This document shows, one piece after another, positions 1 to 64,000 of a DNA stretch of 64,000 nt (positions are counted from its first letter, which is position 1; each line of letters opens with the position of its first letter). The position numbers and the translations under genes are program-made. Location of the stretch: positions 11,917,307 to 11,981,306 of the forward strand of contig NC_057920.1 in NCBI RefSeq assembly GCF_018873765.1, in the 5' to 3' direction. The stretch is from Telopea speciosissima. Its lineage: Eukaryota; Streptophyta; Magnoliopsida; Proteales; Proteaceae. The notes beneath the pieces were generated by a model. It had not been told where the DNA came from and did not search any database. It worked only from the letters and a program-made list of their open reading frames with translations.

Positions 1-309
1 AAATACACTTTTGGAACAAAAAACAATATAAATAAGTAATATATAACAAGTGTCATGCACAAACACTAAAATGGAGAATAATGTATAACCAAACAAGTGC
101 AATAAATTGAAATTGTTATAAAAGATGAGATTTCTTACGTGTTGTAATTGTCTATAGCCATGAAGAGTATTGGATGATGTTGTAGCACTCCTTGATTTGT
201 TTTTGAGTCTTAAAGTGTGAAAACCAAGATTAAATGTAAGATTTTAGACTCTTGGTTGAGAGTTTTCCTTCATTTTTCCGTTAGATTAGGAGTTGTATCG
301 AGTCTGTGA

Positions 310-575
310 GTGAAAATAGATTTTTTATGGAATGTATCGATGGTATTGGTATGTATCGAGCCGTATCAACCGATACATATCGATATGTATCAATACGTAT
401 TAAACCACCCACAAAACTCTTTATGGGACGTATCAATGGTATCGCTACGTATCGGCCCGTATAATCCGATACAATTCGAGACAGTCCATTTAAAAAAAAT
501 AAAAAAAGAGATGTATCGGTATGTATCGTATCGATATCGACTGATACCGATACGTATCGGTCGATACTTTAAACC
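310..575. repeat. ATCGG/CGTATC-rich repeat
   Basis: The stretch is built from short variants of GTATCGGTACGTATC and its complement (for example tatcgatggtattggtatg and cgatacgtatcggtcgatac), so it can fold on itself. Similar ATCGG-rich tracts recur at about 30330-30540, 42400-42500 and 53743-54153. Its class is unknown. The predicted reading frames across it are products of the repeat and not genes. Confidence 0.5.
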
Positions 576-589
576 ATGCTTGTCTAGTT

Positions 590-765
590 ATCACCGCATT
601 CGGGCGTTTACATGGCGCGTCACTTACGGGGGACACCCTAGTAAAAAGAGGATGGAAAGACATGAGATCGAGGGAAAAGAAATCATAACACAAAAGGATC
701 CATGCAAGAGGTGATTGGCAGAATATTTTAAAGTGTCGGCTGCCAAACTGACGCACCACTAATTA
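590..765 (-). mobile_element. RTE-type LINE 5' fragment
   Basis: This stretch is similar to 11925-12092, the 5' untranslated part of the RTE LINE inside the FkbM intron. Shared blocks include gtcacttac followed by a run of G and 'acacc/accc', the 'aggatccatgcaag' block, and the 'tgccgactgcc...acgcacca' end. Only the 5' part is present and no endonuclease or reverse transcriptase coding is visible. The assignment rests on internal similarity within this window. Confidence 0.5.
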
Positions 766-1614
766 GACGATAAGAATTGCAATCTTGGATCCAGATTGCT
801 TGATGAATAGGGTGTGATCAGCATTGCTCTGTGTCTGACCAAAAGAGACCACCGCAACATGAAATCTTCCAAACCAAGCTCGTGGGGACTGCTTTAATCT
901 ATACAAAGCACGCTTCAAGTTGCATACTTTCCAATGAGTCTTCTTAGCAGCAAAACCAGGAAGAACATCCAGGTATACCTCATAAGAGAATACAATACTG
1001 TCCCTCTTTTGCTTTAGAATCTTATTTCTTATTTTAACTTCATAAAATACACTTCCTTCTTAGAACTATTACCCGTTACCCTTATTTTACTTTCCATTCC
1101 AAGTTTACCCCTCCCACTTATATGTTACATTCCGTTTTCTTGTGTCTTGAAGTTCCAATAAATTGCCGTAGTGCCATTACTTGTTACTTGTCTTTCTTAA
1201 GTGCTGGATTGATACAGAAATTATAGTTTTGCCTTTGTTCATAATATTTGAGTTGTTGAAGTGTTTGGGTGGTCCCAAAGAGATGTGAACCGGGTTTTGG
1301 AACCCGGATTGCACCAGTGGGCGTGACTTAGCAGGCATTTTTGAGAAAAACTGAGCCTGTCTCTTTATTAAAGTAGGCTAGTTAAACACTATAGCTAATC
1401 CTCACCCTCCCTCATCCCACTATCCTTGTCTGCCTCTCTCGTGTGTGTGCAAGCATTAGAAAAGGAAGAAGAAATGAAAGAATTAAGAAATAGGAATGAG
1501 TAGAAGAAAGAAAGAATAGAAGCATATGGGAATTATATGAGAAGAATAAGCGAGAAGACAGAAAAGAAAAGATAATAGTACTTGTTACCAATTAGGGTGA
1601 TGCAGATACATCAC

Positions 1615-2290
1615 AAAAGGGGCTTGTTTAGGGTTGAGTTGTATACATGTTGGACTTTTGGTCCATGGGGTTTTCAATGTAATAGGCCACTTTAATGGGC
1701 CTAAACTATGGGTATTAAGGCTGCATACGGGATTGCTTTTATTAGGGTTTAGTTTCTTTTAAGTGTCTTTTGGTTTAGTCTAATTGAACCAAGGTGGTCC
1801 AATTTAAGTTCTTTAATTATTTATTTTATTGTCATGAGTCCATATCAAACTTAAGTCATAAGCATGTTAAGAAATTTTGACTATGTTTTGAGTTAGTTCC
1901 TTTAGTATTTCAGTTTCCTAGTCAAATTATGTTTTCTAATTAGTTAAGGATTGGGTTAGGCCTTTCCTTTTCAGTGTAGGAGTCTATTTTTGAGTCTTCT
2001 ATATAAGTTTGTAAGGGAGGCTAGCATTGTACACATATTTGATAAATAAAGTTGCTGCTTTTGCTCCTCTTCTTCTCCATTGAAGATCTCTTGTGTTTGA
2101 TCAAGGAGATTGGTGTTTGATCCAATCGAGCACCTTGCAGTGTGAAGCCCGGGTGTTATTTTCTGCTGTTCTTGTTCTGAAGCTGTTGATATACTACTGG
2201 ATTTCTATTTCTTCTATATTCTTTTGCCATTATTAACAAGTTAATCCTGAAATTTCTGCAACTAGAATCCCTATTTCTAGAAGATTACAA
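1615..2290 (+). mobile_element. LTR-like fossil (probable solo LTR)
   Basis: The stretch has the look of a plant LTR: a TATA-like 'ctatataag' near 1999, a polyadenylation-like 'aataaa' near 2045, then a CT-rich leader. No flanking duplication or coding part was found, so the ends are approximate. It could instead be another repeat type. Confidence 0.3.
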
Positions 2291-4489
2291 GCTCTTTTTT
2301 TTTTTTTTTGAGATTAAGCAATCCAACCGTTAAAATATTTTCAACTTTTGACCTACTGTTCCATACCCTTATCCATGAGCTCGATTTGAATTTCAGCATA
2401 TTCTGACCTGCTGATTTTGAATTATTAGAGTTTTTCTTAGTCTGCCCCTACCCCATCCTAGCTACCGTTTTAAACATCATCGAGTTAATATTTTCATGAT
2501 CTACATGTCATTTGTTTCTGAACCTATATACAGAATCGAGTATCAAGTTCAGACCTAATTTTTTGAATTCAGTTTTGACTTTGGAAATTACTGTTTTATC
2601 CCTATCAGTTGCTGCTTGTTTTCCTTCATCGATATACTGATTTGAAATCTGTTTTATTCATTACTTCATATCAGCTTTCAGTGTGAATTGATTCTTCTGT
2701 TTTCCCATTCTTGTTTGCTGATTATTACCTAAATACCGTTCTCCTAGATCTGTTAAGATTGTCCTATATAGCTTGAATTATTCTTTAATTTAAAAATCTT
2801 TTCTATTGGCTACTGTTTTGAGTCTTTCAAACACAGTACTACATTATAGGGTACATGTGACGATTGCACTCAACCTTCATAACAGGATTCTAATATCCCA
2901 TGAAAGCCTTCATTTCCGTGCTCAGTATCCAATTTCAATTCGCTAAGCCTACCAAAGCTGGATTTCGGGCAGGGGTGGGGAAACGTAGAAATTAGTTCAT
3001 GCCACGACGATCTATATGGAAGGGCAGTCTTGTTGATGCAAAACTGGACCGATCCCACATTGATGTTCATGGTTATAAAAGCTTCTATGTTCCATGACAA
3101 ATGAGGACATAAAAGTTATTTATATAACTTAGACTCAAACTCTAATTAAAAACTAAGACTCTTTAAGATCTAAAGATCCAGTTTGCTGAACTATACTTTT
3201 GATATAGACAATTCAACTCAACCCAACTGAGCATTATCCCAGCTAAATGGGGATAGCTACACAAATCCTGTTTCACCATTCTTTTCAGAGCCATACTCGT
3301 TGATAGAGGAAAACTACAAATATGGTGCATAGATAATTCTTTTAATGACCAGGCTTAAAATAAAAATAGGGAAACACCTTACTACTTTTAGGACTAAGTT
3401 AACGCAATGGACATTCATAAAGCCGAGAATTCTTAGCAGCCATTCAACTTAGTAAACTTGGCTGTTGGGATTCAAATTTAATCTTTCTTTTCCAACCATT
3501 GAAGTTGTTTCTGAATGTATTTGAAATGGATTGGGTGTTCCCTAAGGCTGTGGAAAAGTTTGGTTTGGGTGTGGCCTTATGCTCCATTTGTTTGTAGAAT
3601 GAAGGTTTAATGGGGAGTAGTTTAATTAGCAGCCTTAGGTGCATATGGGAGGACTAGAATGCCATACTTTCTTGTAATGATTACACGGTATGTCGGTATC
3701 CCAGTTGGTGATAGATTGTATCATTTCCAAGGTCTCTCACTGGGCTTAGATGGATGAGTGTCTCAGAGGCGTTCTTGTTGGGAGCTGTTTACAGATTGGG
3801 AATCTTGATCTTTCAAGGGTGAGGGTGGACAGAGTGGCAGCTATTTGGAAGCCTCTGCCTAAGGTAGTAATGGAGTTAAATTTTTAGGTTGCTCCATTAG
3901 AAACCCAGGACCCTTTAAGGTTTGTGGATCTATTCGGTGTCAGTCATTGAGTCCTTAGTGCCTATTCGGATCCAATAATGGAAAAATGGAGCCTACTTGT
4001 GCAGAACTGCTCCTGCTGAAAATTGGATTGGATCTTGTTCTGGTGTTAATAGAAGACAACAACAAGATTGTCCAAACATTCTCACTTGGATATCTATTCC
4101 TTCTGAGGAGCCTTGGAGGTTTGCACCTCATCAGATTCATTTGCCACCTTGCATCTAGACTGGATTGCTCCTTTCCATGGAATCCAACTGGGGTTAATGA
4201 GATCTCCAATTATATGGCTAAGCAGAAGGTTGTTCATCCTAGGGTGCGTTATTGAAGTATTATTCCATTTTCCCCACCTCTTTTCTGTCCTCTCCTGTTG
4301 TTGTTGTTGTTGTTATAAGCTAGTTGTGGCTTCAATTCTTTTGGAGGTTTGTTGTATCTTGCTTCTCTTGATCTTTGAATAACTGTTAGTTATTAAATAA
4401 AGAAATAAGAAATAAATTGAAGAGCTGTTGTATCAAAATGTTACTGTTCGAATTGTTAAGTGACCAAGTTGTGGTTGGTAACTGGTAAG
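2291..4489. other. No gene recognised; probable intron or repeat DNA
   Basis: The stretch is AT-rich with only short frames. Overlapping opposite-strand frames at 3955-4255 match nothing I know, have no splice pattern, and look like decayed repeat. There is a (gtt)n microsatellite near 4294-4317. No upstream kinase exon of the MAPKKK gene was found here, so if the downstream exons are live this is intron. Confidence 0.4.
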
Positions 4490-4618
4490 TATATAAAGGG
4501 CATACCCAATGCACGAGGCTTCCGCCACAATGTACGCAGCTTTACCTCTGCTTCGTGGAGAGGTTGTTTCCCAACTTGAACCCACGACCACTATGTCACA
4601 ATGGACCCAATTACTCAA
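4490..4618 (-). mobile_element. Au SINE (partial)
   Basis: On the minus strand this reads as the plant Au SINE: 'gggttcaagttgggaaac' (B-box region), then the 'gtaaagctgcgtac' block, 'ggaagcctcgtgcattggg' and 'tatgccct' at the 3' end. The tRNA-related head is decayed. It lies just upstream of the first visible MAPKKK exon, probably within its intron. Related fragments are at 26840-26925 and 33458-33510. Confidence 0.75.
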
Positions 4619-4834
4619 TTTGACTTTTAAATTTGAACTTACATGGCTTTCTTTTCCATTCTAATCTTTTATGGGTTCATATGACAAATGTGATTAGACA
4701 TGAAGATTTCCATCTCATCCCCCTTCCCCTTGCATATTTGTTTTCTTGTCTTGTCTCTCTTGTTGTTTTGTATCCTTTTACTTTTTTTGTCTTCCCAGCA
4801 GTTAAGCTGAATTTTATATTTTCTACAAATGCAG

Positions 4835-5589
4835 GCTGCAGCCATGTTTAAGGTTTTGAGAGAATCCCCTCCAATACCAGAAACGTTATCTCCGGAGGGC
4901 AAGGATTTCCTTGAGTGCTGCTTTCGAAGAAATCCTGCTGAGAGGCCATCAGCCAGCATGCTATTAGAACATCGTTTTGTGAGGACTTCGCACCATTCAG
5001 ATGTTCCTGCTTTCACCCAAGTTTTCGCTGGAATGAAGTTGGCGGTAAGTCAAAATATTAACAAATCGTTTTTAATCATAAGTAGTACATCTGTTTTGAC
5101 GATATTCTAATCAAATATTCATTACAGGATAATGCTCATAGTCCAAAAGAGTGGACTAAATATAATAAAACTGACATGTTGCCTATCTCCCCAAGCACAC
5201 CAACTACCAAAGGGAAACTGACGTTTACTGGGTAGGCTTCTCTACATCACACCTCCCCAACCAGTCTGCTCAGAAATTACCACTCTTAAATTAGTAAATT
5301 ACTTCTGCAAGACCACCGGATCCAGCTTCATGCATGATTATTCTTTTTCTCCAGTGCAACTATTCAACGACCTCATCCTGAAACTGGCAAATCCGCAGTG
5401 GTCATTCGTCATTCTCCTCGATCTACCCTTGAGGCCCTTCCAAGTTTATCTCCTCCACATTCGAATCACATGACACAGAGTCCCAGATCTTCTCCGAATG
5501 TTCTCAATGGTATTCATGTGGGTGTTGGGAGCAATAATTTTTCTGCTCTTCCGAGGACTCATGGGAGGGACTTTGCTGACCTTTTTTGA
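4835..5589 (+). CDS. MAPKKK3/5-like protein kinase, last three exons only
   Basis: This is the C-terminal end of a MEKK-type MAP kinase kinase kinase, a Ser/Thr kinase that phosphorylates MAPKKs in plant immune and developmental signalling. The exons are 4835-5044, 5128-5231 and 5355-5589, all with GT-AG borders and continuous frame. The first starts AAAMFKVLRESPPIPE and includes PEGKDFLECCFRRNPAERPS, which is kinase subdomains X-XI with the invariant Arg. The next two encode a Ser/Pro-rich tail (RHSPRSTLEALPS) ending in DLF and stop, closely matching the Arabidopsis MAPKKK5/MAPKKK3 tail. The catalytic lobes are absent from the window, so the remainder lies to the left, beyond an intron of more than 4.8 kb, or this is a 3' gene remnant. 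The 3' UTR probably runs to about 6100. It is tail-to-tail with the FkbM gene. Confidence 0.85.
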
Positions 5590-6859
5590 GGTGGGTTGAT
5601 TGTATTAGACCATGGTTCCGATCGGAGAATGGCTCAATGCCCTCATGTCATCAAGTGAACGTGGAGGAGTGATTTAAGTTCCTGTTGTGAATATGCATCA
5701 GAGCTGCAGTAAAGAGAATGATCACATTTGCATCTGGTGCCTTCTTTGGTCATCAGCTCCCAGTTCTCATCAACACCGAGGCTCCTGTAAAAGGTTCATA
5801 GAAGTAATGTGGTTTTGCTCTTTTTTATTATTATTATTTTTTTATTTATAGCTTGAAAAATCCAACTCAGGGTTGGGATGTTAAAGCAGGTTTCTGACAA
5901 CATTAATTTAGGGCCTTCAGTTCCAAAAGTTCTTGGTTCTTTGCTTACCCTAAAGCTTTCTTCTAATATACATATCCTAAAATTCAATCAAAGTGAGTTT
6001 GTAGATATTAGGTTCAGTAGTTGGCCTGGTGATCAGATAAACCTGTGCCGTATCTTTTTATTGTATACAAGGAACTCCAAGGATGTGATGTAATTTGTTA
6101 CTTATAGTTGTCAGTAGCGGTGTCATGGTTGTGTTCGGTCTGCATGTCTGGGTTGTTGATCTAATATTTGTTAACTGTGGGCAATCACTCTCATCATATG
6201 TAATATGAATATGAATGTGCATAATGCAAAGATTAAAACTTTGTTGTTCTTTGCAGTTGGACCAGTGTTTGTTACCATTTTCCTTTGCTCTCGTCTTTGA
6301 TTGGGATGATAGTCAGGTTATAGAACCCTCTGTTTACTCGTAAAGTTGAGTATTTGAGATCTGTTTATTAGTAGTGTTGTGTGTTTTATAAGTGGATCCA
6401 GAAAGCTTTGCCGATCAGAAATGGCTAAATCCTAGCAGTTGTGTCATTAGATCGGGAGGGGAGTGGGATGGTCTTGGTGGGTATTTTGTACTGTATCGAA
6501 CCTCCCCACATGGTAGCGATCCAATTAAAGATTTTGATAGACTTGATTCCAGCAAGCGTACGGATAAAAACATTAGGATTTGGATTGAAAGAACATGAAA
6601 CTCTCCATCGAGAAAAAGAAAAGGTTTCAGGTACAGATGGAGCGGGAATCTTTTGTTTGAGTGACCCTTCCCCGAGTCAGCCCAGTTAGAAAGGGGAGGG
6701 TCCGCTCTGTCTAGACTGCATCTTGGGAGTTTGACCTTTGTGGGTTTGATTGGTTGATATTTGGATGTGATTTTCCTACATAAACGTGAAGGAAGGACTC
6801 TCCTTAAAATGGGCACCTAGATTTGCCACGTGGTAGGTTATACAGGGCTGAAATCTTTA
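5590..6859. other. MAPKKK 3' region and intergenic DNA
   Basis: The likely 3' UTR is followed by AT-rich DNA. Short overlapping frames near 6390-6816 lie on both strands and show no family match. No convincing gene is visible. Confidence 0.5.
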
Positions 6860-6995
6860 AGGGACGCTGTTCTCTGTGTGCAGCCTGTGCCCAAGCACAT
6901 AGGAGTGGGTGCAATGACCACCCTGCCTCCCTAAGTGGAGGCCCATGTGCTTGGGCGCAGCCTGCGCTGCAGCACAGAGAGAATATTCTCCCTAA
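6860..6995. repeat. GC-rich foldback MITE copy
   Basis: Inverted arms 'ttctctgtgtgcagcctg' and 'cagcctgcgctgcagcacag' flank a core with 'gtgcccaagcacat' facing 'atgtgcttgggc' and a 'gcaatgaccaccct' block. It belongs to the GC-rich hairpin family that recurs through the window. Flanking duplications were not resolved. Confidence 0.6.
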
Positions 6996-7559
6996 AAATA
7001 GGTAGATCCCAATGTCCCTTAATCACATGTTAAAGTTTCGGTGCACACAAGTTTTACCAAATGAAAAAAATATATATTGAAAAATTAGCATTAGATGAAA
7101 GTGTAAATGAATTTGAGGCTGAATTTGATATGTGGTCTATTTAGATAATTCCTTAGAAATCCTACAGTCGGATTTTCCATATCACTCTTCCATGTGTCCA
7201 AACTAGATATGCCCCCAAGGAGATTATTCTCTAAATAATTGTATCGGAAAAAAAAAATTATTGCTATTTGCACACTATTGGGATGTTAGGAATCAAATAT
7301 TTTCACAATCTAATTTCCTTTTTTTTATTTTTTTGTTGGTAAAACACAACCTAATTTCAAACTAATGGATAATAATAATGAACACTGTTCCGGGAAATCC
7401 TTTTTCCTTTAACCTTCGGAGAATCACTTGGGGTAATATAATGAACTGAATTAATGGCTAATCCTTCCCTTGGAAGCCTTAAAGTTATTTAAATATTTTT
7501 TTGATAACAACCTTAAAAAGTTAATGTTGGTGAAGTTATCAACTCAACACTAGGCCGGG

Positions 7560-7755
7560 AACGCTAGCATGGGATGTGTCTTGCATCTAATCAATTTACA
7601 TTTATTTATAGGGAAGGGTTTGCTGCCGGTGGAATGGACCTTGTGCCAGCGTGGGGAAGAGGAAAATGAGGGGTTGCGTAGGGACACCCAACAAGAGGGG
7701 TGGCAAGGTCATTTTGCCCCCTTGTGTGGGCGCAGCAGAACGCAGAAGGACTAAA
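7560..7755. repeat. Degenerate GC-rich MITE copy
   Basis: The stretch shares the 'ggtcattttgcccccttgtg' and 'tgggcgcagcag' blocks with the other GC-rich hairpin copies (for example 39031-39225), but the left arm is decayed. The short frames here are part of the repeat. Confidence 0.45.
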
Positions 7756-8396
7756 CCATGCATTCACACCATAAGATCAATAAACTTTCAAAATCATTGA
7801 CCTTCAAGGTTGGAGATGTAATGGTAGAATGACAATCTGTATGTGTTATGCCCCATTTTCCTAACTTTGGCTTGCAAAGGATGGACAACATGATTTGAAA
7901 CTACTAAGATCATACAGCTGGAAAGAACCATAATACAAAACCTTTCAAAGCCTTCAATTGACTCTGCAACTCTGTATACATTGAAGCAGCAAACTACAAT
8001 GAGAACAACATCCATAACAGTATGATCTCCAACAAGGAGGGAAGTGACAAAGGTAGAGAAAGCATGTAGTGTAAAAGTAACAGAATGCATAGCATCTGGA
8101 TACAAATATATCATCTGCTTGTATACTAGATCCTTTTAGGACCTTGTACCTGAATTAGTTTTTCATGCTGATGAAAAGCTGAACACGGAGATACGTACCT
8201 TCAATACTGCGTAAACTACCTCGTAGAAAATTAAGTAACTTCACCAGTTCATCTGACCCTCTCCTCAACAGATCCTGCCTTCCAGCATCAAGTATTTAAT
8301 AGCATAATGTCACACTCCATGTCATTTCACTCCTAGACAGGAAGTGGAAAAATTGTTCATGATACAAGTTAGTCTGATTTGAAAAGCTCCTCCATT

Positions 8397-11300
8397 TTAC
8401 TTGGTGCAGTGAGCATCTGTACCATGCTGAGTGCACTGGTGATAACCCATGCTACCAAGAAACTCCCGAATCTCTTTGGCACTGCTATTGCTAGCTTGCA
8501 GCAAGCGTTCGTCTTCCTCGTATATTAGGTAGGGCGCTTTGCCTCTCTTTCTAGACAACAGCTTAGAGGCTCCTCTCAATACATGATATTCCCAACCTTG
8601 AACATCAATCTTGAGTAAAACCACCTCTTGTGATTCTGGGATCACTTCATCAAGAGGAATAGACCTCACCTGAAGCTCAATCTCCTCATTGGACTTGAAT
8701 GCCAGCTTTGCACCTACGGCAGAAACCGCACTGTTGTCCAGCCTTCCAACCAACTAGGGGGAAAAAGATGGAAAAGATGAGCAACAAAGTGGTCAAATGG
8801 GATATTGAACAATTACAAACACATAAAAACTGTTTAAGAAGCCATACCTATTTATCCATACCATGCATAGGGATGGGAATCCATATGATATACCAGTATT
8901 GAAAAGGATCATGGAACACAGAAGCTCAATGCAAAAGCATCTTTTTTTTACATTAATTAAAACTCAATCTTGAAACAAGGGTAGCAAGTAAAATAGAGTT
9001 AAGAACAAGAAATGCATTTGAATCCCCAAAAGAAAACCCTTTTAGAAACACGAAAGTCTACTCTGTTAATGTTTTTTTTTTTTTGGGATGGAGATAGCCC
9101 TCAGAGGTTCGCTCACTTTTGTAGATGGATTAAGCTCTTCGATTCAATAGCAACAAGATTGCAGATGACTTGGCTAGACAGGACGGCAACCAATAGTCAG
9201 TTATGAAACTGATTGCCATACTTGCCTGTATTCTTTTGCTTCGTCCATCTCTTTGCTCAATTGTGGAAGGTCAATGCATTTGCCACTTGGGGTTTTTATC
9301 ATTCATTCTTTCTAATGAATGGTTTGGATTGGCTGTGTGTCAAAATTCCAGACTCAAATTGAATTATATACCCTCCAAGGTACTAAATGCACCCTAAGTA
9401 GTTCATGTAGCATGCACCCTCTCGCTCATCCTGGATTTTTCAATGCTTTATTTTGCCATTTGGCCAACTCCATTGGGCTGAAACTACTTGATATAACCTG
9501 TCCACAAAATTTCAATCACATCCCACCTGTAGATGGCACAACTAGATTCTATATTGAATGTCTAGGAAAACCACTCCTTCTAGTTATTCATTAGGGAGGA
9601 GAGGAGGAGAAGCATAGTTGTCAAGGCGTAAACCTAAGTGCCTTGTTGGTGTTGCCTTGCATCCAGGGCCCCCTCCAATGCCTTGGGTCACCTAGGCCCT
9701 ACATGATAACACTTCTGTTTCTCTATTTCTCTATTTTTTTTGTTCCTGGGAACAAAAAAACAGAATAGATTGTTACCGCCGGTTCATTTTTTTGTTCCTG
9801 GGAATGAACCAACAACAAATAGTTGCTGAGAAATAGAGAAACATATGCTTTAATTTGGAACTTCTTTAATTTGGAACTTCTTTTGTTCCCAAAAACAAAA
9901 GGGAGAGAAATAAGCGGGAGAGTTGCACTTTAATGAGCACATGGTCAATATGATGGGCAAAATAGTAATTTCATGTTCAAAATAAAATACCACCTCCACC
10001 GCCACAGCCACCACCACCACCACTACCATAGCCTCCATGTACGCCTTCAAAACCTCTACGATCTCTCCCAACATATCCATTCAGATCACACCCTATAATA
10101 ATCTTTTCGCCTTGACTAAAACCTTGCACTAATTCATCCATTTGTTCCCAAAATTGTAACTTACTACTTTAATCTAAGGGAAATTTTCACGTACCTCCCC
10201 TGAGGTATCACGTAATTACAAAAACACCTGTCAATTTTGGGAAATTTCGCGTGCCCCCCCTATTTTTCTAAAAAGTTTAACACATGCCCCCATTCCGTTG
10301 GACTAACAACGTTAAAATCAATGGGTAAAGAGACAAAAATGCTCTTGCAAGAAAGAAAAAAAAACCTGCAACTCATCTTCCCCAAATCGTTTAGTGTTTG
10401 AAAAAAAGGGAAGATGAGCTGTAGGTTAGGGCCTCCTAGGTGAGGATTGGTTCCATGAAAATCATTATTGAGGGCTCAGACTGACCAAAAGGGATCATTC
10501 TAAATTGGTGGAAGTGAAATTGTTCTGTGATTGAGGAAGTCCCTCCCAATGAACACATTCCCCTCAACTTCCTATATTGTAAACAAGCTTACAAGGTAGC
10601 TTTGCAGCTTCAGATCGTATGCAAATCTAACTATCGAGCAGGTTCAGAACAAGGCCTGAATTTGGTCAATTAACAGAGTTCCAACCCGACTATGATTTGT
10701 TTGGGTTATAGGCCATTTATAGATGACCATTTCCTTTTATCAATCGATCAGGCAACTATGGCAGAGACCAAACCAAGAGAAAAGAATACAGGCCATTCTC
10801 ATTAAACCTGTGCACACTGACCCAGGTTTTGAACCAACAATCCAAGTTTTGGTAGACAAGACAGAGTTATTCACCAGGCATCGCTTACAGAACATCTCGA
10901 TGCATCCACCGATCCATCTAGTCGACCTTCTGATTCTGCAATGGATGCACTGAAGAAGGAAGGAGAAGAATCAAAGGAAAGTTCCGTTGTGATAACCGAA
11001 GCTGTGATGTGTCCTGCTGATGCTGCCATGGCTACTGTGTCCGATCTTCAGAAAAAGATCTGTCGTGCAGAGCATTTTGGGATGTTCGTTCAACTCTCAG
11101 AAGAAGTAAAGAGGAAAGGTTCATTTTTTCTTTTATTTTTCCCTTAATATATTTTACTGCGGAGGTTTCTGTGAACGAGGAGGGTTTAGTGTGTTCTATG
11201 ATACATGTTAGGGTTCTTGCGGTTTTCAGCGTATATTGCGTTATTTCTGAAAATTCTGGGTTTTCTGAGGCCTTAACTTACAACTCATCTTCCCTTTTTC

Positions 11301-14300
11301 AAACCCTAAATGATTTGGGGAAGATGAGTTGCAGGTTTTTTCTCTTTTTTTTTGCAAGGGCATTTTTGTCACTTTACCCATTGACTTTAACGTTGTTAGT
11401 CCTACACTAACGGAATGGGGGAATAAGTTAACTTTTTAGAAAAGTAGGGGGCACGCAAAATTTCCCAAAGCTGACGGGTGCTTTTGTAATTATGTGATAC
11501 CTCAGGGGAGGTACATGAAAATTTCCCTTAATCTAATCCTACTTGGGGTGCGTAGGCGCTAATTACATTGACAACATCTTTCTTCAACACAAGCTTGATG
11601 GATATAATCCTATCTCCAAATCTTTTAACATCCACCACATCAATTTTTAGATCTTTGTCCACTACTATGCTCACTCGACTTCTATTACTTTGATCTCCCA
11701 TATACCAAAGTTTAAAGTCGTCCAACACCTTAGCTTTTTTACCCTTCCATATAGTCTCTTGAATACAAATAATATTAATCATTCTTCTCCTCACAACATC
11801 CATCAACTCTAGACTCTTACCCGTTAAGGTTCCAATAATCCAAGATGCTAATCTAATTCTATGCTTTTGGACTAGTATCTTAACTTGCACTAGTCCACTG
11901 TGCAAGAACCCTTGCGTACTTGTCAGCGCAACCGGGCGCCGCAGCAGTGCATCACTTACAGGGGACCCCTTGCAAAAGGTTTATAGGATATGTTTCTAAG
12001 AAAATAAAAGTACTCATAAAATAGGATCCATGCAAAAAGGGGATTAGCTGAATATAATAAGGTGCCGACTGCCTACCTAACGCACCAATAAAAATATAAA
12101 TATATACAATAAAGTAAAGTGAGAGGAGCACCCTAATGTATTACACAGACAATCTCAACACTTAAAATAGAGCGCATAACATGATGCATAGTCACCAGGA
12201 AATCAGTAAAGGTACCAAATATAACAAAGAACTACATCTAGTCTAACATATGCACTTTGAGACCCCTGATACGGTGGAATAAACAAAGCAAATGAGTCAA
12301 GTAAAGCAAGGTCGTTATAGTGCAGTATAAAGGAATAATTGAATAGGAATAAAGGAATGAATAATGCAAGAATTAACCTCGAACCAGGGAAACCAGCAGG
12401 AGATCGATTGCAGCAGGATCGACACAATGAAAGGAACAGCAGCAGGGTTCAAGACTGAGGTCTAGTGGGCTCCTTAGGGGCCGGAAGCAGTCCTCCAAGT
12501 ATCACTCTGATTGGGAAGAAGAGTGCTGAGATCAAGACCTTCGAATCAGCAACAGTGAATAAGGAACTGATGCAGCCGTAAGTGTGAAAAGTGGTCTTCT
12601 TTGCCCCTGGACAGCAACAGCAGATTCAGTTGTTTAGGATGCTCTCTAGGTCTTCACAAATGTAGTAGCAGGTAGCAGCACTTGATTGCAGTCACACAAC
12701 AGCAGAAACAGTAGGGAATCGAATAGAGAAGAAGTAGAAGATAGGAGAAAAAGGGAAAAGGGATAAGGAGATTGGCTCTCTCAGCCAGGCCTCCCAGCCC
12801 TTCATGTCACACACATGGACAAGAGAAAAGTTGCTCCAAGCAATAATAATCAACTTCATTAAATCGTCTGTTTGGCTTCTAAAAGCCTTATATATAAATA
12901 GTTAGCAATGACTTGCTCTTCAAATTACAAAAATTAGAAAGTTTTAACTTTGACAAGTCCTAAAATTGGAAACTATAAAAATAGAAACAATAAAATAGTA
13001 AGTCTCGAATTGGGATCTCTCTCGCATGCAAATTTTCTATCGGGAAACCCTCGAAACTTCTATTATCGTTGGTAGGAGCGGCAGGATGATGATGAGTATA
13101 TAAATAAAGAAATATGAGACCAAAAAGAAGAAATGGCAAGAGAAAGATATTGTATATCGATGGAGGTGCATTGCTGATGTGGAAAACAGGGCAAGGATTC
13201 TCTACAATAACACTGTTAAAAAAAAGGGAATTAGTGCAGCTTGGTAGTGCCTTTGTTTAGGGTAAAAAATTTCACAGGTTCAAATCCTGTCATCCCTACC
13301 TATTACTTCTCCTCTGGGCAGTAACGATGGATCAATTGAGGTCAAAACAAATTGGACATAAATAATCTTTCATTTTATGATAGGTAATGAATGCAAGGTG
13401 TTTTGGGAAAAAAGAATCCTTTTCTTTACAGTTTTATTCTTATCTATTGTGAGAGACTTGGATTACAAGCAACGAAACTAAAATAGAAACTAACTGAAAT
13501 ATAAACTTCTAAATAAAAGCTAAGCAACTAAAATAGAAACTCTAATTTAGAAACAAATAATTAACAAAATAGAAACTAGGTCTATGCCAAAATAGAAACT
13601 AAATTAATAGCAGCTTCTAATAGAATATTCCACCACTATCCAGCACCTAATCATCACACCAGCAGTCCATATCAACCCCAAATCACTGTTCACGTGAACA
13701 CTGTCGCACGAACAGTAACTCGTGGTACTGTTCACGTGAACCTTTTTCTTTTTTTTTTTTTAAAAATTCTGTCTGTCTTCTTCATGCTTCGATCTACATC
13801 AATAAATATCTCAAGTCTCCACACAAGTAACTCAATAAGTAACTCTTAAATAGTCATCTTATAAACTCCATTTTTTCATTCAATAAGGTTGTAATCCATT
13901 AACTTCGCACCATATCAGTCACAATAATAGTCAACCATGGGTATTGGTTGGCCATGCACCTCATCTTGTATACCAATACCTCTTGTAGGTTGTGGCCTTT
14001 TTTTTTTTTTTTTTAAGACAACCGAATACAACAACAACAACATTATGAGGGACCAGCACAAGGGAGGCACAATGACCCTACAAGTGAAAGGGGGGATGTT
14101 GATGTATTTTGAGAGAGCAGAATAGTGACAAAACTTAAGTTTACCTTAAAATAAGGTAATGAGTAAGAATTGCCCTCACACAAAAGTAAACAATATCAAT
14201 CCACGACTCAATCCACTCCTAATGTTTCGGTTTTATATTAGGAGGGAGGGAAGCCATAAAAATATTGAAAGAACAAACAGGGCTCAACACGGCAAAAAAA

Positions 14301-15254
14301 TCCAAAATCAGCGCGCCAAAAAGTGCACCGCGCATCGGACGGTTGAAGCTGTCCTTGGGATGCGGAGAGGTTCCGGGGTGAACATGCAATGTCCAAAAAC
14401 TAAAGACTAAGGCTACGTTTGGTAACAGTCCGAACGCCGTTCTTCCGTTCTTTGAGAACAAAAAAAAGGAAAAAGTGTTTGGGTTGTCGGTTCCTTTTTT
14501 TGGTCTTTCAGAACGAACCAGAGGGAATCTTCATCAAAAGGACGTTCTTTACAAACCGTCTCAGACACGGTCTGTAAAGAACGAGAACAAATCTATCGTG
14601 GAAAAATGAAGTGAAGATCGAAAAAAAGGGGAAAAAACCCATGATTGCAAAACATTGATGAGAAGCTCGCCTTCGTGCTCATCCCCAACCCTCACTCTAC
14701 AACTCGACTCCATTGCCAAGCTCGCCTTCGTGCTCCTGGTTCTGCTGCAACTCCGCCAAGGTCGTCTTCGTCCTCCAACGAAACAAGTACCTTCTTGTTC
14801 GTTCATTCCATTTCCCTCTCTTCCTCCCTCATTCTTCTCCTCTACCTCCAACAAACGAGCCTTACCCATCGCTCGACATGTCCACATACAAATCGTCAGT
14901 TTCCAAACCCTAAAAAGTCTCAAAATCCCTAGAAACTCATGCATCTAATCGATCTTCGTATTCGCTCGTCATCTCCATCTGAGGATTCATTCATCGTTAG
15001 CTAGGTTTTAGAAGTTGAATCTCTTCATCCCACCGCGAATCAGGTCTGTCGATGGTGTTATCATCGTTTTTGCTCATATTTTGTGTCAGATATTGGTAGA
15101 ATCACCATGCGGTGGTAGATCGAAGAAATCTGAGGTGGGAAGGTATGGATTTGATAGGGTTCTTGATGAAATTTTTTAGGGTTTTTGAAATAGATAACTT
15201 CATCTTCAATGTAATGTACAAAATCTGCAGTTATCTCTATCTGTTTCTCTATTA

Positions 15255-15291
<37 letters not shown>

Positions 15292-18200
15292 CTCTCAGGT
15301 TAGCAACTTCCCATTTTCTTGTTCCTTTCCTTTTCTCTCTTTCTCACCTCTACCCATTTCCCTCCTTCTTCTTTTGATTCCTCTTCAGCTTTCAGATATC
15401 TCTGTTTTGTATTTAAATTCCTTTGGTAGGTTTTCTCAAAACAGAGAAACTGAAGTTACTACTTCAGAACCCGTTTAGAAAATTTTAGGATCCTTTCTGG
15501 GTTGTTCTATTACTTCTGTTCTGGTTGAATTCTTGAAATTTTAGCTTATTGATCATAACCCATTTTGAATTATATACAGTTCAGTGTGCAGAGGAACAAA
15601 AACCAGTCTTTTGAGAAATGGAGAATTTTGTTGGGCTTTGTAAGGGAGACGATCAGATGGATTTACCTCCTGGGTGGGTTTCGATTCCACCCAACTGATG
15701 AAGAGCTTATAACTCACTATCTGTCCAAAAAGGTTATTGACAGCAACTTCTGTGCTAGAGCAATTGGAGATGTGGATTTGAATAACTTCTGTTTTGTATT
15801 TAAATTCCTTTGTTCTGAATTCAAGCAGCATATGAAGTAATTCACTACTTCTACCTGATTATCTATGGTGCATCATGATTATCAAAACTTAATTCTGAAT
15901 TCAAGGCTTGGGTTTGAAAAAACCCAAGCCTTTGTTTTCCATACCATGGTTTTGGATTTGGAAAGATTTTCATCGAACGAGAATGAAAGCGAGGAGTTCT
16001 TTGTTAATTATTTGATTTGTTTTTAATGGGTCCTGAATATGTATAGGGCTGCTAGGTTCGATGTAGATTATAACAGGTCTTATGACGTCGTGCTGTGAGA
16101 CTAAATGGTTCAATAAAAGGGTATTTGAGGTTTTGAATCTTGTCAATGGCATGAAACCATTTTGAGAATTATTGGAATGATTGTGATGCAGAGTCTCTTG
16201 TTTTTTTTGGACAAGAACTTCTGAGTTCATGGGCTTGTAATGTAAAGCGTATGGTTCGCTATTGGAGCAACTTTCACTTTATGGTACAATTTTAATGCAA
16301 GATAGTAGCATGCATTCTGCACAGTTGTTGTAAATATACTAGTCTTGATCATTGAAGTTGTAGTATTCCTCATGAGAGTTGGAGGTAAAGAACATGAGCA
16401 TAGTAGAGGGCTAGAGGTACAAGTGATGGAGGTAGATAAAGAGGTGTATGCGACAAAGAAGGAAAGAGAGAGTGATAAGTTTGAAGTTTGGAAGGAAGAG
16501 AGAGCCCAACAGGGTTGGAGTAGATAGTGATTATATCATGAGTGCCTTATGTAGGGAAGAGAGAGCTCAATATGTTGGCATGTTCATTTCTATCTCACTG
16601 ATGGTGTTGATTTTCATACCATGTGTATGTAGCGTAATATTATGCTCACTAATCAGCACACCAACCATTATCCATAAAAATTATGTTATATTTCTATTAT
16701 ATTGCCATGTTTCTTTTCTGAAATACTCACCTGACTTCAATGCTCTCAGTTTTTTATTTGTGTTAGAAATGCAGAAGTCCTGAACATTTTGTAAAGTAAT
16801 TCCTTTGTGATGTATACAATGCAGAAGTCCTGAACATTTTGATCAAGTACTATTCTGCTTATTGTTCAGGTATACAAAGACAGGAATGTAGTTACACAAC
16901 TTGTGAGACGAGCTGAAAGGGCTGGTTTCAAGGCAATTGCCCTCACTGTTGATACTCCAAGACTAGGTCGCAGGGAAGCTGATATCAAAAACAGGTACAC
17001 CTGAAACATGCTAGACAAAAATAACTTGAAAGATTAGGTGGAGCAGTTTTGACACTGCACCAGCCCATGGGAGTTGATTTTTGAGGTCTTAAACTAAGCA
17101 TGTGAAAATTTTTCCCGGTTACTTTATATGTACATGGTTAGGGTTCTATATTGAAAGAGGGGGGAGGGGGGGGGATTTCATTAGTTATTACCAAATTGAT
17201 GGGTCTTTAGCTCAAATTGGTGGTTCGAATCCACCAAGGCCCTTTTTATTCAGCTGTTCATAGCATAGTCAGTTATGGCACTAATCCACACAAGAACCCA
17301 ATATTAATGGCATTTTTTAAATTTGACATTTTTATAATTACTTTGGTTATGTTAATGATATATTTTACTTTTATGCTAAGATTGGTAAGAGAGAAAAGGG
17401 TTTTAAAGTATTTTTTGGTATAAGTTACAAGGAAATGGCATTATTATAATTAATATCAAATTTGGAAAAACAGGTTTTACCAAACACCATTTTTGTTCTG
17501 AACACGTTCTTGAGACCGTTACCAAACAGTCATTTTCAGTAACTGAACGACGTTCCAGACCAGAAACACTCATTTCTCGTCAAGAACGGGTGGTCTTAGT
17601 TCAGACCGTTACCAACCATAACCTACTTAAACAACGAAAAGAATGAGAATACTATTATTATTATTAAATAAAAATGAGAGAATAATACCTTATGGAAAGT
17701 GATATTCCCGATCCGATCCGAAGCGGCAGCCTCAAACACAGTAACCACGTCCCATACCCGATTCAGGAAAACGCCATCACAGATCCTCTGCAGATTCTCA
17801 AAAACAGGATCAAAGGCCAAGACCTTAAACCCCATAGCAGCGGCAGCGAAAGTCGCCATTCCCACATTTGCACCCACATCGACGACGACGTATCCACCAT
17901 CCCCACCGCCACCTTGTTCTCTCAACTTCTCCAGAACCTCCTGAATCGTCACAGAAATATCAGGCTTTCTGAAAGGCTTCCCTTTAAGCATTCGAACGAT
18001 GTTCTTGTGAGGCTTATCGGGTAAGGAGCCGAGATCAGCAAGAGAGTAAAGGAACGGGTAACGAACACCTTCGACAACGTTAGCAATCACCGGGTAACCC
18101 TGAGGGCATTTGTAGCAGTCGAAAGGTTGGATCGAACGGAAGGGAAATGGGGTTTTGAAGATCCGCTCTTTAGTGAAATTTGGGTTTGGAATTGAAGTTC

Positions 18201-18309
18201 GGGAGAGGTATGAGAGGAAGATTAGGACAAGAGTGAGCGGGAAGAGTAAGAGGAGGTTTCGAGAAGAGAGTAATGGTGAGGGTTTTTCCTTTTTGCATGC
18301 ATTCGCCAT
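8397..18309 (-). CDS. FkbM-family SAM-dependent methyltransferase, two exons
   Basis: The predicted protein is 325 residues. Exon 1 is 18309-17689 and exon 2 is 8753-8397, joined by an 8.9 kb phase-0 intron (donor AAG|gtatta, acceptor ccctag|TTG). The start was taken at 18309 ([12 protein letters not shown]); an in-frame ATG at 18345 would add 12 residues. Residues about 18-36 form one hydrophobic segment, suggesting a type II membrane anchor and Golgi/ER location. [14 protein letters not shown] (about 141-154) is the SAM-binding motif I, followed by the acidic AFDPV turn; [17 protein letters not shown] in exon 2 is the FkbM-domain signature. Family members are usually O-methyltransferases, but the substrate of the plant branch is not evident from sequence. 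The gene is head-to-head with LARP6. The intron holds a LINE, a Pack-MULE, plastid DNA and other gene fragments, yet both exons are intact. Confidence 0.88.
9060..9195 (+). mobile_element. L1-type LINE RNase H relic
   Basis: One frame near 9140-9192 reads [15 protein letters not shown], typical of the end of the RNase H domain in plant L1 LINEs (usual form ANKIADxLARxG). No other LINE coding can be read around it. It lies in the FkbM intron, antisense to the gene. Confidence 0.45.
9690..9900. repeat. Decayed MITE rich in GTTCC/GGAAC
   Basis: The stretch has repeated inverted blocks such as 'tttgttcctgggaacaaaa' and 'tttctctatttctctatt' facing 'gagaaatagagaaac'. It resembles the ends of the element proposed at 14411-17630 (GTTCC-rich, 'gttaccg'). 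Ends were not fixed. Confidence 0.35.
10178..11527 (+). mobile_element. Pack-MULE carrying a MOS11-like gene fragment
   Basis: This is a non-autonomous Mutator-like element of 1350 bp. The terminal inverted repeats are about 260 bp and well conserved (left from 10178, gggaaattttcacgtacctc; right ends at 11527, rc gggaaattttcatgtacctc). It is flanked by a perfect 9-bp target duplication TTAATCTAA at 10169-10177 and 11528-11536, the Mutator hallmark. The interior is not transposase but host-like sequence including a coding exon. The insertion interrupts an RTE LINE within the FkbM intron, so it is younger than the LINE. Its TIRs share blocks with the second Pack-MULE at 51595-53303. Confidence 0.9.
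10941..11118 (+). pseudogene. MOS11/CIP29-like gene fragment captured by a Pack-MULE
   Basis: The frame reads [38 protein letters not shown] and [20 protein letters not shown], then VKRK followed by a GT donor (AAAG|gttcat). This matches the conserved region of plant MOS11, the homolog of CIP29/Tho1, a nuclear protein of TREX-linked mRNA export whose usual motif is KIRRAERFGMPVQLSEEEKR. Substitutions at the normally fixed RAERFG (here RAEHFG) fit a decaying copy. More of the parent may begin near 10756 in another frame. The fragment keeps part of an intron, so capture was from DNA. The assignment rests on recalled motifs. Confidence 0.65.
12100..13085 (-). mobile_element. LTR-like fossil sequence
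   Basis: On the minus strand there is a TATA-like 'tatttatatataagg' near 12888 followed by a leader, in the style of an LTR promoter. A related 'aaatagaaact' repeat zone lies at 13450-13620 beyond the plastid insert, as though the insert split one older element. No coding part was recognised and the ends are uncertain. Confidence 0.25.
13090..13445 (+). other. Nuclear plastid DNA insert (NUPT), trnW-trnP-psaJ spacer region
   Basis: The stretch contains a decayed plastid trnP-UGG (13225-13298). The flanks look like the plastid spacers on each side of it: upstream 'gatattgtatatcgatgg', 'gaggtgcattgctgat', 'caaggattctctacaata'; downstream 'tattacttctcctctgggca', 'gtaacgatggatcaattgag', 'ttggacataaataatctttc'. 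It is inside the FkbM intron. The boundaries are estimates from where the plastid-like text stops. Confidence 0.7.
13225..13298 (+). pseudogene. Plastid-derived trnP pseudogene
   Basis: The 74 nt align along their length with plastid tRNA-Pro(UGG). 'gcagcttggtagtgc' is the D-arm region and 'cacaggttcaaatcctgtc' the T arm, ending in atccct+a. The 5' acceptor half is changed (agggaatt for agggatgt) and the anticodon position reads AGG in place of TGG. It is therefore a non-functional nuclear copy. Confidence 0.75.
15258..15292. repeat. CT microsatellite
   Basis: This is a (CT)n run of about 16 units, in the leader-like sequence upstream of the NAC fragment. CT-rich leaders are usual in plant 5' UTRs, so it may have been copied along with the gene fragment. 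Confidence 0.85.
15618..15790 (+). pseudogene. NAC transcription factor gene fragment
   Basis: The fragment begins [19 protein letters not shown] and, in another frame, continues [20 protein letters not shown] and [17 protein letters not shown]. These are NAC subdomain A and the start of subdomain B of the CUC/NAC100-type group (usual [14 protein letters not shown]). An extra four bases at the PPG/F point shift the frame, and homology stops after DVDLN, before the CEPWDLP motif. The DNA-binding domain is therefore incomplete and no functional factor can be made. What follows (15788-15812) is an exact 25-base repeat of 15401-15425, suggesting template switching at the junction. The fragment is antisense to the host FkbM gene. 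Confidence 0.85.
16870..16994 (+). pseudogene. Glycolate oxidase exon fragment
   Basis: A single exon reads [20 protein letters not shown] then [20 protein letters not shown] and NR. It is bordered by a good acceptor (ttgttcag|GTA) and donor (AACAG|gtacac). This is an internal exon of the FMN-dependent peroxisomal (S)-2-hydroxy-acid oxidase of photorespiration; the [14 protein letters not shown] motif is diagnostic. No neighbouring GLO exon is present on either side. It is thus an isolated captured exon with its splice sites, 1.1 kb downstream of the NAC fragment. Confidence 0.85.
17201..17242 (+). pseudogene. tRNA-like relic lacking an anticodon arm
   Basis: The 42 nt form a 7-bp acceptor-like stem (gggtctt / aaggccc with one G-U pair), a tagctca D-box-like start and a proper T arm (ggtgg ttcgaat ccacc), with nothing between them for an anticodon. 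It may be a deleted organellar or nuclear tRNA copy; the parent was not identified. Confidence 0.3.
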
Positions 18310-19138
18310 GGAAAAGAAGCTCACGAGATGAATCTTTTTAATCAAGGGCCATGACCAACTACAGCTAAGAGCAACTACCTAGGGGAAGGGTAACAGTGCC
18401 TTAATAGATCACAAATGTGAGCACGAGAATCGAACCCATGACCTCCTGTGGGGGGCAAGCACTTCAACCGGCAAGAGCGGCTGTTCAGCACGAGATGAAT
18501 TAGGACTTCAACTGAAACACTGTTGTTTCTGTTACTTCTGCAAGTGATACGATACCTTCTGGGAATGGGAGTTAACTAACGTGCGCTGAAGGGAGGTGGA
18601 ATGTTAGGTTTCGTGGCCCATGAGCCCACCCGTTAAAGTCACAAGCCCATTAGCCAACCCAAATGCCATCAAAGGAGAGAGTCAAAAGAAAACCCCCGGA
18701 CACGCGTCGAGATGTGATTGGTCGGATGGCAAATGCACTACAAAACACCGTAGTGGCGGGAGAGCCAGCACAAGATCTGACCAAGTTGCAGAGGAACTTG
18801 CATGAAAATGGAGCGACCGGCATCAAAGGAGCTTCCAGAAATGGCCAAAAAAAGCCTTGGCAAAAACCCAACCTTACAAATCCAGTCAAACCCACTTGCT
18901 GCGGTCGCGTGTAATGAAAGAGGGCCGATAAGATCTCTCATCAAGCACAGATGCCCGTATTTGTGCGAAGATTATGGATTTAATATCAGAAGCGGTTAGT
19001 TACAAAAACTTTCATTCTCAGGAGAGAATGAGAGAGATTAAAAGCAAGCGATTGAGTGTGTGTGAGTGAGAGAGGGAGAGAAATAAATAACATTGGGGGA
19101 ATTGAAGAAATAAAGAAAGAAGCCATAGAGGAAAAGAA
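18310..19138. promoter_or_regulatory. Shared head-to-head promoter region of FkbM and LARP6
   Basis: The two start codons are 829 bp apart and divergently oriented. The FkbM-proximal half contains a SINE relic (18365-18490); the half next to LARP6 is GC-richer, with a GA-rich leader (19021-19090, runs of gagagag) that fits a plant 5' UTR. No clear TATA box was fixed for either gene. Confidence 0.45.
18365..18490 (-). mobile_element. tRNA-derived SINE relic
   Basis: On the minus strand it reads ctcttgccggttgaagtgct (A-box-like), then 'ggaggtcatgggttcgattc' with the B-box GGTTCGATTCTCG, the layout of a tRNA-derived SINE head. It sits about 60 bp upstream of the FkbM start codon, so it may influence that promoter. 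Confidence 0.5.
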
Positions 19139-22100
19139 ATGGCACAAATGAACCGAGAAGAAAAGCTGAATGAATCTACGGAAGTGGAGATGAACGATAG
19201 CAAGACAGCTTCGTTCAAATTCAACGCCCAAGCAGAAGAATTCGTTCCCAGAGCACAGACCCAGATGCCCCTTTCGGGTTATTTTTATCCGTGCTTCGAT
19301 TTTATGGGTGGGACTAGTGGGTCTGATTGGTTCTATGTTGCAGAGCGAGAACCAGTACAGATGATTCCTAATTCCAATGTTTCAGTCCCCAACTCTACCA
19401 AGACTTTCCTCACTAATGATCTTCGCCAAAAGATCATTAAACAGGTATTGTCTCAGCTATTCTTGATTGTTGTTCTTGTTTTTCTGCGGATTTGATTTTT
19501 CTTTCTTTCTTCGGTAACTTAGATGATGATCTGGGAATTGGGTTTTGCTTGATTTTCTTTTCCTGTCTATGCAAGATGTTATTCATCAGGAAACTCGCAA
19601 ATATTAATCAGGACAGCCCTTCCTTTTGAGTTTGAAACAAAAATGTAGGAAAATTTCGTGGTTGAAGACTTGACGATGCTTCATTTGTCATGTTATTCCG
19701 TTCTCAATTCTTGATACATTATGCAATCCTATTCTGTATGGGAATCAACTTTCTTTTATGCAGCCATCAAAATTGAGTTTAAATATTAGAACTTTCGTAC
19801 TTAAATCTTGTTGATTTCAGCATTTCAAAATTCATAGGCATGTAAGATAGACAAAGTCTGCTTCATATCTTCATACCGGCAAAATCTTAACAGATAAAAC
19901 AGCACCATTGGCTTTGTTTGATAACAAATCACCCTTATTTGTCTTTTGTTTTGATTGGTAGATCACTGTGTTAATTCAAGGTCATCTTTCATCTACCCTT
20001 CCCAAGTAGCTTTATGCCTTTATCATTCCCATTGGATTCTACTGCCGAGCTGCCCGGCAGGACCGTGCAGTCCAGACACAATGAGGCATGCAATGACCGC
20101 CTTACCCCCACTCGGGCAAGGCGTTTGGGCAGGGGCAAGGCGGTCACTGCACGCCTCACTGTGTCTGGGCTGCACGGTCCTGCCGGGCAGCTCGGCAGTA
20201 GAGGATCTGGATTGATTGGATTTTGATTCAATATTTTGTGATGAAATATGAGGTGCAATTTTACTGGAGATTAGTAAATTTTCTCAGGATTAATATCCAG
20301 TCTCGAATTGCTACGTATCTTTCCAGCACCCTGAAAATTCAATTCAGAATGGCAAATTTGGGCAGCATTATCGAATCTGGTTGTTTTGAAAAACTAGATG
20401 TCCTCTACTTTTCCTCCATCCCGCAAAAAGTTCAAATTGTATTTAGCCAAATTACAGATAGACCAGACCTTTAGTTTCATTGTCTTAATTATAGGGTTCC
20501 AGATAGAGCCATCTTTGTCAGCTAGGCACAGGCACTCTCTTCATTAATAGATTGACTCAAATTTTCATCCTGCCAAGAACTTTTGGTTTCATTGAGATTC
20601 CAATTCCCATGCTTCCAGATAGTTTCTGGCATAGTATGTCTGTTCTGAATCCATGATAAAACCAACCCAAGCATCCATGTCTGAGTTAAAATTTCCTGTG
20701 GTTATTTGCATGACGGGTTTCTAGGTTAAGTTCTGTAATTCATTTAACCTTTTTTTTCGACATCTTCTTCCTTCTAGGGATCAGACTCATACATTGATAT
20801 CACACAAGTGTTTAAATTATATCTTATAGTTCTTTGTTGGACTCCAGTTTCAGTTTTGAATGTATGTTCTTTTGTGTCTAAAATTGATCTGTATGCATTG
20901 CAGGTGGAACACCAATTCAGTGATATGAGTTTGGTAGCAAGTGATCTGTTAGCAAAGCATATACATAAAGATCCTGAAGGTTATGGTAAGTATCCCTGTA
21001 TTGATTAGACAAGTATAATCTCTCTGGATACTATTGCTTGGACAATTGTTTGATATTTTTAGTTTCTTAACAATTTTAATACAGTTCATTTGTGAAAATT
21101 GGTATTGAAACAGTTCCAATATCTGTTATTGCATCCTTGAAGAAAATAAAGTCACTTGTCAGCAACAATCATTTGCTTGTCCAAGCACTCCGAGCATCAT
21201 CAAAACTGGTAGCTTTTTTGAGTTTACTTGAATCATTTTTATTCCTTCCTGTTTTCTCCAAAAGAAATGGATTTGGTTTATTTGGTTTTTATTTATGCTC
21301 AGTCAATTGCTCCTTTTCTTTTCTTTTCTTGTGTTCTGAAGATTGTGAGCGATGATGGCAAGAAGGTCAAACGTAAACACCTTTTCACTGAGCGGGACAA
21401 AGAGGAGTTGCAGGTCACTATAGCGATCCCTTATCTCATACCTATGCTCTGTACTCAGCTCTTTAAAGAACACATCACTTTCCCCCATAATGTGATCCTA
21501 AGGAAATTTTCTTCTGTGACTTTCAGTCTCGTATAGTTTTTGTTGAGAATTTGCCTGAAGATTATTCTCACCCAAACCTTGAGAAAATTTTTGGTGTTGT
21601 TGGAAGGTTGGATCTTCGCCCATTGATTTTTTTTATTTTTTTGTTTTCTAACTTTAAACATCAACAAGATCTTGAATGTATATTAACCGGCCACCTCCTG
21701 TGATGGACAGTGTGAAGACCATCAGAATATGTCATCCGCAGGAATCCAGCGCTTCTCGCTCAAAGAGTGATGTGCTCATCAGTAATAAAGTATAGCTGAA
21801 GTCAATCTTGAATTTTCTGTGTATATAATAGAAATTTTCTTATGTTAGTTGCTTTCTTTTTACCTTCTTTTTCCTTTTCATTTTTTAAGCTTCATGCACT
21901 TGTGGAGTATGAGACAATTGACCAAGCAGAGAAAGCAGTAAGCTCACATTGTTGGGGATTTTTTTTGCTTATATTACTTCCCCATCTCATTATCACTCTA
22001 AGAAGCTATAATCTTGAGCAGGTTGAAAAGCTAAATGATGAAAGGAACTGGAGAAAGGGCCTCCGTGTAAGATTGCTGCTTAGACGTTCGGTATGTCGTA

Positions 22101-22740
22101 CTCTTAAAATACAAACCTTTCTCCCAGTTTTTTTTTCCCTTGTTCCCTTGTCAATTTTATGATCAAGTAACAAAGTATTTGTGTTATATACTTATATTCT
22201 TCATGGTTATGAAGATTGAAAATTTTATCAATGTCTATCCTTCAAATGTCAGCCAAGATCTGTTATAAAGAGTAGGAAATCAGACTATGATCACTTTGAT
22301 AAAAACTCAGATGAAGATGAGGCACCTCACTCAGAATCATTGGAAGACTCTCATCAATCTAATAACATTGAACAGTCCATCGAAAACAATGTGAGTTAGC
22401 ATGTTCATGTAAGAGACACCAGTATACTTCATCCATGTTGTTCTTGGAGTATGATATTGTTCCTTTGTGATATCAATGGTAGGCTGAAGATACTTCTACT
22501 GGAACGAAGAAAGGGTGGGCGAGAGGCCGTGGGAAGTCCCGTGGACGTCCCCAGGGTCACAATGTGCGTGGTCTGCTTTCCCCTTCACCACAATCTAGCA
22601 GCTCTATCCAGTGTGAAGCATCAACTAAATTGACTCCCAAGGGACCAAGAATGCCAGATGGGACACGCGGATTTACTATGGGTCGTGGGAAGCCAGTGAG
22701 CACTCTGGGTATGGATATGCCCAGTTCAACTGTTGAGTGA
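19139..22740 (+). CDS. LARP6: La-related protein 6 (LARP6b/c type), RNA-binding
   Basis: The predicted protein is 408 residues from ten exons: 19139-19444, 20904-20985, 21114-21208, 21342-21413, 21527-21606, 21711-21789, 21890-21937, 22022-22090, 22253-22390 and 22483-22740. All have GT-AG borders and consistent phase. FKFNAQAEEFVPRA (about 26-39) is a PAM2 motif for binding poly(A)-binding protein. A La motif follows (about 90-175; KHIHKDPEGYVPISVIASLK). An RRM-like domain starts near 186 (RIVFVENLPEDY, LHALVEYETIDQAEKA). The tail is acidic then Arg/Gly-rich and ends with a SUZ-C motif (GPRMPDGTRGFTMGRGKP). PAM2 with SUZ-C places it with Arabidopsis LARP6b/6c, cytoplasmic mRNA-binding proteins. 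Intron 1 contains a GC-rich hairpin MITE. All exons look intact. Confidence 0.92.
20035..20204. repeat. GC-rich foldback MITE in LARP6 intron 1
   Basis: Two nearly perfect inverted arms of about 70 bp are present. The left begins tctactgccgagctgcccgg and holds 'gtgcagtccagacacaatga'; the right holds 'tcactgtgtctgggctgcac' and ends 'ccgggcagctcggcagtaga'. The loop is about 25 bp. It carries the CCAGACACA / TGTGTCTGG pair of the recurrent family. If transcribed with LARP6 it would form a long near-perfect hairpin. Confidence 0.85.
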
Positions 22741-23724
22741 CTGATGAGTACCTGGATTACTGTCTCTTTGCTACTAAGGAATTTTCCGACATTATCAATG
22801 GAATCAATAATGGAAGATGTATAGTATTCCATCGCGGCATTCAAAACAAACATCATGGTCTCTTGATTACAACATTCTTTCCCCCTCCCCCCCAATTTTT
22901 TGGGATTATATTGTGTTAGTACACTTCATCTAGTTTTGTAGGTGTATCACTGATACTGATTGTTTTGATCTATTTGAATAATGAGTTATGGAAGTTAAGG
23001 TGTATAGTATAATCTCTCTCTCTCTCTCTCTCTCTCCAAATAATCTTGATTCCAAATTATTCAATCATTCTTTCTCTAGTCCTTTGAGACAATTTGTTTA
23101 GTCTTCCTTTCTTTTTGGTAAAAATTTGTTTTGTCTGGATGTATTAGGAATCATAATATAAGATAGATGTTAATCTTTGTTCTTTTTACAACATTTTGTT
23201 GTTAGTTGTTTTACTTCTAGCAACAAAATGTCATATTCAACTAGACATTTGCAGTCAGTTCAGACATCGATATTTGTGGCTCCTTGCCTGCTTACTCTTT
23301 GCAATCCACTGAGAATAGCTCTTGCCTCAGACTCTTATTTGCTCCTTGTAAAACCAAAATCCAAAACTATACCATCAAAACCACTTTTGTAACACACAAA
23401 TGGATGCTCAAACAGGCTCCTTAGAATCCTTCACAAACTCCCATTGCAAATACTCGTTAGAGTATTCGGATTAAAAAGAGATAGTAATCAGATAGAGGCA
23501 TCATAGGTGGTGAAACAGAGATGGATGCATTTTTATGATTACTCTGAAACTCCCATAACTCTGAATCTGTGGTCTATCTATTAATGTTATTTAGAATTAT
23601 ACTCGGATTGGGTTTGGAGGAAGAATGAACACACCGATTTCTAGAATTATACTATGGACTTTTGTTTGAGTGGGACTGGTTGCCTAAGTCATGGTGGATG
23701 TACGGAATTATTAAATTACTAAGG
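22741..23724. other. LARP6 3' region and intergenic DNA
   Basis: The LARP6 3' UTR is followed by AT-rich DNA with a (CT)n microsatellite at about 23012-23035. No further gene is seen. Confidence 0.6.
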
Positions 23725-23965
23725 TTGTGTTTGGTATGCATCTTGGAATACATTATGGGTCTAAAATGCATTTTGAAGCAAGGAAATTCAGAAGAATGTC
23801 GTTCTTATCTTCATTTTTAAGAAATAATGAATTTCATGATTAATATCTTATAAAGGATAAAAATAACCCAAAAAAGGAGGGGGTTTATCTAAATAAAATA
23901 GAGAATAATCAGGTTTCCAAAATGCATTCTAAATCCAGAATATATTCCAAAAATGCATATCTAAC
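23725..23965. repeat. Small MITE ('tttggtatgcat' type)
   Basis: The left end 'gttgtgtttggtatgcatct' faces 'atgcatatctaacagaac' at the right, and internal 'gaatacattatgggtctaaa' faces 'gcattctaaatccag'. These are imperfect inverted repeats. A truncated relative starts near 62566 ('ctgcgtttggtttgcattct'). Confidence 0.45.
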
Positions 23966-24109
23966 AGAACTTTGAATCTTTAGACAGATTGCTAGATGTT
24001 TGGACTTTCTTAAATATTAAATCCATGAAAATGCAGATTCGAAAGGTTTCTTTAGATCATCCAACAATGGAAATGAAACAAAAACGATTCACTGTATAAT
24101 AGAAAAAAG

Positions 24110-24640
24110 TGTTGTTGCCGCTAGAATCTAAATTATAACGCCAGGGGGAGACTTGAGTAGGAGAGAGGGTTGGAGCGGACTCTGAGGGAGACTCTACGAT
24201 GCTTAAGTTAGAACTCCGAACAATTGTAGTATGAACTAGGAACTGAAAGACCACGAGCGTGAAAGCAATTAAGCGTGATTAATTGAATGTGTTGGACCTT
24301 ATACCCTTCCCTCCTATTTATAGGATGGGCAGTAAAGAAATCCGATTCCTAGTTGGAGACAAGAAAGGAAAGTTTTCTTGTGGAGAATCATTTTACTTGT
24401 GGAAAGTCTCTTTCTTTGTGGCGATTGCATGATGAAACAGTTTAGGTTTCAATGGGTCACGGTAGCTTCAACCCTAATCTTCCTCTTTGATTTGGTCTTA
24501 TGCCACATGTCAATCATCCATTGGTGGACTATTTTTATGCATATCAAGTGATCATTTATTTGAATCTAGAGATTCTAAATCCCAAATTAGTTGATTTTCA
24601 TATCTAATCACTTTGTAAAATTCTACATTGGAATTTTAGC
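24110..24640 (-). mobile_element. LTR-like fossil, minus orientation
   Basis: On the minus strand 'tcctataaataggaggga' provides a TATA-like box near 24318, followed by a leader through 'ctctcctactcaagtctccc' and 'gcggcaaca' near 24113, the usual pattern of a gypsy-type LTR. No coding region or flanking repeat was confirmed; the distal end is uncertain. Confidence 0.35.
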
Positions 24641-24649
24641 CACAATCAT

Positions 24650-25632
24650 CCATAGGAGTGTCAATTCTAAGCCCGCACTAGTAGAAGGATCAATCTTTAA
24701 CTAACTAGTGAAAGCCTGAAATCGGGCTGACATGTTAGCTAAACATGTTGGGCTAAGGCTAACACATTAGTTAATCGTGTTGTTCATGCTGCGAAGGGAT
24801 GGATCAACAGGCACCTGACCGAGCCCAACACGTTTATACCCATTTATGAATCCTTGTTTTACCCTAATTACCCCTTAAACTCCCTGTTTTACCCCAAATA
24901 TAGCTTTTCTTAATCTCCTTGATTAATCTATCTTCTCGTGTTACAAAATTTTATGTAAAGAATTATGAGTTGAGTAAAAACATAGATTTTTTTTTTTTTT
25001 GGTAACAAGTAAAAACATAGAATTGATTATTGAATATTAATGCACTGTGAAGGTTTTTTTTTTTTGTTTTGATAAAGATGCAATATGAAGTTGATGGGCA
25101 AAAAATAAACGGAGCATATAATAAAACGCATTTATATTGTTCAAAAGTTCATCATATGTATGACCATTGAGATTGAGGCCCATAAAACTCTAAATACGTT
25201 GAAATTTACTTATTTAACCGTTGTCTCAGTGAGAAACACTCTCAAGTAAATTATTGTTTCATCCCAAAGAATTGAATCTCATTAAATCCGTTGAAATTTA
25301 CTTATTTAACCGTTGTCTCAGTGAGAAACACTCTCTCAAGTAAATGCTTGTTTCATCCCAAAGAATTGAATCTCATTAGAATTTATATGAACGAAACTTG
25401 CATAACCCTAATTGTAACTCATTTAGTATGAGCCCATTTATAGGCACATTTAACTTGTTTATTACGAGCCCGATTATAGACTAGTACCCGACCTGCCATT
25501 TATAAATGGGATTATGTATAGTCTATGAGGACCAATTACTTAAACAAGTCGATCACAATGTGAGATTCTAAAATAGGGAGACCGATTTGGCCCAACCAAA
25601 ATCGACCTAGACTGACCGATTGACACCCCTAG
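24650..25632. mobile_element. hAT-like non-autonomous element relic
   Basis: The left end 'taggagtgtcaattctaagc' and right end (rc) 'taggggtgtcaatcggtcag' are inverted and of the TAGGGGTGTCAA type known from plant hAT-related MITEs. No 8-bp target duplication is recognisable and the interior has no transposase. It includes a tandem duplication at 25197-25378. Confidence 0.4.
25197..25378. repeat. Tandem duplication, about 92-bp period, two copies
   Basis: The block starting cgttgaaatttacttattta and ending 'aattgaatctcatta' occurs twice in direct repeat (about 25197-25284 and 25289-25378). Differences are few: an extra CT and 'attatt'/'atgctt'. The duplication looks recent. Confidence 0.9.
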
Positions 25633-25836
25633 TACTACTCCTCTTTATTTTTGTCCCATTCATTATAAGATAGTAAAAGGGTCTTCTTTCAAGTGTTACC
25701 CTAGGTTATCTAATTTTATTAGGATGTCCCTCATAAACTTTTCTATTCCCATTCATAAGTGATCCACTAATATTTGTTACTCCCTTCGAGATGTAATGAC
25801 AGTTACAAATTAATTTTCTATATTAACATATCACTT

Positions 25837-25910
25837 GGCCTATTAGCTCAGTTGGTTAGAGCGTCGTGCTAATAACGCGAAGGTCGCAGGTTCGAGACCT
25901 GCATAGGCCA
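25837..25910 (+). tRNA. tRNA-Ile (anticodon AAU)
   Basis: This is a full 74-nt cloverleaf. The acceptor stem is ggcctat/ataggcc with discriminator A. The D arm contains the A box tagctcagttgg. The anticodon stem tcgtg/cgcga has loop ctaataa, giving anticodon AAT, which reads AUU/AUC after deamination. The T arm contains the B box ggttcgagacc. A T-rich run follows at about 25912, a Pol III terminator. There is no intron and no CCA is encoded, as expected of a nuclear gene. It appears intact. Confidence 0.97.
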
Positions 25911-26036
25911 ATTATTTTTTTTCCTAAATTTAAAGGTTTTCTGTCTTTTTCCTTAATAAAAAGTGGGTATCACGTGATCTCTTAGTCCACTATATTCAGT
26001 AATCAATTACCCATTATCTCCCCCTTCCCTACCACT

Positions 26037-26044
26037 TATAAATA
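26037..26044 (+). promoter_or_regulatory. TATA box before the small Cys-rich gene
   Basis: TATAAATA lies 78 bp upstream of the ATG at 26115, followed by a CT-rich stretch and then a (GA)n run (about 26089-26114), a common plant core promoter and leader arrangement. Confidence 0.5.
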
Positions 26045-26081
26045 TTGTATTTAATTGCTTTTTCCCCCTCTGTCTGTGTTT

Positions 26082-26114
<33 letters not shown>

Positions 26115-26119
<5 letters not shown>

Positions 26120-26386
26120 ACCTCCCCCAAGTCAAGCAATAGATGCTTCTAGTTTGCAGATAGAAGACGAGCAGGACAAGATTACTAATGAGTGGTAATC
26201 TGCTACCCATCTCAATTGCTTCAAGATTTTGGTTTTGATCTTAATATATCCTTTTTTTATTTAAACTTCTTTTTTCTTCCTTGTTTTAAATGAATAGTTC
26301 ATGATGGTTTTTGATGCAGTTGTTCTTGCTGTTTCGACTGGTTGGAGAGCTGCTTTGAGGTCCTCTGTTGCTCCGACCTTTGTTAG
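26115..26386 (+). CDS. Candidate small Cys-rich protein, 48 residues, two exons
   Basis: Exon 1 (26115-26194) encodes MEPPPSQAIDASSLQIEDEQ and DKITNE. After a 125-bp GT-AG intron (GAGTG|gtaatc ... gatgcag|TTG), exon 2 (26320-26386) gives CCSCCFDWLESC followed by FEVLCCSDLC and stop. The N-terminal half is acidic and hydrophilic; the last 22 residues hold eight Cys in CC and CxxCC-like spacing with Trp and Phe. There is no signal peptide, so it is likely intracellular; possible roles are metal binding, palmitoylation-based membrane attachment, or protein contact. I do not recognise the family with certainty. Support comes from the TATA box, the GA-rich leader, good splice sites and the coherent Cys pattern. 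It could be a chance model. Confidence 0.5.
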
Positions 26387-26839
26387 GGTTTTTCTTCATC
26401 ATTATATACTGTAATTCTCTTTTCTTCAATTCCTTGTTTGTTTCATCGTTATCTTTGGTTCTTGATTCCGTAGTAGATTGATTCTCTCTGGAATCGAAAG
26501 TAAAGGAAATCAAAAGAAAAAAAAGGATGTGATGAGATTAAAGACCTAATGAGAATTTCCATATTTGCCTTTTTAATGGTTTTCAACCCTAAACGAGTTT
26601 CTAAGATAAATTTTCCCCTCTACTATATAGACCCATTAGCATTATTCAAGTGTATGATGGCAACTCACTCACTCACTGCTGTTATTCTTTTATGGGCTTT
26701 TTAATAGAGAAAAATGTGATTCATTGTTGAATTAAGATTATCGCTTATCTAAGACTGAAGAAATTTGTTCTTCGTAACTCATAGGAGAATATAATTCATG
26801 AGTTGTAACTTTATTTTTTCCCCCTTGTTTTATTTTTAT

Positions 26840-26925
26840 ATGGGCGTATTCAATGCATGAGATTTCTGTCGTTACGAGTCTGGGAGGGTCATAATGTACG
26901 CAACTTTATCCTTATTTTATTCTTA
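26840..26925 (-). mobile_element. Au SINE fragment
   Basis: It reads on the plus strand 'gggcgtattcaatgcatgag', then 'gagtctgggagggtcataat' and 'gtacgcaactttatc', the reverse complement of the conserved 3' half of the Au SINE. The tRNA-like head is missing. Confidence 0.7.
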
Positions 26926-27129
26926 TAAATTATTTAATTCAAGATAAAAAATGATTTTTTTAAAAAATTAGTATAATTCTTAACTGAAATGACACATCGT
27001 AGAAAAAAAAATGCATTAATTATTTTTGAGAATAAAACATGAAAGTGTGAAATTCAGACACCCTCTATATTAGTATAATTACTTTTGAGAATAAAACATG
27101 AAGATGTAAATGCATCCATAGAGGTGTCA

Positions 27130-27600
27130 TTCAGACACCCTCTGTAAAACGTTAATGGGCTTTGGGCCCAACTTGATTGCCCACATGTGGGGGCTGATCG
27201 CAAGCTCAAGACGAGAGAGGGGGGAACGATCACTTAAGTGATCGATTCCTTCCCCCCCCCCCCCCCTCTTCTTATCCCTTGGATTAGATTCCTAGAGGGA
27301 ATCGGATTAGTGGGGAGCTCTAGGGGTTTAGCCTATAAATATGTTATTTGGCTCAAACCCCAAGGAAATAACACAATTAGAAACTCTCTTCCTCTCTTTC
27401 AAGTTCTGTGTTTTTTAGGATTTTCATCGTTGCCTAGGGTTTTGTAGAACGAGTTCTTCTTCGTGGAGAAACCTTTCGAGATTGTTCGTGATCGTGATCT
27501 GCTCGTAACTGCAAGCCGCATTCGATCATCCCTTCTGCTACGATTCCATTCGGTTTAAGTAATCCCTAAACCTCTGTGATTAATGGAATACTAATATGCT
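27130..27600 (+). promoter_or_regulatory. Promoter/leader-like sequence, possibly a solo LTR
   Basis: It contains a C homopolymer (about 27250-27266), TATA-like 'tataaatatg' near 27332 and a leader ending in a donor-like 'tcggtttaagtaatc'. No gene follows, so an old LTR is as likely as an orphan promoter. The Pro-rich frame at 27238 comes from the C run. Confidence 0.25.
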
Positions 27601-29297
27601 TATACCGTCTATATTAGACCGAGTATCTGTCTCTATACTAAAAGTGAATAGAGAATTATTATCGTAAAAAAAAAGTGAATAGGGAATCTTCACATCTAAG
27701 CCTTTAGATTAATATGGAGAAGGACATTTTCGATCAGGTACAATATGAGGTTGTTTGTAACTCAAGAATTCAATTACATGGTCACATCATCTTTGGAGAA
27801 GTTAAGAAAATTTTCTATTCATGAGTAAAGGAAAAAAAAAAACTTTTTGATAAAGCGTAAGGAAAACTTTATCTTATTGTGTTGATAAAAGGGTAAAACT
27901 CTTCATATGAAATTTTCTTTATCAGTTTTTTTTTTTTTTTTCTCTTTCTTAGAAAAATAATAAATAAACCTCATGTCAAGTGGTATTGGAAATGTTATTG
28001 GTTTAGGGGAATCCTTCCCTTTTCCCCTCCCCCTAAAACAAATTGCAAGTCGTATCACATGACATTATTTAGGGAAAGAGCATTGTCTGCTTAAAAAGAA
28101 ATCTCCATGTGGGTCTTAAATATTTGCATGTGGCAATTCACAAGGACCCCAAATTACGCATAGTCCCCTCCTCACATGTAAAATTTCAGTCTAATCAAGA
28201 TTTACCAAGTGGGAATTTTTTTTGAAAAGTTACGTGAAAAAGCAAATTAGTGGTTAGGGTAATCATAAGGACACATGAACATACATAGAGGGTATTTGCT
28301 ATGAAATTTGACATGTGATCAATTTACACTATTCTCTAGATATACAACGATCATAACATCCATATTACTTTTCCGTATGGCAAAAATAAAACATTACTTC
28401 ATTTATGTACCCTTTTGCTCATGTATTTTTATATATTATTGCACTTGTTATCATGTTTTGTTGTGAGGGATACATCTCTGCGACTGTATATGTCCATTCT
28501 AATGTCCATTTTTTAGTACCATCAACCATTTGATAACTAAGCTGGTGACAAGGCCTCGTGAAACTAGTGTCCACATCATCGTCTATTCATGTGATAAGTA
28601 TCAACCAAATGATGCGCAGATATACCATTGAGAGTAAAGCCCTGACAAAATTTTGAAAGCAATTGGACCCTTGAAATTCTAAAGGAACGATTCATTACGA
28701 AGTAAGTATATGATTTTTTTTTTGGGGTCAAAAGTATATGTTGAATTCAAACTATTAAAGCATACATAAAGGGTAAGGCTTTCGATGAATTTTCTCATGA
28801 TCCCCTTTTTGTGTGATTATGGAAATATAATCCTCAAAATTTCAATACGTTGTGTCCATTCCTCCAATCAACCTTCCCTTATACGGTCCGGTCTTAGTTT
28901 CTCACCAAGTTGCATACTTATTTTTTAAAAGGGAGAGGGATGGGAAGACAATCCATGTATAAAAGATAAGGGAGAAAAGAACGCTAACTGGTTGCATGGT
29001 TAGCATGGTTTCTACACCTTAGACACAAACCAATGCCTTTGTGCATGAAAAGACCGTTTAACCTCAGTGAAATAAAATTGCATCCAAACAAAGCCTCTAT
29101 GTACACTTTCATTGACTACCATGCTAGTATAAAGGGCTACACGACTTATTAGTGTTCTCTTGCTCGATAGGGGATGGCCTTTACTTATCACTAATGGGTT
29201 CCTTTTACTGACTATTTATCTTTTAGACGTTTGTAAGTCAAACTTCCTTGAGTTCAGTGGAGAGGTTTTAACTTTTCAAAGCCAAATGTGTAACTCC
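27601..29297. other. AT-rich DNA without recognised genes
   Basis: Only short frames are present. The end (about 28970-29170) resembles 51400-51590: both hold 'acctcagtgaaat' / 'accccagtgaaat', 'ctatatgcac' / 'ctatgtacac' and a 'ggctacacga' / 'gactacacga' block. A dispersed repeat of unknown class is therefore present at both places. Confidence 0.45.
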
Positions 29298-29306
29298 CAA
29301 AATTCA

Positions 29307-30181
29307 GGATTATTATCCTCTCCAATTCCTCAAGCTTGGCAATGCGGCAGTGCTAGGTGGGGATGCCAACACGTGGCAACTCAGACATCTAACGGTTTGA
29401 GCTCAACATAGTCAATGAGCTCAAACCGTTGGATGTCAGAGCTGCCACATGTCTTCATCTCCACCTAGCACTGTCGCTAGTGATGTAAGCGGATTGAATT
29501 CGGTCGGATAGTGGCATTATCATATTCGTACCCGATTATATTTGATCGGATTTGGATAATATCTTATCGGTTTTTGGACAGATTCATATAGTTTCCGAAT
29601 AGTGATTTTTTTAATACAAATTCTCCTAAATGGATATGAACACAGATCAAATACGAATTTTCGACTATCCGTTGACATCTTTACCGTTTTTATGATGAGG
29701 GTTAGGGTTGAGACTTGAGAGTTCAGCAAATACCCTTTCTTCTACTCTTGTTAGTCTTTGATTTTCTTATATTTTTTACTTTTGATTTTATCTTGTATTT
29801 ATTTCAATAGATATGCGATTTCATGTATAACATTGCATAAAACAACATATATAAACCAATAGAAAATCTAGAAAAAGAATCACATTATCTTAACTTATAA
29901 ATTTATAAAAATAAGATAACAAAATCCAATAAAGTAACTTAAAATGATAGACAAACACGGAGAAATATTTTAGATATTTTAGTACCGTCGGATTGCTAAA
30001 CGAATCGGATAATAATCGGTCGGATAGGGGGATTATCATATTCGTATCCGATTAGTTTCAGACGGATTCGGATTCTCCTAAACGGATACGAACGCAGATC
30101 GAATATAGATTTTCGAATATCCGTTGACATCTCTAATTGCCGCATTGCTGAGCTTTAGGGAATTGGAAAGGATAATTTTCC
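29307..30181. mobile_element. Mutator-like MITE with perfect 9-bp TSD, interrupted
   Basis: The terminal inverted sequences are ggattattatcctctccaat (left) and, reverse-complemented, ggaaaattatcctttccaat (right). They are flanked by an identical CAAAATTCA at 29298-29306 and 30182-30190. Almost the whole element is palindromic ('caatgcggcagtgctaggtg' against 'cacctagcactg' and 'gccgcattgctg'). A second, uninterrupted copy of the family is at 63103-63294. The right arm is split by a 658-bp insertion (29478-30135). Confidence 0.9.
29478..30135. mobile_element. hAT-like MITE nested in the MULE-MITE
   Basis: The inverted ends are tagtgatgtaagcggat (left) and, reverse-complemented, tagagatgtcaacggat (right), typical of hAT-type TAGNGGTGTCAA ends. 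The flanks actgtcgc (29470-29477) and attgccgc (30136-30143) look like a diverged 8-bp duplication of the host element's 'ctgccgc'. The interior is AT-rich with ATCGGAT-type repeats near both ends. Confidence 0.7.
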
Positions 30182-30190
30182 CAAAATTCA

Positions 30191-31439
30191 TGAGTGACGC
30201 AAGGCTTTCAAAGCCAGAATCGAGTTCCAACTAGTTACTAGTCCCAAAAATGAAAAACCCTTGCTCTCTCTCTCTCTCTCTCTCCTTCCTTGTTTGTGGG
30301 TTTATTAGATGGAGGGTTATAGCCTTGTAAGTATTGGTGTCAATGGTTGTATCGGTCACTGTCAATACTGGTCCTGATACGATACAGATCAGGCTGTATT
30401 AATATCAAACATAAATTTAAAAACAATTAATTGTTTGACTGATGCTCCCAATCCGTATCATTATTATTGATATTATTAATAAGTATTAGCTGATGCAATG
30501 ATACAACTGATACAATACCGAGACCTTGATCCATGATCAAATGATTCTATGACTTAAAATTTCAAAACTTTGATGCCAAAACTCAACAGAAGCACATAAG
30601 AATAAGAAGAAATGGTGGTAAATTAGACCTAGAAACAAAGAGATCACTATTAGGTTGTGTGGTCAATGAGAGCACACATAGGAGCATCAACATGGATATA
30701 ATTATTTATTTTGTTAACGGCGGAATGGTTACTTCGCATGCTTTTGTGTTTGGATGTGGCCTTTGTGCAACATAACAATAATCTTTTTCTCTTTTTCGAG
30801 GGAGGGATTTTCAGAGCAAATGACATAGAGAAAAGTATACAAATGAGATGCAATAAAACGGTATCATATATAAAAAGATAGCAAGATCATTTCATATGAG
30901 AAGGAAATCGATAAATAAAAAGGTGTTACTGTACATCGCCGGCCCAAACAGTTCTGAGAACCTTTTTTGTTCACTATTGTTTAATCTCGTTATTGGGTTA
31001 AATCTTGACCGTTCAAGTGTGAAAGCAATTGCCAATTATTAAGATACGCCTAATGCATGAGACGCATCTTATATGTTTTACTTCTTAGGCAGGTCCATTT
31101 CCCCATGTTCCTCTAATAAAGGAGGCAAAAATGATCGTCCTACCCCTATCCGAACACACTGCCTTGATGGGATCCACCCCTTTATTAAAGCAGCTTGGGA
31201 AAATGGAACGGACAGGAAATGAAGCAGATAAAAATACGGGTGCGGCTTGCCACATACGCACCTGGTGACCTCGGCTTGAAACCCCTCTTCCCGCTTCGGC
31301 TTCATGGTCGAACGGATCAGTCAAAAGCCCGCGAAAACCTTCATACAGATAGGCAGAAGATGCAGTGTTCATTCACTCAGTAATGAGCTTCGATCTTCAT
31401 TTTTTTGGTGTTTTTCTCTTCTGTTAGTTTATTTAAGTC
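30191..31439. other. Intergenic DNA upstream of CTC1
   Basis: Contents are a (CT)n microsatellite (about 30264-30283), an ATCGGT-type repeat (about 30330-30540) and AT-rich DNA. A GC-richer part (31080-31380) just before CTC1 holds only short overlapping frames and is the likely promoter and 5' UTR of that gene. Confidence 0.5.
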
Positions 31440-34400
31440 ATGGAAGGTGTGAGGAACATATCGATTTCAGAGCTGCTCCAACGATCTCGTCCTCTAACAG
31501 GTGCTTCCTCTCTTTGCTCTCCTTCCATTTCGGTTTCTCGTTTTCCACCTGAAGCGAACTGTAGACAAAGATCATCTGACGGAACGGCCACGAAACCTGA
31601 TTCTGTCAATATTTCTGTTTCCGAAGAAAACTCTAGCCGTAGAATTCTCTCTCCTCTCAAGTACCCTGCGCTTATTATTGGAACCCTAAGTCTCCCTTCC
31701 AGTGATACTGAGTCGACTTCTAATCAACTCTCTTGCGGGTTGAGAAACAGTTGCTTTGTGTTTTCTGATGGTGTTTCTAGGATTTGTTGCGCTGTTCTTG
31801 ACCTGGATATTAAGATTATCGGCAAGCAAATCCATGTTCTTGCCTGGAATTTCATTCCTTTCAAAGGTGGTGGTGGATTCTTGGAGATTATCAGATGGAG
31901 CCTTTCGAATTTGTCCACGGAAATATGTCAATCGTCCCATGCGGATGCGTTTCTGTTGGCTTCAGCTTCACATGTTCAGAAAGAGCATTTCGAGCCTCGT
32001 TCTTCTGTTTGTGGCAGATTAGGATCGGTCAGCCCTGTTTTTGTAATTCCATGCACTGTTAAAGGTAATGTCGATTCCGGCAACTGCTCTAAAGATTCAA
32101 GAAACTTGAGTGGATTCCTTGCGGAAATAATGGTCTGTGAGTGTTACGTATGTACTTCCAAAGCTTCAGTAGCCTCGATTAGGAATCTACTTCAGGGACA
32201 CAGTTCTCATTCTTTCAATCGACCTGCATTTTTATATTTCTATGGATCTGCTTCGTTTTGGCATCCTGTTCTCTCTAACCTTCTCGGGATTGTAGTCTTG
32301 CTCTCTGCCGTGAAGAAGAAACAGATTTTCAGCGGAAAAGAAGAGCCATGTTTAATGTTCACAAGTACAGACAAAACTGTTTTGCATATACCCAGGTCAC
32401 CTGTGGGAGAATTGCTATCTGGAAGGAATAGAATCAAAGGGAGAGGTGAGTCTGGTGTGTATACTGGAGTTGTCACAGGTGTTTACATGCAAGGAATGGT
32501 TGTTGAGCTGGACGAGAAAGTGTGGCTTTTACTAACCGATCATATTTCATACTTACCTCATTCTTTGAGGCTAGGCGCTATTGTAAGTTAGTCTCTTTTG
32601 CACCATCACAAATTTGTCATTTTTGATCATATACGGTGTATAACGTTCTTGCCTTTTCACTTTTGCTTTCTCAAATTTGACTTTGTTTTAGATATCTTTG
32701 AGGAATGTTCATTTTGTACATCCCAATTTTTCTTGGTCAAGAATGCTCTTGCTCGGGGCTTGCTGTAAGACTACCATCAATGTGGAATCCTTTTCATCCG
32801 TGGAGTCTCAGTAAGAACTGCTGATTTAACTTCTATTCTTTTCTTTCATGCATTCATAGCCAGTGGAGGAGAGATCATATTGGAAGGCAAAAAACAATTT
32901 CTTGTTTCAGGTGTCATATTCGTCTCCAGTCACAAAGCCTGTTGCACAAATTCATTGGGACGTTGGCATTTTCTGCCAGATTATGGTGCGTCCGTTGATG
33001 AAACTTTTGAAGATTTTAGGAGATGCTGCCATTTTATGCTACTAATTGCCTCATCTTACCATTTGGATTGTAGGGTCTTACTTACAGTCTCATGTTTCAG
33101 AAAAAAATTTGCTGGCACCCTGTCAGAGAAGAAGATTCTTGGATCCAAATATGTAATATGCCTGCTTGGTACTCTATTGATTTGATTCCATTGACCATCA
33201 TTTCTTGTTTCTTACTAGAGTTCCTTTATTTTTTTAACCCCCATTTAGTGTTGTTTTATTTCTGTAATATCTGTGTTCTAATCTGTGGACACTTGAATGG
33301 TGTACCAGCAAGAAGGATTGGTTCAGATGTATGCTAGATCAGGCCTACCTTCATCTTTTTTTCGACCTCGGGTAAATTGGTAAAATCAAAGTTGCCTAAA
33401 ATTACATTTAATTATGGATATATTGTTCCAATTTTTTTGTATTCTATTTCATATCCCCAGACCCTGCAGTGGTGGGAGCTTTGTGCACTGGGTACGCCTT
33501 TTTTTTTTTCTTTTTTAAATTTCATATCTTAGTCTCTGTTTCTCATGCAGCATGGACTATTCATTGAATTCAGTAAGCACAATCAGAGTAGTTGTGGTAG
33601 TGAGCCAAATGATGGGTACTTGAAATTGGTAAGATAGTATTTTCTTTTTTTCGCCTTAAAATTTCTATATTCCTTCTTGTGAGTAGAGAGCTTCCAGAGA
33701 GCTTGAGATTTAATCTAGAATCTTAGTGGTATTTGCGAAAATAAGGACCTTTCTCAATAATGCGTGATAAAATTGTATTTTGGAAAAATTTAATGTTTTA
33801 TTACACTTTCAGGTAGTGCCTATCACTAATTTCATCAGCCATTGTGAGGCCATTTGGTTAAAGACATTAGTACAAATGAATAAGGACCCTGAAACTATCA
33901 GGAAGAGAAAAAAATTCCGTCTCCTGCCATGTGAAGGGAATTCCTATGGGAGGTTAGTCAGAAGAATTATATCAAGTGAAGATCTTGCCTTGGTTCTGAT
34001 GGGTAATCTAGAGGTTAGTATCATATTGTATCAAGGATGTTATTTATAGAGAGTGTAGAATGAATATTTGATGGATCTCGTTTGAAGCAAAGGAAGACGA
34101 TAATCAAGATCCTGGAATTTCGATTCTTTTTTTGGGAGAAGTCAGGTTTAGTTTTTTTTTCCTCATTGAATATCTGTGTAAATGTTCTGAAAATAAAAAG
34201 AAAGAAACCTAGCCAGCCTTTCTATCTCTTAAACTTCCTTAGATCTCATGCTTATTTTACTGTTCCCTTCAGATTTCTCCATCTTCTGGGAGGTTGCAGT
34301 TAATTGATGCAACTGGCAGCATTGAGGTTGTGGTACCAGATTTGCCATCTAATTGGGATGCCAGAAGTATATATGAGGTGATACTTGATGATGAGTTGAT

Positions 34401-37400
34401 ACCTATCTCTGTCCTCTGTTCAGATTTATAGTCAGTTGCTTCAAACAAGTATGGATTCAAATGCTACTTATGAACTTCCTTTCTTTCCTCTTAACTCTGT
34501 TGTCTTTTCAGGTTAAACACTATACTGTTGTTATAGAAGGCATACCTGCACAATTGAGTTCTTTTAGCTTGCTTAGAAATGAGTCATTTCCATGCAGAAG
34601 TATCTTTGACCATGTTTCATCTATGAAAGAGAGAAATAATTTAGCTATCTATGTCCACTTCCATATGAGCAATGCAATTTCCCTAAACGGTCGGTTTCCT
34701 TGTATGGATTGGAGTGGCAATCCCAATCTACTTGAAAATGGGACATTCCGCATGCTCTTGATAACACACAAGTTTCCTGCAATGCAAAATGTATGTAAAA
34801 TTTGGTTCTTTGTATGTAATTACTGTCATTCACAATTTTATTCTCCATTTTATTAATTTTAATCTACTCCATTTCATGTGTTGTTACAGTTTCAAGGTAG
34901 ATCAAATATTTCAAAGAGCTCAACCTTGTTAGCTGAGGCTATAATCTTGCCTTGGGACTTGTCTCTTCCGTTGGAAAATGGAAATACTTGTCCAACTGAA
35001 GTTTCCAATTTCAAGCTAAGAAAATGCTCCCAAGATCATGTCAAAAGAAATTGCCAAGATTCCTCTAACAAGAGACCTAAAATTGTTCACTTGTTAGGTA
35101 GGGCATTGACTGCAGGATCAATAGATGGCTTGGAAAAGGATGAAAATGAAGCACATGGCAGTCTGAGTGATTGTAGTCCTTGTGCGGACTTTAGCAGTAA
35201 CCAGAAACCATGCAACCTTAAGTATCCTCTTACAATGCTATGTTATGTCACTTTTGGAAGTTGCAATGATCAAAATCCACTTAGGTCAGCAATCTTGTAT
35301 TGCACAAACCCCAATGCAGGGGATGATGAATTAGTAAAACGGAGCTTGCAAAAGGTTGTGCTGGAGTTCAAGCCTGAAAGCCTTTTCAAGTATCAGGTTT
35401 GTCAGATTTTTCTTGTTTCTTTTGTTATCTGTCAACACAGTGAAAGTGTTAAGAGTGGGATCATAACTCGGAAAAAGATATTGTAGCAAGTCTTTCGTAT
35501 TCTTCTTTGTAGCATAAAATTCATTCATCTCCATTTATGTTCCAGTTATTAAGAATTGGTGGATATTATATCTTGAAGTACCCTGAGAAAGAGCTCCAGT
35601 GTAATCTAAGGGATTGTGGATATCGTAGCTGTGGTAAAGTTATTATCACTTCTGAAACGCAACTGTGGAGTATTTATTTTGCCTGTGATGAGGATCCTTT
35701 TCATACTAAACCAGAGTCGAGTTTGCCTTCAGATGTTTCTTCACGCACTATTGATGCAAATCTGTCTGAAGGTTCTCTTCAAAATGAACTAATCTTCCAG
35801 AGATCTGCAAGACAAAATCCCCTCTCGTGTTCAGATGTCCATCTCCATCTCTCTGCTGATGCAATGAAGCACTTGAAGATATGCACTGCAGCAGTGGAAG
35901 GGTTGATTAGTCCCATCATGGCTCCGGCAAAGGCTGTTAATGTCTCTGCATTCATTATGACCAACATGACTGTTCCAGTGCCATCTTCTGGAACCCCTGA
36001 TCCTTCTTCGAGATTACCAGAGGGAGATTTAATATCACTACATGGAAATGTACTTGCTGTTCATAGTTTGAACTGCAGTTCTCTTTGTGCTCAGAAGCCC
36101 TTAGGTTGTGAAACAATGGGTGATGCTCATCAGTTGTGGTTCTTCCAAGGAACATCAGACAGCGTTTGTATTCACATTTTAGAAGGCCGTGACATTGTAA
36201 CTGGGCATTTACCATCTTATCTTTTTCTTTCTATAATAGGATTTGATATTTAATTCAGTGGCTTACTACTTATTTCTTTCAATCAGGTGAAGATTCGGGG
36301 TACCCTATGGAAACACGCTTTTCCTATTGGATTGGGACCAGGAGTAACTGCAACCTTTCACCGTGTTCTTGTACTAGGGTATGTCTTTTCTCAAATTTCT
36401 TCTATGCTTTGAGCTTTGTAAGTTAGCTGCACAAATGCTTTAGCTGTTTTGCTAATTATCACATGTCCGTGATATCTAGGCACTAATATGGTTTTGATCC
36501 GACTTCTAGAAAGGAGTTCTGATAAATGTCCATAACTTGACTTAGTCCTGATCCCAAGGTTCCAGGTTTTGGTTTCGACCAAGCTCAAAACCAAAATATT
36601 TCGCGAAACCGCAAAACCTGGAAGGTTTCGATGGATGGTTTCGAGTCCCAAATGACCAAATTAAGTCCCAAAACTACTAGGAAACCCTATTTTAGGCCCT
36701 CTAAACATAGTGGAACCCGTAGATTGTGGAAACACACACCCAAATGGTAGTTTGACTTCAGACCTAGGTTGGTAGTATACGTTTTACATTATATACATTT
36801 TCTAATATAGCCTATTCCACACAATTCTGAATCTTGCACAAGGCTTCCACAAATGCAGCAAATTTTCTCTTTCGATACGTTCCACTACTGCCCGACAACT
36901 TGTTCCACGTTTGTATGGGAGTTGTTTGGCCAAAAATCACAAAAAAAACAAGTTTCCACAAATCGTAGAGTCAACCAGTGAAACCAATGATTTCAACCCA
37001 TTTTATTTGAAACTACACATTTTATATTAAAGGTTTGTATCATTTTAGTCGAAACAATACCGAAACCACACGTATCATCGAAAATTTGCCGAAGCAGCGA
37101 TATTTCAACTGAAACCTTACACTTTTTACATTTCGCATCGAGTTTCGTTTCAACATCTTCTGAACCAAAATATTTCGCTAACCCTGAGCATTGCTTTGTC
37201 CACACTGTTATTATCTTTCTAGGAATTGTTAGTTTTTCATGGTGTTGGGGTTTCATTTGTTATTATGGCTGAAGTTTCTGAACTCTGAACATCGAACTAT
37301 TTCTTTTCTTTCTTTGCTGGAGATGGCCACTATGCCCCATGCACCAACAATTGAGGTCTCCAAACATTTCAGTAGTTCTATGTTTTTCTGTATTTTGGAA

Positions 37401-40400
37401 AGCCATAATATCACATAATGTCATGTTCCTGTTACTTGAGTAGGAGATTTCTTTGGTGTGAGGTGGTGCTTTATGACCATAGAAAGAGGATTTTTTGTTC
37501 TGCGAAAAGGATTGCTGACAGAGTTCAAATAGTAAGGTAAGAAAACCATGCATGACTCATGGTTGAAGAATATACGAGGCCAATGGAAATTATTATAAAA
37601 ATAGAAGAATTCAATAAACAAACAAATTTGGGGTAGCAATTGATTGCATGGGAGGTTAATGCTTCTCAAGTGATGGCTTCATTGTGTTTGAATTGGTGGA
37701 TAGCTCGTCACATGGTTAGGATTCATCTGATGGCGTAATAGAATATTATTTTCAAAGTCTGAAACATTTTTCATCATTTCCCAACAGAGAATTGGTAGGG
37801 TTGAACTGCCCTGGCTTCCTTGCATCCAATCGGCATGTCCCCTGGACCTTATTTCAACTGATCCCACCAATTTCTAGTTTGCCATAGGTGTTCATCCTAA
37901 TTGATTGTAATCAATGTTGGTGGTCATCCTTCTCTGAAGTCTGAGCTATACTGATTGGAGTTCAGTTCTGCATGTCTTAGCAGTCACTGGTGAGCAACAT
38001 GATCTCAGTAAAGAATCCTACCTGACCAAGAGATTGTGATTGAATCAATCTAGTTCAGTTGGAAGGTCAATCCAACTTTGTTCATTGCCTTTAGTCTTTG
38101 TTGTCAAATGATTATTTTGCTAAGCCCACATCAAGTAATGTGTTGAACTGACCCAAAGAGGATTTATTTTCCCAAGTCAACTGGGGTGCCAGCTTTTGAA
38201 AGATTTCCCTCCTCATGGCCCATGTACTGCACTAACAATGTGATGTTGGGCCTCACATTCCAGATCCTCCTTAAATCTGTCAATGGCACAACTAGGGACA
38301 AGATTTACCCATGTTGAAATATATATTATGCACTCATGCTGTTGCTTAATATGTGAATGTTCCCATAGCCATTGCTTCTATAAATGTGTTATTTTAGTTT
38401 TTGGTTGCAATGAAGTTACTGTATTATTTCAGTAAAGCGGACTTGCCGCATTAGTCTCTAACCCTATGGTCCATATCTCTAATTTTTATGCTTCTAGCAG
38501 GCCGAATGAGTTGCTGTTGACACCTGTTTCATTCATTGTGATTGACTCTGTAAAAGAAGTTCTTTCTCAGGATAGTGACATGAGTTCCCATCCAATATCT
38601 ACTCCAGATATTTTATGTGATGCCCTACAGGACACTGTTCCGTCAGGCTTTATCCCTGAACTGATTCATTGCTTAGAGAGTGGGCCAGTACAGTTACGTT
38701 GCAGGGTATGTCACCTTGACTGTGGGTCATTTTTCTAAACTAATTGTGCTGTTTCATTTTTTTATTTTATAATTGGAAAAAGGTGCTGACCTGTTCATGC
38801 TGAATCTCTTATACATATATCACTGGTTATAGTGTGTTTGTTCTGAATTTGATAGGTTGTGGCTATACGTGTCCTAGTGTTAGAAATGCCCAAAAGTAAA
38901 TTTGAGAAGCTACAAACGAGGGAGCAGTCCAAGGATCCTGCTGTAAACATCCCACTTGCTGGTTTTGTTTTGGGTAAAGTCTGGAATTAATCAAGGGTTC
39001 AATTTGCAATGAACGCTATATATATATATGGGAAAGAGAACACTACCTGAGCGTGTATGGTGTGCTGCCCCTGCACCCAGACACAGGGGTGGGCAAAATG
39101 GCCACTGCGCCCCTGGGAACTTCCGCCTTTCCATGGGGGAGCGACGGTCATTTTGCCCGCCCCTGTGTCTGGGCGCAGGGGCAGTGCACCGCGTGCACCC
39201 AGGTAGCTTCTTTCATATATATATATATATATCACTCAGATTTGCCTGCGTGTTTACTGAATCTTTGGAAGTACTAACCATTTCATTTTGCCCATATGTG
39301 CGTAGATGATGGATCATCCACTTGTTGTCTCTGGGCCAATGCAGAGAGAGCAGCAAAATTGCTAAGGCTACAGGAAGAAACCTCAATCAGTTATTTCAGT
39401 AGCAGTTACTCGACATTGAGAACAGGAAGCAACAAGGCACCAAGCACCACCATTTATGATCTGCGGAAGATTTTAAAGAAGCACAATAGAGTTACTGTGA
39501 AGAATCAAGGGTCTATGCATGATCCATCATGTCAAGAGCTTTTGTTTTCTGTCACTTCAGATAAAGTCCTCAGCAGCTCAGATGAGAGTGTCATCAAGTT
39601 CATAATCCTCAATGCTTGCCATGGTGCAGTTTTGGTGAGTTCCCTACTTCCTACCCAAGAGACACAGAGAAATGTTCATGAGATTTTCACTCTCTAAGCA
39701 CAACTCAGTTGAGTCAATGTTGCTGTTGGTTAATCATTATAATTTGATGATCCAAATATGTACTTAGGAAAGTGAATTTTTGGACTTGTTATTTGGAATA
39801 TAGTCAAATATGTTGACTAAGCTGTTCTCAGTCAAGCAAAGAGTTTTTGCTTGTCAAACTCTGCCAATGATCTCTTTTGCTTCAGCAGTCAGGCACTGAC
39901 TCTATGGAAGTTCTCAGGTTCAGACCTAAGGATTGTAGAAGAGCGTGCTATAGTCCATTTGCCATCAAATCTTGAGCATACTGTCTCACAGGCTGGCCTA
40001 GCAGGTCTGTTTGGGATGCCATGCCACATGGTGAATCGAAATGCCTTGTTGATAGTTTTAGTTTGATCATTGAATTGCAGTTCCATGTAGATTCTTCTGA
40101 CTGGCTAGTAGCATACATCTTTTGTATGGGTTTCTGTCTATGGACACCCAGAAAAAAATAAGAATAAAATATGACAAGGAATTGTACTGCACTGCAGGTT
40201 CACTGATTGGAAACAAATACTGTGTTCTGAAAATTTGATAGTTCACTAATTCATTTCTGTTTCTAGAATGTTCTCGGTAGTGTAATGGATTCAGATGCTT
40301 TTGGATGGCTGGAGATGGAACTTGCAGAAATGGAGATGCCAGTACATTCGATTCGAAATATTTGGGCAAGAGAAATTCGGTATGCAGATTATTTGACTGA

Positions 40401-40437
40401 TGCAAAGACCGTACTTCAAGAACTTTTAGTCAGGTAG
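31440..40437 (+). CDS. CTC1: CTC1, large subunit of the telomere CST complex
   Basis: Sixteen exons give about 1422 residues: 31440-32582, 32692-32810, 32860-32985, 33074-33152, 33309-33371, 33551-33628, 33813-34013, 34273-34377, 34512-34790, 34890-35396, 35546-36196, 36287-36378, 38498-38705, 38856-38973, 39306-39634, 40267-40437. Phases agree throughout. CTC1 with STN1 and TEN1 binds single-stranded telomeric DNA and recruits polymerase alpha. The N-terminus (ISISELLQRSRPLTGASSLC, LKYPALIIGTLSLPS, HVLAWNFIPFKGGGGFLEII) matches plant CTC1; later blocks (SFFRPRHGLFIEFSKHN, LQLIDATGSIEVVVPDLPSN, GRPNELLLTPVSFIVID) fit its chain of OB folds. Exon 3 is the least certain. The last exon ends QELLVR-stop, but a splice at 40433 into 40511 is possible. 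Introns carry an Au SINE piece (intron 5), a 2.1 kb repeat-rich intron 12 and a MITE (intron 14). It is about 150 residues longer than I recall for Arabidopsis. Confidence 0.9.
33458..33510 (+). mobile_element. Au SINE 3' fragment in CTC1 intron 5
   Basis: It reads 'ccccagaccctgcagtggtg', 'ggagctttgtgcactgggta' and cgcc followed by a T run, which is the conserved 3' end of the Au SINE in sense orientation. The T run is the usual Au tail. Confidence 0.85.
36500..37180. repeat. TTTCG/CGAAA-rich repeat in CTC1 intron 12
   Basis: Variants of 'ggtttcgaccaag', 'tatttcgcgaaacc' and 'gaaaccttac' recur on both strands, with 'ccaaaatatttcgc' at both ends (36590 and 37168). It looks like a decayed inverted-repeat element of unknown class and adds to the unusually long intron 12. 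Confidence 0.4.
39031..39225. repeat. GC-rich foldback MITE in CTC1 intron 14
   Basis: The left end 'gggaaagagaacactacctg' faces 'caggtagcttctttca' at the right. The core 'ctgcacccagacacaggggt' + 'gggcaaaatgg' is the inverted repeat of 'cattttgcccgcccctgtgt' + 'ctgggcgcag'. It sits within a (TA)n microsatellite that now flanks it on both sides (39017-39030 and 39216-39232), so it most likely inserted into a TA repeat. Confidence 0.8.
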
Positions 40438-40992
40438 CAGTTGTCCCATTGTAAATTAATCACATTTGCCTGTTTACTTTTTGCAATGCTTCCTTACTAA
40501 CATTATGCAGTGAGCATGGGAGGGTGAAGATAGTTATAACTTGTAGCACCATGAGGAAGAAACCTGGTGTCATATGTGAATCTTGTATATTCCTGTCTTT
40601 TGTTTATTTTTCTGCATGCCAATGTTTGTGGTATGTTAATGAGCCCACTGGGTTTAAGTCATAGTAACTCTTGCTGGATTCAGTGTCAAGTTATAAATTT
40701 TTTTTCTTCTGGAATTCTCTTCTTTCCTTGCTGTTTCCTTTTCTCCATAGCCATTGGCATGCTCACAAGGATCATGCCTTGGCCTGAGTCTTGAAAAGGG
40801 GGGTAACAAAAGAGCATGGGCCTCATTAGGACCGTCAGTGGCTCAAATTAGAATGAGACCTCAGATTATCTGTACTTGGTTCCTATTAAATATCTGAAAT
40901 TTTCCTATTCACATTTGAACCTGTTTTTTTTTCCTACTATAAACATTTATTTGGACCTTCGTTGTGTAAATAAAGCAGTACATAGACCCCCG

Positions 40993-42198
40993 TGATAAGA
41001 ATCCACCTAGGTACTAAGCTTCACCATCACGTGTTTCCAGCTCAGCTCACAATGTTATTGTTATTTTTGTTTGTAGGTGTTAGTTATTCTGTTTTAGATT
41101 CCATTCCAACGCTATATATTAACATATCTTTCATTAATAAAAATTAAGATTCATCACTCCTTACATGGTATCAGAGAAACCCTCAATTGCTCCACCGAGC
41201 TTCGACCTTCGTCATCCATGGCAGCTTCTTCACCAATGGCGACAGGCACCATCTCTGATGTTCCTTCATCCGTCTCCATTGAACAAAGCTAAAGAACGGG
41301 TGACCAAGGCAATGACCACTCATCGATGGGAACATGTACAGTAGAGTAAAAGAAGCAAGACTGATCGCTAGCCAAATGAAGTTTGTATAGACCGTTGTTA
41401 CTCAGGCCACAATAGAGGGCTAATGCTTCTACTGCCGTTGATATCCTCTGGTTGCATTTGTTGTTGCAAGAACCTGGAGTATTTCTTGACCATCAGTCGG
41501 TGTTTTGGTGTGATAATGTGGGTGCTATGCATCTTTCAGTGAACCCGGTCTTTCATGCGCGAATGGAATAAAGAGAAATTGATTTTCATTTTGTTCGCGA
41601 AATGGTTGTTTCACGGCAATTAGTTATTCGTTTTGTTTCCACGGTGGATCAACTCACTGATGTTCTCACAAAGGGCCTCTCATCAACGGTATACCTTCCT
41701 TAAAGGCCCGCTCACTATTGGCTCACCCTCGCTGAGCTTGAGGGGGGCTGATAAGGATCCATCTTCAGTGCTAAATTTCACCATCATATGTTTCCAGTTC
41801 AGCTCACCGTTTGCTCACTCTTGCTGAGCTTGAGGGGGTGCTGATAAGGACCCACCTCAGCACTATGCTTCACCATCATGGTTGCTTCCCAGCAATTAGT
41901 TGTTCGTTTTGTTTCCACCGTGAATCAATGTACTGATGTTCTCACAAAGGGCTTCTTGTCAGCGATTTACCTTCCTTAAAGGCAAGCTCACTGTTGGCTC
42001 ACCCTCGTTGAGTTTGAGGGGCACTGGTAAGGGTCCACCTCAGCACTAAGCTTCACCATCATGTGTTTCCAGTTCAGCTCACTATATTATTGTTATTTCT
42101 GTTTGTAGGTGTTAATTATTCTGTTTGAGATTTCATTCCAACGTGTATATATAAACAAATCTTTCATTAATTAGGATTGAGATTTGTGATTCCTTGCA
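40993..42198 (+). mobile_element. Ty1-copia LTR element fossil, heavily reduced
   Basis: The left LTR is about 40993-41165 (173 bp) and the right LTR about 42025-42198, both starting tgataag/tggtaag and ending 'ccttaca/ccttgca'. A primer-binding site 'tggtatcagag', matching initiator tRNA-Met, follows the left LTR. A gag-like start is near 41219 and the end of the RNase H/integrase-side polyprotein near 41440-41720. The 3' part is present in duplicated form between 41740 and 42024. Most of gag-pol is gone; it is clearly broken and old. It lies immediately beyond the CTC1 3' region. Confidence 0.8.
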
Positions 42199-45606
<3,408 letters not shown>

Positions 45607-47306
45607 ATAATGCATTATTTTTACATGCTACACAGGCAATGCTTGGTAGCTTAGAACACAGAGATTGTAACAACAGTACTGGAAAGATAAGTATACGTGA
45701 AGTACGTATAACTTGTTCTATTAATAAAAGCTTTTTTTCTTTGTTGGGTTATAACAGTTGTTTTAATAACATTACTTGGGATTAGTAACAGATGAGACTC
45801 CGTCTCAGGAAACGAGGTCTCGTGATCAAACCTTCGTCGCTGCATAATTTCTTGGGGCCACCCGCTTGAGGCTCACTAGGGCGCAGGGGTTGTGTTGTTG
45901 GTGAAAAATTGTCAAAGCCAAGTACGTTAATACTTGGGAGGGTTTTGATTACAAAACTACTGAATTTTTCCTCTCAAGTGCAAACCAAGGATGCAAAACA
46001 CGGAATCTGGGATTAAATTGGTCCTTGTCGATTCTGATATGAGAACAGAATCGATCCCAAGAACCCTAGAATCTCCCCTCAGATCTGATAAGTCATGTTT
46101 TTTGGGGTTTTTTATTTTTTTGGGTAAGAATAGGCCGGAATCAAGATCGGTCATGGCTGATTCGATCTATATCTGATTACGATTCTTGAAACGGTGGTTC
46201 AAACAGTAAATGGGTTAGGCGCAATGCGATTGCCGCTCAACCTCAGGCAGCTGAGGATCCAAATCCTTCAAAAGAGGGATGCAAGAATTAGACCTTCCCC
46301 TCATGCTTGAAAATGAAAACGAGACCACATTTCATGAGTTTGGTAGGATGGATCGAGCCGAATACAGGAAGTGATTTTCTTAATGGATAATGAATTTTTC
46401 CTTATGTAGGTCCAATTACAATTATTTCTTGCTATGGGAGATGCATTAATTGTTCTTAATTACAAGTTTGGTTCTTGTTCTTGGTCTATAATTTGGCATG
46501 ATAATCTTTTCCCTTTATTAAAGATTAGGTAATCTCTGTCACGCTGGTTGTGTGGCCCTTGCACCAACTAGAGGGCCAATGAGAGCCCGTGCAAGGAAAA
46601 CTCATACATGTGGGATTTTTAATTTCACGGGAAGTGGGACGGTCATTTCACACTTCATGTGTCTGGCGTAGGTGCCACGTAGCCTAACAGACTTTTTTTT
46701 TCCTAATATTGAATATTAATTTAGATCTTTTTCTTTTTCTTTTTAAATTGATTTCTAATTTCTTTTAAGAAAAAAATATCTTCACAATGTTGGAGTGGGG
46801 ATTCCTTTCCAAACCCTCACATAATGGTCCATGGGACCTTCAACAACACTCTCTCTACTTTGAAAAAATATGAATCCCTATTAAACAAATCCATCTCTTA
46901 CCTCCTCATAGGTGAAAACTTAGCCTTTCTTCTATTATGGCAAACTAACTGTGAGTCGCTGACTTTGAGCATAAACAATACTCCCTCAGGTAGAATCCAA
47001 AAGAATCCAAAAGAGGAAAAGAAAAGAATTTTTTTTTGGTTGAAAAAGAAAAGAAAAGATAAGTGTCAAAAAATCTACTTAATTACTACTGACACTAGTG
47101 GAATCCTCTGCCATGCTCACCAGTGTTCATAGTGGTGCTCAAGCCGCCCAAACTCAAAACCTTTTTGTCTCTGATGAATTAATTTTGGAATTTAAAAATA
47201 ATAAAAAATACAAATAATGAGTCATCTTTCTTGTCCACATTGCCTCAAAGAAAGTAAAAAAGTAATGAAATTCTCCATATGTTTGACTTGTTATATCCAT
47301 GATAAG
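45607..47306. other. Spacer between the two peroxidase genes
   Basis: The PRX1 3' UTR ('aataaaagc' near 45723) is followed by repeats: a SINE-like 'ggtctcgtgatcaaacc' near 45812, an ATCGAT-rich inverted repeat at 45970-46200, and a decayed GC-rich MITE at 46535-46690 ('ttgcaccaactagagggcca', 'gacggtcatttcacac', 'tgtgtctggcgtaggtg'). No gene is seen. Confidence 0.5.
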
Positions 47307-47783
47307 TGTTGTTGATGAAACCTGATTTGGTCCAGAAAGTGCGATTGAGACCTTCGAAGGGTCGTTTCGGCCTCAAAATGATTTCGAAATGCCAAAAAAT
47401 GACGGGGCTCCATGCCAAAGGTTGGAGTTGTGTTGGGCTAGTCGAGATCTTCGAAATGAGTACTTTTGAGCCATGTGTTATGTTTTGGTTCGGCTCAAGT
47501 TTTTTGGGCATTTTTGGACTAGAGACATTTGTGTACTTTCTAAGGTTAAGGTTTTTCCTATATATTATTCTTATCTCTTTGAGATAGGGTAATGAGGGTT
47601 TGTAATATTTCCAGAGAAAATAGTGAAACCTGTTCTACTGCTCGGCCATGGTCGTAGCTTCCATCTTGGAGGTGAACAACGTAAATCTCTATGTGGTGCA
47701 TTGTGTGCTCTCTCTCTCTCTCTCTCTTCTCTATTTTCGTTTTTTTTCTGTAAATCGCCATTCTAGACGTCGTTTTCGTAACA
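47307..47783 (+). mobile_element. Solo LTR fossil between the peroxidase genes
   Basis: It begins tgttgttgatgaaacctgat, ends 'gtcgttttcgtaaca', and is flanked by a perfect 5-bp ATAAG (47302-47306 and 47784-47788). The length is 477 bp. Sequence near both ends matches the LTRs inside the peroxidase introns. A (CT)n run is at about 47707-47728. No coding part remains. Confidence 0.85.
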
Positions 47784-47954
47784 ATAAGGTCATTTAAGTA
47801 GACTTTTTCTTTCCTTTTTCCTTTATAAAATTTCTTTCCCTTTTAGCTTTTTAGGGTTTGAAAGCTAATCTAAACCCCAATAATTATAAAGTGGTAGAGA
47901 TGATATAAGGGATTAAGATTACACTTAGTGGTACTCCCACTCTCTTGAGCTCTG

Positions 47955-47990
47955 GCCAATAAAGTAGCATGGCTACACCCTATATAATAA
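47955..47990 (+). promoter_or_regulatory. CCAAT and TATA boxes of PRX2
   Basis: CCAAT at 47955-47959 and TATATAATAA at 47981-47990 precede the ATG at 48049 by normal plant distances (the TATA box is 68 bp upstream). Confidence 0.6.
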
Positions 47991-48048
47991 GCCCTCTTCA
48001 TCTCATCACTAGTCAGTATACTTAGCCCACTTCAAAGCATAAAAAAAA

Positions 48049-51075
<3,027 letters not shown>

Positions 51076-51234
51076 AAAGTTCCTGTCTGTTGTAAACTTG
51101 TAATATTAGTACTTTTGATTTCAACATGCATGGATGATGAACTTGCCTACTACTCTGGATCACTTATCCGTACGCGTATGGGTACATATGAATAGGTGAT
51201 GACATCTGTCTCTTTTGCTTTCATAAATGTCCTC

Positions 51235-51345
51235 CATGCAATTGGGGACAAATCTGGAGTCTCCAGGGTGTGGGCCATACATACCAAAGGTGGATCCCAC
51301 ACCCCATAGAGGATCCAGATCTGTCCCCATCCCATCAATTTGTAT
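51235..51345. repeat. Hairpin repeat 3' of PRX2
   Basis: The arm 'attggggacaaatctgga' with 'ctccagggtgtgggcc' faces 'ggatcccacaccccat' and 'ccagatctgtccccat'. It is a relative of the 50290-50425 hairpin. Confidence 0.65.
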
Positions 51346-51594
51346 CATAGGAAAATAAAATTTTCCTTTTTTCACGTCAGCCGGTCAATCAGCTAACCTG
51401 TAAACTAAGTCTGTAGTCCAATGTCCACACTACATCACTTAGTTCACTATTTACCTGCACGAAAAGATCACTCAACCCCAGTGAAATCGAAAATCCCTTT
51501 CAAACCAATGTCTCTATATGCACTCTTATTGCCCCCTTGCGCTGGTGTAAGGACTACACGAACCGGTTAACGATCTCTTGCCCAAATAAAAAAA

Positions 51595-53303
51595 GGGTAA
51601 AGTACACGTACCCCCCTAGAAGGCACCCAATATTTCTCGTACCCCCCTAAGTGGCTCAATATTCCACGTACCACCCCTGCTTTACCCCCTAATGCCATTT
51701 AAGTTCACACCAGGTATTAAATGCTATAAAATGACCAAACTACCCTTTCTTCTATCTTTTCTAAAATTTGAAAAGACCTAATTACCCTGACCTACTTGCT
51801 AAAATTTGAAAAGACTAAAATGCCCTCATCTTCCCCAAATCATCATCCTCTTTTACACACCACCACCACCACCACCACCACCATCTGCTATTCAAATACT
51901 AATTCCTAAACTTAGAGTTCTGGACCTTTCGATCAATAACCTGAGGACTCTGCCTTCTGGATTCAAGAAGCTACGGAAGCTCAAGTATCTCGACATCTCA
52001 ACCTGCAACATTTCAGGGAATTCGAATCTCCTATCCAACCTTCTCTCGTTGAAATACCTCGATGTCTCTGAGAATTCCATGAACGGTAGCTTCCCTATTT
52101 CCCTCCACTCGATAATCTCAAGTATTTGAATGTCTCAGTAAACAAGTTTACCGGCCGAGTAGATCCAGATAAAGTCAAGAGATTCGGTAACTCAGCTTTC
52201 ATCAAGACGATGATTTTCAATGCTTCAAAGGCCCTAAATCTGACAATTCGAACTCATCCGAGAAAAGCTGTCCCTCCCAAATCCCCCAGAGAACACCACC
52301 AACCCGGGGTCCAAAGCAAGAAAAAGAAGAAACCCAATTCAAAACCAAAAGCTCTGGTTCTGGGTTTAGTCATTGCAGCTACTTCAATCATCTTCGCCAT
52401 GGTTGTGTGCATAGCCTGCTTGTATAGGAGAAAGAGAGCGAAAAGAAAGCAATGGGTGATCTCAAGACCGACTTAGTTACCAATTAAGATTGAGAAATCA
52501 GGGCCGTTTCATTCGAGACCGAGTCAGGGACATGGGCAGCAGACATTAAAGAACCGTCATCGACGCCGGTGGTGATGTTTGAGAAACCGTCGATGACTCT
52601 GAAATTTATGGATCTGATTGTGGCCATGTCTCACTTCGGAAAGGAATCGTAACTTGCAGAAGGGAGAGGTGGGCCCGTGTATTCGGCGGTGTTACTCGGA
52701 GAAATCCACATTGCCGTCAAGGTATTGGAGAAGAGCAGAGATGTCGCCCACGAAGATGCCGTGGCACTGTTCCATTATCTTTCTCGGCTTAAACACCCTA
52801 AAATCCACATCCTTCCCCTTTCTGGTTATTGCATTGCCCCAGGTTCTATAATTTTTAAATTGTAACTCATTTTTTTGAGAAAAAAAATTTAGTTTCATTC
52901 TTCTTCCACCAATTCTATTTATTAAAATGGATTCATGGGTGGCGGATCCCAGAATTTCTGCAATGGAGGTGGTGTTGAAAGTGCGGCTTCACGGTGGTTG
53001 GTGGTATTAATGGTGGTGGGTGGTGGTGGTGGTGGTGGGTATGTAAAAGAATATGATGATTTGGGGAAAATGAGGGCATTTTAGTTTTTTCAAATTTTAG
53101 CAAATAGATCAAGGTAATTAAGTCTTTTCAAATTTTAAAAAAGATAGAAGAAAGGGTAGTTTGATCATTTTATAGCATTTAATATTTTGTGTGAACTTAA
53201 ATGGTATTAGAGGGATAAAGCAGGAGTGGTACGTGGAATATTGAACCGCTTAGGGGATACGAGGAATATTAGGTGCATTCTAGGAGTTACGTGTACTTTA
53301 CCC
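51595..53303 (+). mobile_element. Pack-MULE carrying a CaMRLK-like receptor kinase fragment
   Basis: This is a non-autonomous Mutator-like element of 1709 bp. The inverted repeats are nearly 300 bp (left gggtaaagtacacgtacccc; right end rc gggtaaagtacacgtaact) with a matching (CAC)n / (GTG)n stretch near their inner ends. A perfect 9-bp duplication ATAAAAAAA lies at 51586-51594 and 53304-53312. The interior is host gene sequence, not transposase. The TIRs share 'ctcatcttccccaaatc' and 'aaaatgcc' blocks with the Pack-MULE at 10178, so both belong to one family. Confidence 0.92.
51898..52865 (+). pseudogene. CaMRLK/MEE62-like LRR receptor kinase fragment in a Pack-MULE
   Basis: The fragment runs LRR ([54 protein letters not shown]), then in another frame [20 protein letters not shown] and FGNSAFIKT. 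A transmembrane segment follows (ALVLGLVIAATSIIFAMVVC) with a basic stop-transfer. After a break comes juxtamembrane/kinase start ([49 protein letters not shown]). The order fits the plant receptor-like kinase CaMRLK (Arabidopsis At5g45800). Several frame breaks and stops separate the parts, and the signal peptide, most LRRs and most of the kinase are missing, so it cannot encode a receptor. The final exon joins an intron-like 'caggttctata', showing capture from DNA. Confidence 0.75.
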
Positions 53304-53312
53304 ATAAAAAAA

Positions 53313-54990
53313 GGTTCACCTAGAAAGGGTAAAACCGTCGAAAGAAGAAAGTCAAACTAGGGTAAAGCAGCATTGACACTCATACCCTGATCGGCTGATC
53401 ACAAGTGACCAGTCTTATTATGCCCAGACTTTTTGGTCTTTTGCTTTGTCCATTTTCTTCTGATAGAGTTTTGACAGATCATCGTCGACAGTCACTAAGC
53501 TGGGCCTCCTCTCGATCGCCTCGAAAGGCTAAAAAAAAAAAAAAAGAGAGTAAAATTCCCCTCTTTAATTAACTTCACCATAACTCTGATGACCAACGAA
53601 CAGTTTTGGAATCTTTCGGTACAGAACAGCAAGTTGTCTGTCTTGAACTCTACTTTACACCATTGGAACCTCCGTGGGTGAAGGAAAACTGACTCGTCAT
53701 GAGTTTAACTTTTCTTAATACTTATATATCCACACACTAAGGTTCAAAATCCAGGTATCGGACTCGGTATTGATCATTGTCAAAATCTTTCTGGATCGGG
53801 ATCAGATCGATCAAAAAACTTCCAAAATCATTTTTGTATGGATCAAGTCATGTATCGGTCAAAGTTGGTGGGTGTTTGATCTCAGGATCGGATTGGTCAA
53901 TATCAGTTGGTATCGGTTAGTATCGATCAATATCGGTCAAGATAATATAAAAAATAAACAAAAAAAACTTAAAAACTTTGAAAAAATCAAAAAAATATTC
54001 AATCGAATCAATCAAAGATTGGATCAGATCGGCCGATCCAAGGAATGATCTAGTCAAACCTTATTATATCGATCTAATCTCAGGATCGGTCTCAACCGAT
54101 ACCAATTCGATCCAACCAATATTGGCCGATCCAATCCAAGATTTAGAACCATGCCACACACACACCAAAAAAAAAAAAATACCCCCAACATTGAACTATA
54201 AAACTCTCACTAGGGCTTGGGTTTATTAGAGTTTGTACTCCAAAACTTTCTCCATTCATGATTGAAAAGTCAAAACTACTAAAACTCAAAAACTCTCTAT
54301 TAAACCGTAATGTGATGTTTGGTTTTGATACCAAATTTTAGGTGCTTGACTGATATGTCAGAAACTCCAAAACTGATGTAATGCGTTAAATCAAGCTCTA
54401 TAACATATCCTATACTAAACTAGTCCAATCTGGTGCCCCTACACTAGATCATTACCCTATGGTGAGGAGGTGACGGATGTCCTTTTAGCTACCATAAATA
54501 CCCTTCCATGCACACTCCTATTGATTGCATGGTGGTAGGTCATGGTCCATGCACACTTAGATGACGCCGCCTTTTATTTTATTATTAAGGTTTTAAAAAA
54601 TGTTGAAGCAGAAAATATATAGATCATTTCCTAAATAGTATATAGCATTAACCTATGTAAGGGCTAAATTAAATAGATAAGATATGAGGAGGGTCTATGT
54701 TATTAAAAGAAAAAAATGATGAGGCACTCTATCGGTAGTGATCAACAATATTGCAATGGTAATGGATAGACGATAGCAATTATATGTATCGTATTTCGTC
54801 CAAAAAGTAAACCATAAAGGTTTAAAGCTTTAAACATGATTATCTTAACTTTCTCCACTTCTTATCAAAGTTAAAACTTATCTTCTCTCTCTCTCTTTCA
54901 AAAAATAAACTAAACCAAACAATTAGGCCACTTGGAATTTTATTTACCTGTCTTGTACCTAATGTTGAATTAGCATTGAATATAACTTTT
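53313..54990. other. Intergenic DNA with ATCGG-type foldback repeat
   Basis: An inverted-repeat element spans about 53743-54153: 'aggttcaaaatccaggtatc' at the left faces 'ccaatccaagatttagaacc' at the right, with many ATCGGT/ACCGAT units inside. The rest is AT-rich. No gene is visible. Confidence 0.5.
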
Positions 54991-54994
54991 TAGG

Positions 54995-55130
54995 GAAAGA
55001 GAAGGCTACTTGATCACGTGTCCCCTACACTAACGTGGGGACCAATGAGAGCACATGTTCAAGAATCCAATAGGGGGTGGGTCATTTCGTCACCCATGTG
55101 TTTGGGTGTAGGGGGCGTAACCAAGCAGTC
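54995..55130. repeat. GC-rich MITE copy
   Basis: 'agagaaggctacttgatcac' and 'gtcccctacact' face 'gtgtagggggcgtaaccaag', with 'gggtcatttcgtcacccatg' + 'tgtttggg' inside. It is a decayed member of the recurrent family. Confidence 0.6.
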
Positions 55131-56304
55131 TTTTTTTTTTTTCTCGATCAACTTTTGAATAGACAAATAATGAACTTCGAATTACAGTCGATTAGACGAC
55201 CCGTTGAAAATTATGAATCTCCTTCGGTGTCCTCCACCTCCCCCCCCCCTTTGGTATTGAAGCTAAATGAGAATTGCTCGAAAGGAGTCCATGAATGGAA
55301 ACCGTAGACCATAAACCAGAACAATAAACACCCCATATGTGAACTTTACTTTTAGGACCGAGTTTCCCTCCACCCCATTCACCGAGGGGAGGGAGAGGGC
55401 AGGAATAAGTATTAGGAGGGTATTGAAACATACTAAAACCCTAGGATGGTGGGTGAACCGTTCTCTATGGGTACGTGGATGAAAAACTTTGTCCTTACTT
55501 TTATCTTATTATATTTTTTTTTTCTTTTCTATCCATTTCTTACCTTCTTAAACATAGCCTCATAAAGAAAGAGAAATGAATCCAGAGGTTCTCCTTCAAC
55601 CATTTGAAATGAAATGGTGAAAATCCATACTTGTTTTTCAGTCATGCATCTCACAATTTGCATCCTTTTTCCAATGTATCTGTTTTGGTACTTTTTACAT
55701 TTGACTCAAAATTATCATGCTTTGGAATCTAGAGAACCCCAAAAAAATAAATTTCTAACCCCACAGGCTTTTAAATCTATAGCTTTTGGATACCTCATTT
55801 CTCAAAACTAATCACAAATCAAATATTCTCAAATTGATTCTCGATCAAGAGCAAATATATTAAAAGATAAGGGGAATGGATCTAATCAAATCTTACTGCA
55901 ATATTTTTTTTTTAAAAAAGTAGTAGAAGTATTTACCATATGAGAAATAATGAACTAAACAAATTAAATTTCAGAATGCAACAAATCAATACCTCCTCTT
56001 TATGGGTGGGAAAGTGAATCCTTGATTATTAATATAGTGTAAATTGGATCATGAGTTTACGCCAAGGATTTTAAACTCAGAATCAGAGATCGAATCAAAT
56101 CTTTTCACTTTTTATCTAGATCAGGTCTACATTGGCTGGAATGGGTCTCAAAAATCCTAAAATTGGCCACTCCAGAATATCCAGCATTGAGATCGATCAT
56201 GGCTGATTCTGATCCGAATTAGCTGACTCAACCGATCCGTATCTAATTTTTTTATTTTTTTTTGGGTAGAGATCTGCATCTAATTTTTGAAATAGTTTCC
56301 AGAC
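55131..56304. other. Intergenic DNA without recognised genes
   Basis: Short frames on both strands come from C- and G-rich runs near 55240 and 55390. An ATCGAT-rich repeat lies at about 56060-56290. Nothing further is seen. Confidence 0.5.
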
Positions 56305-56580
56305 ATAGTGGAGGCGAAATGACCGCCCCACCCCCACCCCCCATGAAAGGTAGAAATCCTACCTCCCAAGATGCCAGCGTTTGCGCGTGACCCCTACGCT
56401 CCCCGAAAAATTATCGCCCCCAGTACTGGGGGCGTTGCTGTGTGCATCGTGCGGCGCAGTAGCGCCCATGTGTGCACAGTGGGCCCCATCATGCACACAT
56501 GGGCGCTGCCACGCCGCACGATGCGCACAGTAGCACCCCCAGTATTGGGGGCGATAAAGATCCACACTCCCCTGCAGAGA
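56305..56580. repeat. GC-rich foldback MITE with near-perfect hairpin
   Basis: The core 56411-56561 is a palindrome: 'tatcgcccccagtactgggg', 'tgtgtgcatcgtgcggcgc' and 'agcgcccatgtgtgcac' are mirrored by 'gtgcacatgggcgc'-type, 'gccgcacgatgcgcaca' and 'ccccagtattgggggcgata'. The outer part has the 'ggcgaaatgaccgcccc' block of the family. Overlapping frames on both strands result from the palindrome. Confidence 0.8.
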
Positions 56581-57153
56581 ATGCTCCCCATACATAAAGT
56601 AGTTCATGGCACTTTGGATTCTCAAGATCTAAATTGAGCTAAATCCAATTATAATGCCTAAGTAATGTTATTTCTTCTCTTTAATGCTTCACAAATATAA
56701 CACATCAATTTCCCCTTGGTTCCCAAAGGTGGAATCTTACAAATTCAATTGATGTATTCCAAGGTGTTGCTGCAATCTTTATAAATCCTTAAATGAGTAG
56801 TATGAAATTCTTAACTCTTTTCATTAATGACTATGTTGGAGGGTTTAGTTGAAAACCTTAAAGCTTTATTTGGATATAGGTCTTAAAAAATATGAAGGTA
56901 CTGAGGATCTGAACAAACCAATGTAAGACTAACTCTGTAGCTCCCGATATCTCAACACTCTCTTGTTAAGGGTTGATATCTCAGCTTGGCGGCACCTGGC
57001 GGCGATCTTTTTCCTATTGATTAATTAATTTGGTTCAAACAAATTAGGAGAAATAAAATTCAATAGAAGAATCCAAAAATTTTCATTCCATGCTACTAAA
57101 GACTTTCATAAAGGAGGTAATTCATGAATTTTGTTCTCTAATTTGTATTTGAT

Positions 57154-57638
57154 TTGGAATTTACATTTTTACCCTTGGTTTGTACCAATCCACTGATATG
57201 GTATCGCCCCACAATCGGTATTGTCGTATGTGAATTCCAATACGTAGCGCCCAATTTGGGCAATCCGATACTGACCTCAAACCATGACTTGGACCCAATT
57301 CTGAGTTCCTCCCCGGTTCATCTTCCTCTCTATATCTATCACAGAGACTACTACATTGGGCATCCGGCTCCTCTCCTTGGAGGGCATCGCCCAATGAATG
57401 TCCAATGAGACATCTGATGGTTGAGCTGTGTCGTACACATCCTGAGGCTGACTGGGTGTGCATTTGGATGTTTGTGCCACAGCCCGAGCCATTGGATGCC
57501 TTATTGGGTTCTCCACTCACTCAGTGGATAGGAGCCCAATCCCTACATTGGATTTATCTGCACAGTCGTCCAGAAACCAGACAGGTCACAAGAAGGCTCA
57601 AATCATCCCAGCAGAAAGGAATAAAGATGATGAGGTAA
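57154..57638 (+). other. Unidentified open frames, GC-richer than surroundings
   Basis: Two overlapping plus-strand frames (57154-57408 and 57405-57638) encode Pro/Trp-containing peptides (for example WVCIWMFVPQPEPLDALLG, LTQWIGAQSLHWIYLHSRPE). A donor-like 'gatgag|gtaagtgg' lies near 57637. I recognise no family; minus-strand frames are equally long. A captured fragment or decayed repeat is as likely as a gene. Confidence 0.2.
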
Positions 57639-58660
57639 GTGGCAACTGGCAAACTGAGAACTTTCTTAATAGTCAGTCATAGAGATTCAAACGTTACCAG
57701 CCCAAACGGTTCTATTTATTAGTATTGAATGAATAAAGATCTATTTTTAGCTTTGAGATTTTCTTACAATGAACAAAATCCCAGGAATTTAATGAAGAAT
57801 AATATTGAATCAGAAAACCGCCATTCAAAAAGACCCAAAATTTTCGCAGAGAAACATGATGTCCTCTGGGTCTACTACTCCCTCTCACTTTCATGGAGAA
57901 ATCCTTTTCACCTGTTTTTGCTTTAATTTTGCCCCAGAAAAAAAAACAGAATCAAACAGAGACCCTAGTTTTACTGGATTACTCTTACTATTCTGTTGTT
58001 TAAAGAAAGGCCAAATCAACTTTTCCCTTGTCCATTTTAAAATAGAATTGCAGAAAAAAGCTGATGTTGTTTTCCATGGTTTCTTTCAGTACCAGAAAGG
58101 GTCCTGAAAAAAGCTCTTTCTTTTGATTTGAAAGGGTTTTTCTAGGGTTTTGGTCAAAACAGATATTCTAATTCTCTCTCTCTTTCACTCTCTCACTTGA
58201 GGTGGGTAATCATGGGTTTTCAGAAAGAACGACTTTTTACAGCTAAAAACCCAAACCCTATCCGTAATTTCATTTGTCTCATCCATCCATGTTCGAAGTT
58301 TGAAGTTTAAACTCTACGGCCTATGCTCTTGGCGAAGAGATAGGATGATTTTGGAGGGGTTTATAATCACCAATTACAGCCATTTCTCGTTTTCCCCACT
58401 TCCAGAACATCATCAAAGAATCAGTTTTTGATTTCTTTCTATACTACCTAAGCCGTAAATCTTAACAAGATCTTCGGTGGTAGTTTATCTTCTAAGTTGT
58501 AGGATCACAAAACCAGATTCCCTTTTACTTCCCCTTTTGTTTTTTCTTGAAGAACCAAGTTAAAAAAATCTCAACTTTCTCATTTGTTTCTTCTCCCTCA
58601 CTCATCAAGAAGAAGAAGAAGAAGAAGTAGTCTGGTTTTCTGGGTTTGTTTCTAGTGAAA

Positions 58661-59056
58661 ATGTCAATGCCAATAGGATCTCAACAGCAACAAACGCCAT
58701 CGATGACTACAAATCAGGAGACTTACAGTACCCACTCGAGCCATGGATCAATAGGCCCTGTTATTGCTGTCCTGGCTGTGATCACCATCTTGGGCGTCGT
58801 TGCAGGGATGATCGGGCGTATCTGTTCTGGAAGAAGAATCATGGGCTATGGCCAATACGATTTCGAAAGTTGGGTAGAGACCAAATGCGCTTCTTGCATC
58901 GACGGAAGGATCGATCCTCCTCCACCACGACCACCACCACCCAATACTAACGGCTCCGGCGACTCTGTTCCTATTGCAATCCAGATCGAAACTCCTCATG
59001 AAAGGAAACGGACCGAACAATCTGCAGAAAACCCACATGTCGCTTCTGATTCGTAA
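58661..59056 (+). CDS. Small single-pass membrane protein, plant family of unknown function
   Basis: This is an uninterrupted 131-residue frame. The start is the ATG at 58661 (MSMPIGSQQQQTPSMT); there is no upstream in-frame ATG after the leader. A Ser/Thr/Gln-rich N-terminus is followed by one strong membrane segment at about 33-52 (GPVIAVLAVITILGVVAGMI). Next comes the highly characteristic GRICSGRRIMGYGQYDFESW then VETKCASCIDG, a Pro run (PPPPRPPPP) and a polar tail. The RRIMGYGQYDFE/WVE.KC..CIDG block is conserved in a family of short uncharacterised plant transmembrane proteins. The two CxxC-like Cys after the membrane suggest metal or lipid attachment, but this is a guess. The leader is long and rich in GAAGAA (58608-58626). 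There is no intron. Confidence 0.88.
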   Translation: MSMPIGSQQQQTPSMTTNQETYSTHSSHGSIGPVIAVLAVITILGVVAGMIGRICSGRRIMGYGQYDFESWVETKCASCIDGRIDPPPPRPPPPNTNGSGDSVPIAIQIETPHERKRTEQSAENPHVASDS

Positions 59057-60629
59057 CATGGTATATCCATCTTTTTCTTCTTTTACTGTATCTGAAATGG
59101 GATATGTTCATTTTGTTAATTTCCTCTGTATCTGATACTCTTGTTTCTTTTTTTTTTTTTTTGTTCTTTCTGGGATTCCCAACTTCCTTGTCATTGCTAC
59201 GATGGCATTACTGAAAGCATGAGAACTTTCATGAGATGATGGGCACTGAGCTTTTTTCATGGTTGTTAGAGATTTCAAAACCTGAGCCTTTGTTTTATAA
59301 TCTTCTGTGTCTTCTATGTGGGTTACCCTGATCATCTCCACCATGATCATGGCCATCATCGCCAGCTTCTTGATGCAACTGAACCCAACAATTATTTAGT
59401 AAAAAAATCTTCTTATATTCATTATAATTCATTATAATCCTGAGAGTAGATTATAATTGACAGGATTCAATTTCTATTTATGGAGATTTTTTATTTTTTT
59501 TTTTCTGTTTTCTTCTGTGTCCATGGCTGTTATCTTCTTCTTCTCATTGTTGGTTTCTTTAATATGATTATTAAAACGAGGCCATGAAATCCAAATTGTT
59601 AGGTTACTGTATTGGATCTTCTTCACAATGCATTAAAAAGCATGAGAGTGTGACCATCATGGAAAGCACCATCACAGGCCCCAGGGTTTAAGCCTTAAGG
59701 GCCCTCCCCACTGTCATCAACTCATCATACGCCAAAGCTGTTTCCATTTTTAAACCCCACCAAACACTTACAGCTTCTCAGACATAGATTATTATAGTAG
59801 TAGTTACTAGTTAGTAACTCAGTACCCTCACTCACTGATCAGTGATCATTCATGACTGAAACTGAAATAAATAAATCTGTGAGAAACAGTTGTGGTTACT
59901 GGGTGTGTATGGCAACGTTTAAAATATAGTTCTGGTGTTTGTGTGTTTTTTCTTTGAAATAATTTGAAACAGAACATGTATGTGATGCCAGGTGTGTTTC
60001 TTTATTTTTTTTTGTTTTTTATAAATGAACTGGTAAGAAAAAAATACATTTCTTGGTCATTGGAAAAAATTTAAAGTCGTTTTAGAAAAAAAAAAAAAAA
60101 ACCATAAACAAAAATTTATAACAAAATCAATCCAATAAATCTGACTCTCTCCCACTCCCCAGTCCCTACTGGCACAAGCACAACTCCCTCTTCCATCTTC
60201 ACCAGCACCGCCACCACCACCACCACCACCATACATGTTTCTATTCTTTTTTAGCAGCAGATTTTTTTTCCTGATTTTACCATAAAACATTTTTTTTTGT
60301 ACAAGAGTATTCCAAATTAACAAAAATGCACACACACACACACACACAAATTTTTCTGACTCAGAAATACTAATTTGAAATAGAAATGTTGTCATAGACA
60401 ACCTAATGTGCACATGCAATTATGTAGCTTCCAAACAATCTCTCAGATTCCAACCGGATTATTGAGTCGATCGGGTGGCTCAAATCATGCTTATTTGGCA
60501 AGAAATGAATAAAAAAAATTTATTCCTATTTTGCTTTATTAGTTTTTTGTTTGTCAATAAAATATAAAGTAAAAGAATATATATTTTTCTTTCAAATTTG
60601 AATTCACATTAAGTATAATGAAATTCCCA
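59057..60629. other. 3' region and intergenic DNA
   Basis: 3' UTR and AT-rich DNA with a (CCA)n run (about 60206-60231) and a (CA)n run (about 60327-60348). The minus-strand Gly-rich frame here comes from the (CCA)n repeat. No gene is seen. Confidence 0.6.
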
Positions 60630-60955
60630 TTTCTTTCTTCTCACAAAGTTTCCTTTTATGGGGAACGCCTCTTGGTGTGGTGGTGGATGTCAGTGTAGTA
60701 GAGCATAGACCTCTTCTCCTTGGGTACGAGCTATGACCCAACCTAATACAACTCAACTTGTATGGACAAGAAAGGCATTTCCATCTCTTTCTTTCTTCTC
60801 ACAAAGTTTCCTTTTACGGGGAACGCCTCATGGTGTGGTGGTGGATGCCAGTGTAGTAGAGCGGAGACCTCTTCTCCTTGGGTACGAGTTATGAGTTTAT
60901 GACCCAACATGATACAACTCAATTTGTATGGACCAGAAAGACATTTCCATCCCCA
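60630..60955. repeat. Tandem duplication, about 160-bp period, two copies
   Basis: The block beginning ttctttcttctcacaaagtt and holding 'ggggaacgcctc', 'tggtgtggtggtggatg', 'agacctcttctccttggg' and 'gatacaactcaa'-like text occurs twice in direct order (60630-60787 and 60788-60955) with few differences. The class is unknown. Confidence 0.9.
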
Positions 60956-61350
60956 ATTTGTGCGACCTGACATATCAGATGATCAAGTTTAGAATATGAA
61001 GAGGATACCATGTATTGCAATTCTAATTTTAGCAACTCAAATCATTCAAAGATTTGCATATTTTAACTTTATTTTGAATTCAAATTTTGCACATTAGTAG
61101 GAGAATAAATGATCACTACCAAGAACACTATGGTTTTCATAAAATCCTACATCCAACTTCACAGACACACACAAAGGATAAAAGAGAGGAGCTTGATGGA
61201 GAGAAGTGATGGAGAATCAAATCTGTAAGGGGATAGAGTGTCCATTGTGAAGATTTAGGCAAAAAACTTAGATTGTCTCCGCTCTTTATTCACAACATTA
61301 TTTTCTAAAAAGAATTCTTTTTAGAATATTGGTGATATGGCATGGGATTA
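60956..61350. other. AT-rich intergenic DNA
   Basis: Nothing recognisable is present. Confidence 0.6.
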
Positions 61351-61525
61351 AAATCCTCTACAGTGCAAGCATCTTGCGGTGCACTGCAGTGAAGTACGAG
61401 CTCGATGCAAGGCAGTTATTTTTTTCTTCTCAAGCTCGATACCGTTGGATGTCACATCTTCCATGTGTTGAGCTCTCAGACCTGCACTGCTATGCACCAC
61501 AAGAGTAAGGCACTGAAGAGGATTT
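61351..61525. repeat. Foldback MITE
   Basis: The left arm 'aaatcctctacagtgcaagc' + 'atcttgcggtgcactgcagtg' pairs imperfectly with the rc of 'cactgctatgcaccacaaga' + 'gtaaggcactgaagaggattt'. Inner arms 'gagctcgat' / 'atcgagcttgag' variants also pair. Target duplications were not resolved. Confidence 0.65.
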
Positions 61526-61889
61526 TTTTTTTTCCTATGGCATGTCCATATGAAAGCCAATCACCAATCTTCCCCCTAAATCATGCCTTTATGAAACAAA
61601 TTCCATAATGGGATGATTTAATTTGAATTCACAATTCAATAAGTGTAGAAAAATGATTCTCTTCCATATCCTCTTCTTGATGTTGATGTGAGATCTCCTC
61701 TCTCATCAAGACCCTGATTATGCAAAATTCAGCCCTCGTGCTTGTTGCTTGCACCTGCAGGGTTGTTCAAGCAGGTGAAAAAAACAAAATGATGAAAGAG
61801 GAAGGAATCTTGATAGGTGTCAGCGCATGAGCAGTTTTTCTTCTTTTGAATCTCACAAAATTTTCTTGGGAAAAAGAACGCCATCCAAT

Positions 61890-62036
61890 CATGCAGCGCA
61901 CAGTTCCCTTGCACCCAGATACAGGGCACGCTTAATGATCGCCACACTCCTAGAAAGATTGTAATGACCAAGAGTGCAACGATCATTTTGCGAGCCCGTG
62001 TGTCTAGGTGCAGCGGCAGCATGTTTTACACGACCA
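61890..62036. repeat. GC-rich foldback MITE copy
   Basis: 'cttgcacccagatacagggc' and 'atgatcgccacactcctag' face 'caacgatcattttgcgagcc' and 'cgtgtgtctaggtgcagcgg'. It is a member of the CCAGACACA/TGTGTCTGG family. Confidence 0.7.
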
Positions 62037-63102
62037 GATGACGTTCACTTTCCCAATCTTCTAATACCCAGTTTTACACCCCCAAAAAAAAAAAATTCTT
62101 CTAATACCCAGGATTTTAACATCTTCTACAGTTCTACTCTCTTGTAAAGCCATCAATCATTTCTTCCTTACCCTCTCAGTAAAGGGGTGGAGATTCAAAT
62201 GTGTGGGCTCCGTATTTAATGCATTTAATGCGCTCAAGAAAAACTACCAAAACCAGAATCACCTTCCTTTCATCGAGAAACCTTCTCTACAAACCTCCAA
62301 GAACTCCCACTCCATAAATTTACATGTTTCTCTCTCTCTCTCTCTCTCTTTTCTTTGTCTTGTTTGTCTGTCTGAAGGTATTGTTCTCGTCTGGAAAGCA
62401 CCACCGCCATGGCATTAACTTTGGAACGCCCCTCTGTATTGCATCTCTGACTTCTCTCATGCAATCCGAGTCTACATTGTGCTCATGGTGTTTGCATTCT
62501 TTCAGATTTGGGAATATAGCTCTATTATGCATTCCAACAATGTATACCAAACGCAATCTAAGGCTGCGTTTGGTTTGCATTCTTGGTAATTTCGCATTCT
62601 TTCTTGAACAGGTAATTGTGTAAATCCGGCCCGGGGTCTCCATTGGGCCCATTAATGCATATTGATTAGCCCAACTCCACTCGCTGCCCACCCGTGACCC
62701 GTCCAAGGAAGGAAAAACTTAAAAAAAAAAAAAAAAAAAAAAGAAGAGACGTAACGTTCAATAAGGTTGACGAGCTCTATAGGGTTAAATGTGGCTAGAA
62801 ATGGTGAACATAGGTGGGTCCATATCATAAAGAATTCTATACACATTTCAATTGTAAATTTGTCAGCTTAATAAGATTATATAATGTGAATAAAATCAAG
62901 ATTCAAAATTTATAAATTTACACGAATTTCACAAACCTATAATAATGTAATAATGTAGGCTAAAGGCATGATCGTAATTGTAATTTTCTACAACTCTGAA
63001 AACATTTTTAACCCACCCAAATGTTAATCAATCACTTGTCAAATGACAAGTTCAAAACCTGCAGAGTTCATCCTCATGAATGTTACAACCCCCCTCTCCC
63101 CC
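62037..63102. other. Intergenic DNA without recognised genes
   Basis: A (CT)n microsatellite (62331-62349), a truncated 'gcgtttggtttgcattct' MITE end near 62566, a 22-base A run near 62720, and AT-rich DNA. No gene is seen. Confidence 0.55.
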
Positions 63103-63294
63103 CGGATTATTATCCTCTCCAATTCCTAAAGTGTAGCAGTGCGGCAGTGCTCGGTGGAGATGTCGACACCTAACAGCTGTCGCATCCAACCGTCCAAGCT
63201 CATTGATATGGACCATTGGATGCGGCAGTTGCCAGTTGTCGACATCTCCACCTAGCACTGCCACACTTTAAGGAATTGGCGAGGATAATTTTCC
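63103..63294. mobile_element. Mutator-like MITE, uninterrupted copy
   Basis: It has the same ends as the 29307-30181 element (ggattattatcctctccaat ... rc ggaaaattatcctcgccaat) and the same palindromic interior ('cggcagtgctcggtggagat' against 'atctccacctagcactgcca'). The flanks are CTCTCCCCC on both sides (about 63094-63102 and 63295-63303), consistent with a 9-bp duplication, though the C run blurs the exact edge. Confidence 0.8.
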
Positions 63295-63303
63295 CTCTCC
63301 CCC

Positions 63304-64000
63304 CCTCCCCCAAAAAATAAATAAATAAATAAATAATGAAAGAGAGAAATGTTTAGACCCATTCTATAATATTAAACTTGATCCCTACTGAAGAAAAGGA
63401 ATCAGAATATTCATCAAGTCACAGATGCTACATTATTACTTAACTACCTGCTAATTTATTTCTGAAAATGGCAACCAATTTTTATCTTTGTTGCACCAAA
63501 AGAAAATTGCACAAAAACGTATACTTTTCTTCACTCCACTGATTAAAAGTGAAGGGAAATCAAGGGAAGAGACATTAATGCAAAGAGGAAAATGGAAACT
63601 TTGGTTATAATGAATATGTAACTAACTTAAAATCTTGAGATGAAGAAGAGAACTTAAAACAAACCACATACAGCAATTAAACTTTCAAGTGAATACTTCG
63701 GATACTTTATTTTTCCTATTCAAATCCAAGTAATGTCACTGAAAAGTAAACTAAAATTTTATTGCTACATTTAGTCAACTTTTCAGTTAGTTAGACAATA
63801 ATTTTTGATAAAGATTAGTATAAAAGTTGTCATTTTATTTTTATTTTAATTCCATTTCTATTCACTTTTCCAACAGGGCAGAACAGTAGCCTACTTTAAC
63901 AAAATGGTGATTGGTGACTGCAATTTGATAGATAGGAACATCACCAAGGGTCGCCAAGTTTCAAATATTTTTCCTCGAAGCTTCAAAATTCAAAGATGAC
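63304..64000. other. AT-rich intergenic DNA at the window end
   Basis: There is an (AAAT)n run near 63316-63337. No gene or repeat boundary is recognised. Confidence 0.6.

Follow-up and report, generated by a model that had tools for sequence, protein, structure and literature searches.

A very probable Pack-MULE in Telopea speciosissima that joins DNA of two unlinked loci, one of them a MOS11-type gene

The 64,000-bp stretch of the Telopea speciosissima genome analyzed here (hereafter, the window; contig C5, positions 11917307–11981306) contains a 1,350-bp element at 10178–11527, or 10169–11536 when its target-site duplications are included. The perfect 9-bp duplication claimed in an earlier reading made without database searches (hereafter, the sequence-only reading) is present: TTAATCTAA occurs at 10169–10177 and again at 11528–11536, and both copies were delimited from the sequence, from empty-site alignments, and from the flanks of family members. 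The long terminal inverted repeats (TIRs) of about 260 bp described in the same reading were likewise recovered. The left TIR (10178–10435, plus strand), delimited by the match between the two TIRs and by family comparison, starts with GGGAAATTTTCACG, and the right TIR (about 11267 to 11527, minus strand) was delimited by the TIR–TIR match. The two arms, each ~260 bp, are 87% identical to each other (DNA match: E = 4.2e-84); because insertion leaves LTRs but not TIRs identical, this divergence is no basis for dating. The inner end of each TIR carries a 20-bp inverted repeat that is 90% complementary (left TIR: 10363–10382/10408–10427; right TIR: 11275–11294/11318–11337), and the fold of the left one (−30.4 kcal/mol, z = −4.8) was matched by 0 of 200 shuffles.

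Two captured segments fill the space between the TIRs. The first (10432–10863, plus strand), located by a genome DNA search, derives from C7:28095805–28096128 (minus strand of C7). The second (10859–11267, plus strand) derives from C2:5985338–5985759 (minus strand) and comprises part of exon 1 of a MOS11/CIP29-type gene together with the adjoining intron, as judged from a predicted exon border. It includes an open frame of 68 codons and a stop that begins at an internal ATG (10941–11147, plus strand) and is judged to be a relic. A transposase gene is absent: the interior consists of the captured segments, except for stretches of 44 bp and 66 bp in the first one for which the C7 locus offers no match, and of 828 PF10551 candidates in the genome, the 150 that were scored included none from the window. 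Elsewhere in the window, we observed matches to the end of a protein kinase (4829–5107, plus strand; E = 4e-6, below the Pfam cut-off), an FkbM methyltransferase (8400–8753, minus strand; E = 3e-14), and a NAC/NAM domain (15565–15837, plus strand; E = 3e-9).

The genome (822.9 Mb, 1,287 contigs) was searched for the parent gene that the sequence-only reading had expected, and the donor was found at the C2 locus, on another chromosome-sized contig, with 88% DNA identity to the second segment. This locus has an ATG at C2:5985827 followed by an open stretch of 115 residues, and its exon matches Tho1_MOS11_C (PF18592: E = 1e-12, 48.2 bits), above the cut-off of 26.8. The proposed relation of the coding fragment to MOS11/CIP29 is thus borne out at the DNA level, and the 20-residue motif on which it had been based is encoded at 11046–11105 (plus strand). 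The window fragment itself reaches 18.6 bits (E = 0.0019), under the same cut-off, and covers only positions 4–29 of the 37 in the profile; among the eight candidates of a genome profile search, only the C2 donor and a C1 paralogue exceeded the cut-off (window: 18.4 bits). Because its own profile score falls below the cut-off, the gene identity of the fragment rests on the DNA match, and we class it as a relic outside the MOS11/CIP29 protein family. The captured piece begins 68 bases past the A of the start codon, inside the exon, and extends ~145 bases beyond the predicted exon end at RAERF. Given that it reaches past the exon, its template was genomic DNA rather than mRNA. A 12-bp loss in the element corresponds to the donor codons NSRA. 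A motif search of the stretches around the C2 locus found no later exons, and the apparent intactness of the donor gene covers exon 1 only.

The C7 locus supplied about half of the interior, which is therefore chimeric, a point that the sequence-only reading had missed. Alignment of the first segment to C7 gave 282 identical positions in 324 aligned columns, and a genome search with this segment returned two candidates only, namely the window and the C7 locus. The C7 piece lies ~0.8 kb past the end of an open frame of 129 codons that runs the opposite way and had no match in Pfam. Short identities occur at the joins: CCTC is common to the left TIR and the C7 piece, AGACA to the C7 and MOS11 pieces (or six bases, if a single subsequent change is accepted), and a single G to the MOS11 piece and the right TIR. 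The one-base identity is no evidence of template switching. The joins would fit template switching in repair, as argued for animal Pack-TIR elements in a previous study (PMC8277862). The interior was made by copying and joining DNA from two unlinked loci, the C7 locus and the C2 MOS11-type gene.

The element is a member of a TIR family that is dispersed across the genome. A search with the whole element gave at least 111 matching pieces (best 40 of 2,055 candidates scored), and a 27-letter pattern of the TIR end, with at most two mismatches permitted, was found at 322 genomic positions, compared to 0 for the reversed control. When sibling elements were sought, as the sequence-only reading had proposed, 33 places including the window were examined, among which 22 were two-ended and 11 one-ended within the stretch examined. 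When a perfect match was required and the ends were allowed to shift by no more than one base, 9-bp duplications were present in 12 of the 22 two-ended members, and the other 10 lacked one. Control pairs, each combining the left flank of one element with the right flank of another, gave 0 of 462. Among the 21 delimitable interiors, most show no relation to one another: eight local similarities occur in six pairs, extending to at most 196 bp (at 90%), and the window interior takes part in none of these. Genome searches were made with the interiors of three siblings. The first (L010) matches a low-copy locus at C10:57588739–57589463 (92% over 715 bp), with further matches at C4:35581937–35582429 (89%) and C10:8390854–8391553 (71%). 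The second (L018) is a mosaic of three collinear pieces of C2:70047086–70047743 (82–91%), the remaining stretches being repetitive. Unlike the low-copy interiors, the third (L023:756–1688, C7:8378205–8379137) is multi-copy, with nine further places at 84–91%. Carriage of a single-copy host fragment is thus shown for part of the TIR family at most.

Using the C1 paralogue as an outgroup, 13 changes in the MOS11 piece were polarised to the element branch, and 10 of these are C>T or G>A. Among the unpolarised C7-to-element differences, C>T or G>A accounts for 3 of 42, and 13 go in the reverse direction. Methylation-type decay of the whole interior is therefore suggested by the MOS11 piece and finds no support in the C7 piece. 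The same discrepancy bears on the proposal of the sequence-only reading that the element could silence its parent gene, a reasonable idea and, by analogy, a possible one, in which transcripts or siRNAs from the element would reduce expression of the C2 MOS11-type gene. The 88% identity between the two sequences speaks for it, as does the description, in a review (PMC13317346), of captured sequences in maize as siRNA reservoirs that are able to affect donor genes, with a reported link to siRNAs directed at these genes. However, at 88% identity few 24-nt siRNAs would be expected to fit both sequences perfectly, the captured piece alone is uninformative on antisense transcription, and the C>T/G>A excess of the MOS11 piece is not seen in the C7 piece, so that we regard such a reduction as improbable.

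One relative on C10 (L013, C10:15013599) carries an overlapping piece of the same MOS11 exon. In this place (L013:500–1060, C10:15013598–15014158), the left TIR is followed by a ~90-bp piece and then by 222 bp of MOS11-type sequence that is 91% identical to the same gene, starting ahead of its ATG and ending within exon 1; the 4.4 kb downstream yielded no right TIR. The left parts of the two elements differ, with the C7 piece in the window vs. the family-internal ~90-bp piece at C10. The latter belongs to a TIR-adjacent piece of 80–110 bp (L013:740–837) that also lies beside the TIR in two other members (L014 and L024) and recurs at C7:27510633, C1:31831304, C1:2847829, C7:25354703, and C7:62519194 (80–87%), and it is perhaps an older captured fragment that spread with the TIR family. 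The question of one vs. two MOS11 captures was addressed in 119 columns common to the window, the C10 place, and the C2 donor. Three states are common to both elements and unlike the donor, and two of these also occur in the C1 paralogue, leaving only one possible shared-derived site, which is a CpG C>T change. Another 11 sites are private to the window and four to the C10 place, and one is different in all three. The combined proposal that a single MULE family took MOS11 exon 1 twice independently as a preferred site, and that small RNAs of the copies act on this mRNA-export gene, appears very improbable.

The frame in the window runs uninterrupted through the captured exon and includes an internal ATG, features that would favor a new or decoy MOS11-like peptide. 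However, a comparison of 246 bp of captured coding sequence with the C2 donor gave a dN of 0.116 and a dS of 0.067, with a ratio of 1.75 that rests on 3.7 synonymous and 20.3 other differences in a short segment and includes donor-branch changes; the ratio between the C2 and C1 paralogues is 0.44. All 13 polarised element-branch changes alter an amino acid, compared to 3.7 synonymous changes in a simple neutral simulation. Because polarisable sites are those conserved between the paralogues, and are thus biased towards amino-acid-changing positions, this excess is taken to reflect absent constraint rather than positive selection. These substitutions give no indication of constraint on the captured frame, and with its partial, sub-threshold profile match, a coding role of this kind seems highly unlikely.

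The target of the element is a LINE-like repeat, itself repetitive, which the sequence-only reading had overlooked. A genome search with the right flank gave at least 40 other matching pieces (best 40 of 913 candidates scored). Part of this repeat in the window is an open frame of LINE-like appearance at 11531–11905 (minus strand); the frame of the repeat (e.g., L065:1522–2043, 173 aa) had no Pfam match at E 0.01 and resembles what we take to be a plant LINE endonuclease. For the empty-site comparison, 20 loci were taken from the right-flank search and, with the window itself left out, 19 were aligned to the joined flanks. In 18 of these 19, the alignment is continuous through the insertion point and the element is absent (20 alignments across 18 loci, two loci having given two each), including one copy (L067) with a 5-bp gap at the site; in the exception (L069), the alignment stops short of the site. 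Empty sites mostly read TTCATCCAA once, and the window has TTAATCTAA twice. Both TIRs and the interior are one insertion event into the repeat.

The sequence-only reading had itself considered that the TIRs might be two separate MITEs with unrelated flanks; on this view, they would lie by chance around a MOS11 pseudogene fragment. Short places with the ends of the window element do exist, as in MITEs with Mutator-type ends: three two-ended places of 440–458 bp have no detectable duplication, and at C11:15046254–15046536 opposite TIR ends without a mismatch lie 283 bp apart, a near-minimal, MITE-like form. In contrast, the window element holds host fragments between its TIRs, and the perfect duplication lies outside both of them. 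Because the target site is uninterrupted in 18 of the 19 other copies of the repeat examined, which lack the interior and both TIRs, the TIRs arrived in a single insertion, and a chance arrangement of two MITEs is extremely unlikely. Equally negligible is a processed (retrotransposed) pseudogene flanked by repeats afterwards, for which the location within a LINE-like repeat could be cited, since the fragment begins inside an exon and about 145 bp past the predicted exon border align to genomic sequence of the donor.

Because it carries captured host DNA but no transposase between long TIRs and is flanked by a 9-bp duplication, the element is almost certainly a non-autonomous Mutator-like Pack-MULE; in a tomato study (PMC3310237), duplications of 9–11 bp serve as a criterion and Pack-MULEs are commonest at 1000–1200 bp. 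The TIRs, the duplication, the MOS11 DNA match, and the empty site all agree with the gene-capturing Mutator element of the sequence-only reading, and the label ‘Mutator’ is based on the 9-bp duplication and the long TIRs. Pack-MULEs of rice, maize, and tomato share with it long TIRs, a 9-bp duplication, host fragments without transposase, and a size of about 1–1.5 kb; there is no difference in kind, and the window element joins two unlinked donors. Animal Pack-TIR elements, attributed to gap filling or template switching (PMC8277862), also have filler between the TIRs and short join identities, but they are metazoan, and the window element has two fillers (from C7 and C2, vs. its own contig C5). 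Among the papers searched, none mentioned both Pack-MULEs and MOS11, and the main text of the one paper listed for Pack-MULEs with Proteaceae made no use of the term Pack-MULE. The element cleanly exemplifies a known process and leaves knowledge of Pack-MULEs unchanged; with the element, its empty target, two donors, and the joins all within one genome, it provides a test case for DNA acquisition by Pack-MULEs.

Formation of the Pack-MULE may have begun with a break or stalled replication within a parent element, after which repair would have copied one ectopic template and then another. Template switches could have occurred at the short identities of the joins (CCTC, AGACA, and one G). The filled element would then have been moved in trans to contig C5 by a Mutator-type transposase, and it may now be decaying without a coding function.

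An autonomous element with these TIRs was not found among 150 of 828 MULE domains and 100 of 322 TIR ends, and the transposase domain nearest to any TIR end in this set was 30 kb away. Two larger places were considered as autonomous partners and rejected. A TIR-paired, 7.4-kb place with a perfect 9-bp duplication (C3:65590510–65597933; L028:495–7918) contains a Copia-type RVT_2 domain (E = 3e-70), and the part of it that was scanned showed no MULE transposase. The place at C6:5658534–5667568, with opposite TIR ends separated by 9.0 kb, is a candidate larger family member; its first 2.75 kb (L038) likewise showed no MULE transposase, and a frame there had no Pfam match at 0.001 and is presumably Copia-like. 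On C4, one frame located 1.3 kb or more inward of a family TIR (L041:4003–5244, C4:22903641–22904882) combines a retroviral-type RVP_2 aspartyl protease (E = 1e-11) with a partial protein kinase (E = 5e-10), and is possibly another captured gene piece.
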